A stretch of 64,000 nt of DNA from Leptotrichia sp. oral taxon 223 (GTDB lineage: Bacteria > Fusobacteriota > Fusobacteriia > Fusobacteriales > Leptotrichiaceae), in contig NZ_JABXYU010000001.1 in the NCBI RefSeq assembly GCF_013394795.1, positions 1,550,001 to 1,614,000 of the forward strand. The letters run 5' to 3'. Positions 1 through 64,000 of the stretch are shown here, piece after piece. The first letter of the stretch is position 1, and each line of letters starts with the position of its first letter. The notes below the pieces were generated by a model. The model was not told the DNA's origin and searched no databases. It saw nothing but the letters and a program-made list of their open reading frames with translations. A program made the position numbers and the translations under genes.

Positions 1-28
1 TTGACTTTTTAAAAAAACAAGGTATACT
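1..28 (+). promoter_or_regulatory. Promoter of the ula operon
   Basis: A -35 box TTGACT at 1-6 and a -10 box TATACT at 23-28 are separated by 16 bases. The element lies directly upstream of ulaG, so transcription would start near position 35. The window begins here, so upstream operators (for example for a UlaR-type repressor) cannot be seen. Confidence 0.65.
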
Positions 29-92
29 ATTGTTAGCAAAAAGAAAACACTTTAAACAATTTAATAACAAAATAATTTTAGGAGGGACAATT

Positions 93-1154
93 ATGTCAAA
101 AGTAGATGAAGTTACAAGAGAATCTTGGATTTTGGGAACATTCCCTGAATGGGGAACTTGGTTAAATGAGGAAATAGCTGAAACAGTAGTAAAACCAAAT
201 ACTGTAGCAATGTGGTGGCTTGGAAACATGGGACTTTGGATAAAGACAGAAGGAAATGCAAATATTGCAATGGATATCTGGGTAGCAACAGGTAAAAGAA
301 GTCAAAAGAATAAACTTATGAAGCCTAAACATCAACATCAAAGAGCAGTTGGATGTGTAGCTTTGCAGCCTAATTTAAGACTTACTCCTTGTGTTATAGA
401 TCCTTTTGCGATAGAAGGGCTGGATGCATTGCTTGCAACACATTCCCACAGTGATCATATAGATGTAAATGTTGCGGCGGCAGTTGTAAAAAATTGTCCA
501 GAAGCAAAATTCATAGGGCCAAAAACATGTATTGAAATTTGGAGAAAATGGGGAGTGCCTGAAGACAGACTTGTACAAATGAAACCAGGAGATGAAATAG
601 TAATCAAAGATGCGAAAATAAAAGCATTGGAATCATTTGACAGAACTATGCTTTTAACAGTTGCTGAAGATGTAACATTAAAAGGAAATTTACCGCCTGA
701 AATGGATGAAATGGCAGTAAACTATCTAGTTGAAACAACTGGCGGAAATATTTACAATGCAGGAGATTCGCACCATTCAAACTATTTTGTAAAACATGGA
801 AATGAAAACAAAGTGGACGTGGCATTTGTAGGGTATGGAGAAAACCCTAGAGGAATGACAGATAAATTGACTTCTTCAGATGTGCTAAGAGTGGCAGAAG
901 AATTAAAGACACAAGTAGTTATTCCATTACACCATGACATCTGGTCTAATTTTATGGCTGATCCGAAAGAAATCACTTTATTGTGGAATTACAGAAAAGA
1001 CAGAATGAAATATGAATTTAAGCCATACATATGGCAGCCTGGAGGGAAATTTGTATTCCCTGATAATAAAGACGATATGGAATATATGTACAGAAGAGGA
1101 TTTGAAGACGCATTCACAATAGAGCCTGATTTGCCATTTAAATCATTCTTATAA
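93..1154 (+). CDS. ulaG: L-ascorbate-6-phosphate lactonase UlaG
   Basis: This 353-residue protein matches UlaG, a cytoplasmic metallo-beta-lactamase-fold hydrolase that opens L-ascorbate 6-phosphate to 3-keto-L-gulonate 6-phosphate. The metal-binding signature HSHSDHID lies near residues 115-122, and later histidines (GDSHHSN, PLHHDIW) complete the usual metal site. I chose the ATG at 93 because GGAGGG lies at 81-86; an upstream in-frame ATG at 30 has no ribosome site and would fall at the expected transcription start. It is the first gene of a ulaGABCDEF operon. In E. coli ulaG is transcribed separately from ulaABCDEF, so having it at the head of one operon is a layout difference. Function is assigned from family resemblance and operon context. 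Confidence 0.93.
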
Positions 1155-1230
1155 TAATGATATAAAAATCATATCACATAAAAACTAATATTTAAATATA
1201 GAAATTACAATTTAGAAGGAGAAGGAAATC

Positions 1231-2688
1231 ATGGAGTTCTTAATGTTAATTGGAAAGTGGTTTGCACAAAATATTTTGACAAAGCCTGAGTTTTTTGTAG
1301 GTTTGTTAGTTTTCTTCGGATACTTGTTCATGGGGAAAAAAATCTATGAAGCAATCGGAGGATTTATTAAAGCGACAGTTGGATATATGATATTAAATGT
1401 AGGGGCTAAAGGGCTAGTTGTAACTTTTAGACCTATACTGGAAGCGCTGGGAAAAGAATTTCAGTTAAAAGCGGCGGTTATTGATCCATATTTTGGATTG
1501 CAGGCAGTAGAAGCGGCGTTAAAAACAATAGGGCAGACAACAGCTTCGGTTATGACGGCTTTATTAATAGGGTTTATTTTAAATATACTGCTAGTATTGT
1601 TTAGAAAAATAACTAAAATCAGAACATTATTCATAACAGGGCATATTATGCAGCAGCAAGCACAAACAGCTACTTGGATGTTATTCTTTTTATTCCCGCA
1701 GTTCAGAAATGTTACGGGAGTAGTGTTAATCGGTATATTTGTTGGAATTTACTGGGCTGTAGGATCTAACTTGTCAGTAGAGCCTACTCAAAGATTGACT
1801 GAAAATGCAGGATTTGCGATAGGGCATCAGCAAATGTTCGCAGTATGGGCAGCTGATAAATTGGCGCCAAAATTGGGAAATCCTAAAAAACGTTTAGATG
1901 ATTTGAAATTGCCAAATTGGCTTTCAATGCTGCATGACGATATTATTTCAACAGGGTTAATAATGATGATATTCTTTGGCGGAATAATGCTAGTTTTAGG
2001 GCCTAACCATTTTACATCTATAAAAGGTGGAGATATAGTAAGCGCATACGATCCTAAAAAACTATGGTTCGGAACTTACGTCATATCGACAACATTGTCA
2101 TTTGCAGTTTATTTAACAATATTGAAAACAGGTGTTAGAATGTTCGTATCAGAACTTACAGTGTCATTCCAAGGAATCTCAAATAAAATTTTACCAGGAT
2201 CATTCCCAGCGGTTGACTGTGCGGCAACATATGGATTCGGATCACCAAGCGCGGTATTGTTTGGATTTTTAGTAGGAACAGTGGCTCAATTTATTTCAAT
2301 AGCGCTGTTACTGATATTTAAATCTCCAATATTCATTATAACAGGATTCGTTCCAGTATTCTTTGACAATGCGACAATCGCAGTATTTGCAGATAAACGT
2401 GGCGGTGCAAGGGCGGCATTTATTTTATCAGCATTATCAGGAGTATTGCAGGTATTCTTAGGAGCGGCGGCAGTAATATTGTTCGGATTATCCGATTTTG
2501 GAGGATGGCATGGAAATATAGATCAAAGTACACTGTGGCTTGGACAAGGATTTATAATGAAATATTTAGGAATAATAGGATATGTGCTAGTAATTGTTAC
2601 AATGCTAATAATTCCTCAAATTCAATATGCAAAATCTAAAAATAAAGAGCAGTATTATGAAGGAACTGTAGATTTGGAAGAAAATTAA
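1231..2688 (+). CDS. ulaA: Ascorbate-specific PTS permease EIIC (UlaA)
   Basis: This 485-residue, highly hydrophobic protein is the membrane channel of the ascorbate phosphotransferase system (UlaA/SgaT family). It moves L-ascorbate across the inner membrane while UlaB phosphorylates it. About ten or eleven membrane segments are visible, and conserved polar stretches such as GHIMQQQAQTATWM and FPAVDCAATYGFGSPSAV fall between them. AGAAGGAGAAGG lies just before the ATG. It sits 76 bp after ulaG and 44 bp before ulaB. The length matches the family (about 465-485), so it looks intact. Confidence 0.94.
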   Translation: MEFLMLIGKWFAQNILTKPEFFVGLLVFFGYLFMGKKIYEAIGGFIKATVGYMILNVGAKGLVVTFRPILEALGKEFQLKAAVIDPYFGLQAVEAALKTIGQTTASVMTALLIGFILNILLVLFRKITKIRTLFITGHIMQQQAQTATWMLFFLFPQFRNVTGVVLIGIFVGIYWAVGSNLSVEPTQRLTENAGFAIGHQQMFAVWAADKLAPKLGNPKKRLDDLKLPNWLSMLHDDIISTGLIMMIFFGGIMLVLGPNHFTSIKGGDIVSAYDPKKLWFGTYVISTTLSFAVYLTILKTGVRMFVSELTVSFQGISNKILPGSFPAVDCAATYGFGSPSAVLFGFLVGTVAQFISIALLLIFKSPIFIITGFVPVFFDNATIAVFADKRGGARAAFILSALSGVLQVFLGAAAVILFGLSDFGGWHGNIDQSTLWLGQGFIMKYLGIIGYVLVIVTMLIIPQIQYAKSKNKEQYYEGTVDLEEN

Positions 2689-2732
2689 GAATTTTAATAA
2701 AAAAATAAAAATAAAGAAAGAAGTGATCATAA

Positions 2733-3014
2733 ATGATTAAAGTATTAGCAGTTTGCGGAAGCGGAATGGGAACAAGTATGATTATGAAATTAAAAGTTGG
2801 AAAAGTATTGCAAAAATTGGGAGTACAGGCAGATGTAAATTCATGCAGCCTGGGAGAAGCTAAATCAGGACTTTCAAATTATGACTTGGTTATTGCCTCA
2901 ACTCATATTGCGCCTGAATTAAAAGGCGGACCAAATACAAAAATAGTTGGACTTTTAAATTTACTTGATGAAAAAGAGCTTGAAAGTAAATTAAAAGAAG
3001 CTGGAATTGCATAA
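2733..3014 (+). CDS. ulaB: Ascorbate-specific PTS EIIB (UlaB)
   Basis: This 93-residue cytoplasmic protein has the EIIB P-loop-like signature CGSGMGTS starting at Cys8, the residue that accepts phosphate from UlaC and passes it to ascorbate in the UlaA channel. Size and fold pattern match the lactose/ascorbate EIIB family. It lies between ulaA and ulaC with gaps of 44 and 36 bp, consistent with cotranscription. AAAGAAGTG is a moderate ribosome site before the ATG. Confidence 0.93.
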   Translation: MIKVLAVCGSGMGTSMIMKLKVGKVLQKLGVQADVNSCSLGEAKSGLSNYDLVIASTHIAPELKGGPNTKIVGLLNLLDEKELESKLKEAGIA

Positions 3015-3050
3015 GAAAAACTGTATATTAAATAAGGAGGAAAACTTTTT

Positions 3051-3500
3051 ATGAATTTATTGGATTCCTTGAAGGAAAATAATTCTGTTGTGCTGCAGCA
3101 GGAGGCAGATAGCTGGGAAGAGGCTATAAAAACGTGCATGGCTCCACTTGCAGCAAATAATTCAATAGAACAAAAATATATTGAAAGCATAATAGAAAGA
3201 ACAAAAGAACTGGGGCCATTTTATATATTGGCACCAGGATTAGCAATGCCGCATGAAAGACCTGAAATGGGAGTAAATAAGAGTTCTTTCAGTTTTATAA
3301 CATTAAAGGAACCAGTGTCATTTCCAGATGGACAGGAAGTTGACATATTAATTGGACTGGCCGCTGAAAATGCAGAAGTTCACGCAGGTGAAGCTATTCC
3401 TCAAATAGTGATGCTTTTTGATGACGAGGAAATTTTTGATAAAATTAGAAAAGCAAAAAAACCGGAAGACATTTATAAATTGATAGAAGAAAAAGTATAA
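3051..3500 (+). CDS. ulaC: Ascorbate-specific PTS EIIA (UlaC)
   Basis: This 149-residue protein belongs to the mannitol/fructose-type EIIA domain family. The phospho-accepting histidine is His68 in the context LAMPHERPE, which receives phosphate from HPr (an HPr gene lies at 48523 in this window) and gives it to UlaB Cys8. AAGGAGGAAA precedes the ATG. It lies 18 bp before ulaD. The length equals the stand-alone UlaC of enterobacteria, so this ascorbate PTS has three separate subunits with no fusion. Confidence 0.93.
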   Translation: MNLLDSLKENNSVVLQQEADSWEEAIKTCMAPLAANNSIEQKYIESIIERTKELGPFYILAPGLAMPHERPEMGVNKSSFSFITLKEPVSFPDGQEVDILIGLAAENAEVHAGEAIPQIVMLFDDEEIFDKIRKAKKPEDIYKLIEEKV

Positions 3501-3518
3501 AATAGGAGGAGAAAACAA

Positions 3519-4178
3519 ATGGCAAAACCATTATTACAAGTAGCATTAGATCATTCTGACTTAAAAGGTGCAATAAAAGCGGCAGTATCAGTTGGAAAAG
3601 AAGTTGATGTGATAGAAGCTGGAACTGTGTGTTTATTACAAGTTGGGAGCGAATTAGTGGAAGTACTGAGAAACTTGTTTCCTGAAAAAATAATAGTGGC
3701 AGATACAAAATGCGCAGATGCAGGAGGAACAGTTGCTAAAAATAATGCAGTTCGTGGAGCGGACTGGATGACATGTATCTGTTCTGCTACAATTCCTACA
3801 ATGAAAGCGGCGTTAAAAGCTATAAAGGAAGTGCGTGGAGAACGAGGAGAAATTCAAGTGGAACTGTATGGCGACTGGACTTATGAACAAGCTCAGCTTT
3901 GGCTAGATGCGGGAATTAATCAGGCTATTTACCATCAAAGCAGAGATGCCTTGCTGGCTGGAGAAACTTGGGGAGAAAAAGACTTGACTAAAGTCAAGAA
4001 ATTAATTGAAATGGGATTCAAGGTTTCTGTAACAGGAGGGTTAAATACAGATACGCTTAAATTATTTGAAGGTGTTGATGTATTTACATTTATTGCAGGA
4101 CGTGGAATTACTGAAGCGGATGATCCGGCAGCGGCGGCAAGAGCATTTAAAGCAGAAATTGATAAATATTGGAAATAA
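3519..4178 (+). CDS. ulaD: 3-keto-L-gulonate-6-phosphate decarboxylase
   Basis: This 219-residue TIM-barrel protein is a member of the OMP-decarboxylase suprafamily. It converts 3-keto-L-gulonate 6-phosphate to L-xylulose 5-phosphate plus CO2. The family's catalytic motif appears as DTKCADAGG near residues 68-76, after an N-terminal ALDHSDL strand. The phosphate-binding end is seen as VTGGLN and IAGRGITEADDP. AGGAGGAGA precedes the ATG. Hexulose-6-phosphate synthases are close relatives, but the ula neighbours decide the call. Confidence 0.92.
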   Translation: MAKPLLQVALDHSDLKGAIKAAVSVGKEVDVIEAGTVCLLQVGSELVEVLRNLFPEKIIVADTKCADAGGTVAKNNAVRGADWMTCICSATIPTMKAALKAIKEVRGERGEIQVELYGDWTYEQAQLWLDAGINQAIYHQSRDALLAGETWGEKDLTKVKKLIEMGFKVSVTGGLNTDTLKLFEGVDVFTFIAGRGITEADDPAAAARAFKAEIDKYWK

Positions 4179-4207
4179 TCTTGAAAAATTTTAAAATTAA
4201 ACATTTT

Positions 4208-4278
4208 TACCCTTAAGTATTCATTTTATAAATTTTAAATAGAAATGGTTAATCTGGATACTTGAGGGTAGAGTTTTT
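4208..4278 (+). terminator. Long intercistronic hairpin between ulaD and ulaE
   Basis: The arms at 4208-4222 and 4256-4270 pair over 15 positions, with two G-U wobbles, around a 33-base loop, followed by GAGTTTTT. This resembles a partial intrinsic terminator or an RNA-processing hairpin that would make ulaEF less abundant than ulaGABCD. No clear second promoter for ulaE is seen in the 40 bases that follow. Confidence 0.6.
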
Positions 4279-4317
4279 AAAGATTGCTGAACAATTTAAA
4301 TAAAATAGAGGAGTAAT

Positions 4318-5193
4318 ATGAAAAATTTAAACAAATTAAATTTGGGAATATATGAAAAGGCTCTTCCTAAGGATATTGACTGGGTGGAAAGAATAAAGCT
4401 GGTTAAGGAATGTGGTTATGATTTTGTGGAAATTTCGATAGATGAAACTGACGAAAGGCTTGCAAGGCTGGACTGGACTAATGATGAAATAAACAGGATT
4501 CATAAGGCGTTAATAGATACAGGAGTTAGAATTCCGTCAATGTGCTTTAGTGGACATAGAAGATTTCCAATGGGAAGCATGGATGAAAAGATTAGGGAAA
4601 AGGCTATGGAGCTTATGCAAAAGGCAATAATCTTTACAGATAAAATGGGAATTAGAACGATTCAGATGGCTGGATACGATGTTTATTACGAAACAGGCAA
4701 CGAGCAGACTAAAAAATATTTTACTGAAAACTTGAAAAAAGCAGTAGAATGGGCTTCTTCATATAATGTAACATTGTCAATAGAAATTATGGATCATCCA
4801 TTTATAAATTCCATTTCAAAATATATGGAATATGCCAATATAATTAAATCTCCATGGTTAAAGGTTTATCCTGATGTAGGAAATTTGACGGCATGGCCTG
4901 AAAATGACACGCTGAAAGAATTGGAACTTGGAATAAAAAATGGAGAAATAACAGGAATCCATTTGAAAGACACTTTAGCAGTAACTGACACTTTTGAAGG
5001 GAAATTTAAGGAAGTGCCTTTTGGAGAAGGATGTGTAGATTTTCCAAAAGTATTTAAAAAATTAAAGGAATTAAATTATAAAGGACCTTTTTTGATAGAA
5101 ATGTGGACTGAAAAATCGGATAATCCAATTGAGGAAGTAAAAAAGGCAAAGCAATGGATGCTGGATAAAATGAAGGAAGGTGGATTTATCTAA
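4318..5193 (+). CDS. ulaE: L-xylulose-5-phosphate 3-epimerase UlaE
   Basis: This 291-residue protein is a class II sugar-phosphate isomerase/epimerase with an AP-endonuclease-2-like TIM barrel. It converts L-xylulose 5-phosphate to L-ribulose 5-phosphate. Likely metal ligands are the glutamate in SIEIMDHP, the aspartate in VYPDVGNL, the histidine in GIHLKDT and the glutamate in FLIEMWTE, the spacing expected of UlaE/SgbU proteins. GAGGAG lies before the ATG. Its stop codon overlaps the ulaF start by one base (TAATG), implying translational coupling. Confidence 0.92.
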
Positions 5194-5894
5194 TGCTGGA
5201 AAAATTAAAGGAGCAAGTATTTAAGGCAAATTTAGAATTGCCAAAAAAAGGGCTAGTATTATTTACTTGGGGAAATGTGAGCGGAATTGACAGGGGAAAA
5301 AATCTAATTGTTATAAAACCTAGCGGTGTGGACTATGAAACAATGAAAGTGGAAGATATGGTAGTGGTGGATCTGGATGGAAATGTTGTGGAAGGTGATT
5401 TAAACCCTTCATCAGATACTCCTACACATATTGAACTTTATAAAAAGTTTCCTTCAATAGGAGGAATTGTTCATACTCATTCAACAAATGCCACAATATG
5501 GGCTCAAAGTAGAAGAGACATACCTGCCTACGGAACAACAAATGCTGACTATTTTTATGGTTCAGTACCTTGTACAAGAAAAATGACGCCTGAAGAAATT
5601 GCCGGCGAATATGAAAAGGAAACAGGGACAGTGATTATAGAAACTTTTGAAAAAAGGAAACTAAACCCTCAGTATATTCCAGGAGTTCTTGTAAATAGTC
5701 ACGGACCTTTCACTTGGGGGAAAAACCCTGATGAAGCTGTCTACAATTCAGTTGTTCTGGAAGAAGTTGCAAAAATGGCAATGTTTACTGAAATAGTAAA
5801 TAAAGACATCAAACCAATGCAACAGGAATTACTGGACAAACATTTTTTGAGAAAACATGGGGCTAATGCCTATTACGGACAAAAGAAAAAATAA
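5193..5894 (+). CDS. ulaF: L-ribulose-5-phosphate 4-epimerase UlaF
   Basis: This 233-residue class II aldolase-fold, zinc-dependent enzyme (AraD/UlaF/SgbE family) converts L-ribulose 5-phosphate to D-xylulose 5-phosphate, the end product of ascorbate breakdown and the entry point to the pentose phosphate pathway. Zinc-binding histidines are visible in [15 protein letters not shown] and [10 protein letters not shown]. The N-terminal TWGNVSG and the KPSGVDY motif match the phosphate site. The start codon overlaps the ulaE stop. It ends the ula operon; no arabinose or xylose genes lie nearby, so UlaF is preferred over AraD. Confidence 0.9.
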
Positions 5895-5934
5895 ACTATA
5901 AAACTGCATTTATTATACAGTAAGGTTTCAGCAG

Positions 5935-5963
5935 TTCACAAAATCATAAAATTATGATATTAT
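5935..5963 (+). promoter_or_regulatory. Promoter with internal palindrome upstream of the XRE regulator
   Basis: TTCACA at 5935-5940 and TATTAT at 5958-5963 are 17 bases apart. The spacer and first base of the -10 box contain a perfect 7-2-7 inverted repeat at 5943-5958 (ATCATAA, AA, TTATGAT). A dimeric XRE-type repressor could bind here and block its own promoter. The palindrome is read directly; the binding protein is inferred from position. Confidence 0.6.
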
Positions 5964-5994
5964 ATTATGTACAATAAATTAATAAGGTGAAGAA

Positions 5995-6399
5995 ATGGCT
6001 GAAAATGACAGTATAAAAACTAACTCCAATCTTGTGGAAGCATTAGGATACTATATAAAAAATAAAAGACTGCAAAAAAAGATAGGACTAAGAGAAATGG
6101 CAGAAATGCTAAAAATCAGTCCGGCTTATTTATCCAATCTGGAATCAGGCAAACATAATATGACAAACCCTCTTTTACTCAAAAAAATTGCCAAAATTTT
6201 GAAGATAGATCATCTTACACTGTTTAAAATAATAGGCTATACAGATAAAGATATGTCAGATTTGAAAAAAGAGCTGACTAATGAGATAATCGAGGAGTTT
6301 TCTGATATAAATATTGGAGAAATAATCAGAAATCTGATGGAGATGAGTTCAGAAAAGATAGAGTTAGTTAAGCAGTATATAGAACTGTTAAACAAGTAG
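5995..6399 (+). CDS. XRE-family helix-turn-helix regulator
   Basis: This 134-residue DNA-binding protein carries a Cro/CI-type helix-turn-helix at about residues 17-72, with the recognition region ISPAYLSNLESGKHN. The acidic, helical C-terminal part (residues 80-134) probably mediates dimerisation and resembles no metabolite-binding domain I know. AAGGTGAAGA precedes the ATG. It has its own promoter, palindrome and terminator, so it is a single-gene unit between the ula operon and the transketolase genes. It may regulate itself and perhaps either neighbour; that is inference from location. Confidence 0.85.
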   Translation: MAENDSIKTNSNLVEALGYYIKNKRLQKKIGLREMAEMLKISPAYLSNLESGKHNMTNPLLLKKIAKILKIDHLTLFKIIGYTDKDMSDLKKELTNEIIEEFSDINIGEIIRNLMEMSSEKIELVKQYIELLNK

Positions 6400-6420
6400 A
6401 TACTGCTTTTTTTAAAAATA

Positions 6421-6455
6421 AAGAGAGTTCCCAGTTTTATGGCCGCTCTCTTTTT
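6421..6455 (+). terminator. Intrinsic terminator after the XRE gene
   Basis: AAGAGAG at 6421-6427 pairs with CTCTCTT at 6446-6452, followed by a run of T. It ends the XRE transcript 24 bases before the transketolase start, so tkt transcription must depend on read-through or a promoter inside this short region. Confidence 0.75.
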
Positions 6456-6478
6456 AATATTAATTTTAGGAGGCTTTT

Positions 6479-7297
6479 ATGAGAATTGAAGATTTGAAAA
6501 AAAAGGCAAAAACATTGAGAAAAGACATTATTGAAATGATTTACAGGGCAAAATCAGGACATCCAGGAGGTTCACTTTCGATTGCTGATATTCTGGCTGT
6601 GCTTTACTGGAAGGAAATGAACATTGACCCAGAAAATCCAAAAATGGAAAACAGGGATAGATTAGTTCTTAGTAAAGGGCATGCTGCTCCTGCACTGTAT
6701 GCGGCTTTGATTGAAAAAGGATTTTTAGGAGATGAAGGAAAGAATCTTATTCCAACACTTAGAAAATGGCACTCTCCGCTTCAGGGGCATCCTGATATGA
6801 AAAAGCTGGCTGGAGTTGAAATGTCAACAGGTTCACTTGGACAAGGACTATCTGCAGCAAACGGAATGGCTTTAAGTGCAAAAATTTACAATAACGATTA
6901 CAGAGTTTATACAATCTTAGGAGATGGAGAATTGCAGGAAGGGCAAGTTTGGGAAGCGGCTATGACAGCTGCACATTACAAGCTTGACAATTTAGTTGCG
7001 ATAGTTGACTATAACAACTTGCAGATTGACGGAAAAGTTTCGGATGTAATGGATGTCGCTCCAGTTGGAGAAAAATTCAAGGCTTTCAAATGGAATGTAA
7101 TTGAGATTGATGGACACAATTATGAAGAAATCATAAATGCTTTTGAGACAGCAAGAACTGTGAAAGGACAGCCAACAGTAATAGTTGCAAACACTGTAAA
7201 AGGAAAAGGTGTTTCATTTATGGAAAATAATGCAGGATTCCATGGAGCCGCTCCAAGTGATGAAGAATACAATAAGGCAATGGAAGAGTTGATCTAA
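6479..7297 (+). CDS. Transketolase, N-terminal (thiamine-diphosphate binding) subunit
   Basis: This 272-residue protein is the N-terminal half of a split transketolase. It carries the thiamine-diphosphate motif GDGELQEGQVWEAAM near residues 143-157 and ends with a metal-ligand asparagine region, VAIVDYNNLQIDG. Histidines in the contexts GHPGGS and KGHAAPALY match the transketolase active site. AGGAGG precedes the ATG. With the C-terminal subunit it would interconvert pentose, triose and hexose phosphates, taking up the D-xylulose 5-phosphate made by the ula pathway. Split transketolases are known in Firmicutes, archaea and Fusobacteria. The partner gene starts after an unusually long 190-base spacer. 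Confidence 0.92.
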   Translation: MRIEDLKKKAKTLRKDIIEMIYRAKSGHPGGSLSIADILAVLYWKEMNIDPENPKMENRDRLVLSKGHAAPALYAALIEKGFLGDEGKNLIPTLRKWHSPLQGHPDMKKLAGVEMSTGSLGQGLSAANGMALSAKIYNNDYRVYTILGDGELQEGQVWEAAMTAAHYKLDNLVAIVDYNNLQIDGKVSDVMDVAPVGEKFKAFKWNVIEIDGHNYEEIINAFETARTVKGQPTVIVANTVKGKGVSFMENNAGFHGAAPSDEEYNKAMEELI

Positions 7298-7490
7298 GAT
7301 TGAAATTACTAGGCTTGCTCGGAAACTATACATATTTAAGATTTGATAAAATAAGTGTTCTGAAGCAAGGGGTCTTGACACCTTGTGTAAATAAAAGAAC
7401 TCATGTTATCGAACAGGTCTACTGTGTAAACAGGAATTATAAACTTTTAGAAAAGACCAAATATCAATATAAAAATAGGAGAATATGAGA
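7298..7490 (+). other. Unexplained spacer inside the split transketolase pair
   Basis: The 190 bases between the two transketolase subunits hold no convincing gene. A 62-codon frame opens from a TTG at 7300 but has no ribosome site. A hairpin at 7366-7385 (CAAGG-GTC arms with one mismatch and a two-base loop) lies in the middle. In that frame a short SVLKQG stretch loosely recalls the SLKQE-type tail of IS200/IS605 TnpB proteins, so a leftover element end is one possibility, held weakly. Confidence 0.4.
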
Positions 7491-8420
7491 ATGGAAAAAA
7501 AATCAACTAGAGTAGCTTATGGAGAAGCGTTAGTTAAATTGGGAAAAGTAAATAAAGATGTGGTAGTGCTGGAAGCAGACTTGTCAAAGTCAACAATGAC
7601 TGCATATTTTAAAAAAGAGTTTCCAGAAAGACATATAAATGTCGGGATTGCAGAAGCTGATATGATTGGAACAGCGGCAGGTATTGCAACGACTGGGAAA
7701 ATACCGTTTGCCTCAACTTTTGCACATTTTGCGGCAGGACGTGCATTTGATCAGATTAGAAACTCGGTGGCATATCCGCAGTTAAATGTTAAGATTTGTC
7801 CAACTCATGCAGGAGTTTCGCTGGGAGAGGATGGAGGTTCGCACCAGTCAGTTGAGGATATGGCTTTGATGCGTGCAATTCCAGGAATGGTGGTGCTATC
7901 GCCAGCAGATGCGGTTGAAACAGAAAAAATGATTTTTGCAGCAGCCGAATACAAAGGGCCTGTTTACGTAAGATTGGGAAGACTGAATATTCCAGTATTA
8001 TTTGATGAAAACTATAAATTTGAAATAGGGAAAGCCGCAACTTTGACAGAAGGAAACGATGTGGCAATTTTAGCGACAGGACTTATGGTTTCAGAAGCTC
8101 TTGAGGCGGCGAAATTACTGGAAGAAAAAGGTGTAAAGGCAAGAGTGGTTAATGTTTCTACGATAAAGCCGCTAGATAAAGAAACAGTTCTAAAAGCTGC
8201 AAAAGAATGTAAATTTATTGTAACAAGTGAAGAACATTCTGTAATTGGAGGACTTGGAAGCGCAGTTTCAGAATACTTGTCAGAAGTTCACCCTACAAAA
8301 GTGATAAAACACGGAATACAGGATATTTTTGGACAAAGTGCAGATGGAGAAACTATGCTTACGAATTATGGGCTTAGAGCGAAGGATATTATAGAAATAG
8401 TACTAAATAATTTAAAATAG
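7491..8420 (+). CDS. Transketolase, C-terminal (pyrimidine-binding) subunit
   Basis: This 309-residue protein is the second half of the split transketolase, with the pyrimidine-binding and C-terminal domains. The conserved stretch HINVGIAEADMIGTAAGIA near residues 44-62 contains the glutamate that activates thiamine diphosphate. HAGVSLGEDGGSHQSVED and LGRLN are typical of the family. I chose the ATG at 7491 because AGGAGA at 7477-7482 is correctly spaced from it, whereas the ATG at 7485 lies only two bases after the site. It forms a heterodimeric enzyme with the product of 6479-7297. Confidence 0.92.
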   Translation: MEKKSTRVAYGEALVKLGKVNKDVVVLEADLSKSTMTAYFKKEFPERHINVGIAEADMIGTAAGIATTGKIPFASTFAHFAAGRAFDQIRNSVAYPQLNVKICPTHAGVSLGEDGGSHQSVEDMALMRAIPGMVVLSPADAVETEKMIFAAAEYKGPVYVRLGRLNIPVLFDENYKFEIGKAATLTEGNDVAILATGLMVSEALEAAKLLEEKGVKARVVNVSTIKPLDKETVLKAAKECKFIVTSEEHSVIGGLGSAVSEYLSEVHPTKVIKHGIQDIFGQSADGETMLTNYGLRAKDIIEIVLNNLK

Positions 8421-8442
8421 TAAATAAGTGAGCAATGATAGA

Positions 8443-8486
8443 AAAGCCATACTAATTTTCATAATGAGGAGAATAGGTATGGCTTT
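8443..8486 (+). other. Hairpin upstream of the phosphohexomutase gene
   Basis: A perfect 10-base inverted repeat (AAAGCCATAC at 8443-8452 and GTATGGCTTT at 8477-8486) encloses 24 bases and ends just before the ribosome site of the next gene. No T-run follows, so it looks like an mRNA structure (stability, processing or translational control) rather than a terminator. Confidence 0.55.
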
Positions 8487-8508
8487 ACTTGAAAGGAGAG
8501 GTATTTTT

Positions 8509-10002
8509 ATGGATTTGAAAAATATGATAAGCGGAACTGACATTCGGGGAATAGTTTCAAAATATGAGGACAAAGACATCAATTTATCTGAAAAGGAAGT
8601 TGAATTCATAGCAAAAGGGTTTGGGCTTTGGATAACTGAAAAATGCGATGAAACCGCAAAGGCTGAAAACAGAAAGGTTAAAGTGGCAGTTGGATACGAT
8701 GCAAGGCATACAGGACCTAAATTTTCAGAAGTTATAAGAAAAACCTTGGTGGAAATGGGAATTGATGTATACGACTGTGGAATGTCGATAACACCGTCGC
8801 TTTTTATGGCTACGATATTTGAGGATTATAAAGCTGATGGCGCAATGATGATAACTGCAAGCCATTTGCCAAGCTACTACAACGGGATTAAATTCTTTAC
8901 AAAAAACGGAGGACTTCAAAAAAGCGATGTTGCTGAATTTCTGGAAATGGCCGAAAAACAAGAAAAAATTTTGATTAAAGAAGAAAAAGGTGTAGAAATT
9001 GTAAAAAATTTGGCAGATGACTATGCTTCATATATATGCGAACTGATAAAAAATAAAATTGGGAAAGGGAATAAACCTCTAAAAAACTTACGGATAGTGA
9101 TAGATGCAGGAAATGGGGCTGCGGGATTTTTTGCTGAAAAGGTAATAGAGGTTCTAGGCGGAGATACGACTGGAAGCCAGTTTTTAAATCCTGATGGCGA
9201 CTTTCCAAATCACATTCCAAATCCTGAAGCAAAAGAAGCGATAGAATCAATAAAAAAAGCTGTTCTTGATAACAATGCAGATTTTGGAATAATATTTGAT
9301 GCGGATGGGGACAGAAGCGCCTTTATAGACAAGAATGGCCGTGAAATTAACAGAAACAAGCTTATTGCGCTGCTTAGTGAAATATTGTTAAAAAAGCATT
9401 CCGGCGGGATAATTGTGACGGATTCGGTTACATCGGCAGGGCTAAAGGAGTTTATAGAAAGCCGTGGAGGTATTCACCACAGATTCCAGAGAGGATATAA
9501 GAACGTTATAAATGAAGCCATAAGACTGAACGGCGAAGGGAAATACTCCCCTCTTGCGATAGAAACGTCAGGACATTCGGCATTTAAAGAAAACTATTTT
9601 CTTGATGACGGAGCATACATGGCTGCAAGGCTTTTGATTCAGCTTGTGGAGAGCAGAGAAAAAGGCATTGAATTTACAGATGTTCTAAATGAGCTGTCTG
9701 AGCCTGCTGAGGAAATAGAAATAAGAATTCCTATAAAGGGTAAAGATTTTAGAGTTTGTGGAGAAAAAATCGTGGAAAACTTTAGGGAATATGCTGGAAA
9801 AAAAGAAGGTTGGAGCTTAGAAATGCCTAACTATGAAGGTGTAAGAGTAAATGTGGGGCAGAAAAGCTGGTTTTTAATCAGATTGTCACTGCATGAACCA
9901 CTTTTGTGCGTTAATATAGAAACGGAAAAAGAAGGAATGGGAAATGATATTTTAGAAGAATTGAAATATTATTTTAAAAAATATGAAAAAATGGAAATTT
10001 AA
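8509..10002 (+). CDS. Phosphoglucomutase/phosphomannomutase family protein
   Basis: This 497-residue protein belongs to the alpha-D-phosphohexomutase family, cytoplasmic enzymes that move phosphate between C1 and C6 of hexose sugars. The active-site serine region is MITASHLPSYYNGIKF near residues 122-137. The metal loop is DADGDRS, and the sugar-recognition loop is AIETSGHSAFKENYF. The N-terminal SGTDIRG motif is present. I chose the ATG at 8509 because AAGGAGAG lies at 8492-8500; an earlier in-frame GTG at 8428 would run through the hairpin. Substrate (glucose or mannose) cannot be fixed from sequence. ManA at 30487 would supply mannose 6-phosphate if this is a PMM. Confidence 0.88.
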   Translation: MDLKNMISGTDIRGIVSKYEDKDINLSEKEVEFIAKGFGLWITEKCDETAKAENRKVKVAVGYDARHTGPKFSEVIRKTLVEMGIDVYDCGMSITPSLFMATIFEDYKADGAMMITASHLPSYYNGIKFFTKNGGLQKSDVAEFLEMAEKQEKILIKEEKGVEIVKNLADDYASYICELIKNKIGKGNKPLKNLRIVIDAGNGAAGFFAEKVIEVLGGDTTGSQFLNPDGDFPNHIPNPEAKEAIESIKKAVLDNNADFGIIFDADGDRSAFIDKNGREINRNKLIALLSEILLKKHSGGIIVTDSVTSAGLKEFIESRGGIHHRFQRGYKNVINEAIRLNGEGKYSPLAIETSGHSAFKENYFLDDGAYMAARLLIQLVESREKGIEFTDVLNELSEPAEEIEIRIPIKGKDFRVCGEKIVENFREYAGKKEGWSLEMPNYEGVRVNVGQKSWFLIRLSLHEPLLCVNIETEKEGMGNDILEELKYYFKKYEKMEI

Positions 10003-10029
10003 AAAAAAATAAAAAATTTAAAAAAGGTA

Positions 10030-10057
10030 TTGATAAAATATATAAATGTGGTAAAAT
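10030..10057 (+). promoter_or_regulatory. Promoter of a candidate small RNA
   Basis: TTGATA at 10030-10035 and TAAAAT at 10052-10057 are 16 bases apart, predicting a start near the GGG at 10064. It lies 28 bases after the phosphohexomutase stop. Confidence 0.55.
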
Positions 10058-10063
10058 ATAGAA

Positions 10064-10139
10064 GGGTTTATTACCCGCTCTAACTAAAATTAGCTAAAAT
10101 TCTTTAGCAGAAAAAACTGGATTCAATTCAGTTTTTTTT
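10064..10139 (+). ncRNA. Candidate small RNA or attenuated leader upstream of adk
   Basis: A predicted 76-base transcript has three successive hairpins: GGGT/ACCC at 10064-10076, GCTAAA/TTTAGC at 10093-10108, and an intrinsic terminator at 10111-10139 whose arms include AACTG and CAGTT, followed by eight T. There is no open frame with a ribosome site. Because adk has its own promoter further down, this is either a free-standing small RNA or a terminated leader. It matches no RNA family that I can recognise. Confidence 0.5.
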
Positions 10140-10177
10140 CTTTTCTTGTTATTTTTTTGAAAATTTGAAAAAGAAAA

Positions 10178-10206
10178 TTGAAAAATGGCTGTTAAAATGT
10201 TAAAAT
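10178..10206 (+). promoter_or_regulatory. Promoter of adk
   Basis: TTGAAA at 10178-10183 and TAAAAT at 10201-10206 have an ideal 17-base spacer, giving a transcription start near 10213 and a leader of about 57 bases before adk. Confidence 0.6.
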
Positions 10207-10269
10207 TAGATATGAAAAAATAAATTTGGAAAGGAGCGGTATTTAATTTTAAATATCGGATAAATAATT

Positions 10270-10899
10270 ATGAACATAGTGTTATTTGGAGCGCCGGGAG
10301 CAGGGAAAGGAACTCAGGCAAAGGAATTGATTCAAAAATATAAAATTCCTCAAATTTCAACAGGAGATATTTTAAGAGCGGCAATTACAAATAAGACTCC
10401 GCTAGGATTGGAAGCAAAAAAATTGATGGATGAAGGGAAATTAGTTTCTGATGACATCGTAAATGGACTTGTGGAAGCAAGATTGCAGGAAGATGACTGT
10501 AAAAAAGGGTTTATTCTGGATGGATTTCCAAGAACTGTGGCTCAAGCCGAGGAACTTGACAAAATTTTGGCAAAATCAAACAGAAAAATTGAAAAAGTTG
10601 TTGCGCTTGAAGTTAGTGATGAAGAAATTATTGAAAGAATCACAGGAAGAAGAGTGTCGAAAAAAACTGGTAAAATTTATCATATAAAATACAATCCGCC
10701 AGTTGACGAAAATCCAGAAGATCTGGAGCAAAGGGCAGACGATAATGAAGAAACAGTGAAAAAACGTTTGGCAGTTTATAACGAGCAGACAGCGCCAGTA
10801 TTGGACTTTTACAAAAAACAGAATAAAGTTTACAGTGTAGACGGTGCAAAAAAACTGGAAGAAATTACAAAAGATATAATTAATATTTTGGAAAAATAG
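10270..10899 (+). CDS. adk: Adenylate kinase
   Basis: This 209-residue cytoplasmic enzyme converts ATP plus AMP to two ADP. The P-loop GAPGAGKGT is at residues 7-15, the AMP-binding region ISTGDILRAAI follows, and FILDGFPRT is the Walker-B-like strand. The LID region (GRRVSKKTGKIYHIKYNPP) has no zinc-binding cysteines, so this is the non-zinc type rather than the Cys4 form of many Gram-positives. AAAGGAGCGG lies about 30 bases upstream and the ATG at 10270 has only a weak site close by. The next gene is map, a common adk neighbour in ribosomal-protein clusters, but here no secY or ribosomal genes accompany them. Confidence 0.95.
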   Translation: MNIVLFGAPGAGKGTQAKELIQKYKIPQISTGDILRAAITNKTPLGLEAKKLMDEGKLVSDDIVNGLVEARLQEDDCKKGFILDGFPRTVAQAEELDKILAKSNRKIEKVVALEVSDEEIIERITGRRVSKKTGKIYHIKYNPPVDENPEDLEQRADDNEETVKKRLAVYNEQTAPVLDFYKKQNKVYSVDGAKKLEEITKDIINILEK

Positions 10900-10989
10900 G
10901 AAATGAATTTGGATCAATAAAATGATTTTAAATTGCTATCACTATAAAAAATAAAAAAAGAAGAAATTTAGAAAGAAGAAGTACAAAAA

Positions 10990-11763
10990 ATGATAATTTA
11001 TAAAACATTGGATGAAATAAAGAAAATAAAAAAAGCTAATGAAATAATTGCAAGACTTTTTGAAGATGTATTGCCAAAGCATGTAAAAGCTGGAGTTAGC
11101 ACATACGAACTGGATAAAATTGCTGAAGATTACATTAGAAGCCAAGGTGCCATCCCTGGTACAAAAGGTTACGATGTAGGACGTCCGTATCCTCCTTACC
11201 CGGCTGCAACTTGTATCTCTGTAAATGAAGTCGTAGTACACGGCATTCCAAGTAAAAAGCAAATACTAAAAGAAGGGGATATTTTGACAGTCGATACAGT
11301 TACAGTGCTTGACGGATATTTTGGTGATGCAGCAATTACTTATGCTGTGGGGGAAATTGATGAAACTTCTAAAAAATTGATGGAAGTTACTGAAAAGGCA
11401 AGAGATATAGGAATTGAGGCGGCACATGCCGGAAACAGAATTGGTGATATTGGGCATGCCATTCAGGAATATGTCGAAAGTTTTGGATTCTCGCTTGTAA
11501 GGGATTTTGCAGGACATGGAGTAGGAAAGGAAATGCACGAAGATCCGATTATTCCAAATTATGGAAAAGCTGGAACAGGGGCTAAAATCGAAGATGGAAT
11601 GGTAATTACAGTTGAACCGATGGTAAATGTCGGAACTTATAAAGTTAAAATCTTATCTGATATGTGGACTGCGGTTACTAAAGATGGAAAACGTTCAGCA
11701 CAATATGAACATAGCCTTGCCATTATTGACGGGAAGCCTGTAATCTTGAGTGTAAGGGATTAA
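10990..11763 (+). CDS. map: Methionine aminopeptidase, type I
   Basis: This 257-residue enzyme removes the starter methionine from new proteins in the cytoplasm. The five metal ligands of type I MetAPs are visible: aspartates in TVDTVTV and YFGDAA, a histidine in AGHGVGKEMHEDP, and glutamates in VEPMVN and YEHSLAI. The length is standard for bacteria, and there is no N-terminal zinc extension. AGAAAGAAG precedes the ATG. It lies 90 bp after adk with no clear promoter between, so they may be cotranscribed. Confidence 0.95.
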   Translation: MIIYKTLDEIKKIKKANEIIARLFEDVLPKHVKAGVSTYELDKIAEDYIRSQGAIPGTKGYDVGRPYPPYPAATCISVNEVVVHGIPSKKQILKEGDILTVDTVTVLDGYFGDAAITYAVGEIDETSKKLMEVTEKARDIGIEAAHAGNRIGDIGHAIQEYVESFGFSLVRDFAGHGVGKEMHEDPIIPNYGKAGTGAKIEDGMVITVEPMVNVGTYKVKILSDMWTAVTKDGKRSAQYEHSLAIIDGKPVILSVRD

Positions 11764-11810
11764 GATAAAAATAAAGAACATAAAAAATATAAAGAAGGGA
11801 GAGAATTATA

Positions 11811-12188
11811 TTGAGCATACTGGCATTCATATTAATATTATTCGTGGCAATTGAGCATTACTACATATTAATTCTTGAAATGTATTTCAATGAAAGCGAA
11901 ACTGTACAACGAAATTTTGGACTTGATTCAAAATTCTTAAAAGATGAACGTGTAAAAAAAATGATGGCAAATCAAGGATTATACAACAGCTTTCTTGCCT
12001 CAGGATTAATATGGAGTTTAATCGAAACTGGAGAATTTCAAATTCAAATTGCAGTTTTCTTCCTGATTTGTATTATCTGTGCGGCTATTTACGGTTCTGT
12101 CACAGTTTCCAAAAAAATATTTTTAGTGCAGGGATTACCTGCTTTGATGGCTGTTATTTCGTTATTATTGCCATTAATAGTTTCATAA
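11811..12188 (+). CDS. DUF1304-family small membrane protein
   Basis: This 125-residue protein has four predicted membrane helices and matches the DUF1304 (COG3759) pattern, including the early EHYYILILEMY stretch and NQGLYNSFLASGLIWSL in the middle. The function of the family is unknown to me. Translation starts at a TTG at 11811, supported by GAAGGGAGAG just upstream. It lies 48 bp after map and is followed by a terminator, so it is the last gene of the adk-map unit. Confidence 0.8.
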   Translation: MSILAFILILFVAIEHYYILILEMYFNESETVQRNFGLDSKFLKDERVKKMMANQGLYNSFLASGLIWSLIETGEFQIQIAVFFLICIICAAIYGSVTVSKKIFLVQGLPALMAVISLLLPLIVS

Positions 12189-12211
12189 GCTTGATTAGAT
12201 TTTAAAGAGAT

Positions 12212-12257
12212 GCCTAAACTGGAGAATCGGATTTTGAAGGTTTTAGGTGTTTTTTTT
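12212..12257 (+). terminator. Terminator after the DUF1304 gene
   Basis: CCTAAA at 12213-12218 pairs with TTTAGG at 12242-12247 and eight T follow. The region from here to der (12258-12480) is AT-rich and holds no gene that I can support. Confidence 0.65.
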
Positions 12258-12480
12258 GAAATATTTATAAAAAAAATAAAATAATACTCCAGTCTTTGTT
12301 TTATTTACACTTTTTCTGCAATATCATTAAAAAAGACTAATAAAAATACAAAAAATGTGATAAAATATATTGTAATGTTGTATGGTAAAATAATATATTG
12401 CATGTCTTTGAAATAAAAGCAGCAAATAATATAGTCAGTTAAAAAACTGACTAATTTAATAAATAAAAACGGAGGAAAAT

Positions 12481-13806
12481 ATGAAACATACAGTAGCAAT
12501 TGTTGGTAGGCCTAATGTAGGGAAATCAACATTATTTAATAAGCTAGTGGGCGACAGGCTGTCTATCGTAAAGGATGAGCCAGGAGTTACAAGGGACAGG
12601 CTATACCGTGAGATGGAGTGGAGCGGAAAAGAGTTCATCTTAGTGGATACAGGAGGACTTGAGCCGAGAACAGAAGATTTTATGATGGGAAAGATTAAGC
12701 AGCAGGCGCAGGTTGCAATTGATGAGGCGGACGTAATTATATTTCTGGTGGATGGAAAAGCTGGGATTACTGGACTTGACGAGGATGTGGCAACGGTGCT
12801 TAGAAGGCAGGATAAAAAGGTTGTCGTGGCTGTAAACAAGATTGACAATTATATGCGTGATCAGGAAAATATTTTTGAGTTTTACGGACTAGGATTTGAG
12901 GAAGTTATTGGAATTTCTGGAGAACATAAGACAAATCTGGGGGATTTGCTGGACGCTGTAATTAATAAATTTGAGGACAAGAAAATAAAGCAAACTGAAA
13001 ATGGGCTTAACATTGCAATTCTTGGAAGGCCAAACGCAGGGAAATCTTCGCTTGTAAATAAACTTCTGAATGAAGAGCGTTCAATCGTAAGCGATATTGC
13101 GGGAACAACTAGGGATACGATTGATTCAAACTTGAAATATAACGGGGAAACTTATACATTAATTGACACAGCGGGAATACGTAGAAAATCAAAAGTGGAT
13201 GACGATGTTGAGTATTACAGCGTGCTGCGTGCGATAAAGGCGATAAAAAGAGCAGATGTGTGCGTGCTGATGCTAGATGCAACAGAACTTTTAACAGATC
13301 AGGATAAGAGAATCGCAGGAATGATTTATGAGGAAAGAAAGCCTATTATCATTGCTGTGAACAAATGGGATCTGATTGAAAAGAATAATAACAGCGTGAA
13401 GGAATTTACGGCTCTAGTAAAGGCGGACTTGGCATTTCTGGACTACGCTCCGATTGTTACAATTTCCGCATTGACTGGAAAAAGAACACTAAATATACTG
13501 GAGCAGGCTAAATTTATTAACGAGGAATACCATAAAAAGATAACAACTGGACTATTGAATCAGATTTTGGCAGAAATGACAGCACAGAATCCAGTGCCTA
13601 CAAGAAAAGGGCGGGCAGTAAAAATAAACTATGCAACGCAGGTAAGTCAGGCACCGCCAAAATTTGTATTTTTTGCCAACAATCCAGAATTGATACATTT
13701 TTCTTACCAAAGATATATTGAAAATAAATTAAGGGAATATTTTGGATTTGAAGGATGTCCGATTAATATTGTGTTTAACAGGAAAAATGAAAAATCCTTT
13801 GGATAG
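12481..13806 (+). CDS. der: Ribosome-assembly GTPase Der (EngA)
   Basis: This 441-residue protein has the tandem GTPase domains unique to Der, which helps mature the 50S ribosomal subunit. The first P-loop is GRPNVGKST (residues 8-16) with DTGG and NKID motifs. The second is GRPNAGKSS with DTAGIRRKSK and NKWD. A KH-like domain fills the last 80 or so residues. CGGAGG precedes the ATG at a good distance. It begins a unit that may extend into the next membrane protein 35 bp downstream. Confidence 0.96.
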   Translation: MKHTVAIVGRPNVGKSTLFNKLVGDRLSIVKDEPGVTRDRLYREMEWSGKEFILVDTGGLEPRTEDFMMGKIKQQAQVAIDEADVIIFLVDGKAGITGLDEDVATVLRRQDKKVVVAVNKIDNYMRDQENIFEFYGLGFEEVIGISGEHKTNLGDLLDAVINKFEDKKIKQTENGLNIAILGRPNAGKSSLVNKLLNEERSIVSDIAGTTRDTIDSNLKYNGETYTLIDTAGIRRKSKVDDDVEYYSVLRAIKAIKRADVCVLMLDATELLTDQDKRIAGMIYEERKPIIIAVNKWDLIEKNNNSVKEFTALVKADLAFLDYAPIVTISALTGKRTLNILEQAKFINEEYHKKITTGLLNQILAEMTAQNPVPTRKGRAVKINYATQVSQAPPKFVFFANNPELIHFSYQRYIENKLREYFGFEGCPINIVFNRKNEKSFG

Positions 13807-13841
13807 AGTAGAAAATAGATATAAAAAGGGAGATTAATCAA

Positions 13842-15044
13842 ATGAAATTTTATGATGAGGAAAAGCTGTTAAAATTAAGAAATATTTTAATTGTGGCAGT
13901 GCTGATGCTTTTGACAATTTTGCTGTTTTTTAGAGTTTATGACAATTTTGCAAAACCCATAAGGCTTGTGACAAGTACCATTTTTCCATTTATTCTCTCG
14001 TTTATAATTGTGTATTGCCTTATGCCTTTTATCGATATGATAAGTGAAAAGGATAGAAACAGGAGCTTTTTAAAGAGCAGCAAGCTTGACGAGCTGGAAA
14101 GAGTGGAAAAAATGAACATAAGTAATTCTGAACGAAGAAAAAAAATAGAGCTGTTTAATGAAATTTCACATAAAGATAAGAAAAAAGGATTTTATCTGAA
14201 CCGCACATTTGCAATTTTGCTTGTACTGTCTATATTCTTTGTGATTTTTCTTTATATAGTCTTGACAATTGTGCCGATATTTACAAAGCAGGTATCAAGC
14301 CTTATCGACTTTCTGCTAAAAAATCAGGAAAAACTTCAAAACAACTTTTTTGGATTTCTTGAAAGTAATAGCATTGATTTGAGAAGTTCCATAATGAGTT
14401 CTAAGGACATAATTGTAACGAATGTAATAAAAGTGCTAGGTTCAAGTTTTTCATTAATAAGCAGCACATTCAGCTTATTGTTTATGACACCTATTTTCAC
14501 AATAATGCTGATTTTCAGTTATGATAACATTGAAAATGGGGTTAAACGGATTTTGCGGAATATGGACAGGGAGGATTTGATAGTCCTTATAAAGCATATG
14601 GATGAAACTATTGGGAAATATATCCTTGTAACAGCTCTGGACAGTATGATAGTTGGAGTTGTATCGTTTATAATTTTTTATTTTCTGAAAATGGATTACA
14701 GCCTTCTTTTTTCAGTAATTGTAGGGTTTGGAAACGTGATTCCGTTTATAGGGCCCTTTATTGGGCTGATTCCAGCGATACTGTATGCTTTTACAAAGTC
14801 GTTCAAGCTTGTGATTTTAATAGTAGTCATGATTACCATTGTACAGACGGTAGAAGCAAACATCGTAAAACCGTGGCTTACAGGAAAATCTGTGGAAATG
14901 CACCCGATTACGACTCTTCTGGTAGTTCTCGTTGGAGGGGCGTTATTTGGAATTGGAGGTGCTTTTGTCGCTATTCCTGTGTATATTATTATTAAACTCA
15001 CATGGCTATTTTGCTGGGAAAAATATATAACAAAAGATAAATAG
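13842..15044 (+). CDS. AI-2E family transporter
   Basis: This 400-residue inner-membrane protein has about eight hydrophobic segments and the AI-2E/UPF0118 family's C-terminal motifs GFGNVIPFIGPFIGLIPA, NIVKPWLTGKSVEMHP and GIGGAFVAIPVYI. Members include TqsA (autoinducer-2 export) and YtvI-type exporters, and some act as sodium-proton antiporters, so the substrate is open. A charged cytoplasmic stretch of roughly 60 residues lies after the second helix. AAAAAGGGAG precedes the ATG. It is followed at 29 bp by a MarR regulator that could control it. Confidence 0.85.
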   Translation: MKFYDEEKLLKLRNILIVAVLMLLTILLFFRVYDNFAKPIRLVTSTIFPFILSFIIVYCLMPFIDMISEKDRNRSFLKSSKLDELERVEKMNISNSERRKKIELFNEISHKDKKKGFYLNRTFAILLVLSIFFVIFLYIVLTIVPIFTKQVSSLIDFLLKNQEKLQNNFFGFLESNSIDLRSSIMSSKDIIVTNVIKVLGSSFSLISSTFSLLFMTPIFTIMLIFSYDNIENGVKRILRNMDREDLIVLIKHMDETIGKYILVTALDSMIVGVVSFIIFYFLKMDYSLLFSVIVGFGNVIPFIGPFIGLIPAILYAFTKSFKLVILIVVMITIVQTVEANIVKPWLTGKSVEMHPITTLLVVLVGGALFGIGGAFVAIPVYIIIKLTWLFCWEKYITKDK

Positions 15045-15073
15045 CAAATTTAAAAAGTAAGGAAGTGAAAAAT

Positions 15074-15556
15074 ATGAATAAAGGGAAAATGGAAATTCAA
15101 AAATGTATTTACTTTACAATTTCAAAAATGTTTAGGATGGTTAATAAAATAGCAGAAGAATCGTTTGAAAAAATGGATATTTATCCAACGCATGGGTTTC
15201 TTATGATTATACTGAAAGAGGAGAAAAAAGGGCTTACAGTAAACGAAATATCAGAAACTCTGGCAATAGCTCCTTCAACAGTTACAAGGTTTGTCGACAA
15301 ATTAATTTCAAAAGGGTATGTAAAAAGGGAAAAGGCTGGGAAAAATTCCTTTACAAAAATAACTGAGGAAGGTTTAAAAATTATACCTGACATTTATAAG
15401 GCATGGCACGGAATTTCAGAAAAAATTGCAGAAATTGTGGGAAATGACGAATATTTGAGAAAAACAGGAGAAGATTTTAAAGAGTTTGCGGACGTAATAG
15501 GAAAAGATAAGAAATATGATCAAGTTTGTGAGGATTTTGACTTTTGGATCATTTAA
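15074..15556 (+). CDS. MarR-family transcriptional regulator
   Basis: This 160-residue protein has a winged helix at about residues 45-110, including LTVNEISETLAIAPSTVTRFVDKLISKGYVKR (given here by its position and ends), which is typical of MarR repressors. I chose the ATG at 15074 because AAGGAAG ends nine bases upstream; a GTG at 15065 overlaps that site. It may respond to small aromatic or toxic compounds, as is common in the family, and the adjacent AI-2E transporter is a plausible target. No operator is obvious between the two genes. Confidence 0.85.
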   Translation: MNKGKMEIQKCIYFTISKMFRMVNKIAEESFEKMDIYPTHGFLMIILKEEKKGLTVNEISETLAIAPSTVTRFVDKLISKGYVKREKAGKNSFTKITEEGLKIIPDIYKAWHGISEKIAEIVGNDEYLRKTGEDFKEFADVIGKDKKYDQVCEDFDFWII

Positions 15557-15600
15557 AAATTAAAAATAATTTTATATAAACAGAAAGTTAGGCGATTCTG

Positions 15601-16938
15601 ATGTTAGTAAAACGAAAGAAAATTTCCCCTTATACCATAATCTTAGTATCATTTATAATAATTATATTAATAGGCGGCTTTTTGCTTTCTTCGCCAATTG
15701 CAATAGAAAATGGACAAAGGACAAATTTACTTGAAGGCATGTTTACAGCGACATCGGCTGTCTGTGTAACAGGACTTACAGTAAATGACGTAAGCAAGGT
15801 TTATAATTTATTTGGCAAAACAGTTATTATGGTATTAATTCAGCTTGGCGGGATTGGAATTATCACGTTCTCAACAGTAGTTGTAGCAATGATTTCAAAA
15901 AAAGTTGGATATTTTGCTAAAAAGCTGATACAGGAAGACATAAATACAAATACAACATTTGAAATACAAAAATTTGTAAAAAAAGTCCTGATTACAGTTT
16001 TTATAATAGAAATTATCGGGGCTGCAATATTATTTTTAAAATTTATAAAAATATTTGATTATAAGACAGCGGCTTATTATGCTATATTTCATTCTATTTC
16101 TGCATTTTGTAATGCCGGGTTTGCATTATTTTCAAATAATTTAAGTGATTTTAAAAACAGCATAATAATAAACACTGTAATTCCTATCTTAATTTTTTTA
16201 GGTGGAATAGGTTTTGCAGCAATTCTTAATATTTATCAATATTTTCTAAAAAAAGACAAAAGGCTTACCGCAACAACAAGAATAGCTGTAAAAATGTCAA
16301 TCTTTCTAATAATATTCGGGACAGTTCTAACATTTATTCTAGAGTATTCAAACAGTAAAACATTAGGTACATTGCCATTTTTTGAAAAAATAGGAGCAGC
16401 CTTTTTTCAAAGCGTAACAACAAGAACAGCTGGTTTCAATACAATTTCCATAGCTGAATTGCGGGAACCTACAGTTTTTTTGTTTGTAGTGCTAATGTTT
16501 ATTGGAGCTTCACCTGGCTCAACAGGTGGTGGAATAAAGACTACTACAGCTGGACTGATACTTTTGGGAATAGCTGCAACTATTAAAAATAAAGAATATT
16601 TGGAATACAAAAAGAGAAGAATTAGCTGGAAAATATACAATAAGGCTATGGTTATTGTTTTTATATCAATTATGTATGTTGTTGTAATATTATTTCTATT
16701 AATCTGGCTGGAAGACAGAAGGGTGATAGAATTAGGATTTGAACTGGTGTCTGCTTTTGGAACGGTGGGACTGTCACGGGATTTAACACCGCAATTATCG
16801 AGCATTTCTAAACTGTTGATCATGATTACAATGTTTGTTGGAAGAGTTGGCCCTCTGACAATAACACTGGCATTGTCCAGAAGTAAAAATACGAAAGGCA
16901 GATATGTTTATCCAAAAGAAGATATTCTGATAGGATAA
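15601..16938 (+). CDS. ktrB: Ktr/Trk-type potassium uptake channel subunit (KtrB)
   Basis: This 445-residue membrane protein has the four-fold M1-P-M2 repeat of the TrkH/KtrB superfamily. The four selectivity-filter regions are seen as SAVCVTGLTV, AFCNAGFALF, TTRTAGFNTI and SAFGTVGLSR, each with the central glycine. Its length (about 445) and arrangement favour the sodium-dependent KtrB form over the longer TrkH. The gating subunit KtrA follows 14 bp downstream. The ATG at 15601 lacks a strong ribosome site (AAAGTTAGGCG upstream). Confidence 0.9.
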   Translation: MLVKRKKISPYTIILVSFIIIILIGGFLLSSPIAIENGQRTNLLEGMFTATSAVCVTGLTVNDVSKVYNLFGKTVIMVLIQLGGIGIITFSTVVVAMISKKVGYFAKKLIQEDINTNTTFEIQKFVKKVLITVFIIEIIGAAILFLKFIKIFDYKTAAYYAIFHSISAFCNAGFALFSNNLSDFKNSIIINTVIPILIFLGGIGFAAILNIYQYFLKKDKRLTATTRIAVKMSIFLIIFGTVLTFILEYSNSKTLGTLPFFEKIGAAFFQSVTTRTAGFNTISIAELREPTVFLFVVLMFIGASPGSTGGGIKTTTAGLILLGIAATIKNKEYLEYKKRRISWKIYNKAMVIVFISIMYVVVILFLLIWLEDRRVIELGFELVSAFGTVGLSRDLTPQLSSISKLLIMITMFVGRVGPLTITLALSRSKNTKGRYVYPKEDILIG

Positions 16939-16952
16939 GGAAGAGGTGAAAA

Positions 16953-17615
16953 ATGGCAGGATATTTAGTAATCGGACTTGGAACATTCGGCAGAAGTGTA
17001 GCTCAGACATTATATGAAAATGGTAAAATGGTTCTGGCAATAGATCAAAGGGATGAACGTGTACAAAAGGTAATTGATGATGAAATCGTAAGCGATGCAA
17101 TCACATTGGATGTAACAGATGAAAATTCAATCAAGAAAGTGATAAATGATGACTTTGACACTGCTTTTGTCTGCATTGGAGACAATACCCAGTCCAGTGT
17201 ATTTGTTACTGTGATTTTAAAGGAAATGGGAATAAAAACTATCATTTGTAAGGCAAAAAATGAATTACAGGGGAAAATTTTAAAAAAGATTGGTGCAACT
17301 TCCGTTGTTTATCCAGAAGAAACGATGGCCAAGGAAACAGCACTTGGGGTAATAAGGCCCAATATAACGGAACATTTTAAATTTTCAGAAAAATATAGAG
17401 TATTTGAAATAAAAGCGCCGAAGGATTTTAATGGAAAAAATCTTATAGAATTAAATTTGAGAAATAAATATGAAATGAATATTATTGGAATAAAAGATGA
17501 AAAAGAATTAAATATTATGCCGCTTCCAAATACTATAATAAGAGAGAATAATGTACTGTTAGTTATCGCAAACATAGAGAAAATGACATTATTTGGAAAA
17601 AAATATGTTTTATAA
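16953..17615 (+). CDS. ktrA: Potassium channel regulatory subunit KtrA (RCK/TrkA)
   Basis: This 220-residue cytoplasmic protein has an N-terminal RCK domain with a Rossmann nucleotide-binding motif, VIGLGTFGRSVA (residues 5-16), and a C-terminal RCK_C domain. Rings of KtrA bind ATP or ADP and c-di-AMP and open KtrB. GGAAGAGGTG lies before the ATG. The pair is almost certainly one operon (14 bp apart). Confidence 0.92.
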   Translation: MAGYLVIGLGTFGRSVAQTLYENGKMVLAIDQRDERVQKVIDDEIVSDAITLDVTDENSIKKVINDDFDTAFVCIGDNTQSSVFVTVILKEMGIKTIICKAKNELQGKILKKIGATSVVYPEETMAKETALGVIRPNITEHFKFSEKYRVFEIKAPKDFNGKNLIELNLRNKYEMNIIGIKDEKELNIMPLPNTIIRENNVLLVIANIEKMTLFGKKYVL

Positions 17616-17653
17616 TAAAAAGCTTAATTAAAGCCTTTCAAATGTAAAATAAA

Positions 17654-17682
17654 TTGTTATAAGTATAAAAGTATGGTATAAT
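17654..17682 (+). promoter_or_regulatory. Promoter of the lptD homologue
   Basis: TTGTTA at 17654-17659 and a perfect TATAAT at 17677-17682 are separated by 17 bases, 36 bases upstream of the start codon. Confidence 0.65.
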
Positions 17683-17717
17683 TTAGCAAAACTCTAATAA
17701 AATAAAAGGTTGAAAAA

Positions 17718-20700
17718 ATGAAAAGAATGAGATATAAAGTATTGTTTATTTTACTGTTTTATATTATACTTTTTGGCAAGATGAACGCTGCTGGACAAGT
17801 TATAGAACTGGAAACAGAAAAATCTACAATCAATCTGGAAACAGAAGAAATAAATACCGAAGGTAATGTTACCGTAAAATACGGAGATTATACAATAAAT
17901 GCGGATAAACTAAAGAAAATTGCCAATAAAAACATTCTTTCAGGATCTGGAAATGTTGAGTTTATTCAAGGTTCTCAAATTATAAAAGCTGATAACCTTA
18001 TTTTTGATATGGATACAAAATTAGCAAAAATATTTAATTCAGAAAGCTACGATTCAAATGTGAAGTTGCGTTATGGCGGGGAAGAAACGCTGGCTGAAGG
18101 AAATAAATTAATTTTTATAAAAAATGGATGGTTTACAACCAGCCCTTATGAAAATCCAAGCTATAAAATAAATGCAGATGAGCTGGAAATTTATCCAAAC
18201 AGAAAAGCCATTGCAAGAAACATAGGATTTTTTGCAGGAGGAAAAACCTGGTTTAAATTACCGTATTATGTAACTTCATTAAAGCCGGCGTCACAAAGGG
18301 CAACATTATTTCCATACGTTGGGATGGACAGTGACAGGGGACTTTTTGGAATTATGGGGTTTGACTATGATTTAGGACCTCTTGCACAGGGATTTGTGGA
18401 TTTTGAGCTAAGCACAAAGAAAAAGTTGGCATTAAAATTCTCAAATGATTATGCTTTCTGGGGAAACAATTCAGGAAATATATTTGTAAACAGGGTTGTC
18501 GTTCCAATTGGAAATCATAAAAAAGAATGGGACTTCAAATGGAATCACAAGGTTAAAAATATTCCTAAAAAAGCTAAGGAAGATAGAAAATTTTATGATG
18601 CCGGCTATGGAATCTGGAACTTGAATTATCAAAACATTACAACAAATCTGATGTATGCCATTAACGGAAATGAATTAAAAGATGACTATACAGATTTTGT
18701 GGACAAATATAGCCATATTGGATTCTGGGATTTTAATATTAATCAGGAACTTGGGCAAAATGGCGAATTTAATGCAAAATATTACTGGACGCAAGATAAG
18801 CATGCCCTTAAAGCCTTGACTGAAATAAATGATAAAATTATGGAAGACGACAATCTGGATCCACGTAGAACTGATGTTGATTTATATAAGAGCATAAAAT
18901 ATACAAATGGAAATACAAATGTTGCAATAACAGTTGACAATGAAGATTTTCGTGATATAAATCCAGGATATGTCGGCGATTTGAACTCTTACAGAAAGAA
19001 ACGAAGTTATGGAATTGATTTTAGAGGGCCTAAAATAAAGTTTGACTATTTGAATTCTGACAAGGATGAATATGGAGAACTGCTTGGAATGCGTGATCGT
19101 GGTGATGATAAGACGATTCATTGGGTACAGAATATTGCGTATGATAAAAGGAAGGAATGGGGCTTAACTTTTGGGAACTATTATCCGTTCAGAGAAAGCG
19201 ATTTCTTCGGGTATAAGCCTAAAACTGCATATCAGAATTTGACAAATACATTATATTTTGGAGCACAGGTGAAACAAGTTAATGTCCAAAAAAAAGAATA
19301 TGAATATGACTACACAAGGGATAATGAAAATTACAACTCATTATTCTTAAATTCTGCAACTACTGATGAAAGCCGAATTTATAAAGTGTTTCAAGATAAT
19401 GAAACAATTCGCCGTCCTAAAAAGATTATTTATGAAAAATATAGATCGCAAAGATTTAACGTAGGAAACGACAGAATTGACATTCCTATAAAAAATTCAT
19501 TTATCGGGTATAACTTGGCTTTTGAAAATCGTGATTACAGCAGTTTAGGAGTGCCTGAATTTAGAAACGGAAGAAAAGTGGAAGACTCCTCTTCAGAAAC
19601 AGGCTACAAAGTGGCAAGGGACGCAAGCGGAGAAATTATACGGCAAAGTCCATCAATGAGAATTTTCACTCTTGATACAAGATTATTTACAACGTTTTTC
19701 GATAATACATCGAAAAAGAATAATAAATATGATGTAAAAGTTACAAATGATGCAACCGTCACTTTCCAGAAGACAACAGCAGGAAGCGCAATGTATAACG
19801 GTTTTGACATTGTGGAAATTCCAACGAATGCACTGGGGCTTAGAGATGATTTTAGATATCAAATTGGAAATGTAACGTTTAACTATAATTTAACTATGAG
19901 AGACGACAGGCATTTTCAGGATGACTGGTTGAAGAATAGATACATTAGAAACTATTTTAAGGCTGACATTGCCAATAAAAGATTTGTAAGTTTTGATTTT
20001 TCCAATAACGAGCAGTATGAATTTGAAAACTTCAAATCTGAAAGGGATTTTAACAGGGAAATTCAATACGGATACCTGTCTGACGCTGGAGATAACTTTT
20101 TATACAGGTTTAATGAAAAGAATAAGCAGCTATTCCCATATAATACAAGCCTTGGATGGAATCAGAAAGTTTATAAGGAATCCTTGAAGGAAAGAACTTT
20201 TGGAATTAACTTCAATGAGTGGGGATTTGAATATACAAATCTAATAAATAAGACCAATGATATTTATGGAAATACAGCTACCTTTGGATTACCTGCCTTA
20301 AAGTTAAAAACTAACTATCATAAACTGGGATTTGTTTATGATACATCAAAAATGAAAAATAAAAAATTTGAATCAGATCACTATTTTAGAATAAATTTTG
20401 GATTTGGTAAAAAGATATACAGGGATCTGAACAGCACTCCGATTGTTACTTCAGATGACAAATATATTCGTGGAAATGACTACACAACGATAGGCTTTCT
20501 ATATAAATATGAAAATAATGCAAAACCTAGATACGCAGCTGATTTAGATAAAAAAGAAAAAGAAAAGGCTCGAGAAGCTGAAATTGATACAACTGAAAAT
20601 CAAATAACAAATACAGCTATGGTAAGAAATTCAAATACTCAGGAATTTTCTATTAATAATGCTAGCAAATCTTCAATTGACAAGATTCTGATAAACAGTG

Positions 20701-21404
20701 ATGACAGGTTATTTTTAAGCAGTGAAGAAGAAGAGGCGTATAAGAGCTATGTGGAAGAAGAAAATTATCGTCAAAATAAATTTAGCCTAAATGACTTTAA
20801 TGCAAAACTGCAAAACCTAAGAAGTCATAAAAAATATTTTCAAATTGGAATGGACATGCAGCTAGATGGCTCCGATGCAGTTAATCCAAGCGGAATGAAA
20901 GGGTTTTCCAGAATTAATGATTTAACATTCAAAGTTGAGGCTGGATATTTGGAAAAAATGTTTGTCAGATATGCTTTTATAATGGAGCGGCCTGATAGAA
21001 TCTATAGAAAAAATCCTACCCGTAACAGTACATATGACTTTAGAAAGCATGAATTTGAAGGAAAGTACATGTTTTCAAATGATCCCGATAAGCCATGGTG
21101 GATTGGCGGTAAAATCCAGTATGTGCAAAATGGAGCGCCAAAATCTTCCGATCCAGAAATTTATGAAAGTTCATGGTATGCAAGAAAAGTTAATAAACTA
21201 ACTTTAGGAATGGCAACTTTGACTCATAGATTTGAAAATGTGGAATGGGAAATTGGAGCAGGACTGAAATGGGATAAGCCAAGCAGCAAAAAGTTAGGTT
21301 ACTATCCAGTAGTTTCATTAAAATTCGGAGTAACACCATTCCCAGAAAAAAATGCACAGTTTAAATATTCTGGAAAAGGATTTGAATTTGGAGCAGGATT
21401 ATAA
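17718..21404 (+). CDS. lptD: LptD/OstA-like outer-membrane LPS assembly protein
   Basis: This 1228-residue protein starts with a signal peptide (KVLFILLFYIILFGKMNA, cleavage near residue 25). An OstA/LptA-like beta-jellyroll follows at about 30-200, with repeats such as INTEGNVTVKYGDYTINADKL and LSGSGNVEFIQGSQIIKADN. A long, aromatic, beta-rich region follows and ends in KGFEFGAGL, which suits an outer-membrane barrel. LptD inserts lipopolysaccharide into the outer leaflet. At 1228 residues it is much longer than the 780-residue E. coli protein; an insert rich in charged residues lies around 950-1040. It is monocistronic. No LptE or other Lpt genes are in the window. Confidence 0.85.
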   Translation: MKRMRYKVLFILLFYIILFGKMNAAGQVIELETEKSTINLETEEINTEGNVTVKYGDYTINADKLKKIANKNILSGSGNVEFIQGSQIIKADNLIFDMDTKLAKIFNSESYDSNVKLRYGGEETLAEGNKLIFIKNGWFTTSPYENPSYKINADELEIYPNRKAIARNIGFFAGGKTWFKLPYYVTSLKPASQRATLFPYVGMDSDRGLFGIMGFDYDLGPLAQGFVDFELSTKKKLALKFSNDYAFWGNNSGNIFVNRVVVPIGNHKKEWDFKWNHKVKNIPKKAKEDRKFYDAGYGIWNLNYQNITTNLMYAINGNELKDDYTDFVDKYSHIGFWDFNINQELGQNGEFNAKYYWTQDKHALKALTEINDKIMEDDNLDPRRTDVDLYKSIKYTNGNTNVAITVDNEDFRDINPGYVGDLNSYRKKRSYGIDFRGPKIKFDYLNSDKDEYGELLGMRDRGDDKTIHWVQNIAYDKRKEWGLTFGNYYPFRESDFFGYKPKTAYQNLTNTLYFGAQVKQVNVQKKEYEYDYTRDNENYNSLFLNSATTDESRIYKVFQDNETIRRPKKIIYEKYRSQRFNVGNDRIDIPIKNSFIGYNLAFENRDYSSLGVPEFRNGRKVEDSSSETGYKVARDASGEIIRQSPSMRIFTLDTRLFTTFFDNTSKKNNKYDVKVTNDATVTFQKTTAGSAMYNGFDIVEIPTNALGLRDDFRYQIGNVTFNYNLTMRDDRHFQDDWLKNRYIRNYFKADIANKRFVSFDFSNNEQYEFENFKSERDFNREIQYGYLSDAGDNFLYRFNEKNKQLFPYNTSLGWNQKVYKESLKERTFGINFNEWGFEYTNLINKTNDIYGNTATFGLPALKLKTNYHKLGFVYDTSKMKNKKFESDHYFRINFGFGKKIYRDLNSTPIVTSDDKYIRGNDYTTIGFLYKYENNAKPRYAADLDKKEKEKAREAEIDTTENQITNTAMVRNSNTQEFSINNASKSSIDKILINSDDRLFLSSEEEEAYKSYVEEENYRQNKFSLNDFNAKLQNLRSHKKYFQIGMDMQLDGSDAVNPSGMKGFSRINDLTFKVEAGYLEKMFVRYAFIMERPDRIYRKNPTRNSTYDFRKHEFEGKYMFSNDPDKPWWIGGKIQYVQNGAPKSSDPEIYESSWYARKVNKLTLGMATLTHRFENVEWEIGAGLKWDKPSSKKLGYYPVVSLKFGVTPFPEKNAQFKYSGKGFEFGAGL

Positions 21405-21513
21405 AGTATTAATAATGAAACAAACATTAGGGATATTAGGAAACTGATATTTTCTAATGTTTTTTCGTATTCAAGTATTCTAAAAAAACGAATTATTACA
21501 GGAGATGAGAAAA

Positions 21514-22272
21514 ATGAGAAATTATATCCTCGAAATATGCGTGGATAGCGTGGAATCAGCAATAAATGCTCAAAGAGGCGGAGCTGCAAGGCTAGAATTA
21601 TGCAGCAACTTAATAATTGGAGGAACTACGCCTACAAAAAGCCTATTTGAAGAAGTAAAGAAAAATGTGGATATACCAGTAAACGTATTAATACGTCCTC
21701 GGTTTGGAGATTTTTTGTACTCAGATTATGAGGTAAATATTATAAGAAATGAAATAAAAATGTTTAAGGAATTGGGAACAGATGGCATAGTTGCAGGAAT
21801 TTTGACTAAAAATGGGGAAATCGATTTATATAATATGAAAAAATTTGTAGACGAAGCTCAAGATACCCCAATAACATTTCATAGAGCCTTTGACGTGTGC
21901 AAAAATCCAATAGAGGCATTTTATCAGCTGCAGGAACTGGGAATTCAAAATATATTAACATCCGGGCAAGCGCAAAATTGTTTAAAAGGCAAAAAATTAT
22001 TGAAGGAATTAGTTGAGCTTTCAAATAAAAATAACAAAAGTAAAACTGAAATACTTGTCGGGGCAGGATTAAATATTGGAAATATTGGTGAAATAATAAA
22101 TTTTACAGGGGCAACCAATTTTCATTTTTCCGCCAAAAAAATAAAGCAAAGTAAAATGGAATACAAAAAACAAGATGTAAATATGGGACTAAAAGAATTT
22201 AATGAGTTTGAAATTTTAGAAGCAGACGAAAGGCTGGTAAAAGAAATGACTGATTATTTACGAAATTTATAG
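21514..22272 (+). CDS. cutC: CutC family protein
   Basis: This 252-residue TIM-barrel protein matches CutC, with the N-terminal LEICVDSVESA, GGAARLELCSNL and GGTTPT motifs and the internal LIRPRFGDFLYSD and TFHRAFDV. CutC was linked to copper tolerance in E. coli, but its biochemical role is unsettled. I chose the ATG at 21514, because AGGAG at 21500-21504 would abut the in-frame ATG at 21505. It ends at a convergent terminator. The short gap after lptD has no clear promoter. Confidence 0.9.
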   Translation: MRNYILEICVDSVESAINAQRGGAARLELCSNLIIGGTTPTKSLFEEVKKNVDIPVNVLIRPRFGDFLYSDYEVNIIRNEIKMFKELGTDGIVAGILTKNGEIDLYNMKKFVDEAQDTPITFHRAFDVCKNPIEAFYQLQELGIQNILTSGQAQNCLKGKKLLKELVELSNKNNKSKTEILVGAGLNIGNIGEIINFTGATNFHFSAKKIKQSKMEYKKQDVNMGLKEFNEFEILEADERLVKEMTDYLRNL

Positions 22273-22277
22273 ATAAC

Positions 22278-22310
22278 AAAAAAGCCAAATTTAATATATC
22301 TGGCTTTCTA
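22278..22310. terminator. Bidirectional terminator between cutC and the OmpA-like gene
   Basis: AAAGCCA at 22281-22287 pairs with TGGCTTT at 22301-22307. The flanking A- and T-rich runs let it serve both convergent genes. Confidence 0.7.
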
Positions 22311-22320
22311 ATTTATTTTA

Positions 22321-22851
22321 TTACCGAACAAATTGAACTTCAATACGTCTATTTATTGCTCTTCCTTCTTCTGTGTCATTTGAAGCGATTGGGTTATTAT
22401 CTCCATTTCCTTTTGTTTCAATAATTTTATCAGGTGAAAGCCCTAAGTCTATCAGTTTTTCTTCCAGACTTTCTGCTCTTCGTAGAGATAATTCCTTATT
22501 GTATTCTTTAGTACCTTTGGAATCGGTATATCCAATAATTGAGATTTTTTCATTTTTAGCTTCTATGTAGTTTTTTAATTTCTCTAGTATTGGAGTGTAC
22601 TCTTCTTTTATTGTAGCACTGTTAAAGTCAAATTTTAATTTGTTTGTATCCAATACTATGATGTCAGCATTGTCAGCACTTTTCTCTTCTTCAGCAATAT
22701 CTAATTGTTCTATATTTGTTCCGTCAACTTCGACTGCAGTTGTTCTCATTGCATTATCACGTAAGTTTGAAGTTGTAATTTTTTTAGCTGTAGTCGGAGC
22801 AGAAACTAATAATACAGATAACATTGCTGTAATTTTTGATTTTTTCTCCAT
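22321..22851 (-). CDS. OmpA-family peptidoglycan-binding protein
   Basis: This 176-residue exported protein has a short N-terminal signal sequence (ITAMLSVLLVSAPTTA) and an OmpA-like C-terminal domain at about 65-176. The domain signatures IIGYTDSKGTKEYNKELSLRRAESL and EEGRAINRRIEVQFVR carry the aspartate and arginine that bind diaminopimelate in peptidoglycan. It lacks a beta-barrel and has no lipobox cysteine, so it is probably a soluble periplasmic or loosely anchored wall binder. AGGTTAAAAT lies before the ATG. The 300 bases upstream (22852-23153) contain no gene, only an AT-rich stretch and the msrA terminator. Confidence 0.85.
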   Translation of the reverse strand: MEKKSKITAMLSVLLVSAPTTAKKITTSNLRDNAMRTTAVEVDGTNIEQLDIAEEEKSADNADIIVLDTNKLKFDFNSATIKEEYTPILEKLKNYIEAKNEKISIIGYTDSKGTKEYNKELSLRRAESLEEKLIDLGLSPDKIIETKGNGDNNPIASNDTEEGRAINRRIEVQFVR

Positions 22852-23107
22852 ATTTTAACCTCTTTCCTTTTTTATTTATTTTTTTTACCATTATATTTAA
22901 ATTATACTTTCTTTTATTAATTGTAACATATTTTTTTTAATTTTCATAGTGTTTTTTAAAAATTTTATAAATAAATTTTGAGAAAATGATATTTGAGTAA
23001 CATAGTCAAAATCATTTTTCAAAATGTCCTTTATTTAAAACTTGCATTTCACATCTTCACAGTGGGCAGTTTTATGTTTCGCATAGTTGATTAAAGCTAA
23101 TAAATAA

Positions 23108-23130
23108 AAAAGTCGGAATTGCCCGACTTT
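23108..23130 (-). terminator. Terminator of msrA
   Basis: AAAGTCGG and CCGACTTT arms at 23109-23130 form a hairpin with a short loop. On the minus strand it is followed by a T-run, as expected for the end of the msrA transcript. Confidence 0.7.
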
Positions 23131-23153
23131 CTAATGAATTATTAATTTTTATA

Positions 23154-23654
23154 TTATTTTTGGAAGACTTTTTTTGCACTGTCTAGATCAATATGACAGT
23201 ATCCATTAGGATTCTTATCCAAGTAGTTCTGATGGTAGTCTTCAGCCTTGATGTAATGTTTTAACGGCCGTACTTCCACTTGAATTTCCCGTGAATATTT
23301 ATTTTGTTCATTTTCAATTCTTGATTTTATCATATCTATCTCATCTTTATCTACATAATAAATTCCTGTCCGATACTGTCTTCCTTCGTCAAGCCCCTGC
23401 CTATTGATGCTTGTAGGATCAATTATCGAAAAATAGTAGTCTAGAAGTTTATTTAGAGAAACTATCTCATTATCATATTTTATATGTACTGTTTCGACAT
23501 GATCAGTCATTTTCAAAATATCATAGTTTGTATCAAGAGTTTGTCCATTAGCATAGCCGACTGTTGTTTCAACAATGCCTGGAGCCATTTTAAAAAACTT
23601 TTCGACGCCCCAGAAACATCCTCCAGCCAGATAAATTTCTTTAATATCTGCCAT
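23154..23654 (-). CDS. msrA: Peptide-methionine (S)-S-oxide reductase MsrA
   Basis: This 166-residue enzyme reduces methionine-S-sulfoxide in proteins. The catalytic GGCFWG motif is at residues 11-16 and the substrate-site EDYHQNYLDKNP and GYCHIDL stretches follow. It is a stand-alone MsrA with no fused MsrB domain. Thioredoxin and thioredoxin reductase, the usual electron donors, are encoded at 55.8-57.2 kb. AAGGAGGTG precedes the ATG. The upstream region carries a copy of a dispersed repeat. Confidence 0.94.
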   Translation of the reverse strand: MADIKEIYLAGGCFWGVEKFFKMAPGIVETTVGYANGQTLDTNYDILKMTDHVETVHIKYDNEIVSLNKLLDYYFSIIDPTSINRQGLDEGRQYRTGIYYVDKDEIDMIKSRIENEQNKYSREIQVEVRPLKHYIKAEDYHQNYLDKNPNGYCHIDLDSAKKVFQK

Positions 23655-24126
23655 AAAATTACACCTCCTTTAATTTTTTTAATATACTCGAGCTTTTTTA
23701 AAATCGAACTGAATTAAATTAGGCAAAACTAGGGTTTGGGTAGATTAGTTATGACTTTTAAGTCCGTTTCAAAGCAATTTTATTATAACTTTAAAATTAT
23801 ACTTCTACTAAAAATTTACTTAAACAAAGTTTATATAGATAATTATGATTATTTTATTTAAATTTCAAAACTCCAATACTTGTCACTTTTGTATAATAAC
23901 AATCTTCTAAACAATTTATTTTTGTAACTATTTAAGTATAATTTTCAATCATATTCTTTATGATTTTATGTTATTATTATACAAATCTATAAATAGAAAT
24001 TATTTAACAATTTCTTTTAATTATATTATTTTTTTGTAAGTTTTTTATATAGTTGAAAATGTAAGGGCAGCAGATACCATGCTTTCAGTATCGTTTGGTT
24101 TTTTCAATTCAATATTTGAGTATATT
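23655..24126. repeat. Gene-free interval with a dispersed intergenic repeat
   Basis: These 470 bases contain no supportable gene. At 23694-23795 there is a copy of a degenerate repeat also found near 48441, 57391, 60118 and 60663 (shared blocks include TTTAAAATC, TTTGGGTA, ACTTTTAA and TTTTATTATAA). A hairpin with GATAC and GTATC arms lies near 24075-24095, close to the end of the convergent lyase gene. Confidence 0.55.
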
Positions 24127-25320
24127 TTAAATCTTTTCTTTTAAAATAGCCTCTTTTAACTGATTTACAGCTTTTTCCAGGACAGCTCTTGGACAAGCAG
24201 CATTTAACCTCATGAATCCTTCAAGCCCTTTTTGATACACACGTCCTTCATTCAATCCCAGTTTTGCTTTTGTAAGCATGAATTTTTCCAGCTTCTCCTG
24301 ATTAAATCCAAATTTTTGGCATAGTTTTCGGCAGTCTAACCATACCAGATATGTTGCCTGCGGAATGTTTGGCGTAATTTCTGGAATATATTCCTTGAAA
24401 AAGCTGCTTAAAAATAAAATATTGTTTTCCAGATATTCCTTTAACTGTTTTAAGTATTCTTCTCCACCGTCAGAATATGCGGCGATTGTAGCAACTAAAT
24501 TAAAGGGATTGTTTCTGTGAACTTCCAGATCTTTCCAAAATCTGTCAAATTTTTTCTTCACTTCTAAATTATTGAAAATAATTGTTGCACTTTGAAGTCC
24601 TGCAAGATTAAAAGCTTTTCCAGTGGAAGTGCAAGTTATGGTATTTTGTCTGATTTCTTCTGAAATGCTTGCCATTGGGATGTGCTTATTGTCCCACAAC
24701 GTCAAGTCGGCGTGAATTTCATCGGATATTACAGGGACTTTGTATTTTACGCATAAGTTTCCGATTGCTTCCAATTCATTATGAGTCCATACATGCCCTA
24801 ATGGATTGTGGGGATTGCACAAAATAAATAATTTTGGATTTTCCTTCAGTTTATTTTCCAAGTCTTCCAAATCAAGCGAGTATTCTCCATTTTTTTCAAT
24901 AAATCTGTTTTCAATGACAACTCTCGCATTATCTTCGTTAATATCGTAAAATTCTGAATAAACAGGTGTCTGAATCAATACTTTGTCACCCTTTTCAGAG
25001 AAAATCTGCACTAATGCCCCAAGACTTGGCACAATCCCAATGCTAAAGCTAAGCAGTTCCTTTTTTGGCTCCCAGCCAAATCTTCTCTTCTGCCAGTTTA
25101 TAACCGACTCAAAATACTCATCTGGACGGTATACATAGCCAAAAATTCCATGCTGAACTTTTTTTTCAAGAGCGTCAATTATAGGCTGCGCTGTCTTAAA
25201 ATCCATATCGGCAATCCAAAGCGGTATGACGTCATCCACTCCAAATTTTCTCATTAGCTCTTTATACTTCACAGAATGATTATTTTTTCTGTCAATAATT
25301 TCATCAAAATTGTATTTCAT
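24127..25320 (-). CDS. MalY/PatB-type pyridoxal-phosphate C-S lyase
   Basis: This 397-residue fold-type I aminotransferase-like protein matches MalY/PatB, whose usual activity is cystathionine or cysteine beta-lyase, releasing pyruvate, ammonia and a thiol or H2S. Features include IPLWIADMDFKTAQPI near the N-terminus, CNPHNPLGHVWT, SDEIHADLTLW with the pyridine-nitrogen aspartate, and the lysine in TSTGKAFNLAGLQ. Oral fusobacteria and leptotrichiae make H2S with such enzymes. AAAAGGATG precedes the ATG. A TetR regulator is divergently transcribed from 25423, so regulation by it is likely. Confidence 0.88.
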   Translation of the reverse strand: MKYNFDEIIDRKNNHSVKYKELMRKFGVDDVIPLWIADMDFKTAQPIIDALEKKVQHGIFGYVYRPDEYFESVINWQKRRFGWEPKKELLSFSIGIVPSLGALVQIFSEKGDKVLIQTPVYSEFYDINEDNARVVIENRFIEKNGEYSLDLEDLENKLKENPKLFILCNPHNPLGHVWTHNELEAIGNLCVKYKVPVISDEIHADLTLWDNKHIPMASISEEIRQNTITCTSTGKAFNLAGLQSATIIFNNLEVKKKFDRFWKDLEVHRNNPFNLVATIAAYSDGGEEYLKQLKEYLENNILFLSSFFKEYIPEITPNIPQATYLVWLDCRKLCQKFGFNQEKLEKFMLTKAKLGLNEGRVYQKGLEGFMRLNAACPRAVLEKAVNQLKEAILKEKI

Positions 25321-25361
25321 AAAATCACATCCTTTTATTTATGTTTTTTAATTATTTTTTG

Positions 25362-25390
25362 TTGACAATCTTCAAATTAAATTATAAAAT
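25362..25390 (+). promoter_or_regulatory. Promoter of the TetR-family gene
   Basis: A consensus TTGACA at 25362-25367 and TAAAAT at 25385-25390 are 17 bases apart in the 102-bp gap between the divergent lyase and regulator genes. Confidence 0.7.
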
Positions 25391-25422
25391 ATATTCAAAA
25401 TACTTTTAAAGAGGTAAATTTA

Positions 25423-26334
25423 ATGACTAAAGAATATAGTAAAAACTTTATAGTTCAGCAAAGTGCAAAACTTTTTTATTATAAAGGCTACAAAAATACT
25501 GAATTAACTGACATTTTCAAGGCATGTAACATGCCCAATGACATTTTTTATAAATTTTTTTCAAGCAAGGAAGAACTGCTTATTTTTGTAATCAAATATC
25601 ATACTGAAAACCTGATAAATTTCTTTAATAATAACGTAGACGATTTATCAATTCATAAATTTCACTATTTTTTTGAAAAATATTTTGAAAATATTGAAAA
25701 TAACAAGTTCCACGGTGGAAGCCCGCTTGGCAATTTGGCTCTGGAACTGGCTGATTTAAATAGAAATATACGTGAAGAGCTTGTAAAATCATATAAAAAA
25801 ATAGAACTTAGATTTTCTTTTTTTATAACAACTTTAAAATACGCCTTTCCTGAAAAATATGACGACATTGTTCCCGAAACGACAGCAAGACTTTTAATAG
25901 CTTTGCTGGAAGGCACTATTCTTATGTTAAAAACTGAAAAGGAAAGTTCCGCAATTAACGACTTTTTTGTCTTTTTTGATAGCCTTTTCAAACTTGTTGA
26001 CAAGAAAGAAGCAGAAACTCAGGATAATGAAACAGCACAGGACTCTTCTGAAACGGGAAAAATATATATTCCTGATTCTATCCAAAGCGAAATCATTGAA
26101 TCAGGTGCCGGAAAATCAGGTATTAATAAACTGAATAATGCTGAAGCGTCGCAAAATGGCTTAAATAATGAAACTGCCAAAAATTATTGCAAAACAGAAG
26201 AAATTCAGACTTCTGAATACGAAAAAAGTGATGCTGATGACAGTATGTACTACGAACTTGATTCAGACAGCTTAATTAATGTTTTTGATGATTTGGAAAA
26301 CTATCAAAAAAATGAAAATAGTGATGATGAATAA
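25423..26334 (+). CDS. TetR-family regulator with a long acidic tail
   Basis: This 303-residue protein has an N-terminal TetR helix-turn-helix (residues about 8-55: AKLFYYKGYKNTELTDIF followed by a recognition helix) and a ligand-binding helical core to about 195, with GGSPLGNLALELAD as in several TetR subgroups. The last 100 or so residues are low-complexity and rich in Asp, Glu, Asn and Ser, ending in NENSDDE. Most TetR proteins are 190-220 residues, so this tail is unusual. It is divergent from the C-S lyase. AGAGGTAAAT precedes the ATG. Confidence 0.82.
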   Translation: MTKEYSKNFIVQQSAKLFYYKGYKNTELTDIFKACNMPNDIFYKFFSSKEELLIFVIKYHTENLINFFNNNVDDLSIHKFHYFFEKYFENIENNKFHGGSPLGNLALELADLNRNIREELVKSYKKIELRFSFFITTLKYAFPEKYDDIVPETTARLLIALLEGTILMLKTEKESSAINDFFVFFDSLFKLVDKKEAETQDNETAQDSSETGKIYIPDSIQSEIIESGAGKSGINKLNNAEASQNGLNNETAKNYCKTEEIQTSEYEKSDADDSMYYELDSDSLINVFDDLENYQKNENSDDE

Positions 26335-26342
26335 AAAAATTT

Positions 26343-26364
26343 AGGGAGAATGAAAAAACTCCCT
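26343..26364. terminator. Bidirectional terminator between the TetR gene and the small lipoprotein
   Basis: AGGGAG at 26343-26348 pairs with CTCCCT at 26359-26364 and is flanked by A- and T-runs, so it can end both convergent transcripts. Confidence 0.7.
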
Positions 26365-26378
26365 TTTTTAATTTTATT

Positions 26379-26681
26379 CTATTTGTATTCAAGTTTTTCA
26401 CTTGAGAATATCTTTCCGTCTTCTGTTACAATTACCTGGTAGTATGCCTGTTCCCCATACAAAATCACTTTCCAGTTTCTAAAACCTTTTTTATATAGCC
26501 CAACATGCTGTGTTCCTATTTCTTCATTAAATTTTCTTTTCACTTCTGCAATGCTGTTGTTCATAACAACATCTCTTGATACGACTGCTGAATTTGGCAC
26601 AACCCGTTTTCCAACAGATGAACAGCCTATTAATGCTCCAAAGCATAAAATCATTATTATTTTTTTTATTTTTCTATCCAC
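26379..26681 (-). CDS. Small lipoprotein of unknown function
   Basis: This 100-residue protein has a lipoprotein signal peptide (IIMILCFGALIGC, lipobox Leu-Ile-Gly-Cys near residue 20), so it is probably anchored in the inner or outer membrane. The mature part contains repeated beta-type patterns (NWKVILYGEQAYYQVIVTEDG) and matches no family that I recognise. It starts at a GTG that overlaps the upstream gene's TAG stop by one base, so the two are translationally coupled. Confidence 0.7.
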   Translation of the reverse strand: MDRKIKKIIMILCFGALIGCSSVGKRVVPNSAVVSRDVVMNNSIAEVKRKFNEEIGTQHVGLYKKGFRNWKVILYGEQAYYQVIVTEDGKIFSSEKLEYK

Positions 26682-26902
26682 TAACTATTCACTACCTCTA
26701 TCTTAATATCAAATTGTAAATGTTTTTTTTCCTTATCTAAATACGTGTATTTTATTTTTCTTAAAACGGCATTTGGATTATTGCCCAGAATTTCGTTAAT
26801 ATTCTGATTTGCCTTTTCAATATTTTGAAAATTATTTGCTAGTTCAGCATTTGAAAACCCTTTCATTTTTAGATAATTAAACATATTAAATGTGTCAAAC
26901 AT
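26681..26902 (-). CDS. Small protein of unknown function
   Basis: This 73-residue protein begins MFDTFNMFNYLKMKG and has a mixed helical and beta pattern with no signal peptide or known motif. I chose the ATG at 26902 because AAAGGGGA lies just upstream; the frame extends further to 26989, but there it has no ribosome site. Its stop overlaps the start of the following lipoprotein gene. The pair may act together, but no function can be assigned. Confidence 0.6.
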   Translation of the reverse strand: MFDTFNMFNYLKMKGFSNAELANNFQNIEKANQNINEILGNNPNAVLRKIKYTYLDKEKKHLQFDIKIEVVNS

Positions 26903-27023
26903 AAAATTCCCCTTTCTATAATACTCAGATTCCATTAATATCAAACCGGCAAAAGTTAAATGCATCTGGAATCTAAGTAAAATAGTCATAATTTTAAATT
27001 ACAGCTAAAAAATTTTATTAAAC

Positions 27024-28040
27024 TTATTTTTTTAGTTCCTCATACGTTTTTTCTAAAATCTCCTCAAAAGATAAATCCGTCTTGAATCCAGCGGCTTTTA
27101 TATGCCCGCCGCCTCCAAAAATGGAGGCTATCTTATTTACATTGTACTTATCATTTGCCCGGAAACTCCCTTTTAATAAACCGTCTTCCTGTTCCCGTAC
27201 AAAAAGTGAAATCTCCATTCCTTCAATTTTTAAAAGCATTTCTGATATACTGTTTGTGTCATCCTTTTCAATGCCTAGTTCCTTCATTTTTTCCTGTGTT
27301 AGATAATAGCTGACAAATTTATACTTTTCATCAATTTTTTTATTTTTATAGACTTCACCGATAAAATCAACTTGTTTTTCACTTACTGCAAAAATAATAT
27401 TGGCAATTTTGTGATTATTCACACCCGCCTCAATTAATTTGGAACATACAAGAAATGTGTGCGGTGTAACATTATCATGCCTGAAATTCCCAGTATCATT
27501 AATTATCCCGAGATATATATATTCAGCAATTTTCTTTGTCAGTTCAATATCAAAAATCTTCAAAAACTGATACAAAAGTTCCCCTGTACTGCAAATGTCT
27601 TCCACGTAGTTAAAATCCGCATGTTCGGTATTGCTGATATGATGATCGATATTTATTGACTTCTTGCTCATTTTTTTTATTTTAATAGATTTTCCATATC
27701 TTTCCTCATTTGCGCAATCTAAACTTATAAACAAGTCAAGCTTTTCATCATTTTGAAAATTTTGCTTAAATTCCTCACTAAATTTTTCATAACTCCAGAT
27801 TAGTTCTGTATCTTTGAAATGTCGCATATATTTAGGCAATTTATCATCAACAATGATTTTTACCATTTTTTTTGTATTATTTTTTTTGCAGTATTCATTT
27901 ATCATAAAATAAAATGCCAAAAGTGAGCCGAGTGCATCTCCATCGGGATTAATATGCGCTGTCAGGACAATATTTTTAGACGATTTTATTTTATCTGCTA
28001 TTTCATCTGGAAGAATATTTCCCCTGTAATTTTTATTCAT
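27024..28040 (-). CDS. nrnA: DHH-family phosphoesterase NrnA (nanoRNase/pAp phosphatase)
   Basis: This 338-residue cytoplasmic protein has the DHH and DHHA1 domains. Key metal motifs are HINPDGDALGS near residue 30, DCANEERYG, and NIDHHISNTEHADFNY around 130-145; the C-terminal substrate site is GGGGHIKAAGFK. NrnA degrades 2-5-base RNA fragments and dephosphorylates 3'-phosphoadenosine 5'-phosphate, replacing Orn in many bacteria. The AGGAAT site before the ATG is weak. It lies in a minus-strand run with the SPOR gene. Confidence 0.9.
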   Translation of the reverse strand: MNKNYRGNILPDEIADKIKSSKNIVLTAHINPDGDALGSLLAFYFMINEYCKKNNTKKMVKIIVDDKLPKYMRHFKDTELIWSYEKFSEEFKQNFQNDEKLDLFISLDCANEERYGKSIKIKKMSKKSINIDHHISNTEHADFNYVEDICSTGELLYQFLKIFDIELTKKIAEYIYLGIINDTGNFRHDNVTPHTFLVCSKLIEAGVNNHKIANIIFAVSEKQVDFIGEVYKNKKIDEKYKFVSYYLTQEKMKELGIEKDDTNSISEMLLKIEGMEISLFVREQEDGLLKGSFRANDKYNVNKIASIFGGGGHIKAAGFKTDLSFEEILEKTYEELKK

Positions 28041-28088
28041 AAATTTTTGTTATTCCTATTCTTAAATTTTAATTTTCAACTGTTATTT

Positions 28089-28949
28089 CTATTTTCCAAC
28101 AGAACGGATCATATAGCCGCTTCTAACTTTTTTAGCCTGATTTTCCATTGCTTTTAAGGTGTTTGGGTTATCAGTCATATTTGACATTACTACGTAGACT
28201 GTTCTGCCGTTTACTGATGTTTTTTTGTAGTAGAAATTTCCGCCCAGTTTTTTTGCTATTTCCTTTGCTGCGCTTTCTGTGCCTACTGATGCTACTTGAA
28301 TGTATTTTTTAGTTCCGCCTTTAGCTTGACGTTTTTTGGCGTCTTCCCTGGCTTTTCTAGCTGCGTCCTCTTTAGCCTTTCTAGCCGCCTCTTCTCTTGC
28401 GTGCTGTCTAGCCGCTTCTGCCCTTGCCTGTGCTGCCGCCTGTTCTTTTCTAGCTGCTGCTTCCTGCTGCTGTTTTCTTATTTCAGCCTGTCTTGCTTCA
28501 GCTTTAGCCTCTTCCTGACGTTTTTGTTCAGCCCGCTTTTTTTCTTCCTTCTGTCTTTTCTGCTCCATTTTTTTTGCTTCTAGTTTTTCCTGTTCTTCTT
28601 TTTTCTTGGCTTCAATGGCTGCTTTTGGATCGTTTTGCTGCTGCGTCTGCTGGGCATTTGCCGTAGGATCTTTTTGTAAATCTATTGCTTGTGCGGATTT
28701 TGTTTGTTCCAGTTCCTGTGCAACCGTTTCATTATTATTTTCCACAACCTGATTTGGCAATGTCAGATTATTCTTGTAATCTTTAGAATTATAAAAATCC
28801 TTATTTCGTACTTTCATGTTCTTAGTAACGCTTTCTGTTGTAGTCTGCTTTGACTTTTTGTATCCAGTTACCAGCACTGTGCCATAAACAATAATTGCAA
28901 CAATTCCAACAGCTCTCATCACTTTAAACGGATTTAATCGAAAACTCAT
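28089..28949 (-). CDS. SPOR-domain membrane protein with coiled coil
   Basis: This 286-residue protein has one N-terminal membrane helix (VMRAVGIVAIIVYGTVLVTG, residues about 9-28). A long Glu/Lys/Ala/Arg/Gln-rich coiled-coil linker follows (about 110-205, with repeats such as AAARKEQAAAQ and EEAARKAKEDAARKA). A C-terminal SPOR domain (about 215-286) begins KKYIQVASVG. SPOR domains bind glycan strands stripped of peptide at the division septum, so this is probably a FtsN-like or septum-located cell-envelope protein. The linker would span the periplasm. AAGGGAGC precedes the ATG. Confidence 0.85.
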   Translation of the reverse strand: MSFRLNPFKVMRAVGIVAIIVYGTVLVTGYKKSKQTTTESVTKNMKVRNKDFYNSKDYKNNLTLPNQVVENNNETVAQELEQTKSAQAIDLQKDPTANAQQTQQQNDPKAAIEAKKKEEQEKLEAKKMEQKRQKEEKKRAEQKRQEEAKAEARQAEIRKQQQEAAARKEQAAAQARAEAARQHAREEAARKAKEDAARKAREDAKKRQAKGGTKKYIQVASVGTESAAKEIAKKLGGNFYYKKTSVNGRTVYVVMSNMTDNPNTLKAMENQAKKVRSGYMIRSVGK

Positions 28950-28981
28950 TTTTGCTCCCTTCTTTTACTTTTTTATTTTTA

Positions 28982-29656
28982 TTAAATAATTTCTTTTAAT
29001 ATTTTTTTAGAATTTTCTGCCGCAAGTTTTACAAAACTTGTGTACTCCATTCCAGAATCATCCGTAAGTGAATCTGAAATCGAACGGATTATTAAAAATT
29101 TCACACCTAATCTTGTGCAAACCTGAGCCACGGCCCCGCTTTCCATATCTACGCAAAGTGCCTCAAAATCCTTACCAAGCTGAATTTTCACATCTTTTTT
29201 GCTTACAAACTGATCTCCAGTTAAAATTCTTCCGAGCAGTATCTGATGTTCAAAATCAGTTATATTTCCAGTTTTTTCAATCAGCCCTTTATCCGACTCA
29301 AATGCCCATTCCTTCATTTGCGGAATCTGCCCCATCTTATAGCCGAACGCTGTGGCATCGACATCGTGCTGAACAACATCCCTCCCGATAACAACATCTC
29401 CAACTTTTAATCTTTCATCAAGCGAACCTGCCACTCCCGAAAAAATTACTTCATTCACATCAAATTTCTCAATTAATAAAGTGGCTGTAACTGCAGCATT
29501 TACTTTTCCAATCCCAGATTGCACAAAAACAACATCCTTATTGTTAAATTTTCCAGTAAAGAATGATATTCCGTTTATCACATTTTCTTTAATATCTTTT
29601 ATTTCCTTTTTTATCGCTTCAGCTTCTTCAACTACTGCTCCAATAATTCCTATCAT
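28982..29656 (-). CDS. mtnN: 5'-methylthioadenosine/S-adenosylhomocysteine nucleosidase
   Basis: This 224-residue enzyme splits adenine from methylthioadenosine and S-adenosylhomocysteine, feeding methionine salvage and autoinducer-2 precursor formation. The motifs VQSGIGKVNAAVTATLLIEKF, FSGVAGSL, VVQHDVDATAFGY and the catalytic aspartate in RSISDSLTDDS are typical of MtnN/Pfs. GGAGGGAAT precedes the ATG. It lies 16 bp downstream of a lipoprotein gene and 32 bp upstream of the SPOR gene, so they are probably cotranscribed. Confidence 0.94.
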   Translation of the reverse strand: MIGIIGAVVEEAEAIKKEIKDIKENVINGISFFTGKFNNKDVVFVQSGIGKVNAAVTATLLIEKFDVNEVIFSGVAGSLDERLKVGDVVIGRDVVQHDVDATAFGYKMGQIPQMKEWAFESDKGLIEKTGNITDFEHQILLGRILTGDQFVSKKDVKIQLGKDFEALCVDMESGAVAQVCTRLGVKFLIIRSISDSLTDDSGMEYTSFVKLAAENSKKILKEII

Positions 29657-29672
29657 TTATTCCCTCCAGTTT

Positions 29673-30221
29673 TTATTTTTCGCTTTCGATATTATTATTA
29701 GTATTTTCATTATTAGTATTTTCCATATTGCTGTTATTATTTTCATTTTCGATAGTAGTATTTACGCTTCCTTCGTAAATATAAGTGTCCTTAAGTTTAC
29801 AAGTTTTTGTTTCATTTGTATTAAGAACCGCCTGAAATTCCCATTTTTCATTTTTTCCAAGTGAACTTATACTATCAACGGCATCTCCAATTTTGGCTCC
29901 ATTTTCATCAAAGCATGGAATCTCTATCGTTAAATTTCTTTTTCCCACTCCATTATGTGTCAAAATCCCTGTAACAATGGTTTTTCCACCAGTTATTTCC
30001 ACTTCTGCATTTGCAAATTTATATTTTGTATTTTTGGCTTTTATTTCTCCATCTTTTCCGCCAATAATACCTCCAATCAGTTTCCCTGTTGTCCCGATAA
30101 CCGCTCCGGTAACTCCACCGGCAGCTTTTATAGTCCCTCCGACTACACTTCCAACTCCACCAATAATTCCACAAGATGAAGTCCCAAACATTATTCCAAT
30201 CAATAAAATCCTTTTTTTCAC
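29673..30221 (-). CDS. Lipoprotein with glycine-rich region and FxLYD-like domain
   Basis: This 182-residue protein has a lipobox (GTSSC, cysteine near residue 17) after a short signal peptide. A Gly/Val-rich amphipathic stretch (GGVGSVVGGTIKAAGG) follows, then a beta-sandwich resembling FxLYD-type domains (residues about 65-145: VEITGGKTIVTGILTHNG). The end is Asn/Glu-rich with a repeat of ENTNNENTNNN. It is probably a surface or periplasmic lipoprotein; its role is unknown. It begins the minus-strand run that continues into mtnN. The 265 bases upstream hold only the manA terminator and AT-rich DNA. Confidence 0.7.
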   Translation of the reverse strand: MKKRILLIGIMFGTSSCGIIGGVGSVVGGTIKAAGGVTGAVIGTTGKLIGGIIGGKDGEIKAKNTKYKFANAEVEITGGKTIVTGILTHNGVGKRNLTIEIPCFDENGAKIGDAVDSISSLGKNEKWEFQAVLNTNETKTCKLKDTYIYEGSVNTTIENENNNSNMENTNNENTNNNIESEK

Positions 30222-30432
30222 TTTTCTTAATTCCTATTCCTTTTTTTTATTTTTTATAAAATTTGTGTTGTAATTTTAAATACTTAAATTTAGTAATTCT
30301 TCTCAATTTTTTAGATTATTTTTATTTATTAACAATAATACATTTTTATAAAATTTGGTATATTATACAATATATGATTATAAAACGATATTAGTATAAC
30401 ATTAGAATATCATATTCCCACTAAAAAAACAA

Positions 30433-30452
30433 GGCAAATCATCTAATTTGCC
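30433..30452 (-). terminator. Terminator of manA
   Basis: GGCAAAT at 30433-30439 pairs with ATTTGCC at 30446-30452. A T-rich run follows on the minus strand (and an A-run precedes on the plus strand). Confidence 0.7.
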
Positions 30453-30486
30453 CAAAAAATAAACTAGAATCATTGCCTGCATTTAT

Positions 30487-31464
30487 TTAAATTATTGTTC
30501 TTAAAATTTCAAAGCTTCCAGTAGTTTTTGTGTTAATTCCGACAGGGATTAAAACTGTTTCGCCTTTTTTAACTGAAAGCTCTTCGTTTTTTCCCCATGC
30601 AATTTTTCCTTCTCCTTCCAGAATTGAATAAATTGTCATGCTTTCATTGTTTACATCTTCAAAAGAATCAGTGAATTTTATTTTATCGATTGAGTAGTAT
30701 TCTTTTTCTATGATATGTTTTCTCAAAATATCTTTTCCATTGTCAGAGCCGTCAAAATCAGTATTTTTAATTTCCACTTCTTTTCCAAAATCTATTACAT
30801 CAGCCGAATCCTGCAAGTGCAGTTCTCTTTTTTTACCATTTTTATCAATTCTGTCAAAATCATAGATTCTGTAAGTTACATCCGAGTTTTGCTGAACTTC
30901 TGCAAAAAGTACGCTTCCTTTTAGCGAGGCGTGGACTGTTCCTGGTGTGATATCAATAAAATCGCCTTTTTTTACTTTTTTTTCTTCAAACAGCCCATCA
31001 AAATCATTTTTTTTCACCTTTTCCAAAAATATTTCCTTTGTAATTCCAGGCTTCATTCCCAAAATCAAAGTAGCGTCATCACTTGCTTCCATTATGTACC
31101 AAGATTCGCTTTTTCCAAATTCGTTGTGTTTTTTTAAAGCGACTTCATTGCTTGGATGCACTTGAATAGAAAGTCTATCGTTTACGTCCAGATATTTTAT
31201 AAGAAGCGGAAATTTATTTGGATATTTTTCATAAACCTTTTTTCCTGTAAGCTCCCCTTTATATTCCTTGTAAATATCATCCAGCCTTTGTCCAGCCAAA
31301 GCGCCATTTTCCACAATACCCATTCCATGAGGATGTGCCGACACTTCCCAGGATTCTCCTATTTTTTTTCCTGCAGGCAGCTTCATTCCTAATTTTGTTT
31401 CAAATTCACGTCCACCCCACACTTTTTCCACAAAAAATTTTTTAAACTTCATTGGATATAACAT
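30487..31464 (-). CDS. manA: Mannose-6-phosphate isomerase, class I
   Basis: This 325-residue zinc enzyme interconverts mannose 6-phosphate and fructose 6-phosphate. The metal-site motif SIQVHPSNEVALKKHNEFGKSE (from near residue 94) and the later GTVHASLKG are typical of the short class I form found in Bacillus and related genomes (about 315-330 residues). AAGGAGAGAT precedes the ATG. It could link mannose uptake to glycolysis and supply the mutase at 8509. Its upstream region contains a candidate toxin-antitoxin locus on the same strand. Confidence 0.93.
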   Translation of the reverse strand: MLYPMKFKKFFVEKVWGGREFETKLGMKLPAGKKIGESWEVSAHPHGMGIVENGALAGQRLDDIYKEYKGELTGKKVYEKYPNKFPLLIKYLDVNDRLSIQVHPSNEVALKKHNEFGKSESWYIMEASDDATLILGMKPGITKEIFLEKVKKNDFDGLFEEKKVKKGDFIDITPGTVHASLKGSVLFAEVQQNSDVTYRIYDFDRIDKNGKKRELHLQDSADVIDFGKEVEIKNTDFDGSDNGKDILRKHIIEKEYYSIDKIKFTDSFEDVNNESMTIYSILEGEGKIAWGKNEELSVKKGETVLIPVGINTKTTGSFEILRTII

Positions 31465-31568
31465 AAAAAATCTCTCCTTTATTTAATATAATTAATTTTC
31501 AATAATTTCTTTATTTTATGATAACATTTTGAATTAAATTTTACAATAACATAATGAAGAAATTTTAC

Positions 31569-31596
31569 AAAAAAACCTGCAAATAATGTCTGCAGG
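31569..31596 (-). terminator. Terminator of the first small-toxin mRNA
   Basis: CCTGCA at 31576-31581 pairs with TGCAGG at 31591-31596. On the minus strand seven T follow. It matches the CCCGCAGA/TCTGCGGG terminator of the second locus at 35281-35305 in position and partly in sequence. Confidence 0.7.
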
Positions 31597-31624
31597 GGAA
31601 AAATATTTTTTCATTTTTGGGGTG

Positions 31625-31693
31625 TTATCCTCTACTTAAAAAATAGTAGACAACTACAATTTGAATTATGATATAAATTATATCACACTCCAT
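31625..31693 (-). CDS. Candidate type I toxin: 22-residue hydrophobic peptide
   Basis: A 23-codon frame starts at the ATG at 31693, encoding a peptide that begins MECDII, has a central run of Ile/Val/Tyr able to span a membrane, and ends FLSRG. The ribosome site GGGGGTG (31708-31702, minus strand) is strong. A TTGATT-18-TATAAT promoter lies at 31787-31758, giving a leader of about 58 bases. Directly after the stop, CACCCC (31624-31619) can pair with that ribosome site. Peptide size, hydrophobicity and mRNA layout fit membrane-acting type I toxins (Fst/Ldr/Hok style), but it matches no family I can name. A second locus with the same plan is at 35339-35407. Confidence 0.6.
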   Translation of the reverse strand: MECDIIYIIIQIVVVYYFLSRG

Positions 31694-31791
31694 GACAGTT
31701 TCACCCCCAATCATGGTATATTAAGGTTTTTGACGAAAACCCAAATAATTATATCAAATTATAATACAAAAAGCCAGCTTAAATCAAACTG
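31683..31791 (+). ncRNA. Candidate antisense antitoxin RNA for the first toxin
   Basis: A -10-like TATAAA at 31672-31677 inside the toxin frame could start a plus-strand RNA near 31683. It would run across the toxin start codon, ribosome site and leader. A hairpin with AAGCCAG (31770-31776) and CTGGCTT (31789-31795) arms could end it; the same hairpin overlaps the toxin promoter. The -35 box is weak and the T-run after the hairpin is short, so both ends are approximate. TTTGACGA and TCGTCAAA (around 31729 and 31799) add a long-range stem. Confidence 0.4.
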
Positions 31792-31875
31792 GCTTCTGTC
31801 GTCAAATTTTTAATATACACATGATTGCTTTTTACAAAATAATTATACCATAAAAAAAGTTTTTTATCAATTAAT

Positions 31876-31904
31876 TTGAAAAAATTTTGTTAATATTGTA
31901 AAAT
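31876..31904 (+). promoter_or_regulatory. Promoter of the membrane-protein cluster
   Basis: TTGAAA at 31876-31881 and TAAAAT at 31899-31904 have a 17-base spacer, 40 bases before the first start codon of the cluster. Confidence 0.6.
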
Positions 31905-31943
31905 GTTTAAAAGACGATTTTTTATGTTAAGAGGTTAAAGAAT

Positions 31944-32270
31944 ATGTATGTTTATGATGAGCAGAAAATTGAAAAAGAAAAGAGAAAAAGACGACTATTT
32001 ATTTTGATGAATAGCTTAATATATGTAATTATTCCGATTATAATAGGATTTTTGGAAATTAATAAAAATATTATATCTATTTGGTTAATAATTATTTTTG
32101 GAATTTTGAAGTTTTATTTGGAAACAAAAAAGGATTTTGTAAATGATTATGAAAAAGAAGATGAAGAAACTGGAGATTTTGAGGAAATTTTGCGAAATAA
32201 AGAAGTTAAAAAAGAAAATTTTTTATTTAAAGATGGGCTGTGTATCAGTTTGTCTAATTGTGATAATTGA
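31944..32270 (+). CDS. Small membrane protein, possibly a frameshifted fragment
   Basis: This 108-residue frame has a charged N-terminus (KIEKEKRKRR) followed by two hydrophobic segments (about 25-40 and 45-62) and an acidic end. No family is recognised. AAGAGG lies before the ATG. It overlaps the next frame by 128 bases, an unusually long overlap for separate genes. A one-base indel in the A- or T-run near 32205-32230 would join its membrane part to the next frame. It is therefore either a small protein or the first piece of a broken gene. Confidence 0.5.
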   Translation: MYVYDEQKIEKEKRKRRLFILMNSLIYVIIPIIIGFLEINKNIISIWLIIIFGILKFYLETKKDFVNDYEKEDEETGDFEEILRNKEVKKENFLFKDGLCISLSNCDN

Positions 32271-32655
32271 AATTAGCATAAATATATTTCAGTTGCCAAG
32301 TTATGTTAGGGATTTAAAAGAAATTAGGAAAATTATTTCAAATAGCAAGGAACTTTATGTAAATGGGAAAAAACTTGAAAATACAGAAGATGTAAAAAAG
32401 TGGATTTGGGATTCTACAAATTATTTTGAGATTTTGTGGGATTATAAGAGGACAGCTAATATAGAAGAGCCTAAAATAAAGGCAATTTTATCCAATGATA
32501 AAGGACAGTATCTAGTAATTGAGAAAAAAGATTACGGATGGAGTTTTTTGAAAATGAAAGAAAATCATTACTATAAGTTAGGTGTTACTTACAAAAAAGA
32601 TGTTGACAGAACAATTGAAATGGAAAAATCTTTGGGACTTATTTCTCAAAATTAA
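32143..32655 (+). CDS. Membrane-anchored protein of unknown function, possibly a fragment
   Basis: This 170-residue frame has a lysine-rich start, one membrane segment at about 31-49 (MGCVSVCLIVIIEISINIF) and a soluble region with WIWDSTNYFEILWDY and KGQYLVIEKKDYGWSFLKM. AAGGA at 32130-32134 suits the ATG at 32143, but coding-like sequence is more convincing from 32233 on. It overlaps its neighbours by 128 and 74 bases in other frames. No family is recognised. It may be the middle of a single gene split by frameshifts. Confidence 0.5.
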   Translation: MIMKKKMKKLEILRKFCEIKKLKKKIFYLKMGCVSVCLIVIIEISINIFQLPSYVRDLKEIRKIISNSKELYVNGKKLENTEDVKKWIWDSTNYFEILWDYKRTANIEEPKIKAILSNDKGQYLVIEKKDYGWSFLKMKENHYYKLGVTYKKDVDRTIEMEKSLGLISQN

Positions 32656-33109
32656 ATATTTTGACATAAAGCGTTTTACAATTTATCCATTTATCGCTTT
32701 AATTGCAATATTTTCACTATTTGGAACATATACAAGCTTGATAAACAAAATGATAAATCACCATCAGGTAACACGAGGACTGGTACTGATGTATTCACAT
32801 TTTTTTCTGCTAATTAGTTTAGGAATTATAATTTCTGCTTGGAATTTAATTGGGCAAGAACCGAATAAAACTTTTTTGGCATTTTTTTACATTCTTGGAT
32901 ATACAGGTTTTTACTTAATGTTATTCGCAAATGGTATTTACCTGGGCAAAGAAAAGCGTCTGAACAAAAAGGATTTTTCAAAAATTTTAGGAATTTTAAC
33001 TATTTCATTTGCAGCAATTTTTATTTTTAGACAAAATTTGATGATTATGGAATTTTCGATATTGTTTCTAACTTGTGCAATTTTACTGATAATTGCTAGG
33101 AAGTACTAG
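32582..33109 (+). CDS. Multi-pass membrane protein of unknown function, possibly a fragment
   Basis: This 175-residue frame opens from a GTG at 32582 (or an ATG at 32600), neither with a good ribosome site. From about residue 33 it contains five hydrophobic helices, for example YPFIALIAIFSLFGTYTSLI and TFLAFFYILGYTGFYLMLFANGIYLG. The weak start and the 74-base overlap suggest that it is translated by coupling or belongs to the same broken gene as the previous frame. No family is recognised. Confidence 0.5.
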   Translation: MLLTKKMLTEQLKWKNLWDLFLKIKYFDIKRFTIYPFIALIAIFSLFGTYTSLINKMINHHQVTRGLVLMYSHFFLLISLGIIISAWNLIGQEPNKTFLAFFYILGYTGFYLMLFANGIYLGKEKRLNKKDFSKILGILTISFAAIFIFRQNLMIMEFSILFLTCAILLIIARKY

Positions 33110-33162
33110 GAAAATGCAATTTTAAGCTATGATTATTACAAAGGTTAGGAGTTTTAAAATTA

Positions 33163-34083
33163 ATGGCTATTGATATTATAAGAATTTTTGCGTTTATTTT
33201 TATTGTGCTTTTGCACACATTGAACAGGCAGTTTGGGATAAATGTCTGGATGGGAGGATATGCGGTTATTTCAATCGGAGTTAATCTTTTTGTGATGATT
33301 AGCGGATATTTGCTGTTGGATAAATCAGAAAATGCAGCATTATTTTTTAAAAAGAGAATTTTAAACATTTTACCGCTTTTTATTGTTTTTAACGTGATTT
33401 ATATTTATTTTTTTAAAGTTCCGATTGTGCCGATTTTAAAGGGAAAAGCGTTTGCGGCACCACATTTTTGGTATATTTATATGATTCTGGGGCTGTATTT
33501 TCTTACGCCTTGGCTTCAAAAGGTTCTTAAATATGCTGAAAAAGAAACATTTTTTGTAGTTTCCCTCTGGTTTTTGTGTAACATTTTAAATCCTTACTTG
33601 CAATATTTCAACCTTGCCGAAATCCCATTTTCAAATTTTCCGTTAACTGGCTTTATTGGTTATTACATTCTGGGCTATTTTGTTAAAAAATATGATAAAA
33701 AAATAAAAGACTTTTCATTTGTCTGGATAATAATTATCTATTTTATAGGTTTTTTCATAAGTTTTTTCTCCACAAAATACGTTTTAATCACAACAGGAAT
33801 TCGTGTATCTGATTTTTTCGATAAAAATTCACTTGGAACTTTCATAATGACAATTTCCTTTTTCGCATTCTGTTGCAAATTTAATTTTACCAAAAGAAAC
33901 GACATTACCAAAATAATTGCAAATTCCACATATTTTGCATTTCTAATTCATCTTATTGTGCTTCATTTCATAATAAAAATAAGCGATGAGATGGTTTTCA
34001 AATCAGTGATGACAGTTGGAATAAGTGTAATTTTAGGGATATTGTATAATTTTTTTAAAAGTGGAAAATTAAAGCAGAAATAA
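33163..34083 (+). CDS. Acyltransferase 3-family membrane protein
   Basis: This 306-residue protein has about ten membrane helices and the acyltransferase-3 family signature at its start: DIIRIFAFIFIVLLHTLNR with the conserved histidine, then SIGVNLFVMISGYLLL. Such enzymes transfer acetyl or succinyl groups to surface polysaccharide, lipid A or peptidoglycan. AGGAG lies 11 bases before the ATG. It is slightly shorter than most family members (330-380). As the last gene of the membrane cluster, it suggests that the group modifies a cell-surface glycan, but the acceptor is unknown. Confidence 0.8.
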   Translation: MAIDIIRIFAFIFIVLLHTLNRQFGINVWMGGYAVISIGVNLFVMISGYLLLDKSENAALFFKKRILNILPLFIVFNVIYIYFFKVPIVPILKGKAFAAPHFWYIYMILGLYFLTPWLQKVLKYAEKETFFVVSLWFLCNILNPYLQYFNLAEIPFSNFPLTGFIGYYILGYFVKKYDKKIKDFSFVWIIIIYFIGFFISFFSTKYVLITTGIRVSDFFDKNSLGTFIMTISFFAFCCKFNFTKRNDITKIIANSTYFAFLIHLIVLHFIIKISDEMVFKSVMTVGISVILGILYNFFKSGKLKQK

Positions 34084-34145
34084 TGCTTGAAAAATTTTTA
34101 AAATTGATAGAATAACTTTTGAAGAAAAAAACAACCTAAAAAAAG

Positions 34146-34192
34146 AGAAAATCAACTTTATAAACAAATTTGTTTTAAAATCAATTTTCTCC
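34146..34192. terminator. Hairpin terminator after the acyltransferase gene
   Basis: GAGAAAAT at 34146-34153 pairs with ATTTTCTC at 34185-34192, with an inner AACAAATTTGTT palindrome at 34164-34175. T-rich sequence follows, and it lies between convergent genes. Confidence 0.65.
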
Positions 34193-34247
34193 TTGTTTTT
34201 ACTAAATTAAGTTATAAATTTCTGAATAAAATCTCAAAATCAGATTT

Positions 34248-34721
34248 TTAATCAACTACAGTCATTATTTTATAATTGTTATATGGGTTTACTATTACTA
34301 CTTTTTTAAGTTTTGTGTCATAAGCATAAGCGTAATCCCCATCTTTGGCTACTTCTCTAAGAAATACTTTCTTTTCTAATTTTAATCTTACTTTTTCTTC
34401 TTTTATTGAACCAGAACCGTCTTGTTCTGCAGATTCGTCGATGTATTTTGTCAAAAAATACCCTTTGCTGTCTTTTTGAATTTTAAAAGTATCAGCTGTG
34501 TCTGTATAACTAAGTGTTTTATTCAAAAACTTTTCTGCATGCAATTTTCCATCTGTAGTAAATTTTTGATCTATTCCTTTTGCTAATCCACCTGGAAATT
34601 CTTCATTTTGTTGAATGCTTTGTGCATTATTTCCAGCAACAACACTTCCATTTGCATAAGATACTGCTCCCATTGTTAATATTCCCATTAGTAAACATAA
34701 TTTTTTAAAATTTTTCTTCAT
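34248..34721 (-). CDS. Small secreted protein of unknown function
   Basis: This 157-residue protein has a classical signal peptide (FKKLCLLMGILTMGAVSYA, cleavage near residue 23) with no lipobox. The mature part is rich in Lys, Asp and Thr, begins NGSVVAGNNAQSIQQ and ends with the beta-like KKVVIVNPYNNYKIMTVVD. It matches no family that I recognise. AAGGAGAAT precedes the ATG. The upstream interval to tex (34722-35670) is gene-poor but carries a MITE-like element and a second toxin-antitoxin candidate. Confidence 0.72.
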   Translation of the reverse strand: MKKNFKKLCLLMGILTMGAVSYANGSVVAGNNAQSIQQNEEFPGGLAKGIDQKFTTDGKLHAEKFLNKTLSYTDTADTFKIQKDSKGYFLTKYIDESAEQDGSGSIKEEKVRLKLEKKVFLREVAKDGDYAYAYDTKLKKVVIVNPYNNYKIMTVVD

Positions 34722-34885
34722 GATAAATTCTCCTTTTTATTTGTTTTCAAAATAGTAATTTTTTTATATTGCCTTTTAATTTAATTGAAATAAGTATATA
34801 ATATAATTTACCGTAAGTCAATACATATTTTGAGATTTTTTTAAAGAAAAAGAAAATTTTATACAAAATATAAGCTTACTTTCTA

Positions 34886-35224
34886 ATACTAAACCCCGTT
34901 TAAAAATGAGAATAAATTTTTATAATGGGATTTTCAATAGTTAATTCATAATCATTCAATTTTTTTCTATTTTATTTTCGTAGGATTGTTCATTGCCGCA
35001 AATCCTACAACCTATGGTTAGTCTACGACATTTTCCTGCACTGACAAAAAACTCGCTATGCTCAAACAGTTTTGCCGGCACAGAAAAATTCTCCGACGGA
35101 TTAATTTATACTAAATTCTGTTTAAAAAATAAAAATTATATCTTAAATCATTTGAAAATATTGGGTTTATATCCTTTATTAGAGAAGTTTATAATAAATC
35201 TGTTATTTAAATGGGGATTAGTAT
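34886..35224. mobile_element. MITE-like element with terminal inverted repeats
   Basis: A 339-bp non-coding block is bounded by inverted repeats of about 21 bp at 34886-34906 and 35204-35224, matching at 18 of 21 positions around a shared ACTAA.CCCC core. A related partial direct copy (ACTAAATTCTGTTTAAAA) lies inside near 35109. The interior holds a hairpin at 34980-35008 and a CTCGCTATGCTCAAACAG repeat block also found near 43385. No transposase is encoded. I cannot see a clear target-site duplication, so the call rests on the inverted ends. Confidence 0.5.
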
Positions 35225-35280
35225 AATTTATAAAATTATTTCTTGTTTAACTGTTAAAATTAATTTTTTATAGTTGAAAA

Positions 35281-35305
35281 CCCGCAGACACTATAAATCT
35301 GCGGG
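35281..35305 (-). terminator. Terminator of the second small-toxin mRNA
   Basis: CCCGCAGA at 35281-35288 pairs perfectly with TCTGCGGG at 35298-35305. On the minus strand TTTTC follows. Confidence 0.7.
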
Positions 35306-35338
35306 CAAAACAAAATTTGGAGGAATTATGTCTTATGT

Positions 35339-35407
35339 TTATCTACTGAAAATCAGATATAATATCACAACAGCGATGATAAACATGATGAAATCCTGAT
35401 GAATCAT
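35339..35407 (-). CDS. Candidate type I toxin: 22-residue hydrophobic peptide (second locus)
   Basis: A 23-codon frame starts at the ATG at 35407, encoding a peptide that begins MIHQDF, has a 15-residue hydrophobic core rich in Ile, Val and Leu, and ends LIFSR. It has the same length and plan as the peptide at 31625-31693. GGAGGTG (35419-35413, minus strand) is a near-perfect ribosome site. The promoter TTGATT-17-TATAAT lies at 35484-35456. After the stop, the mRNA carries a stretch (35330-35319) complementary to the ribosome site and start codon over 12 bases with a three-base bulge, a hallmark of self-repressing type I toxin messages. Confidence 0.65.
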   Translation of the reverse strand: MIHQDFIMFIIAVVILYLIFSR

Positions 35408-35507
35408 AATTTCACCTCCAGTCTGTATCAGTATAGGGTGGTGAAACCCAAAAATATTATAACATAAAAAAATACCCTAATCAATTTAAGATATAGAGTA
35501 TTTTTTT
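35370..35507 (+). ncRNA. Candidate antisense antitoxin RNA for the second toxin
   Basis: A perfect -10 box TATAAT at 35358-35363 lies inside the toxin frame on the plus strand, predicting an RNA starting near 35370. It would be antisense to the toxin start codon, ribosome site and leader. It ends at a strong terminator at 35464-35507, where AATACCCT and AGAGTATT pair with one mismatch, preceded by A and followed by seven T. That terminator overlaps the toxin promoter, whose -35 box sits in its loop. The -35 box of the RNA promoter is weak. Confidence 0.5.
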
Positions 35508-35670
35508 CACCATTTTTTACTAATACAGACATTAAATTTTGTCTTTATTTTACAAAAAAATTATATCACAAATGGTAAAATTATTCAACTGGTTATTTTT
35601 TATAAATTATGCTAAAATAGATGTTGACAAATTTAAATAAAAAAATCAAACTGTAAATGGAGGAAAGACA

Positions 35671-37836
35671 TTGGATATTGTAGCTAGTGTGGCAAAGGAA
35701 CTGAACTTTAAAGTGCCGCAAGTGGAAAATACGATAAAACTTTTTGATGAAGGGGCGACTGTACCGTTTATTGCTAGGTATCGGAAGGAAGTTACTGGGA
35801 ATCTGGATGAGGAGCAGATTCGGGATGTAATTGAGAAAATTACGTATTACAGGAATTTGGAAAAGAGGAAAGAGGAAGTTATAAGGCTGATTGAGGAGCA
35901 GGGAAAACTGACTGAGGAATTGCACAAAAGTATTGTAAATGCGATGAAACTGCAGGAAGTGGAAGATTTGTACCTGCCTTATAAGAAAAAGAAAAAAACA
36001 AAGGCGGATATTGCAAAAGAGCAAGGATTGGAGCCTCTTTCAGAGTTTGCATTAGCCAAAGGGACTACGATGGAGCAGCTGGAAAAAGAAGCTGAGAAAT
36101 ATGTTATAGAAGAAGTAGCGGATGTGAAGGCTGCAATTGAAGGAGTTCACTTGATTATTGCTCAAGATATTTCAGAAAATATTAAAATCAGAGAGTTTTT
36201 AAGAGATAAAATTTCAAAATTTGGGATTTTGACTTCTAAAGTTATTGAGAAAAATAAAGAAAATGATGAAAAAGGTGTTTATCAGGATTATTATGAATAT
36301 TCGGAGCAGATTGGTAGAAGTGCTTCAAATAGGATTCTTGCGTTAAATCGTGGAGAAAAGGAAAAAATATTGAAAGTCGATATTGATATTGATGAAAAAA
36401 CAGAAGAAGTTATAACAAACTTTATTCTGAATACTTTTGAAAATAAAAATTTAACTGAATTTTTTAAGGAAGTTATAAAAGATTCGCTGGATAGACTGGC
36501 TTATCCATCCATAAAAAATGAAGTGAGAAATATTTATACGGAAAAAGCGGAAGAAGAAGCAATCAATATTTTTTCTGAAAATCTGGAAAAACTGTTGCTA
36601 CAACCGCCTTTATCGAAAAAAACGCTTATGGGACTGGATCCAGGATACAGAACGGGATGCAAGATGGTAATTATCAATAAAGACGGATTTTATGAAACAA
36701 ATGACGTACTTTTCCTTGTGGATGGTGTGCATAATGAAAGACAGCTTGCGACTGCAAAGAAAAAAATATTGGACTATATCGCAAAATATGACGTGGATAT
36801 TATTGCAATTGGAAATGGAACAGCTTCGAGGGAAACAGAGGCTTTCGTTGCAGATGTGATAAAGGACTCTAAGAAAAAGGTTTCATATCTGATTGCAAAT
36901 GAGGCTGGGGCTTCAATTTATTCTGCTTCCAAAATTGCTATTGAGGAGTTTCCTGATTTGGATGTTACGGCAAGAGGTGCGATTTCCATTGCGAGAAGGA
37001 TTCAGGATCCGATGGCAGAACTTGTAAAAATTGATCCAAAATCAATTGGAGTGGGAATGTATCAGCATGATGTAAATCAGAAAAAATTAAATGAAACTTT
37101 GGAACAAACAATTGAGCATGTGGTAAATAACGTAGGAGTCAATATCAATACAGCTTCGTGGGCATTATTAAGTTTTGTTTCTGGAATTAAGAAGAATGTA
37201 GCCAAAAATCTTGTGGACTATAGACACGAAAATGGTGATTTTAAAGACAGGAAACAGCTTAAAAAGGTAAAAGGGCTAGGAGATAAGGCGTTTGAGCAGA
37301 TGGCAGGATTTGTTGTTGTGCCTGACAGTGAAAATCCGCTTGATAACACGATTATCCATCCGGAATCATATCACATTGCAGAAATTATCTTGAAGGAAGC
37401 TGGTTGTAAAGTTGAGGACTTAAAAGAGGACTTGGATGTTGTAAGGCAAAAATTGCAGAAAATAGACTTGGAAAAAATTATTAAGGAAAATGATTTTGGA
37501 AGGGAAACTGCGAAGGATGTGTATGAGGCGCTGTTAAAGGACAGACGTGATCCCCGTGATGAATTTGAAAAGCCACTTTTACGTTCAGATATTTTGAACA
37601 TGGATGATTTGACGGAAGGGATGGTTCTGGAAGGGACTGTAAGAAATGTGGCAAAATTTGGGGCATTTGTTGATATAGGGTTAAAAAATGATGCTTTGAT
37701 ACATATTTCTGAAATAGCAGAAAAATTTGTTTCAGATCCTACAAAGGAACTTTCTGTGGGACAAATTATAAAAGTTAAAATATTGTCGCTGGATAAGGAA
37801 AGAGGAAGAGTGGGGCTTACGAGAAAAGGATTATAA
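35671..37836 (+). CDS. tex: RNA-binding transcription accessory protein Tex
   Basis: This 721-residue protein matches Tex. It has an N-terminal helical domain with VPFIARYRKEVTGNLDEEQIRD, a YqgF/RNase-H-like domain near residues 320-450 (LMGLDPGYRTGCKM), helix-hairpin-helix motifs (LKKVKGLGDKAFEQMAGF), and a C-terminal S1 RNA-binding domain (about 645-715: GMVLEGTVRNVAKFGAFVDIG). Tex binds RNA and the RNA polymerase and affects transcription and toxin expression in several pathogens. The start is a TTG at 35671, backed by GGAGG at 35659-35663. It is followed by a terminator. Confidence 0.93.
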   Translation: MDIVASVAKELNFKVPQVENTIKLFDEGATVPFIARYRKEVTGNLDEEQIRDVIEKITYYRNLEKRKEEVIRLIEEQGKLTEELHKSIVNAMKLQEVEDLYLPYKKKKKTKADIAKEQGLEPLSEFALAKGTTMEQLEKEAEKYVIEEVADVKAAIEGVHLIIAQDISENIKIREFLRDKISKFGILTSKVIEKNKENDEKGVYQDYYEYSEQIGRSASNRILALNRGEKEKILKVDIDIDEKTEEVITNFILNTFENKNLTEFFKEVIKDSLDRLAYPSIKNEVRNIYTEKAEEEAINIFSENLEKLLLQPPLSKKTLMGLDPGYRTGCKMVIINKDGFYETNDVLFLVDGVHNERQLATAKKKILDYIAKYDVDIIAIGNGTASRETEAFVADVIKDSKKKVSYLIANEAGASIYSASKIAIEEFPDLDVTARGAISIARRIQDPMAELVKIDPKSIGVGMYQHDVNQKKLNETLEQTIEHVVNNVGVNINTASWALLSFVSGIKKNVAKNLVDYRHENGDFKDRKQLKKVKGLGDKAFEQMAGFVVVPDSENPLDNTIIHPESYHIAEIILKEAGCKVEDLKEDLDVVRQKLQKIDLEKIIKENDFGRETAKDVYEALLKDRRDPRDEFEKPLLRSDILNMDDLTEGMVLEGTVRNVAKFGAFVDIGLKNDALIHISEIAEKFVSDPTKELSVGQIIKVKILSLDKERGRVGLTRKGL

Positions 37837-37860
37837 GAAAAGTTTAAGAGGTATCAAAAA

Positions 37861-37911
37861 AAGTGCAAATACTATTAAATAAAAATTTTTAAAAAATATT
37901 TGTACTTTTTT
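37861..37911 (+). terminator. Terminator of tex
   Basis: AAGTGCAAATA at 37861-37871 pairs with TATTTGTACTT at 37897-37907 (one G-U), followed by T. The remaining 210 bases before lldP are AT-rich with no gene seen. Confidence 0.7.
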
Positions 37912-38121
37912 GAAAAATTTGGTAATATATACACAGTAAGAAAGTTTGGGTTTTTATAAAGCGCTATTTTAAAATTATAAATTTTAACCTAAAAAATTAA
38001 AGAATTTTTAAAAAACTAAATTGATTTTGAAAAATAAAGTAGTCTATTTATTTTAATTTTTGAAAGAAATTTTTCTTTTTAAACTTTTTTTAAAAATATA
38101 AAAGAGAAGGAAGGTTCGGAA

Positions 38122-39687
38122 ATGGGATTATTTTTAATCGGATTAGTGCCAATAGTTGTATTTTTGATATTACTGACATTTTTGAAAAAATCAGCTATGT
38201 TTAGTGCGTATGCCAGTTTAGCGGTGGCAATTATTTTAAACTTTATTGTGCCTGGATGGCAAATGCCAATCCAAGGAGTTATTGCTTCAATTATTGAAGG
38301 ATTTGCAACAGCGTGGATGCCTATTGGTTTTGTAGTGTTCGCAGCACTGTTTGCTTATGATTTATCAGTAAAAACTGGTAGAATTGAAACAATCAAATCA
38401 ATGTTAGGAAGCATTTCATCGGATAAAAGGGCTCAGGCATTGATATTAGCCTGGGGATTTGGTGGATTTATAGAAGGTATTGCAGGATACGGGACAGCAG
38501 TTGCAATTCCGGCGGCAATAATGGTTTCACTTGGTTTTTCTCCTTTAGGCGCTGCATTAATTTGTTTGATTGCAAACTCTACGCCAACAGCATTTGGTAC
38601 AGTAGGACTGCCTGTTACAACAATGATTTCAAACTTTAAATTAGATGCAGGAACAACAGCATTCTTCACATCATTATTATTATTATTATTGACATGCATC
38701 ATACCATTTATATTAGTAATAATGGCTAATAAAGAAATTGACGGTGGAAAAAACGCAGCTTTTGGAAGAGGAATTATGCCTGTAATTATTGCTTCAGTCA
38801 TAGGTTATTTAACTCAGCCTTTTATCGCAAAAGCGATGGGTGCAGAATTGCCAACAATTTTATCAAGTCTATTTGCAATGATTTTGATGATTGTAGCTAC
38901 TAAAATATTCATTAAAGAAGACAAGCAAGGTCAATCTGCGAACAAAGGGCAGGCCGTTACTGGAAAAGATGCATTTTTAGCTTGGATTCCATATATTTTA
39001 ATGATAATTTTAATAATTGGAACAAGTCCAGTTGTAGAAGCTGTTCATAAGGCGTTAGAACCAACAACAACACATTTCAATTTTGCCTTAGGACATGAGG
39101 CAGCCTGGTTTAAAGATAAAGGAGATCCAAATGTAATATTCAAGTGGATTTTAGCGCCAGCTGCACCATTATTTGCGGCAACAGTTATTGCAGGATTTAT
39201 TCAAGGAGTAAAACCTGGCGTTATGGTGGAAACTTTGAAAGAGACAATCCTTAGCAAATTACCTTCAGTTGTGGTAATTATGGGAATTGTAGCATTATCA
39301 GTAGTAATGAAGCATAGCGGAATGATTGACAGTATAGCAAAAGGGTTTGCTGCAACAGGTAAATTCTTCCCGGTTATTTCACCATTCTTAGGAACAATCG
39401 GTACATTTGTAACGGGAAGCGACTTGGCATCTAACTTGCTGTTTGGTGGAGTTCAAGTAAATATAGCAGGAGCGAACGAGGCTTTGAAGTCGTTGTATAT
39501 CGGCGCTGGTACAGGTGGAGCAACAGGAGGAAAAATGATTTCTCCGCAAAATATCGCAATTGCCGCTTCAACAGTAGGATTGATGGGAAAAGAAGGAGAT
39601 ATGCTTAAATTTACTGTGAAATATTCGATAGCTTATGCGGCTATTTTAGGAATTTTAACATTTATCGGAGCAGGAATGCTTGGGTAG
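38122..39687 (+). CDS. lldP: L-lactate permease (LctP/LldP family)
   Basis: This 521-residue inner-membrane protein has about 13 hydrophobic segments and the family signatures GFGGFIEGIAGYGTAVAIPAAI, NSTPTAFGTVGLPVTT and TGSDLASNLLFGGVQ. It carries lactate (and possibly glycolate) with protons. Leptotrichia ferments sugars mostly to lactate, so it may export as well as import. GAGAAGGAAGG lies before the ATG. No lactate dehydrogenase genes are adjacent, and the gene appears to stand alone between terminators. Confidence 0.9.
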   Translation: MGLFLIGLVPIVVFLILLTFLKKSAMFSAYASLAVAIILNFIVPGWQMPIQGVIASIIEGFATAWMPIGFVVFAALFAYDLSVKTGRIETIKSMLGSISSDKRAQALILAWGFGGFIEGIAGYGTAVAIPAAIMVSLGFSPLGAALICLIANSTPTAFGTVGLPVTTMISNFKLDAGTTAFFTSLLLLLLTCIIPFILVIMANKEIDGGKNAAFGRGIMPVIIASVIGYLTQPFIAKAMGAELPTILSSLFAMILMIVATKIFIKEDKQGQSANKGQAVTGKDAFLAWIPYILMIILIIGTSPVVEAVHKALEPTTTHFNFALGHEAAWFKDKGDPNVIFKWILAPAAPLFAATVIAGFIQGVKPGVMVETLKETILSKLPSVVVIMGIVALSVVMKHSGMIDSIAKGFAATGKFFPVISPFLGTIGTFVTGSDLASNLLFGGVQVNIAGANEALKSLYIGAGTGGATGGKMISPQNIAIAASTVGLMGKEGDMLKFTVKYSIAYAAILGILTFIGAGMLG

Positions 39688-39749
39688 CTGATATTAAAAA
39701 CTAAAAATTATGAAATGCAAGGAAATTAAATGCAATAGTTAAAGAAAAG

Positions 39750-39790
39750 GAGAATACTGAAGTTAGTAAATTTTGGTATCTCCTTATTTG
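39750..39790 (+). terminator. Terminator of lldP
   Basis: AAGGAGA with ATAC and GTAT with CTCCTT arms form a 10-bp stem with one bulge, near 39748-39785. T-rich sequence follows. Confidence 0.6.
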
Positions 39791-39894
39791 TATATTTGAG
39801 GATACAAAGACTGAGTTATTTAAAAATGTATAAAATTGTGATATAATGAAAGACATAAAAAAGAGCTAATTTAAAGAAAAAATAGGAGGAAGTA

Positions 39895-42684
39895 ATGTCA
39901 GAAAATCAAAATGTTGAAAAAGCAGATTATGCAAAGACGCTAAATTTACCAAAGACGAGCTTTAAAATGAAAGCTAATTTGGCACAAAAAGAACCTTTAA
40001 CATTAAGGGACTGGAAAAAAGCTGCAATTTATGAAAAATCATTGAATGAAGGGGCACCATTTTTTGTGCTGCACGATGGGCCTCCGTATGCAAATGGAGA
40101 TATTCACATTGGGCATGCGTTAAATAAAATATTGAAGGATATTATCTTAAAATATAAAAGATTAAGAGGTTATAATGCACCATATATTCCAGGATGGGAT
40201 ACGCATGGGCTTCCTATCGAGTGGAAAATAATGGAAGAACTTGGAGAAAAGGCAAAAAATATGACGCCACTGCAAATTAGGCAGGAATGTAAAAAATATG
40301 CTTTAAAATGGATAGAAAAACAAAAAGAGGGATTCAAAAGACTTGGAATTTTAGGAAACTGGGATAATCCCTATATTACTTTAATGCCTGAGTATGAAGC
40401 AGAACAGTTAAAAGTATTTAAGGAAATTTATGAAAACGGTTATGTTTATAAAGGTTTAAAACCAGTTTACTGGTCACCTACGACTGAAACAGCTTTGGCT
40501 GAAGCGGAAATTGAGTATAAAGATGTAGAATCTCATTCAATTTATGTAAAATTTGAAGGGACGCAGGATTTACTGGATAAATTAGGAGTGGAAGAGGCAA
40601 GTATTCTTATTTGGACAACAACACCTTGGACATTGCCTGCAAACTTGGGAGTATTTTTACACCCTGAATTTGACTACGGATTATACAAAACAGAAAAAGG
40701 TAATCTTGTAGTTGCAAAAGAATTGGCTGAAACAGTATTTAATACACTTGGAATTTCTTATGAATTATTGAAGGAGTTTAAAGGTACTGAACTTGAGAAA
40801 ACTCATTATAGACATCCGTTCTTGGATAGAGAAGGGCTGGTAATGCTTGGAGATTATGTTACAGCTGATGCAGGGACTGGAGCAGTACACTCGGCACCTG
40901 GACACGGAGCGGACGATTACAATTATTCACGAAAATATGAACTTGGAGTATTGTCGCCAGTTGATGACAGAGGGCATATGACAAAGGAAGCTGGAAAATA
41001 CGAAGGAATGTTTTATGCAAAAGCAAGCAATGTAATTGTGCAGGATTTGACAGAAAGTGGACATTTACTGCATCACAGCAAATTTGTTCACTCATATCCG
41101 CATGACTGGAGAAGTAAAAAACCTGTAATTTTCAGAGCGACTGAGCAATGGTTCATTAGCGTTGATGAAAGCGATATTAGGGAAAATGCGATAAAAGCAC
41201 TAGATGATGTGGAATTTGTACCATCTTGGGGTAAAAATAGAATTGGTTCAATGTTAGAAACTCGTCCAGACTGGACTATTTCAAGACAAAGAGTATGGGG
41301 AGTACCAATACCATTGTTTTACAACAGAGCGACTGATGAAGTTATTTATGAGCCAGAAATTATGGACAGAGTAATTGAAATGGTTAAAAAAGAAGGGACT
41401 GACATTTGGTGGAAATATGAAGCCAAAGAAATTATTGGGGATGAACTTTTGGAAAAATATAACTTGAAAGATGTGGATATTAGAAAAGAAAGAAGTATAA
41501 TGGACGTCTGGTTTGACTCAGGAGTTTCACATAGAAGTGTGCTAGTGCCAAGAAACTTGCCAAGACCAGCAGACTTGTACCTTGAAGGAAGTGACCAGCA
41601 TAGAGGTTGGTTCCAATCTTCATTATTGACATCAATCGCAAGTACAAAAGATGCACCTTACAAGAGAATCCTAACTCATGGATTCACAATGGACGGTCAA
41701 GGAAGAAAAATGTCTAAATCTTTAGGAAACACAATACTTCCAAAAGATATTACAGAAAAATACGGAGCAGATATTTTAAGATTGTGGGTATCTTCAGTGG
41801 ATTATAGAGAAGATGTAAGAATTTCGGAAAATATCTTGCAGCAAATGTCTGATGCTTATAGAAGAATTAGAAATACAGCCAGATTTTTGATGGGTAACTT
41901 AAATGACTTTGATTATACAAATGATAAAGTTGACTACAATGATATGTTTGAAATTGACAAGTGGGCAATGCACAAACTGGAAGAATTGAAAGCTAAAACA
42001 ACAGAATTTTACGATAAATACGAATTTTACAGTCTATTCCAGGAAATTACATATTTCTGCTCAATGGAAATGTCTTCATTCTATCTGGACATAGTAAAAG
42101 ACAGGCTTTACTGTGAAGGAACAACTTCAATTGAAAGAAGAAGTGCACAAACTGTATTGACAGAAGTTCTGAAAGTGCTAGTAAGAATAATTTCCCCAGT
42201 ATTGTCATTCACAGCTGATGAAATTTGGGAAAGAATACCAGAAGCATTAAAAGAAGAAGAAAGTGTACATTTATCAAAATGGATTGAAGCAAGACCTGAA
42301 TACTTAAATAAAGAATTAGCACAAAAATGGGATAAACTCGCACGTTTAAGAAGAGAAGTGAACAAAAAGCTGGAAGCAGAAAGACAAACTGGATTAATAG
42401 GGCATTCTCTTGATGCAAGAGTCCTTTTAAACATTGCTAATGATGAATATTCATTTATAAAAGATTATACAGAAAATGAAGTTTCTGACTTGTTTATCGT
42501 ATCACAAGTTAAATTTGTAAATGATAATTTATCAGAAAGCGAAATCGAAGGAATCAACATCGCTGTGGAAAAAGCGTCTGGAGAAAAGTGTGAAAGATGC
42601 TGGAAATACGACGAAGAAGTTGGACACAACCACAACCATCCAGATGTATGCCCAAGATGTGCAAGCGTTCTGGAAAAAATGTAA
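39895..42684 (+). CDS. ileS: Isoleucyl-tRNA synthetase
   Basis: This 929-residue class I synthetase attaches isoleucine to tRNA(Ile). The HIGH motif is [16 protein letters not shown] near residues 60-75, the KMSKS motif is [10 protein letters not shown] near 602-611, and the editing domain lies between. The C-terminus has a zinc finger ([12 protein letters not shown]...CPRCASV), which marks the bacterial type I enzyme sensitive to mupirocin. AGGAGGAAGTA precedes the ATG. A TTTAAA-17-TATAAT promoter lies near 39820-39850. I see no T-box leader. lspA follows at 106 bp, the usual ileS-lspA pairing. Confidence 0.97.
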
Positions 42685-42790
42685 CATAAAATTTATTTTG
42701 TAAAAGAGGACTAAATACAGGTAAATAAAAATAACTTATTTAGTTCGTTTTTTACAAATATGTGTTAATAAAAAATGTGAGGAGAAAAGA

Positions 42791-43249
42791 ATGCCTTATA
42801 TAATTATTATTTTGGTTTTAGCTGCATTAGATCAGATTACAAAGCAGCTGATGTTCAATGTATCAGGTGGAGCTCAAGGTTTTTCTATACCAATAATAGA
42901 TAAATTCTTTCATTTGACTTATGTTGAAAATCACGGCGGAGTTTTCGGTCTATTGCAAGGAAAAATCAATTTATTTACAATAGCAAGTGCAGTTCTAATT
43001 ATATATGTAATCGCTGTAGAGTACGAAAACTTTAAGAACTACAGCAAATGGACAAAAATAGGAGTAGCAGTAATTGCCGCTGGAGCCACAGGAAATATGA
43101 TTGACAGAATTCTTCGTGGATACGTAATTGACATGATAGATTTTCGAGGAATCTGGGCTTTCGTATTCAATGTAGCAGATATGTATGTACATATTGGTAT
43201 TTATATTATTATAATTGATTATTTAGTAAGAAAATATTTTAAAAAATAA
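42791..43249 (+). CDS. lspA: Lipoprotein signal peptidase (signal peptidase II)
   Basis: This 152-residue, four-helix inner-membrane aspartic protease cleaves the signal peptide of lipoproteins at the lipidated cysteine. The catalytic aspartates lie in GNMIDRI and FNVADMYV, and the conserved NHGGVFG loop is seen near residue 50. It would process the lipoproteins encoded at 26.4 and 29.7 kb in this window. GAGGAGAAAAG precedes the ATG. It probably shares an operon with ileS. Confidence 0.94.
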   Translation: MPYIIIILVLAALDQITKQLMFNVSGGAQGFSIPIIDKFFHLTYVENHGGVFGLLQGKINLFTIASAVLIIYVIAVEYENFKNYSKWTKIGVAVIAAGATGNMIDRILRGYVIDMIDFRGIWAFVFNVADMYVHIGIYIIIIDYLVRKYFKK

Positions 43250-43313
43250 AGAGTAATTTTATAAAATGAATTTTGTTAATAAATGTTATTCTGTATTTTT
43301 TATTTTTTTGAAA

Positions 43314-43660
43314 GCAAGGGAAATCAATCGCCATTTCCCTTGCAACCCTGGCTTGTCTAAGCATTTTTTGAAAACAAAAACGAAACTCGCTACGTAAAAC
43401 TTCGCTCAAACAATCGTTTTCATTTCCAAAAAATCACGACAATTTTTATTTAATTATACAAAAGCAATTTGGTTAAATGAATTTCGAAGCAAAATTTCGT
43501 TAGAAGAAAAATAGTTGTTTGAGCTTTTGGAAAACACTTTAAATTAGACAAAGTTGTTTAGATTAAAATAACTTTTATTCAAAAGCGAGTTCTATTTTTC
43601 TTTTATAAGAAAGTTTTGCGTAAAGCGGGGTTGTAAGGGCATGGCGTTTGATGCCCTTAC
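43314..43660. repeat. Palindrome-rich intergenic repeat block
   Basis: The 540-base gap between lspA and glyQ has no supportable gene but is dense in inverted repeats. A perfect 11-bp stem lies at 43314-43324/43333-43343 (GCAAGGGAAAT). GCTCAAACAA near 43404 is mirrored by TTGTTTGAGC near 43515. GAAAAATAG near 43507 is mirrored by CTATTTTTC near 43592. A perfect 10-bp stem lies at 43633-43642/43651-43660 (GTAAGGGCAT). Its left part matches the hairpin-plus-CTCGCT block of the element at 34980-35070. Confidence 0.6.
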
Positions 43661-43795
43661 GTTAAAAATAAATATGAAAAAGAAAAATATTTAATAAATT
43701 TGATAAATATAAAGTTGTTATGTAATTCATAGATTTAATTTATTAAAGATATTTTAGATATAAAAATAGGAAAAATAAAGAAAGGATAGAGAGAA

Positions 43796-44668
43796 ATGAC
43801 TTTTCAGGAAATTATATTAACTCTTCAAAAGTTCTGGGGAGATAAAGGGTGTATAATATCAAATCCGTATGATATTGAAACAGGTGCGGGAACGTTTAAT
43901 CCAGATACTTTTTTAATGTCGTTAGGTCCTGAGCCTTGGAATGTTGCCTATGTTGAGCCATCACGTCGTCCAAAAGATGGAAGATACGGTGAAAATCCCA
44001 ACAGAGTGTACCAACATCATCAGTTTCAGGTAATTATGAAACCATCGCCAGAAAATATTCAGGAACTTTACTTAGAAAGTTTAGTGGCATTAGGAATTAA
44101 TCCTAAGGAACACGACATAAGATTTGTGGAAGATAACTGGGAAAGTCCTACACTTGGAGCGTGGGGATTAGGATGGGAAGTTTGGCTGGATGGAATGGAA
44201 ATTACACAGTTTACATATTTCCAGCAGGTTGGAGGACTGGAAGTTGACATAGTTCCATCAGAAATAACTTACGGACTTGAAAGAATAGCACTTTACTTGC
44301 AAAATAAGGACGATGTAAAAGATTTGGAATGGACAAAAGGCGTAAAATACGGAGAAAGAAGATTCCAGTTTGAATACGAATTATCAAAATACAGCTTTGA
44401 AGTGGCAGACGTTCCAATGCACTTTCAACTTTTTGATATGTACGAAAAAGAAGCTCAAAATTGCCTAAACAACGACTTAGTATTCCCAGCCTACGAATAC
44501 GTTCTAAAATGCTCGCACACATTCAATAATCTTGACGCAAGAGGAGCAATCAGTACCACAGAAAGAATGTCCTATATTTTAAGAATCAGGGATTTGGCTA
44601 AGAAGTGTGCAGAGAAATTTGTGGAGGCAAGGGAGAGATTGGGATTCCCATTGTTGAATAAAAAATAA
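43796..44668 (+). CDS. glyQ: Glycyl-tRNA synthetase alpha subunit
   Basis: This 290-residue subunit of the heterotetrameric bacterial glycyl-tRNA synthetase carries the class II catalytic core. Typical stretches are [63 protein letters not shown] and [24 protein letters not shown] lies before the ATG. glyS follows after 140 bp. This alpha2-beta2 form is the one seen in most Gram-negative bacteria and Firmicutes. Confidence 0.96.
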
Positions 44669-44808
44669 ATGGGGAATATTTTTTCAGTAAAACAAATATT
44701 TAATTACTAAAGAAGAATTTCTTAAAAAATGTAATATTATAGATATTATTTAGAGAAAAAATAGTTAAAAGAAATAAAAATGTAAATTTGTAAAGGAGAG
44801 AATTAATT

Positions 44809-46845
44809 ATGAATTTTCTTTTTGAAATAGGATTGGAAGAATTGCCTGCACGATATGTGGATAAGGCGGAGAAAGATCTGAAAAAAATAATAGAAAATGA
44901 GTTAAAGGCTGAAAGAATCAAGTTTTCAGAAATTGAATCGTTTAGTACGCCTAGAAGGGTTACTGCGATTATAAAGGATTTAGCTGAAAAACAGGATGAT
45001 TTGGATAAAAAAAGCGTAGGGCCTTCGGTTGAGATTGCTTATAAGGATGGGCAGCTTACGAAAGCTGGAGAAGGGTTTGTGAAGTCGCAAGGTGCTACGA
45101 TTGATGACATAAAGATTATTGAAAATGAAAAAGGAAAATATATTTCGATTGAAAAATTTATTGCAGGAAAGAATACTAAGGAGATTTTGCCTGAAATATT
45201 GAAAAATGCGATAAAAAAAATAGAGTTTGAAAAATCAATGAAATGGGCGGATAGAACATTTAGATTTGTAAGACCGATTAAATGGTTTGTAACTTTGTTT
45301 GATAATGGTGAAATTTTGCCTTTTGAGTTTGAAGGGTTAAAAGGCGGGAATAAGACTCGTGGAATGAGATATTTTGCTTCTCAGGACATTGAGATTAATA
45401 ATCCGCTTGACTATGAAAAAATATTGCTTGAAAATTTTGTTATCGTAGATGGTGAAAAAAGAAGAGAAGAAATTTTAAAAAGTATAAAGGAAAATGGTGA
45501 AAAAGATGGCGATACAGCGATAATCAATAAATATTTATTGGATGAAGTGGTTAATGTGGTAGAGTATCCTTATGCAATAAAAGGTGAATTTAGCAAGGAT
45601 TATTTGCAGCTTCCTGAAGATATTATTACGATTACACTGGAAACTCACCAAAGATATTTTCCAGTAAAAGATAAAGACGGTAAATTATCTAATAAATTTA
45701 TTGTTATAAGAAATGCACCTGAATATTCGGAAACTGTAAAAAAAGGGAATGAAAAGGTTGTAGAGCCGAGGCTTGCTGACGCAAAATTCTTCTTTGATGA
45801 AGATTTGAAAAATAAATTTGCAGACAATATCGAAAAATTAAAAGAAGTTACTTTCCAAAAGGATATGGGAACAATTTTTGAAAAAGTTAAAAGAAGTGAG
45901 AAAATTGCTGAATATCTGATTTCAGAGTTAAATTTGACTGATAAGAAAGAAAATATTATAAGAACAGTAGATTTGGCAAAAGCGGATCTTGTTTCAAATG
46001 TAATTGGAGAAAAGGAATTTACAAAATTGCAAGGATTTATGGGTTCGGTTTACGCTGAAAAGCAGGGAGAAGATAAGGATGTAGCACTTGGGATTTTTGA
46101 GCATTACTTGCCACGTTATCAGGGAGATGAACTGCCAACAACTGTGGAAGGTGCCATTGCTGGAATTGCTGATAAGATGGATACAATAATTGGATGTTTT
46201 TCAGTTGGATTAAAACCAACAAGTTCTAAAGATCCTTACGCATTAAGACGTGCGACACAAGGAATTATCCAAGTTATATTAAATTCAAAATTATCCTTTG
46301 ACTACAAAAAATTAATTGAAAAGGCTTATGAAATTTTTTCGGCTGATAAAAAAGTGCTGGAAAAAGACGTTGTGAAGAATGTGACAGAATTCTTTAAGCA
46401 AAGAATAATTAACGTACTTTCTGAAAAATATAAAAAAGATCTTATAAACTATGAGATAAATCTTGAAAGCAATGTTGTGGAACTTGATAAAAAATTATCT
46501 GAGTTGCTGAAATTATCACAAACTGAAAACTTTGAAATTTTGATAAATCTTTTAAAACGTGTAAAAAATATTGTGAAAGATGAAAAAACTGAAAATTTAA
46601 GTATTGACGCTGCATTGTTTGAATCAGAAGAAGAAAAGGCATTGTATAATTTTGCTAGTCAATTGGAAAGCATTGAAAATACAGATTTTTCCAATTATAT
46701 TGGAACATTGCTGAATAATGCAGCTACAATTAATCAGTTTTTTGATAATGTAATTATTAATACAGATGATGAAAAATTAAAAAATAATAGAATTGCATTG
46801 TTGAAAAAATTGGAACTTTCGATTGATAAAATGATAAATATATAA
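44809..46845 (+). CDS. glyS: Glycyl-tRNA synthetase beta subunit
   Basis: This 678-residue beta subunit recognises tRNA(Gly) and completes the enzyme made with GlyQ. The N-terminus NFLFEIGLEELPARYVD, the FVRPIKWFVTLF region, TLETHQRYFPV and GLKPTSSKDPYALRRATQGI are characteristic. The HD-like and anticodon-binding regions fill the C-terminal half. AAAGGAGAG precedes the ATG. It is slightly shorter than the E. coli protein (689), within normal limits. Confidence 0.96.
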   Translation: MNFLFEIGLEELPARYVDKAEKDLKKIIENELKAERIKFSEIESFSTPRRVTAIIKDLAEKQDDLDKKSVGPSVEIAYKDGQLTKAGEGFVKSQGATIDDIKIIENEKGKYISIEKFIAGKNTKEILPEILKNAIKKIEFEKSMKWADRTFRFVRPIKWFVTLFDNGEILPFEFEGLKGGNKTRGMRYFASQDIEINNPLDYEKILLENFVIVDGEKRREEILKSIKENGEKDGDTAIINKYLLDEVVNVVEYPYAIKGEFSKDYLQLPEDIITITLETHQRYFPVKDKDGKLSNKFIVIRNAPEYSETVKKGNEKVVEPRLADAKFFFDEDLKNKFADNIEKLKEVTFQKDMGTIFEKVKRSEKIAEYLISELNLTDKKENIIRTVDLAKADLVSNVIGEKEFTKLQGFMGSVYAEKQGEDKDVALGIFEHYLPRYQGDELPTTVEGAIAGIADKMDTIIGCFSVGLKPTSSKDPYALRRATQGIIQVILNSKLSFDYKKLIEKAYEIFSADKKVLEKDVVKNVTEFFKQRIINVLSEKYKKDLINYEINLESNVVELDKKLSELLKLSQTENFEILINLLKRVKNIVKDEKTENLSIDAALFESEEEKALYNFASQLESIENTDFSNYIGTLLNNAATINQFFDNVIINTDDEKLKNNRIALLKKLELSIDKMINI

Positions 46846-47009
46846 AATTCAGCTTAGAATTAAGAAGTTCTGCCAGATGTAAAAAAATTGAAAAAACTAA
46901 AAAAAAATAAAATTATTTAATGACTGGCAAGTCAAGGGAATTAGGCGTTTTTCGCAAGAGAAAGTGCTTGGTATAAAGGTTAAAGCAAAGTATAACTTGA
47001 ATTTTTTTA

Positions 47010-47125
47010 TTGACTTTTTATTAAAAAAATGGTATGATATGTTTGTAAAACAAAAAAGTTTTAGCTAAAGAATGTTTTTATATAAAAGCTAAAGTATTGA
47101 TTTTTCACCTAAAATATTGTATAAT
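47010..47125 (+). promoter_or_regulatory. Tandem promoters of the ompA-family gene
   Basis: The 357-base gap after glyS holds two well-formed promoters. The first is TTGACT at 47010-47015 with TATGAT at 47033-47038 (17 bases); the second is TTGATT at 47097-47102 with TATAAT at 47120-47125 (17 bases). Direct repeats of AGCTAAAG lie between them at 47063-47070 and 47087-47094. Two promoters suit a highly expressed outer-membrane protein. Confidence 0.6.
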
Positions 47126-47202
47126 TTATTAAGAGGATTAGGAGAAAGCAGTACTAATTTTAAAAGTTAGAGAAAACAAAATGAAATTCAGGAGGAATTG
47201 AA

Positions 47203-48285
47203 ATGAAAAAATTAGTTATTTTAGGAACAGCTTTATTAGCTTTAAATGCTGTAGCATCTGAAGTCCAAATTAAAGGTGGATACGATTTCTACAGAAAATA
47301 CAAAAATGGAAGTAATGATCTTGGTAACGATTTTACAGTTAAAAAAGGACCAACAGCTGGTTTAGAATACATTGTTGACAACCAAGGTGAATTTGAATGG
47401 GGGTTAGGAGCAGAATACAAATTATCAGCTAACTCTGGAAAATTAAAAGTTAAAGACACAAACACAAAAATTGGTAGAAGTGCACCAGTTTATGCTTTAG
47501 GTAAATTCAACTTAATCACTACTAACAGCGGAAATGATGCTTTATACGTATTAGGAAGAGCAGGGTACAACTTTGCTAAAGAATCTAAACAATTCAGTGG
47601 AGATTTAAAAGGTGGATTGTACGTAGCAGCAGGATTAGGAACTGAATTTGGGCCAGTTTCATTAGAAGCTATTTATGAAAGATCAAATGTTAAGTATAAA
47701 TTAGGAAATCTTAGAGAAAGAGATCATATTGATTCAGCAGGAGTTAGAGTAGGATATAGATTTGGACAATTGAAAAATGACAGATCTCCTAAAATCATAA
47801 CTCAAACAGTTGAAGTACCTGTACCAACTCCAGTACCAGCACCAGCACCAACTAATGATATTAAACAACCAAATACTGCTACATTACCATTTAGCTGTTC
47901 AGTAGAAGAAAAGAAATGTGTAATTAGAGGATTTAAAGTTGACGGTAGAGTACCTAACGAAAACGAAGCTGCTGACTTGAGAACTATCGCAGGTGTAATT
48001 AACCAATTCGCTGATGGTGGATCAATTGACTTTGTTGGACATACAGATTCAACTGGATCAGATGCTTATAACCAAAAATTATCAGTAGCAAGAGCGCAAA
48101 ACGTTGCTAGATTGTTAAGAGATTATGGATTGAAGAACTCTATTTCTTATGGAGCAATCACTGGACAAGGAGAAAGCAACCCAGCTGATACTAATGACAC
48201 TGTTCAAGGAAGATACAATAACAGAAGAGTTGAATTATTCTTCCAAAACGTTGACTTTAGTAACGTAAGATTCATTAACCAATAA
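47203..48285 (+). CDS. OmpA-family outer-membrane protein
   Basis: This 360-residue protein has a signal peptide ending at ALNAVAS (residue about 19) and an N-terminal beta-barrel at 20-190 (alternating strands such as VQIKGGYDFYRKYKNG and LYVAAGLGTEFGPVSLEAIYERS). A proline-rich hinge PVPTPVPAPAPTN near 207-219 and an OmpA peptidoglycan-binding domain at about 230-350 (VGHTDSTGSDAYNQKLSVARAQNV and RYNNRRVELFF) follow. It would tie the outer membrane to the wall. Two cysteines in SCSVEEKKCVI may form a disulfide. AGGAGGAAT precedes the ATG. Codon use is regular, as in strongly expressed genes. Confidence 0.92.
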   Translation: MKKLVILGTALLALNAVASEVQIKGGYDFYRKYKNGSNDLGNDFTVKKGPTAGLEYIVDNQGEFEWGLGAEYKLSANSGKLKVKDTNTKIGRSAPVYALGKFNLITTNSGNDALYVLGRAGYNFAKESKQFSGDLKGGLYVAAGLGTEFGPVSLEAIYERSNVKYKLGNLRERDHIDSAGVRVGYRFGQLKNDRSPKIITQTVEVPVPTPVPAPAPTNDIKQPNTATLPFSCSVEEKKCVIRGFKVDGRVPNENEAADLRTIAGVINQFADGGSIDFVGHTDSTGSDAYNQKLSVARAQNVARLLRDYGLKNSISYGAITGQGESNPADTNDTVQGRYNNRRVELFFQNVDFSNVRFINQ

Positions 48286-48320
48286 TCTTTATAAATTAAA
48301 CTAAAAATTTATAAGTATTT

Positions 48321-48352
48321 AGAGAAACATTTAATTATGTTTCTCTTTTTTT
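48321..48352 (+). terminator. Terminator of the ompA-family gene
   Basis: AGAGAAACAT at 48321-48330 pairs perfectly with ATGTTTCTCT at 48337-48346, with a six-base loop and a T-run. Confidence 0.85.
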
Positions 48353-48440
48353 GTTTATATTAATTTTATTAAAAAGTTTATAAAAAATTTATATAAACAT
48401 TGATTTTTAATGCAATAAATGATATTATTTACATATACTT

Positions 48441-48510
48441 GAGGCTGTCTAAAATCAAACTGGTAAAAATTAAATAAATCTACAGTTTGAGTAGCAGAGT
48501 TATAATTTGA
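48441..48510 (+). repeat. Dispersed intergenic repeat copy upstream of ptsH
   Basis: GAGGCTGTCT followed by AAAATCAAACTGG and AAAATTAAAT and TTTGAGTA matches, block by block, the copy at 60118-60209 and more loosely those at 23694 and 57391. Here the copy ends at the ribosome site of ptsH. Confidence 0.5.
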
Positions 48511-48522
48511 GGAAGGGCAATT

Positions 48523-48816
48523 ATGAAGGAAATTATTGTGGAAATAAAAAATGAGCAGGGAGTTCATGTACGTCCAGCAGGGCAAATTGTGAAAATTGCA
48601 AAACGATACAAAGCAGCTTTGGAAATAGAGAAAGTTGGGGAAAATGAAATTGTCGATGGGAAAAATGTGTTTGGAATAATGACTCTTGGAGCTGCGAAAG
48701 GAGAGAAATTAAAACTTAGGGCAGTTTCAGAAAATATGGAAAATATTGAGGAAGAAAACAGACTATTGGAGGAATTAAGACAAATAATTGAAATTGATAA
48801 GTTTTTTGAAAAATAA
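48523..48816 (+). CDS. ptsH: HPr-like phosphocarrier protein
   Basis: This 97-residue protein matches HPr, which takes phosphate from Enzyme I and gives it to EIIA proteins such as UlaC and the EIIA domain at 61294-63501. The phospho-histidine is His15 in GVHVRPAGQIVKIA, with Arg17 conserved. The position equal to the Ser46 regulatory site of Gram-positive HPr is Asn48 (GKNVFGIMTLG), so control by HPr kinase at that site is not expected. It has a somewhat longer C-terminus than typical (85-90). GGAAGGGC precedes the ATG. rpsA follows after 65 bases. Confidence 0.85.
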   Translation: MKEIIVEIKNEQGVHVRPAGQIVKIAKRYKAALEIEKVGENEIVDGKNVFGIMTLGAAKGEKLKLRAVSENMENIEEENRLLEELRQIIEIDKFFEK

Positions 48817-48846
48817 TTTTATAAACAAAATATAAAGAAGGGAGAA

Positions 48847-48875
48847 AGAACTGACTTTTATAGACAGTTCTGGAG
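48847..48875 (+). promoter_or_regulatory. Hairpin abutting the rpsA ribosome site
   Basis: AGAACTG at 48847-48853 pairs perfectly with CAGTTCT at 48865-48871, and the ribosome site GGAG (48873-48876) follows at once, seven bases before the start codon. Ribosomal protein S1 represses its own translation in E. coli through a structured leader, so a similar role here is possible but inferred. Confidence 0.45.
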
Positions 48876-48881
48876 TGCAAA

Positions 48882-50684
48882 ATGAACGAAAAAGAATTTG
48901 AAGTATTGTTGGAAGATTATTTGCCAGAGGAAAAAAAATCTGGAGATGTAGTGGAAGGAATAATTACTAGAAAAGAGCTGGATTTTGGATTTCTTGATTT
49001 GAATGCAAAAAAAGAAGGAAGAATTTATGCAAGCGAAGTTAAAGATTTTGAAATAGGAGATAAAATTGAAGTAAAAGTTTTAAGGGAAGATGATGAGAAC
49101 ATTATTGTTTCAAAATTTTTATTAGATAAGGCAAAGGAACTTGCTTCATTTAATGTAGATGACATTGTAACTGGAGAAATTATTAAGAAAATTAAAGGTG
49201 GATATACTGTGAGAATTGGAAAAAATGAGGCATTTCTACCATTTTCACTTGCCAGATTTGACAAAAATAAGGACTATACAGGGCAAAAATTTAAATTTTT
49301 AATAAAAGAAAAAAATAAAAGCAATATAACAGTTTCAAGAAGCGATTTAATAAAAATTGAAGAGGAAAAATATTTTGAAAATGTAAATATTGGGGATGTT
49401 GTTACTGGAAAAGTTAAGGAAATATTTGATTTTGGAATTATTTTAGACTTAGGGGCAACTAGCGGATTTATTCATATATCGGAAGTTTCTTGGAATCAAG
49501 TTGATAATTTGACTGAAAGATACAAAGCTGGTGATGAAATAAGTGCAAAAATTATCGAAAAGGATGCTGAAAAAAACAGATTAAAATTAAGCATAAAACA
49601 ATTGTCGGAAGATCCTTGGATTCCATTTGCAGCAAGTCATAAGGTAGGAGATATAGTGGAAGCGGTTGTAAAAGATGTGCTTGATTTTGGGCTGGTTGTA
49701 ACTGTTGACGGTATTTCTGGATTTGTACATGTTTCAGAGCTTGCTTGGCATAATGGGGCTAAGGAACTTAAAAATTACAAGGAAGGGGATAAATTTTCTG
49801 CAAAAATTATTCAAGTTGAAGATGGAAAGAAAAATGTCAAGCTAAGTGTAAAACAGTTGTCAGAAAATCCGTGGGACACAGTTAAGGAAAAATACCATAT
49901 TGGAGATATTATAGAAAAACCGATAACAGAAGTGTTTGATTTTGGATTTTTAATCTCACTGGAAAAGGACATTGATGGACTTTTACATGTATCTGACTTG
50001 TCCTACAAGAGAGAAGCGAATTTATCTTCAAAATATAAGGCAGGAGATTTGATTAAATTTAAAATAGTTGACTTTAATGATGAAAAAAATAGAATCACGT
50101 TGAGTGCCAAGGCGTTGCTTGATGACAGATGGGAAGTTCTTGAGGAAATTTATGACTTTGATAAATCTTTTACTGGAAAAGTTATGAATGTTCAGGATTA
50201 TGGAATTTTTGTAGAACTGGAAAAAGGGATTGAAGTATTTATTCACAAAAATGAATTTTCATGGGACAGAAAAGAACATAAGGAATACAAAGTTGGCGAC
50301 GAAGTGGAATTTAAGGTAATCGTGGTTGACAAACTGGATAAAAAATTGTCTGGAAGTATTAAGCAGCTGCAAAAATCACCTTGGAAGGAAGCAATTGAGC
50401 AATATAAGAAAGGAAATACTGTAAATACTGAAATTGTGGAAATTCAGGAAAACTTTGTGCTTGTTAAACTGACAGACAGATTTAACGGAATTATACCAAA
50501 ACGTGAATTGACAGAGGAATTTTTGAAGGATATTTCTGAAAAATTCTCAGTTGGAGATAAAGTTGAGGCTGTAATTACAGATATTAATGAAAAGAGAAAA
50601 TCAATTGCATTGTCTGTAAAAAAAGTTCAGGAAATGGCAGAGAAAAAAGAGATGGATGAACTTATGAAAGTTTATGGAGTCTAA
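48882..50684 (+). CDS. rpsA: Ribosomal protein S1 family protein
   Basis: This 600-residue protein is built of seven S1 RNA-binding repeats. Each begins with a glycine-valine strand, for example GDVVEGIITRK near residue 21, GDVVTGKVKEIFDFG, GDIVEAVVKDVLDFG and GDIIEKPITEVFDFG, and most end in a HVSELAW-like strand. It would hold mRNA on the 30S subunit during initiation. In some Fusobacteria and Clostridia S1 is fused to IspH; here it is free-standing, and the partner upstream is HPr. The length is near that of E. coli S1 (557) plus one repeat. Confidence 0.88.
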   Translation: MNEKEFEVLLEDYLPEEKKSGDVVEGIITRKELDFGFLDLNAKKEGRIYASEVKDFEIGDKIEVKVLREDDENIIVSKFLLDKAKELASFNVDDIVTGEIIKKIKGGYTVRIGKNEAFLPFSLARFDKNKDYTGQKFKFLIKEKNKSNITVSRSDLIKIEEEKYFENVNIGDVVTGKVKEIFDFGIILDLGATSGFIHISEVSWNQVDNLTERYKAGDEISAKIIEKDAEKNRLKLSIKQLSEDPWIPFAASHKVGDIVEAVVKDVLDFGLVVTVDGISGFVHVSELAWHNGAKELKNYKEGDKFSAKIIQVEDGKKNVKLSVKQLSENPWDTVKEKYHIGDIIEKPITEVFDFGFLISLEKDIDGLLHVSDLSYKREANLSSKYKAGDLIKFKIVDFNDEKNRITLSAKALLDDRWEVLEEIYDFDKSFTGKVMNVQDYGIFVELEKGIEVFIHKNEFSWDRKEHKEYKVGDEVEFKVIVVDKLDKKLSGSIKQLQKSPWKEAIEQYKKGNTVNTEIVEIQENFVLVKLTDRFNGIIPKRELTEEFLKDISEKFSVGDKVEAVITDINEKRKSIALSVKKVQEMAEKKEMDELMKVYGV

Positions 50685-50761
50685 TTTTATTAGTAAATAA
50701 AAAAATGTGATTTTAGCATTTAAACATATATAATATATATAGCTGAGTATAAAAAATAAAT

Positions 50762-50790
50762 TTTACATAATTTTAAAAAAGTGCTAAAAT
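50762..50790 (+). promoter_or_regulatory. Promoter of ilvE
   Basis: TTTACA at 50762-50767 and TAAAAT at 50785-50790 are 17 bases apart, 46 bases before the start codon. Confidence 0.6.
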
Positions 50791-50836
50791 ATAAAAGTAA
50801 ATATTAGAATACTGAAATATATGGAGGTAAAGTTAG

Positions 50837-51775
50837 ATGGCAAAAACAGAATTTATGAAATTTGCATATTTCGATAAGGAAATAGTGGAATTTGAAAAAG
50901 CGACAGTTAGTATTGCAACACATAGTTTACAATATGGAACAACTTGTTTTGGTGGAATCAGAGGATATTACAGAAATGGGAAAGTAGCAATTTTTAGACT
51001 GAAAGATCACTACATTAGATTAATGAATGCATCAAAAATGCTAGGATTTGAATATTTCATTACTTGGGATGAATTTAAGGATATTGTTACAGAATTAGTT
51101 AAAAAAAATGATGTAAAGGAAGATTTTTACATGCGTCCATTCGTTTTCTGCAAGGAGCCTAGATTGTCGCCTAAAAAGGCAGGGCTAGACTTTGATTTGG
51201 CAATTTACATGTTGCCGCTTGCAGATTATGTAAGTTCAGAAGGTGGATTGAACCTGATGAGCTCAACTTACAGAAAGTACAATGATTCATCAATTCCTAC
51301 AAAGGCAAAAGCAGGAGGTTCATACATTAACTCATTCCTTGCAACAAGTGACGCTCAAAGAAATGGTTATGATGACGCATTGATGTTTGATGATGCAGGA
51401 AATGTGGTAGAAGTGTCAGTTGCAAATATAATCCTTGTTTACAGAGATCAGATAATAATTCCTGATACTGGAAATGCGGCTCTTGAAGGAATTACAGTAA
51501 GATCAGCATTGGAATTGCTTGAACACAATGGATATAAAATAACTCGTGGAAAAATTGACAGATCAATGGTTTTCTCAGCTGATGAGTTATTGGTAACAGG
51601 AACAGCAATGAAAATTACTTATGCAGAAACATTAGACAGACGTCCTATCGGGCAACTGGACTTTAATGCAAAACCAAAAGCAGGTAAATTTCATAAATTG
51701 TTAAAATCAGAATATGAAAAAGTAATCAATGGAGAACATGAATTGTCTTCTGAATGGTTATTTATTGTAGAATAA
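50837..51775 (+). CDS. ilvE: Branched-chain amino acid aminotransferase
   Basis: This 312-residue fold-type IV PLP enzyme transfers amino groups between glutamate and leucine, isoleucine or valine. The lysine in KAKAGGSYINSFLA is the likely PLP-binding residue, and LEGITVRSALELLEHNGY and TGTAMKITYAETLDRRPIG match the family. ATGGAGGTAAAG precedes the ATG. It has its own promoter and terminator. No other branched-chain amino acid genes are nearby, so it may serve mainly in amino acid breakdown or salvage. Confidence 0.92.
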   Translation: MAKTEFMKFAYFDKEIVEFEKATVSIATHSLQYGTTCFGGIRGYYRNGKVAIFRLKDHYIRLMNASKMLGFEYFITWDEFKDIVTELVKKNDVKEDFYMRPFVFCKEPRLSPKKAGLDFDLAIYMLPLADYVSSEGGLNLMSSTYRKYNDSSIPTKAKAGGSYINSFLATSDAQRNGYDDALMFDDAGNVVEVSVANIILVYRDQIIIPDTGNAALEGITVRSALELLEHNGYKITRGKIDRSMVFSADELLVTGTAMKITYAETLDRRPIGQLDFNAKPKAGKFHKLLKSEYEKVINGEHELSSEWLFIVE

Positions 51776-51780
51776 AATAG

Positions 51781-51826
51781 AAGTGCACCGGAAATGTTTG
51801 AAAAAGGCATTGAAGGTGTACTTTTT
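51781..51826 (+). terminator. Terminator of ilvE
   Basis: AAGTGCACC at 51781-51789 pairs with GGTGTACTT at 51815-51823 (one wobble) and T follows. Confidence 0.75.
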
Positions 51827-51955
51827 ATATTTGAATCTTATTTAAAACGGAATAAATATTAGCTTTAAGCAGAATTTATTATTAGTAATAATTTTTTTAT
51901 TATTTGAAAAAAAAACTTGTATTTGAAGAAAATTGAGAGTAAAATATAATTGAAA

Positions 51956-52089
51956 GATGGGAAAGAAAAATAATTGAGAATTACCGAAAGGCACATAAAG
52001 ATGAGAACAAGATTGGTGTTTCTTGGGAAATTAAATAATAATGTAAAATTTGGGAAGAGAGATGGTTAATTAAAATCATCTCTCTTTTT
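51956..52089 (+). ncRNA. Candidate small RNA between ilvE and the phosphatase gene
   Basis: A TTGAAG-16-TATAAT promoter at 51923-51950 predicts a transcript starting near 51956. It ends at a strong intrinsic terminator at 52055-52089, with AAGAGAGATG and CATCTCTCTT arms of ten bases. The roughly 134-base product has a small internal hairpin (CAAGA/TCTTG). It contains a 22-codon frame at 52001 with only a weak ribosome site and no hydrophobic character, so I favour a non-coding RNA. The terminator also serves the convergent phosphatase gene. Confidence 0.45.
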
Positions 52090-52099
52090 ATTTATAAAT

Positions 52100-52564
52100 T
52101 TAAATATTCAAATCATTCTTTTTAATAAACTCTAGTAATGCACTGCAACCTTTCACAACATCATCATAAGTTGTATCAAAATCGCCAGTAAACCAAGGAT
52201 CTTTAATTTCTCGTTTTTCTCCTGCGTATTCCAGCAGCATTTTTATTTCGCCTTTATTTTTATTGTCTGCAAAAAAATTTATGCTTTCTATATTGCTTTT
52301 ATCCATCCCAATAATATAATCGGCATTTAAGTCATCATTATTCAAAATTCTCGAATACATTCCTGCGACATCAATTCCTTCTTTGGCAAGCCTGGTTTTA
52401 GTACCATTATGGACTGGATTTCCGTGTTCCCATGAACTTGTCGCTGCTGAATCAATAATGATTTTGTCAGAAAGGCTTTCTTTTTTTACCATTTCCCGAA
52501 AGACTGCTTCTGCCATTGGGGAACGGCATATATTGCCTAGACAGACAAATAACACTTTTACCAT
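52100..52564 (-). CDS. Low-molecular-weight protein-tyrosine phosphatase
   Basis: This 154-residue cytoplasmic phosphatase has the CX5R active-site loop CLGNICRS at residues 8-15 and the general-acid aspartate in DPWFTGDFD near 125. Such enzymes dephosphorylate bacterial tyrosine kinases that control capsule synthesis, or act in stress. I chose the ATG at 52564 because GAGG sits five bases upstream; a GTG at 52570 overlaps that site. The sirtuin gene lies 29 bases upstream on the same strand, so these two regulators of protein modification may be cotranscribed. Confidence 0.92.
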   Translation of the reverse strand: MVKVLFVCLGNICRSPMAEAVFREMVKKESLSDKIIIDSAATSSWEHGNPVHNGTKTRLAKEGIDVAGMYSRILNNDDLNADYIIGMDKSNIESINFFADNKNKGEIKMLLEYAGEKREIKDPWFTGDFDTTYDDVVKGCSALLEFIKKNDLNI

Positions 52565-52593
52565 TTTCACCTCTTTATTTATTTTAATTCTAA

Positions 52594-53328
52594 TTATTTT
52601 AATTTTTTAAAAACTTCTCCTATGTTTTCGTGTATAACTAAATTTGCAAAATTGTCTTGTTCAGTCTTAGATTTATTTATTAACACGAGATTTTTTCCTT
52701 GAAAATAATGTATAAGGGAAGCAGCTGGATACACAATAAGGGAAGTTCCGCCAATAATTAGCGTATCAGCTTTGGATATTTCGTTTATTGCTTTTCTAAA
52801 AGTATCTGGATCAGGAACTTCTTCATACAAAGTAACATCTGGTTTTATAATTCCGCCACATTTTGAACAATGAGGGATGTTTTCAGTGTCACAGATTTCT
52901 AAAAATTCTTCCAGATTGTATTTTTTACCGCAAATAACACAAGTATTGCTGTCAACAGTTCCGTGCAGCTTCAAGACATTTTTACTTCCAGCCATTTCAT
53001 GCAGACAGTCGATATTTTGAGTAATAACAGCCGTCAATTTTCCATCTTGTTCCAGCCCTGCCAAATATTTATGAGCAAAATTTGGTTTTGCATCGGGATA
53101 AACAAGATGTTTTTTATAAAAGTCATAAAATTCTTCTGGATATTTTTCGTACATTGTGTGGGAAACAAGTTCTTCTGGAGAAAAATTCCTATCAAGTTTT
53201 AGATTGTAGACTCCGTCTGCACTTCTAAAATCAGGAATGCCAGATTCTGTGGAAACACCTGCACCTCCAAAAAAGACGATTCTTTTGCTTTCATCAATTA
53301 TTTTTTGAAGTAAACTTATTTTATCCAT
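52594..53328 (-). CDS. cobB: NAD-dependent protein deacylase (sirtuin)
   Basis: This 244-residue protein matches bacterial sirtuins, which remove acetyl or other acyl groups from lysines using NAD. The NAD-binding GGAGVSTESGIPDFRS is at about residues 18-33, TQNIDCLHEMAGS and the catalytic histidine in LKLHGTVDS follow, and two CxxC pairs (CVICG, CSKCG) bind zinc. I chose the ATG at 53328 with AAGGTG just upstream, rather than the GTG at 53337. The usual length is 230-250. Confidence 0.93.
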   Translation of the reverse strand: MDKISLLQKIIDESKRIVFFGGAGVSTESGIPDFRSADGVYNLKLDRNFSPEELVSHTMYEKYPEEFYDFYKKHLVYPDAKPNFAHKYLAGLEQDGKLTAVITQNIDCLHEMAGSKNVLKLHGTVDSNTCVICGKKYNLEEFLEICDTENIPHCSKCGGIIKPDVTLYEEVPDPDTFRKAINEISKADTLIIGGTSLIVYPAASLIHYFQGKNLVLINKSKTEQDNFANLVIHENIGEVFKKLK

Positions 53329-53428
53329 TTTTATCACCTTGCTTTTTTTACTTTATTTTTCTATTATTGTTATTATTAAACCCACCATTGAAATAGAGGG
53401 CTTTTTTAAAAAATTTATTGTAAAAAAA

Positions 53429-54361
53429 TTATAAATATTTCAATTTTCCTCTAAAATCTTCAATAGTTTTGTATCCTTTTTTATCCATAATAGCTTTTAA
53501 TTCGTTAGTTATTCTCTCAAAAGCAGCAGGCCCTTCCTTGTGCAAAGTTGTACCAATTTGAACCATGCTAGCTCCACATAGAATATGCTCAAAAGCATCC
53601 TGCCCTGTAAGAACTCCGCCTGTTCCAATAATTTTAATAGATGGATTCAATCTTTTGTAAAATGCGTGAACATTGGCAAGAGCGGTTGGTTTTATATATT
53701 TTCCGCCAATTCCTCCAAATCCATTTTTAGGTTTTATTACAACGCTTTCATCTTCAATTACAAGCCCGTTTCCAATGCTGTTTACACAGTTTATGAATGT
53801 CAATGGAAATTTATTGAATACTGCGGCTGCCTGATCGAAGTGGACAATGTCGAAGTAAGGAGGCAATTTTACTCCAAGCGGCTTTTTAAAATATGAAAAA
53901 ATATCTGTTAATAATTTTTCAGTAGTTTCCAGATCATAGGCAATTTGTGGTTTTCCTGGCACATTTGGACAAGACAGGTTAAGTTCTGTTATCCCGTTAA
54001 AATTACTTTCCTGAACTTTTTTTAGTAATGCGTGAGTATCTTCTGTTGACATTCCAACTAATGAGAAAAAGAAAGTTCTGTTAGGATGTGTTTTCTGTAA
54101 TTCCAGTAAATAATCTAGATAGTAGTCAAATCCCAAATTTGGAAGCCCCATTGAATTTATACTTCCTAAAGCTGTGTCGTGGTATCTAGGCTCAGGATTT
54201 CCAGGACGTGGCTGTAATGTAGCAGTTTTTGTGACAAATGTTCCAGCCTGTGAATTTATCACTTGTTCCAGTTCATTTCTGTCATAGCAGCAAACTCCCG
54301 CCGCATTCATAAAGCAGTTTTCAAATTCAAAGTTGCCAATGTGTGTTTTTGTAGTTGCCAT
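53429..54361 (-). CDS. pyrD: Dihydroorotate dehydrogenase, class 1A
   Basis: This 310-residue cytosolic flavoenzyme oxidises dihydroorotate to orotate in pyrimidine synthesis. The class 1A (fumarate-dependent, homodimeric) type is supported by the cysteine base in [18 protein letters not shown] and by [17 protein letters not shown]. No PyrK-type partner gene lies nearby. The C-terminal FMN-phosphate region is [36 protein letters not shown] lies before the ATG. It is separate from other pyr genes in this window. Confidence 0.92.
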
Positions 54362-54399
54362 TTTTCCTCCTAAAATTTATTATTTTATTTTTATTTAAA

Positions 54400-55440
54400 T
54401 TACAGATGTAAAGCTGACTTGTAGTATTGGATAGCTAATTTTAACTGATCCGCTTCTTCGTAAAGTTTTGCAACTTCGATGACATTGTCGGAAATTTTAA
54501 GATATTCGCTGCCTTTCAAGTTTTGCTCAGCCACATCGAATTTTCCAAGTTTTATACAGCATTTTCCAAAATTGAATTTAAGTTTTGCGTCGTCAATTTT
54601 TCTCATATCAACTTTTGCATTTTCACGTGTTTTTCCTTCAAAAAAATGGTTATAATTTGTGTAGGCAAGATTATAGTTCTTTTCATCAGCAAATATATTT
54701 CCAAGCAGTGCAAAGGCTTCCAAATGATTTTCGTCTGCAAGCAATGTCAAATAGTGTTTTGCAAGAGTCATGTTATTTTTGTCGGTATAGAGTTTTGAAA
54801 GAACTTCCTGCGCTCTTTTGTTATCAAAATCATCCGCCGCTGTTTTGAGATGTCTTTCGGCAGTTTCAATATCCTGTTTTTCTCCATACAGTTTTCCAAG
54901 TAAATAATACGATTCACCATTATCTTTGGCTTTATGTAAATATTCTTCAGCCAGATCAACCTGTCCGTTGTCATAATAAATTTTGGCAAGCAGCACCTGA
55001 GCTTCCTGGTCTCTCTCATCAGCAACAGGTTTTAAATAATCTATTGCCAGATTTTTCTTTTTATATAGATAATACAATTTTCCCAGATTATATTGAGCTT
55101 TCTGATTCCCATTATTTATTGCCAGTTTGTAATAATATTCTGCCATTTCAAAGTTGGATTTTCTTTTGTAAACCGTCCCGAGTTTGTCCTGCAGTTCAAA
55201 ATCTCCACCGTCAGCAATTTTTTTTAAGTATTTTTCGGCCAGATTCAGTTTATCATATTTAAGATAAATGTCCGCAAGTATGAGAAAAGCCTTTCTGCTT
55301 CCACTTTTTGCCGCTTCCTTCAAATATTTTTCAGCCAAGATGTCAGAACCGCTGTCATAGTAACTTTTTCCCATTTCATACAATCGCCCTGAATTATCGT
55401 TTTCCATATTATCGAAACTTTCAAATTCGATATTTTCCAT
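54400..55440 (-). CDS. Tetratricopeptide/Sel1-like repeat protein
   Basis: This 346-residue protein is built almost wholly of 30-36-residue helical repeats with the pattern A..YL..AA..G...A...LA.IY (for example LAEKYLKEAAKSGSRKAFLILADIY and LAKHYLTLLADENHLEAFALLGNIF, about nine units). It has no signal peptide, so it is probably a cytoplasmic scaffold for protein-protein contacts. AGGAGG precedes the ATG. The partner is unknown. It lies 38 bases upstream of pyrD but the functions look unrelated. Confidence 0.8.
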   Translation of the reverse strand: MENIEFESFDNMENDNSGRLYEMGKSYYDSGSDILAEKYLKEAAKSGSRKAFLILADIYLKYDKLNLAEKYLKKIADGGDFELQDKLGTVYKRKSNFEMAEYYYKLAINNGNQKAQYNLGKLYYLYKKKNLAIDYLKPVADERDQEAQVLLAKIYYDNGQVDLAEEYLHKAKDNGESYYLLGKLYGEKQDIETAERHLKTAADDFDNKRAQEVLSKLYTDKNNMTLAKHYLTLLADENHLEAFALLGNIFADEKNYNLAYTNYNHFFEGKTRENAKVDMRKIDDAKLKFNFGKCCIKLGKFDVAEQNLKGSEYLKISDNVIEVAKLYEEADQLKLAIQYYKSALHL

Positions 55441-55799
55441 AAAATAAACCTCCTGTTTTTCAATATTTATTTTTTTTCTCCAAATTTATTATTCAAAGTT
55501 TGGAGTTTAAATTTAAAATTATTACATTATTATATTATACTATATTTTTTTATATTTGTCATATTATTTCAGAAAAATAAAAAAATTTTTAAATAATTTT
55601 TTATAATTTTAGATTTTTAGTTAATAAACTTTATTCAAAACAGTTGCATAATTTATTATTTTGATGATTTTAAAATACATTCTTAATAAGGTAAATTATA
55701 TAAATAAAAAATGCACCTCAAAACTTTTTAATTTTCATTAACCAGTTTATTGGTACATATTCTTTTTGCTTAATATTTTGTTTTTTTAGAGCTTTAAAA
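55441..55799. other. Gene-free AT-rich interval
   Basis: These 359 bases between the TPR gene and trxB hold only very AT-rich sequence. I see no open frame with a ribosome site, no strong hairpin and no copy of the dispersed repeat. They must contain the TPR promoter and the trxB transcript end, but neither is clear. Confidence 0.5.
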
Positions 55800-56735
55800 T
55801 TATAAGCTGTTTTCCCTTAAATATTCTTCCACGTCAAGTCCTGCAATTGCTCCGCTTCCTGCCGCAATTATTGCCTGCTGGTATCTGTTGTCCTGAACAT
55901 CACCTGCTGCGAAAATTCCAGTAGCACTTGTTTTGGAGGATTTTCCTTTTGTTACAATGTAGCCTCTGTCGTCAATTTCGATTTTTCCTTCAAGGAATTT
56001 TGTGTTTGGAGTTCTTCCAATTGCTACAAAAATTCCATCTGCTGCTAGAGTTTCAGTTTCGCCTGTCTTGTTATTTATGAGCTCTATTCCTGTAACTTTT
56101 TCATCGGCTAGCACTTTTTTGGGAGTGTAGTCTAGTTTCCATTCGATTTTGCTGTTGTCTTTTGCTCTTTTTTGCATAATTGCTGAAGCACGTAACGTAT
56201 CTCTTCTGTGAATAACTGTAACTTTGTTGGCAAATTTTGTTAAAAAGACAGCTTCTTCCATCGCAGTATCGCCACCACCGATTACAACGACATCTTTTCC
56301 ACGGTAGAAAAATCCATCACAAGTGGCACATGCACTAACTCCTTTTCCGATATTTTCCTTTTCGTTTTCAATTCCAAGATATTTTGCACTTGCCCCTGTT
56401 GATAAAATTACCGTTTTTGTTTTTATAATATTTCCATTATCCAAATGTAATTTAAATGTTTTTTTCCCATTATTTTCAATATCTTCAATGTCCTTTACAA
56501 CAGCCTGTAAAAATTCAGTTCCAAAATTTTTGGATTGAGCCTTTATGTCTTCTATTAGCTGCGGGCCTGAAATTCCCTGTGGAAATCCTGGAAAGTTTTC
56601 AACTTCGGTTGTTGTTGTCAATTGCCCACCTGGCTCCATTCCATTTATAATTATATTTTTTAATCCTGCACGGCTTAAATAAATTGCGGCTGTCAGTCCT
56701 GCCGGCCCTGAACCGATAATTACTGAATCATACAT
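55800..56735 (-). CDS. trxB: Thioredoxin reductase
   Basis: This 311-residue flavoprotein passes electrons from NADPH to thioredoxin. The FAD motif GSGPAGLTAAIYLSRAG is at residues 8-24, the redox-active CATCDG is near 136-141, the NADPH motif GGGDTAMEEA follows, and the C-terminal FAD site is GIFAAGDVQDNRYQQ. It lies 165 bases downstream of trxA on the same strand. A hairpin lies between the genes, so trxB may be read partly through it. AGGAATG precedes the ATG. Confidence 0.95.
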   Translation of the reverse strand: MYDSVIIGSGPAGLTAAIYLSRAGLKNIIINGMEPGGQLTTTTEVENFPGFPQGISGPQLIEDIKAQSKNFGTEFLQAVVKDIEDIENNGKKTFKLHLDNGNIIKTKTVILSTGASAKYLGIENEKENIGKGVSACATCDGFFYRGKDVVVIGGGDTAMEEAVFLTKFANKVTVIHRRDTLRASAIMQKRAKDNSKIEWKLDYTPKKVLADEKVTGIELINNKTGETETLAADGIFVAIGRTPNTKFLEGKIEIDDRGYIVTKGKSSKTSATGIFAAGDVQDNRYQQAIIAAGSGAIAGLDVEEYLRENSL

Positions 56736-56822
56736 ATTTTTTCATCATTCCTTTTTTAGTGATTTTTATTTTTATAAATTATGATAAGAGATCATAATCA
56801 CAAAGTTTCTTTTTTAACATTA

Positions 56823-56859
56823 AAGTCTAGCAAAATTGAAAAAAACAACCGCTAGACTT
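56823..56859. terminator. Hairpin between trxA and trxB
   Basis: AAGTCTAGC at 56823-56831 pairs perfectly with GCTAGACTT at 56851-56859. The minus-strand T-run is short, so it could be a leaky terminator after trxA or a processing signal. Confidence 0.55.
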
Positions 56860-56900
56860 CTTTTATAAATAAATATATCTTTAAATAACGTATTTTTATC

Positions 56901-57212
56901 TTACAATACTTGGTTTATTTCTTCGTAAAGTGATTCTTTTGAGTGTAAACCAACTAATTTTTTAACAGGCTTTCCATCCTTGAATAAAATTAATGTAGGA
57001 ATGCTTTGGATTCCAAAAGATTGTGCTAGTTCCAATTGTTCGTCCACGTTTACTTTTCCAATTGTAGCTTTTCCTTCCATTTCACTTGAAAATTCTTCAA
57101 TAATAGGAAGCTGCATTTTACAAGGTCCACACCATTCTGCCCAGAAATCCACTAGAGCCACCCCATTTGCAATGCTTTGTTCAAAATTATCTTTATTTAA
57201 ACTTAATGCCAT
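56901..57212 (-). CDS. trxA: Thioredoxin
   Basis: This 103-residue protein has the classical WCGPC active site near residues 28-32 (DFWAEWCGPCKMQLPI) and the cis-proline loop QSIPTLILF. It is the cytoplasmic disulfide reductant and would feed MsrA. GAGGTTGATG precedes the ATG. The promoter is probably TTGATT-17-CATAAT on the minus strand just below 57308, next to a 26-bp palindrome. The divergent neighbour is an ArsR-rhodanese regulator. Confidence 0.96.
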   Translation of the reverse strand: MALSLNKDNFEQSIANGVALVDFWAEWCGPCKMQLPIIEEFSSEMEGKATIGKVNVDEQLELAQSFGIQSIPTLILFKDGKPVKKLVGLHSKESLYEEINQVL

Positions 57213-57307
57213 TTTACATCAACCTCTTTCTTTAGTCATTTTTGTTAAGTTTGTAATTTATAGTTTATTTTTTAAAATAATTATGTTATACTATCTTTAG
57301 AAAATCA

Positions 57308-57333
57308 ACTATTCAATTAACTAATTGAATAGT
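57308..57333. promoter_or_regulatory. Perfect palindromic operator next to the trxA promoter
   Basis: Twelve-base arms (ACTATTCAATTA at 57308-57319 and its complement at 57322-57333) flank a two-base centre with no mismatch. The core ATTCAAT...ATTGAAT resembles known ArsR/SmtB operators. It abuts the probable -35 box of trxA. The neighbouring ArsR-family protein is the natural candidate to bind it. Confidence 0.65.
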
Positions 57334-57507
57334 ATCATATTTAAAATAAATTGTCAATATTTTTATTACAAAATTTTAAAAATGTGCTCAAACTGCTTCA
57401 ATATTAAATTGGTTAAGGTCAAATGAACTTGGGGCTTAAAATAATCATAACTTTTGAATTTAATGAGATTTAGTATAGATGTGGAAAATAGAAAGGAGCT
57501 TAATTAA

Positions 57508-58164
57508 ATGGATAAAATATGTGAAAACTATAAAAATAGCCTGTATTCAGGATTGTCAAAAATTGGAAAATGCCTGTCCAGCGAAAAAAGAATCGAAATA
57601 CTGGATTTACTTGTACAGGGCTCAAAAACTGTGGAAAGTATTTCAAATGAAACAGGGATGAGTATTGCCAACACTTCAAGGCACTTGCAGGTTTTAAAGG
57701 ATGGAAATTTGGTTATTAGTGAAAAAAAGGGAAATTATGTTGTTTATGAAATCGCAAATACGCAAATAATTGATTTGGTGTATCTTTTAATTGGGGTAGG
57801 AGAGCAGCAACTGGCAGATATTCAGCGAATACACAATGAGTTTAATGATAGCTGCATGAAAATCCGTCCAATTACTTTGGAGCAGGCTTACGAAATGGCA
57901 AAAGACAGAGAAGCTTTAATAATAGATTTACGTCCGGAAGATGAATTTAATTCAAGTCATATAGAAAACGCAATAAATATTCCAATGAAAAATCTTGAAA
58001 AAAATTTAAAGAAATTACCAAAAGATAAGGAAATAATCGTTTATTGCAGAGGACGGAACTGCGCCTATGCAAATCTTGCTTCCAAACTCTTGAATGACAA
58101 TGGATTTCATGCTTACAGCCTGAATCAAAGTTATTATGATTGGCAAAAATATGATAATTTTTGA
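57508..58164 (+). CDS. ArsR-family regulator fused to a rhodanese domain
   Basis: This 218-residue protein has an ArsR/SmtB winged helix at about residues 15-95 (SSEKRIEILDLLVQGSKTVESIS, then TSRHLQVLKDGNLV) and a rhodanese domain at about 120-215. The rhodanese loop CRGRNCAY near residue 180 has the catalytic cysteine plus a second cysteine five residues later. Such fusions are known as thiol or persulfide sensors. Its place opposite trxA, with a perfect palindrome between, suggests that it senses sulfur or oxidant stress and controls thioredoxin genes. AAAGGAGC lies before the ATG. Confidence 0.88.
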   Translation: MDKICENYKNSLYSGLSKIGKCLSSEKRIEILDLLVQGSKTVESISNETGMSIANTSRHLQVLKDGNLVISEKKGNYVVYEIANTQIIDLVYLLIGVGEQQLADIQRIHNEFNDSCMKIRPITLEQAYEMAKDREALIIDLRPEDEFNSSHIENAINIPMKNLEKNLKKLPKDKEIIVYCRGRNCAYANLASKLLNDNGFHAYSLNQSYYDWQKYDNF

Positions 58165-58185
58165 GTTTGATTGTAAAAATAATAA

Positions 58186-58220
58186 AGAGACTATTTCAAA
58201 AAACTTTTGAGACAGCCTCT
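58186..58220. terminator. Bidirectional terminator between the ArsR-rhodanese gene and the nucleotidase
   Basis: Arms at 58186-58201 and 58205-58220 pair over 16 positions with three wobble or mismatch positions and a three-base loop, then seven T on the plus strand. Its TTTTGAGACAGCCTC arm is also the reverse complement of the GAGGCTGTCT start of the repeat at 48441. Confidence 0.75.
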
Positions 58221-58226
58221 ATTTTT

Positions 58227-60020
58227 TTAATATTTGAATTTTACATTTGAAGATTCAGGTCTTCCAACTGATTTTTTCTCTTTAACGTAGTTTATAAAAG
58301 ATGTTTCAACACCTAAATGTGTATTTACCCCTTCTCTTCCAGGAGTTGAAGTAATTTTACCAAACGTTGCATATCCATCTTTTCCTGCAGCAATATATGA
58401 GTTTGTTCCTACAGTATAAGTTTTTCCTGCATCAATTGGAACCCATTTATTTGTTTTTGCATCAAGCACCTCCACTTTTTTAACTCTTGTTCCAAGAGTT
58501 CCTGCCTTAGTTGCCTCAAATCTTATTCCTGCTCCATATGGGAATGCTCCTGAAGATCCTCCGTCAAGTGCAAAATTCAGTGCATCTTCTATTACCTGTT
58601 TTATTTCTGCACCATTCATTTTCAGAATATAGATTGTATTTGAAGTAAACGGAAGCAATGTATAGGCATCATCATATGAAATTTTTCCAGGTACCAATGA
58701 AATTCTGATTCCCCCTGAATTCATTATTACCATGTCAACGTTACCTGTTCCCATATTTTTAAGCATATGCAGAACTGTTTCAGATACAAGTGTTGTAGCA
58801 AGTGATCCCTCAGGATTTTTATCATTAGGTATTCTGTTTGCTGATCCACCAGGAATTTCCTGTGTTATATTTCCTATTTCCTTTTTACCAAGTTCATTTT
58901 TTTCTGCTTTATATCTTGCAAGCACTTTTTGAGCAGTAGGGTCTTCCTTAACAAATTTTATATCTTTACGGCTGTTTATATATTTGATAATATCTTCTCT
59001 TTCTTTTCCTTGAAGCTCGCTTTTTTCACCTTTATCATTTTTAACTTCAAATGAGCTGTCACCAATAACTATTGTAGGCTCTGCTTTTAGTTCAGTTATT
59101 ACACCTTTATCATCAAATTTAACTTTCATATTTCCAACCATATGTGAGTAACACCATGCTTCTGCAACATACACAGGTTCTCCTGCTGGTGACATTATTT
59201 TTTTAGGATATTCTGCAACAGGTTTTAATCCATATTCTTTATAGTTTTCTCCCAATAGATAGTGAGTATCTCCTGTAATAATCACGTCTATTCCCGAAAC
59301 TTTTTCGGCGATTTCAAGATTTTTTTCATATCCTGCATGTGATAGGAAAATTATCTTGTTGATTCCTTTTGCCTGAAGTTCTGCTACCATTTTTTTGGCT
59401 GTTTCAACTTCATCGTGAAATTTTATATCTTTTCCAGGACTTGAAGATTCAATGGTTTTTCCTACTACATCTAATCCCACAATGGCAACATCCTGTCCAT
59501 CTATTTTTTTAATTACGTAAGGAGTCCATTTTCCCTCCAAAATACTTCCCTTATCAGGAATAACATTAGCTGAAACTACAGGTATCTTTAATTCATCAAG
59601 GAAATTTTTTAAGACAGTATTACCATCATCAAATTCATGATTTCCTAAAGTGAACAAGTCAAAATGTCCTACATTCATAAGTGCCGCATCAGCTTTTCCT
59701 TTAAACAAAGTGTAATACAATGTTCCAGAAAGAGCATCTCCTGCATGCAATACCAGATTATTTTTACTAGATTTTTTTAAATCTGCTATTCTTTGAATCA
59801 TTCTTGGCATTCCACCAACATTGACAGTAACTTTTTTCCCATTAAGAACTAAGTCCATTTTTTCTTCTTCAAGATGTGAATGGTGATCGTTAATGTGGAT
59901 TAAATTCAACTCCAATGTTTTAGCAGAAAGTTTGTTTTTTGAAGCTGTTTTTTTTCTAGTTGCTCCCATAGCTGATATGCTTATAGCTGCCGCTAAGCCC
60001 AATAAAATTAATTTTTTCAT
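58227..60020 (-). CDS. Secreted 5'-nucleotidase/UshA-family metallophosphatase
   Basis: This 597-residue exported enzyme has a signal peptide (LILLGLAAAISISAMG) and a calcineurin-like metallophosphatase domain (INDHHSHLEEEK near residue 43, LFTLGNHEFDDG near 127, ITGDTHY near 245). A C-terminal 5'-nucleotidase domain follows (about 360-560), with NSGGIRISL and FPYGAGIRFE. It probably hydrolyses extracellular or periplasmic nucleotides to nucleosides for uptake. AAGGAGGAAAC precedes the ATG. It appears monocistronic. Confidence 0.9.
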   Translation of the reverse strand: MKKLILLGLAAAISISAMGATRKKTASKNKLSAKTLELNLIHINDHHSHLEEEKMDLVLNGKKVTVNVGGMPRMIQRIADLKKSSKNNLVLHAGDALSGTLYYTLFKGKADAALMNVGHFDLFTLGNHEFDDGNTVLKNFLDELKIPVVSANVIPDKGSILEGKWTPYVIKKIDGQDVAIVGLDVVGKTIESSSPGKDIKFHDEVETAKKMVAELQAKGINKIIFLSHAGYEKNLEIAEKVSGIDVIITGDTHYLLGENYKEYGLKPVAEYPKKIMSPAGEPVYVAEAWCYSHMVGNMKVKFDDKGVITELKAEPTIVIGDSSFEVKNDKGEKSELQGKEREDIIKYINSRKDIKFVKEDPTAQKVLARYKAEKNELGKKEIGNITQEIPGGSANRIPNDKNPEGSLATTLVSETVLHMLKNMGTGNVDMVIMNSGGIRISLVPGKISYDDAYTLLPFTSNTIYILKMNGAEIKQVIEDALNFALDGGSSGAFPYGAGIRFEATKAGTLGTRVKKVEVLDAKTNKWVPIDAGKTYTVGTNSYIAAGKDGYATFGKITSTPGREGVNTHLGVETSFINYVKEKKSVGRPESSNVKFKY

Positions 60021-60117
60021 GTTTCCTCCTTATAAGTTTTTATTTTTTCAATATGATTATATCCTGACTTTTTTAAAAATCAAGAATAATTTAATATTTT
60101 TCAAATATACTTAAACT

Positions 60118-60209
60118 TCTTTAAAATCAAATCATTAAAAATTAAAGAGACTTAAAATTTGAGTAAATCATAACTTTTAAATTCTGTTTTAAAGTAGTTT
60201 TATTGTAAT
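60118..60209 (+). repeat. Dispersed intergenic repeat copy
   Basis: This is the clearest copy of the repeat family. In order it carries TTTAAAATCAAAT, TTTGAGTAAATC, ATAACTTTTAAATTCTG and TTTTAAAGTAGTTTTATTG, matching 23694-23795 in order and spacing. It fills the gap between the nucleotidase gene and the next gene. Confidence 0.55.
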
Positions 60210-60620
60210 TTATTTATCCAAACGATTTTCTTTTATTAAATCAAAATATTTATTTAATGACGGGGAACCAAAGTTATTTAACCATTCCTGTTTTGGAATT
60301 GTGCAGTATTTGGAATAATATTTTGTGGTAACATTTACGGGATTTTTTTCATTCCCGAATAATCCTTCCTCCTGTATTATTCTTCCATAAGTGCTTAAAG
60401 AAGAATTAAATGTATCTATCATTTCCATATTTTTGTTATCTTCGTGAAATGAACGGAGCAAAACCTGCTTTATAATAAATCTGCATCGAAAGTCCCCCGG
60501 AAATATTTCCTGCACGTTTTTAAAAGTATCATCAAATTTTTTATCTTTAAAGGGATCTTTTATATTTCCAAACGAAATTATATTCATCATCAAAAATAAA
60601 TATATTGCCACTTTTTTCAT
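60210..60620 (-). CDS. Small exported protein of unknown function
   Basis: This 136-residue protein has a signal peptide (KKVAIYLFLMMNIISFG, cleavage near residue 18) and a short mature part with two cysteines (FRCRFIIKQ and YCTIPKQEW). It matches no family I can name. I chose the ATG at 60620 because AAAGGAT lies upstream; a TTG at 60626 is also in frame. Both of its flanks are occupied by copies of the dispersed repeat. Confidence 0.62.
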   Translation of the reverse strand: MKKVAIYLFLMMNIISFGNIKDPFKDKKFDDTFKNVQEIFPGDFRCRFIIKQVLLRSFHEDNKNMEMIDTFNSSLSTYGRIIQEEGLFGNEKNPVNVTTKYYSKYCTIPKQEWLNNFGSPSLNKYFDLIKENRLDK

Positions 60621-60662
60621 AAACAACCATCCTTTCTTTTTATTCTAAAAACTAAAAACTAT

Positions 60663-60760
60663 ATTCAACGTATTCAAAAATAGAATTCTGTATTAATATA
60701 TTCACAACTTTTGAATTTAGTTTTAAAATGACATCACTACTATATTATAACCTGATTTTA
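60663..60760 (+). repeat. Dispersed intergenic repeat copy upstream of the small exported protein
   Basis: GAATTCTG, TATTCACAACTTTTGAATTTAG, TTTTAAAATG and ATATTATAACC occur in the same order as in the copies at 60118 and 57391, though more diverged. The rest of the 60627-61293 gap holds the PTS promoter and leader. Confidence 0.4.
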
Positions 60761-60950
60761 AAAAAATGCACATTAATTTTTTTAAATTTTAAAACTATAT
60801 TTAAAATATAATTTAAAGTATACGTTTCAAAGCAGGAATGTTTTTTTAGTTTAATAATTTTAAAATGGCAAAAAACAGCATAAAATAATTTAAAATTTAA
60901 AATGTTTTATTATTTTTATGAAATATTTGCAAAAAAATGCAAAAAAACGC

Positions 60951-61029
60951 TTGACTTTATAGAAATTAAAGTTATAATATTAAAGAGGAATAATATGAAA
61001 CTAAGTGAAACTAAAAATAATACTTAGTT
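60951..61029 (+). promoter_or_regulatory. Promoter and structured leader of the PTS gene
   Basis: TTGACT at 60951-60956 and TATAAT at 60973-60978 (16 bases apart) lie 316 bases before the PTS start. Just downstream, AACTAAGT (60999-61006) and ACTTAGTT (61022-61029) form a perfect eight-base hairpin. It overlaps a ten-codon frame at 60995-61027 preceded by AGAGG. A second inverted repeat (CAATCCA and TGGATTG) lies around 61128-61180. The long leader suggests post-initiation control, but no known antiterminator site is recognised. Confidence 0.5.
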
Positions 61030-61293
61030 AGAAAATAAAGATTAAATTAGAAATAAAATCAAATTGTTTTAAAATATAGCAATTCCAGTTTAAAATGAGA
61101 GTAGAAGGTTAGGCTGTATCTGTAATCAATCCATTGATTTTTACATATTTTTACTCCAATTTTTTAGTGGATTGACTATAAATATAAAATTTTAATTGTG
61201 CAGCTCAAAATGCAGGAGTTGACTAATTTTTAAAAATTAAATTTTAGGACAGTTTGAAAAAATTTAATATTATAATTTTATTTGGAGGATGTT

Positions 61294-63501
61294 ATGAAAA
61301 AGAACAAAAAAGAAAATCAGATTTTTCTTACGTTGCAGACAATAGGAAGGGCGTTCTTCCTGCCAGTTTCAATTTTGCCGGTTGCTGGATTGTTATTAGG
61401 TTTAGGGGCTTCGTTTACAAATCCTAAGACAATAGCATTTTATCATTTAGATGGATTACTTGCACAAGGGACACCTATGAATTATGTCCTTACTGTAATG
61501 AATAACGTTGGACTTGCAGTATTTGCTAATTTGCCTTTGATATTTGCGATGGCGGTAGCATTGGGAATGGCGAAAAAGGAAAAAGGGGTTGCGGTGCTGT
61601 CTTCTGGACTTTCGTTTATAATAATGCATACAACTATTAAAACGTTATTGGTATTTAGCGGAAAAATTTTACCTGATGGGACTGTTTCTGAAAAAGTGCT
61701 GGATGGTGCGATAAGTTCCGTTCTTGGTATACAAACGCTTGAAATGGGAGTGTTTGGGGGAATTATAGTAGGACTTGGAGTTGCATTTTTGCATAATAGA
61801 TTTTACAAGACAAAACTTCCTGCGGCAATATCATTTTTTTCAGGAGTTAGATTTGTGCCAATTATATGTACGTTTGCTTATATTGTTGTAGGATTTATTT
61901 CCTTTGCGATTTGGCCAGTTATTCAACAGGGAATATTCTCGATTGGAAGAGTTGTAACAGGTTCAGGGGACATTGGAATATTTATTTTTGGATTTATGGA
62001 AAGAATATTGATACCTTTTGGACTTCATCACATCTGGTATATTCCATTCTGGCAAACAGGACTGGGTGGAAGTGCAATGATAGACGGAACAATGGTTTCA
62101 GGGGCACAAAACATATTCTTTGCAGAATTAGTATCGCCAAATACTACACGTTTTAGCATTGATGCGGCGAAATTTATGACAGGAAAATATTCATTTATGA
62201 TGGGTGGACTTCCAGGAGCAGCTCTTGCAATGTATCATTGTGCAAAACCAAATAAAAAGAAAATAGTTGGAGGATTGTTACTTTCGGCGGCTTTAACAAG
62301 TTTTCTTACAGGGATTACAGAGCCTATTGAATTTACATTCTTATTCGTAGCGCCTTTCGTATTTGTTGTTCACTGTATTTTTGCAGGAATTTCATTTGCA
62401 CTTATGAGAATACTTGATATAGCGATAGGAACTACTTTTTCTTGTGGACTGATAGATTTCACATTATACGGAATATTACCAGGAAATTCAAAAACACATT
62501 GGCTTAGATTATTGCCAATATTTGTAATATATTTTGTACTTTACTATTTCTTCTTTAAATTTGTTATACAAAAATGGAACTTGAAAACTCCAGGAAGGGA
62601 AGATGATGATGAAGATACAAAATTATACACAAAAGATGATTACAATACTATGAGAGATAGCAGAAAACAGGGAGCAATAACAGAAGATACAGTTTCACAG
62701 GCAATTATAGATGGACTTGGAGGACTTGATAATTTTGGTGATGTTACGTGCTGTGCAACTAGACTGAGAATGCGTGTAAATAATATGGATTTAGTAAATG
62801 AAGCAGCATTAAAGCGTACAGGAGCAATGGGAGTTATCAAAAAAGGAAGTGGAATTCAAGTTGTATATGGGCCTACTGTGTCAGTTATTAAAAGTAACTT
62901 GACAGAATATATCGAAAAAATAAAAGAACACGGCATGGAAGCCTCATTTGCAGAAGAAAAACCAGCAAGAAATATAGATTTGAATGTGTTGAACTTGAGT
63001 GAAGATAGTGTAAATGAAAATTATGAATCGCTAGAGGCAATAAATCAGATAATTGCTCCGTATAAAGGTAAAATTTACGATATTGAAAACATTAGTGATA
63101 AAATATTTAATACAAAGGTTCTTGGAGATGGTTTTGCAATTGAAATTGAAGGTGATGAAATAATTGCTCCAACTGACGGAACAGTAGTAAATGTTTATAC
63201 AACAGAACATGCCTTTATCATTCAGGATAAATTTGGACATAATATTCTGATACACGTTGGACTTGGAACAGCGGGATTAAATGGAGAAGGTATAAAATTA
63301 TTTAAGAAAATAGGAGATACAGTTAAAAAAGGCGAAAAAATTGGTGCATTAGATAGAAATGCGATAACAAAAGCAGGAATTTCGTTAATTTCACCTGTAA
63401 CTTTCTTAAATGTAGACAAGGCAAAATATGGTATAAAAGTTGAAAAAACTGGAAATGTGGAAGCTGGGGAAGAAACAATTATATTTATAACAAAAAAATA
63501 A
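61294..63501 (+). CDS. Glucose-family PTS transporter EIICBA
   Basis: This 735-residue protein carries all three glucose-family PTS domains. EIIC (about 1-425) has ten or so membrane helices and GRAFFLPVSILPVAGLLLG and HHIWYIPFWQTGLGG. EIIB (about 450-535) has the phospho-cysteine motif DVTCCATRLRMR. EIIA (about 575-735) has the phospho-histidine site GHNILIHVGLGT. It imports and phosphorylates a hexose or glucoside; the closest types are PtsG, MalX and NagE, and sequence alone does not decide. I chose the ATG at 61294, five bases after GGAGG; a TTG at 61282 contains part of that site. A DeoR-family gene follows. Confidence 0.9.
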   Translation: MKKNKKENQIFLTLQTIGRAFFLPVSILPVAGLLLGLGASFTNPKTIAFYHLDGLLAQGTPMNYVLTVMNNVGLAVFANLPLIFAMAVALGMAKKEKGVAVLSSGLSFIIMHTTIKTLLVFSGKILPDGTVSEKVLDGAISSVLGIQTLEMGVFGGIIVGLGVAFLHNRFYKTKLPAAISFFSGVRFVPIICTFAYIVVGFISFAIWPVIQQGIFSIGRVVTGSGDIGIFIFGFMERILIPFGLHHIWYIPFWQTGLGGSAMIDGTMVSGAQNIFFAELVSPNTTRFSIDAAKFMTGKYSFMMGGLPGAALAMYHCAKPNKKKIVGGLLLSAALTSFLTGITEPIEFTFLFVAPFVFVVHCIFAGISFALMRILDIAIGTTFSCGLIDFTLYGILPGNSKTHWLRLLPIFVIYFVLYYFFFKFVIQKWNLKTPGREDDDEDTKLYTKDDYNTMRDSRKQGAITEDTVSQAIIDGLGGLDNFGDVTCCATRLRMRVNNMDLVNEAALKRTGAMGVIKKGSGIQVVYGPTVSVIKSNLTEYIEKIKEHGMEASFAEEKPARNIDLNVLNLSEDSVNENYESLEAINQIIAPYKGKIYDIENISDKIFNTKVLGDGFAIEIEGDEIIAPTDGTVVNVYTTEHAFIIQDKFGHNILIHVGLGTAGLNGEGIKLFKKIGDTVKKGEKIGALDRNAITKAGISLISPVTFLNVDKAKYGIKVEKTGNVEAGEETIIFITKK

Positions 63502-63511
63502 TTAACATAAT

Positions 63512-63541
63512 AAAGCCTCTATAATTATATAGGGGTTTTTA
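63512..63541 (+). terminator. Terminator of the PTS gene
   Basis: Twelve-base arms at 63512-63523 and 63528-63539 pair with two G-U wobbles around a four-base loop, with T at the end. Confidence 0.8.
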
Positions 63542-63673
63542 TATACATTATTAAATTAAAATATATAATAATTTTAATAGATATTAATTAGAATTTATAA
63601 AAAGTTTTTCTTGAAAATTTTTCTAATATTCGATAGAATAAAAAAAATAATATAAAGATTGGATATGATAAAA

Positions 63674-64000
63674 ATGCTTAAAAATGAAAGACAGGATATA
63701 ATTTTAATGAAACTTAATAATAAAGGTAAAGTTGTAGTCGGAGAACTTGCGATTGATTTGTCCGTTTCTGAAGATACGATAAGAAGAGATCTCGCTGAAA
63801 TGGATACAAAGGGACTTCTAAAAAGAGTTTTTGGTGGGGCATTGCCTTTAAACAGATATGCTTTAAATTATACGGAAAGACAGAATTTTGAGCCTGAACT
63901 AAAATACGAACTGGCATTAAAAGGTGTAAATTTACTAAAGGATGGGCAGTTAGTTGCGATAGACGGAAGTACAACAAATCTTCAATTAGCAAAAGCTATT
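63674..64000 (+). CDS. DeoR-family transcriptional regulator, 5' part
   Basis: The first 109 residues of this gene are present before the window ends. The N-terminal DeoR helix-turn-helix is clear: MLKNERQDIILMKLNNKGKV, then VGELAIDLSVSEDTIRRDL and the wing LLKRVFGGAL. The start of the sugar-phosphate-sensing domain follows (VAIDGSTTNLQLAKAI). An ATG at 63665 is in frame, but the family usually starts at MLK..R, so I prefer 63674. DeoR-type proteins sense phosphorylated sugars. It could control the PTS gene upstream or genes beyond the window. Confidence 0.88.
   Translation, partial: MLKNERQDIILMKLNNKGKVVVGELAIDLSVSEDTIRRDLAEMDTKGLLKRVFGGALPLNRYALNYTERQNFEPELKYELALKGVNLLKDGQLVAIDGSTTNLQLAKAI

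Follow-up and report, generated by a model that had tools for sequence, protein, structure and literature searches.

To our knowledge, the ArsR-family sensors of persulfides and peroxide that have been described carry their reactive cysteines within the DNA-binding domain or its short extensions. RexT of Nostoc, a member of the ArsR/SmtB family, controls trxA2, senses H2O2 via the vicinal pair Cys40-Cys41 in alpha3 and binds to ATTCG-N15-CGAAT (PMC8960804). The persulfide sensors SqrR, BigR, HlyU and YgaV belong to ArsR SSN cluster 4, and their sensor is a cysteine pair placed in alpha2 and alpha5 (PMC10509353).

The locus examined here lies in the window, by which we mean the whole 64-kb stretch of Leptotrichia DNA that was analysed. 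The regulator proposed below resembles RexT in being an ArsR-type repressor of a thioredoxin gene that works through redox-switching cysteines and an ATTC-type palindrome, but it has no vicinal cysteines, carries a rhodanese domain and would use the site TATTCAA-N8-TTGAATA. Like SqrR, BigR, HlyU and YgaV it is of the ArsR type and is associated with sulfane sulfur and with genes for rhodaneses or persulfide dioxygenases; their ArsR-domain cysteine pair, however, is absent, and here a sulfurtransferase domain is fused to the regulator. In the literature searched, whose coverage mostly left out subscription journals, ArsR-rhodanese fusions were nowhere described as regulators of thioredoxin.

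Among PDB entries, the ArsR half of the protein is matched best in sequence by Mb0332 (PDB 2kko/3gw2), of which residues 1-100 only were solved. Mb0332 corresponds in M. bovis to Rv0324 of M. tuberculosis and is likewise an ArsR-rhodanese protein. Rv0324 has been studied as a hypoxia-linked regulator (PMC4916473), and the literature searched did not name it together with a rhodanese.

The regulator and its rhodanese loop

The gene and the parts of its product are located as follows.

57508-58164, plus strand: ArsR-rhodanese fusion regulator, 218 aa (open reading frame and profile matches)
57583-57717, plus strand: ArsR winged-helix DNA-binding region, residues 26-70 (HTH_5 match; AlphaFold2 model with Foldseek matches to ArsR/SmtB structures)
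57877-58149, plus strand: rhodanese domain, residues 124-214
58045-58062, plus strand: rhodanese active-site loop CRGRNC (Cys180, Cys185), the proposed sensor dithiol

The protein is a member of the ArsR/SmtB family carrying a true rhodanese domain. Its N-terminal half matches Pfam HTH_5 with 41.7 bits (E 1e-10, cut-off 22) and its C-terminal half matches the rhodanese model PF00581 with 73 bits (E 2.7e-20, cut-off 22.2), confirming the sequence-only reading, which had joined an ArsR DNA-binding domain to a CRGRNC rhodanese. The stretch YCRGRNC occupies residues 179-185. The AlphaFold2 model is good in the ArsR half and moderate overall (mean pLDDT 71.6, pTM 0.48); Foldseek matched it to CzrA, CadC, SqrR and HlyU. 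By profile search, the source genome encodes two HTH_5 (ArsR-type) proteins in total and this single rhodanese. With so few ArsR-type proteins and no other detectable rhodanese in the genome, the domain looks like a sensor rather than a part of sulfur oxidation.

We compared the cysteines of 22 fusions, which came from Fusobacteriota, Bacilli, Proteobacteria and Actinobacteria. Judged by full-length similarity, ArsR proteins with a C-terminal CRGxxC rhodanese are a widespread group, and this regulator belongs to it. The CRGxxC motif is present in 22 of 22 fusions, and no cysteine other than Cys180 and Cys185 is invariant. The regulator has cysteines at positions 5, 22, 116, 180 and 185; Cys22 and Cys116 together are kept only in the Leptotrichiaceae lineage, Cys22 also occurring in Priestia. 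What is more, the ArsR domain is devoid of any cysteine in 14 of the 22 proteins. A motif scan of all 22 ArsR domains found no vicinal CC of the RexT type. The cysteine pair of SqrR, BigR and HlyU, in alpha2 and alpha5, lies about 66 residues apart, a spacing taken from Cys50/Cys116 (PMC12423496), and the regulator has no cysteines so spaced. Against the BigR equivalog model it scores 26 bits, where the cut-off is 155.

The protein could also be read as a metal- or arsenic-sensing ArsR repressor, with the rhodanese as a passenger or metabolic enzyme. It does exceed the cut-off of the NCBIfam model 'metalloregulator ArsR/SmtB' (NF033788, 75 bits, cut-off 55), and plasmid records of homologues bear that name. 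However, neither the alpha3 CXC nor the alpha5 DxHx10Hxx(E/H) metal ligands were found by motif scan in any of the 22 fusions, whose ArsR domains mostly have no cysteine to offer, and the targets are thioredoxins rather than transporters. We rejected metal sensing on the motif scan and regard it as very improbable. Since the SqrR/BigR, RexT and metal-sensor sites are all absent and the loop dithiol is invariant, the CRGxxC loop is the likely sensor. The sequence-only reading had suggested that the loop could hold a persulfide and form a disulfide; the comparison supports the rhodanese dithiol in the role of sensor, and we consider it probable that the regulator senses through it.

The control region between trxA and the regulator gene

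The intergenic region 57213-57507 parts trxA on the minus strand from the regulator gene on the plus strand. It and the genes beyond it contain the following features.

56901-57212, minus strand: trxA, thioredoxin, the proposed target (TIGR01068 above cut-off); adjoining and divergent in 14 of 14 genomes
55800-56735, minus strand: trxB, thioredoxin reductase (TIGR01292 above cut-off); 3' of trxA in 14 of 14 genomes, with a gap of 108-218 bp
57329-57357, minus strand: trxA promoter, with -35 TTGACA (57357-57352), a 17-bp spacer, and TG plus -10 TACTAT (57334-57329; TGaTACTAT)
57284-57292, plus strand: extended -10 element TGtTATACT of a putative promoter for arsR-rhodanese, with a predicted start near 57299
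57308-57333, no strand: predicted operator, ACTATTCAATTA-AC-TAATTGAATAGT, core TATTCAA-N8-TTGAATA

Of the 60 genomes searched, 14 (this one included) encode a full-length orthologue of the regulator, namely each of the 13 that represent the genus and one from a different genus of the same family. In each of the 14, trxA-trxB stands across the same intergenic region and the palindrome is present. The check that had been proposed, a search of related genomes for the palindrome beside trxA, thus gave a clear result, the site being kept wherever the gene pair occurs. Regulator and trxA very probably share this one control site. It is probable that trxB is carried in one transcript with trxA.

The arms of the palindrome, 57308-57319 and 57322-57333, are 12 bp each and 100% complementary about a 2-nt centre. 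It had been described as 26 bp without a mismatch, which holds for the 24 paired bases and not for the central AC, which is not self-complementary. Operators of the CadC/SmtB type have a 12-2-12 form, two AT-rich 12-bp arms with a 2-nt centre. The present site shares this arm layout but differs in its inner half-site, TTCAATTA/TAATTGAA, and in belonging to a protein with no metal site. It is the sole inverted repeat in the window with arms of at least 12 bp and a spacer of at most 6. Dinucleotide-preserving shuffles of the window gave a mean of 0.1 such repeats (arm 12, spacer at most 2), and 2000 shuffles of the intergenic region gave none. In the alignment of Leptotrichiaceae intergenic regions, identity to the window reaches 98% in the core half-sites but only 57% and 79% in the two flanks.

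The palindrome had been placed abutting the trxA -35 box. Instead, it extends over the -10 and start region belonging to the conserved TTGACA-17-TACTAT promoter, whose spacing is identical in 14 of 14 genomes; an earlier apparent trxA promoter, TTGATT (57308-57303)/CATAAT, was not conserved and was rejected. The palindrome begins within the -10 hexamer and would cover roughly -12 to +15, with a predicted transcription start near 57322. A protein bound over this region should block polymerase, and an operator over the -10/start region is the classic position for a repressor. On the opposite strand, TGtTATACT is likely to be the promoter of the regulator gene; its TATACT is kept in the 13 congeneric genomes and not at locus L017. 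With a start near 57299, the operator would fall within the early transcribed region of the regulator, so that one site would serve both genes.

Alternatively, the palindrome might form a hairpin in the arsR leader RNA, acting through attenuation or stability, or be a chance repeat. The plus strand is able to form a structure of -9.2 kcal/mol, and transcripts from the putative arsR promoter may include it. On the other hand, central positions vary in one arm with no matching change in the other (TCAAGTAA forms), whereas the outer half-sites are constant, the inferred trxA start cuts the site, and the same half-sites occur at unrelated promoters in Bacilli; as for chance, no shuffle reproduced the palindrome. 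The hairpin was rejected, and we give hardly any credence to either version.

In a scan of the phylum, each of the 13 congeneric genomes contained one exact TATTCAA-N8-TTGAATA site at trxA. Three of them had a second, upstream of a Thioredoxin_9 gene (thioredoxin fold, CPDC), and the genus held no exact site beyond these; other Fusobacteriota gave scattered matches only. All 17 Leptotrichiaceae sites (14 at trxA, 3 at Thioredoxin_9) are accompanied by TTGAC(A/T)-17-TANTAT, and in each case the last base of the -10 is base 4 of the operator. The Thioredoxin_9 promoter-operator module is near-identical among the three species (L077-L079), and no operator was found upstream of the orthologous gene in the remaining ten Leptotrichia, a pattern that looks like the gain or loss of one regulon target. 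A scan of the source genome for the core with 1-2 mismatches returned 98 matches, versus 69 for the reversed pattern; since those inspected lay inside coding sequence, we claim no extra target in this genome. A two-mismatch relative of the core at 24101-24122, just past the 3' end of a PatB-family C-S lyase gene, is probably a chance match.

Two stems were also noticed near these genes. A stem, AAGTCTAGC/GCTAGACTT, at 56823-56859 between trxA and trxB is kept in the closest Leptotrichia and missing in the 74%-identity clade; it could tune trxB expression. Another stem, followed by a T run, at 58186-58226 separates the regulator gene from a convergent 5'-nucleotidase-like gene and is probably their shared terminator.

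Homologues outside the phylum

Beyond the family, the sample of homologues consisted solely of plasmid copies, and what is said here across phyla rests on them. The regulator was matched over at least 80% of the query by 198 plasmid records. Those on plasmids of lactic acid bacteria and Cytobacillus are about 40-51% identical to it, the lactic-acid-bacteria copies about 49-51%. An operator lies 10-15 bp before the regulator on plasmids of Lactiplantibacillus, Pediococcus, Leuconostoc, Levilactobacillus, Latilactobacillus and Cytobacillus. The Bacilli plasmid operator, CTATTCAA-N8-TTGAATAG, agrees at 15-16 of 16 fixed bases, a score that none of 2000 shuffles reached.

On the lactic-acid-bacteria plasmids the regulator, annotated only as 'metalloregulator', heads a run of genes for thioredoxins, trxB, a DsbA-like protein and a flavin disulfide reductase, and a further copy of the operator stands before the thioredoxin/trxB operon or the DsbA gene. 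The few control windows in these loci that scored equally high each hold a second operator directly before thioredoxin genes. Two copies, preceding the regulator and the thioredoxins respectively, were seen in the operons L049, L050, L051, L101 and L102. Such operons (e.g. NZ_CP035142, NZ_CP054261, NZ_CP120513) thus resemble the present locus in having a homologous regulator, the same operator, and thioredoxin and trxB neighbours, but they are co-directional with separate operators for regulator and thioredoxins, whereas here a single divergent site is shared. The proposal that the ArsR-rhodanese protein controls trxA through the palindrome is strengthened by the co-occurrence of gene pair and site throughout the 14 genomes and by the same operator at thioredoxin genes of another phylum; the promoter geometry first assigned to it was wrong.

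The position of the operator varies among other homologues. In Ligilactobacillus (L055) it lies before DsbA and not upstream of the regulator. In Priestia, near-copies stand in front of several genes that surround the regulator, and none precedes the regulator itself. These near-copies (TAATTCAATYAATCAATTGAATAA and kin) are at L053:174-205, 2803 and 6606 and at L054:1021, 1377 and 2764; the genes concerned are ytxJ, SDR, alcohol dehydrogenase and MFS genes, some with TTGAC-17-TATAAT. No operator was found upstream of the regulator in Leuconostoc L052 or in the beta-proteobacterial and Streptomyces homologues. Two alphaproteobacterial homologues have a related palindrome, e.g. TCATTCAA-N8-TTGAATGA, with 12 of 16 bases. 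In a tree of the 22 fusions (midpoint root) the Leptotrichiaceae copies are nested within the Bacilli group with 100/99 support, a placement that suggests horizontal transfer of the regulator.

The homologues of Actinobacteria and Proteobacteria adjoin genes for MBL-fold or MBL-rhodanese, DsrE and TauE/SafE proteins, a neighbourhood that is, by its gene content, a sulfane-sulfur setting. In Rhodococcus (L059:2012-3391) an MBL-fold protein encoded divergently from the ArsR-rhodanese gene matches a rhodanese at its C terminus and resembles CstB-type persulfide dioxygenases.

These neighbours, together with rhodanese chemistry and a PatB-family C-S lyase in the genome, favour sulfane sulfur as the signal. 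The lyase (24127-25320) scores 457 bits against TIGR04350 (cut-off 340), so that the C-S lyase read at 24127 was correctly named. Sulfane sulfur is, however, made less compelling by the disulfide-reducing make-up of the lactic-acid-bacteria operons, which contain disulfide reductases and DsbA and not persulfide enzymes. The same repressor and operator could instead serve a loop that senses disulfide or electrophile stress, such as peroxide, hypothiocyanite or low-molecular-weight disulfides, with the rhodanese fold as a mere scaffold for reactive cysteines. The lactic-acid-bacteria targets named above would suit such a function, and RexT, also an ArsR protein, already couples H2O2 to thioredoxin (PMC8960804). 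Yet the conserved CRGxxC loop is the sulfur-transfer active site of a rhodanese, and the MBL-rhodanese and DsrE neighbours in other phyla belong with sulfane sulfur. We consider a loop responding to such stress alone a tentative and rather unlikely explanation, and lean towards sulfane sulfur in particular as the signal.

The proposed switch

In our model the regulator is a homodimeric ArsR-type repressor with its fused rhodanese domain as the sensor. The resting, reduced dimer would bind the palindrome at 57308-57333 and repress trxA, trxB by read-through, and its own gene. Sulfane sulfur, as persulfide or as polysulfide, or some other thiol oxidant would modify Cys180, and Cys185 would then close a disulfide or polysulfide bridge with it. 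The modified dimer would leave the DNA and trxA-trxB would be derepressed. Finally, thioredoxin would reduce the sensor loop as well as cellular persulfides and disulfides, resetting the switch.

The steps differ in how firmly we hold them. From the conserved site and its copies at homologous genes, we are highly confident that the protein binds the operator, and only a little less so that it acts as a repressor, a direction we infer from the promoter geometry. Thioredoxin reportedly reduces protein persulfides (Doka et al. 2016, cited in PMC10509353), and resetting by the product of the target gene is on that account a reasonable supposition. The model as a whole, an autoregulated thioredoxin repressor released when its loop is persulfidated or oxidized and reset by thioredoxin, seems to us fairly likely. 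We slightly favour the broader proposal of a class of ArsR proteins that sense sulfur or redox state by the active site of a fused rhodanese, have an operator common to Fusobacteriota and Bacilli, and are stripped of sensor sulfur by thioredoxin, which would close the feedback.

A group of proteins annotated as metalloregulators appears to have shifted sensing to a rhodanese active site, controlling thioredoxin genes in at least two phyla. This suggests a possible explanation of how the thioredoxin operons on many lactic-acid-bacteria plasmids are controlled. With a defined operator, dithiol and target, the question is tractable with one protein and one DNA fragment.
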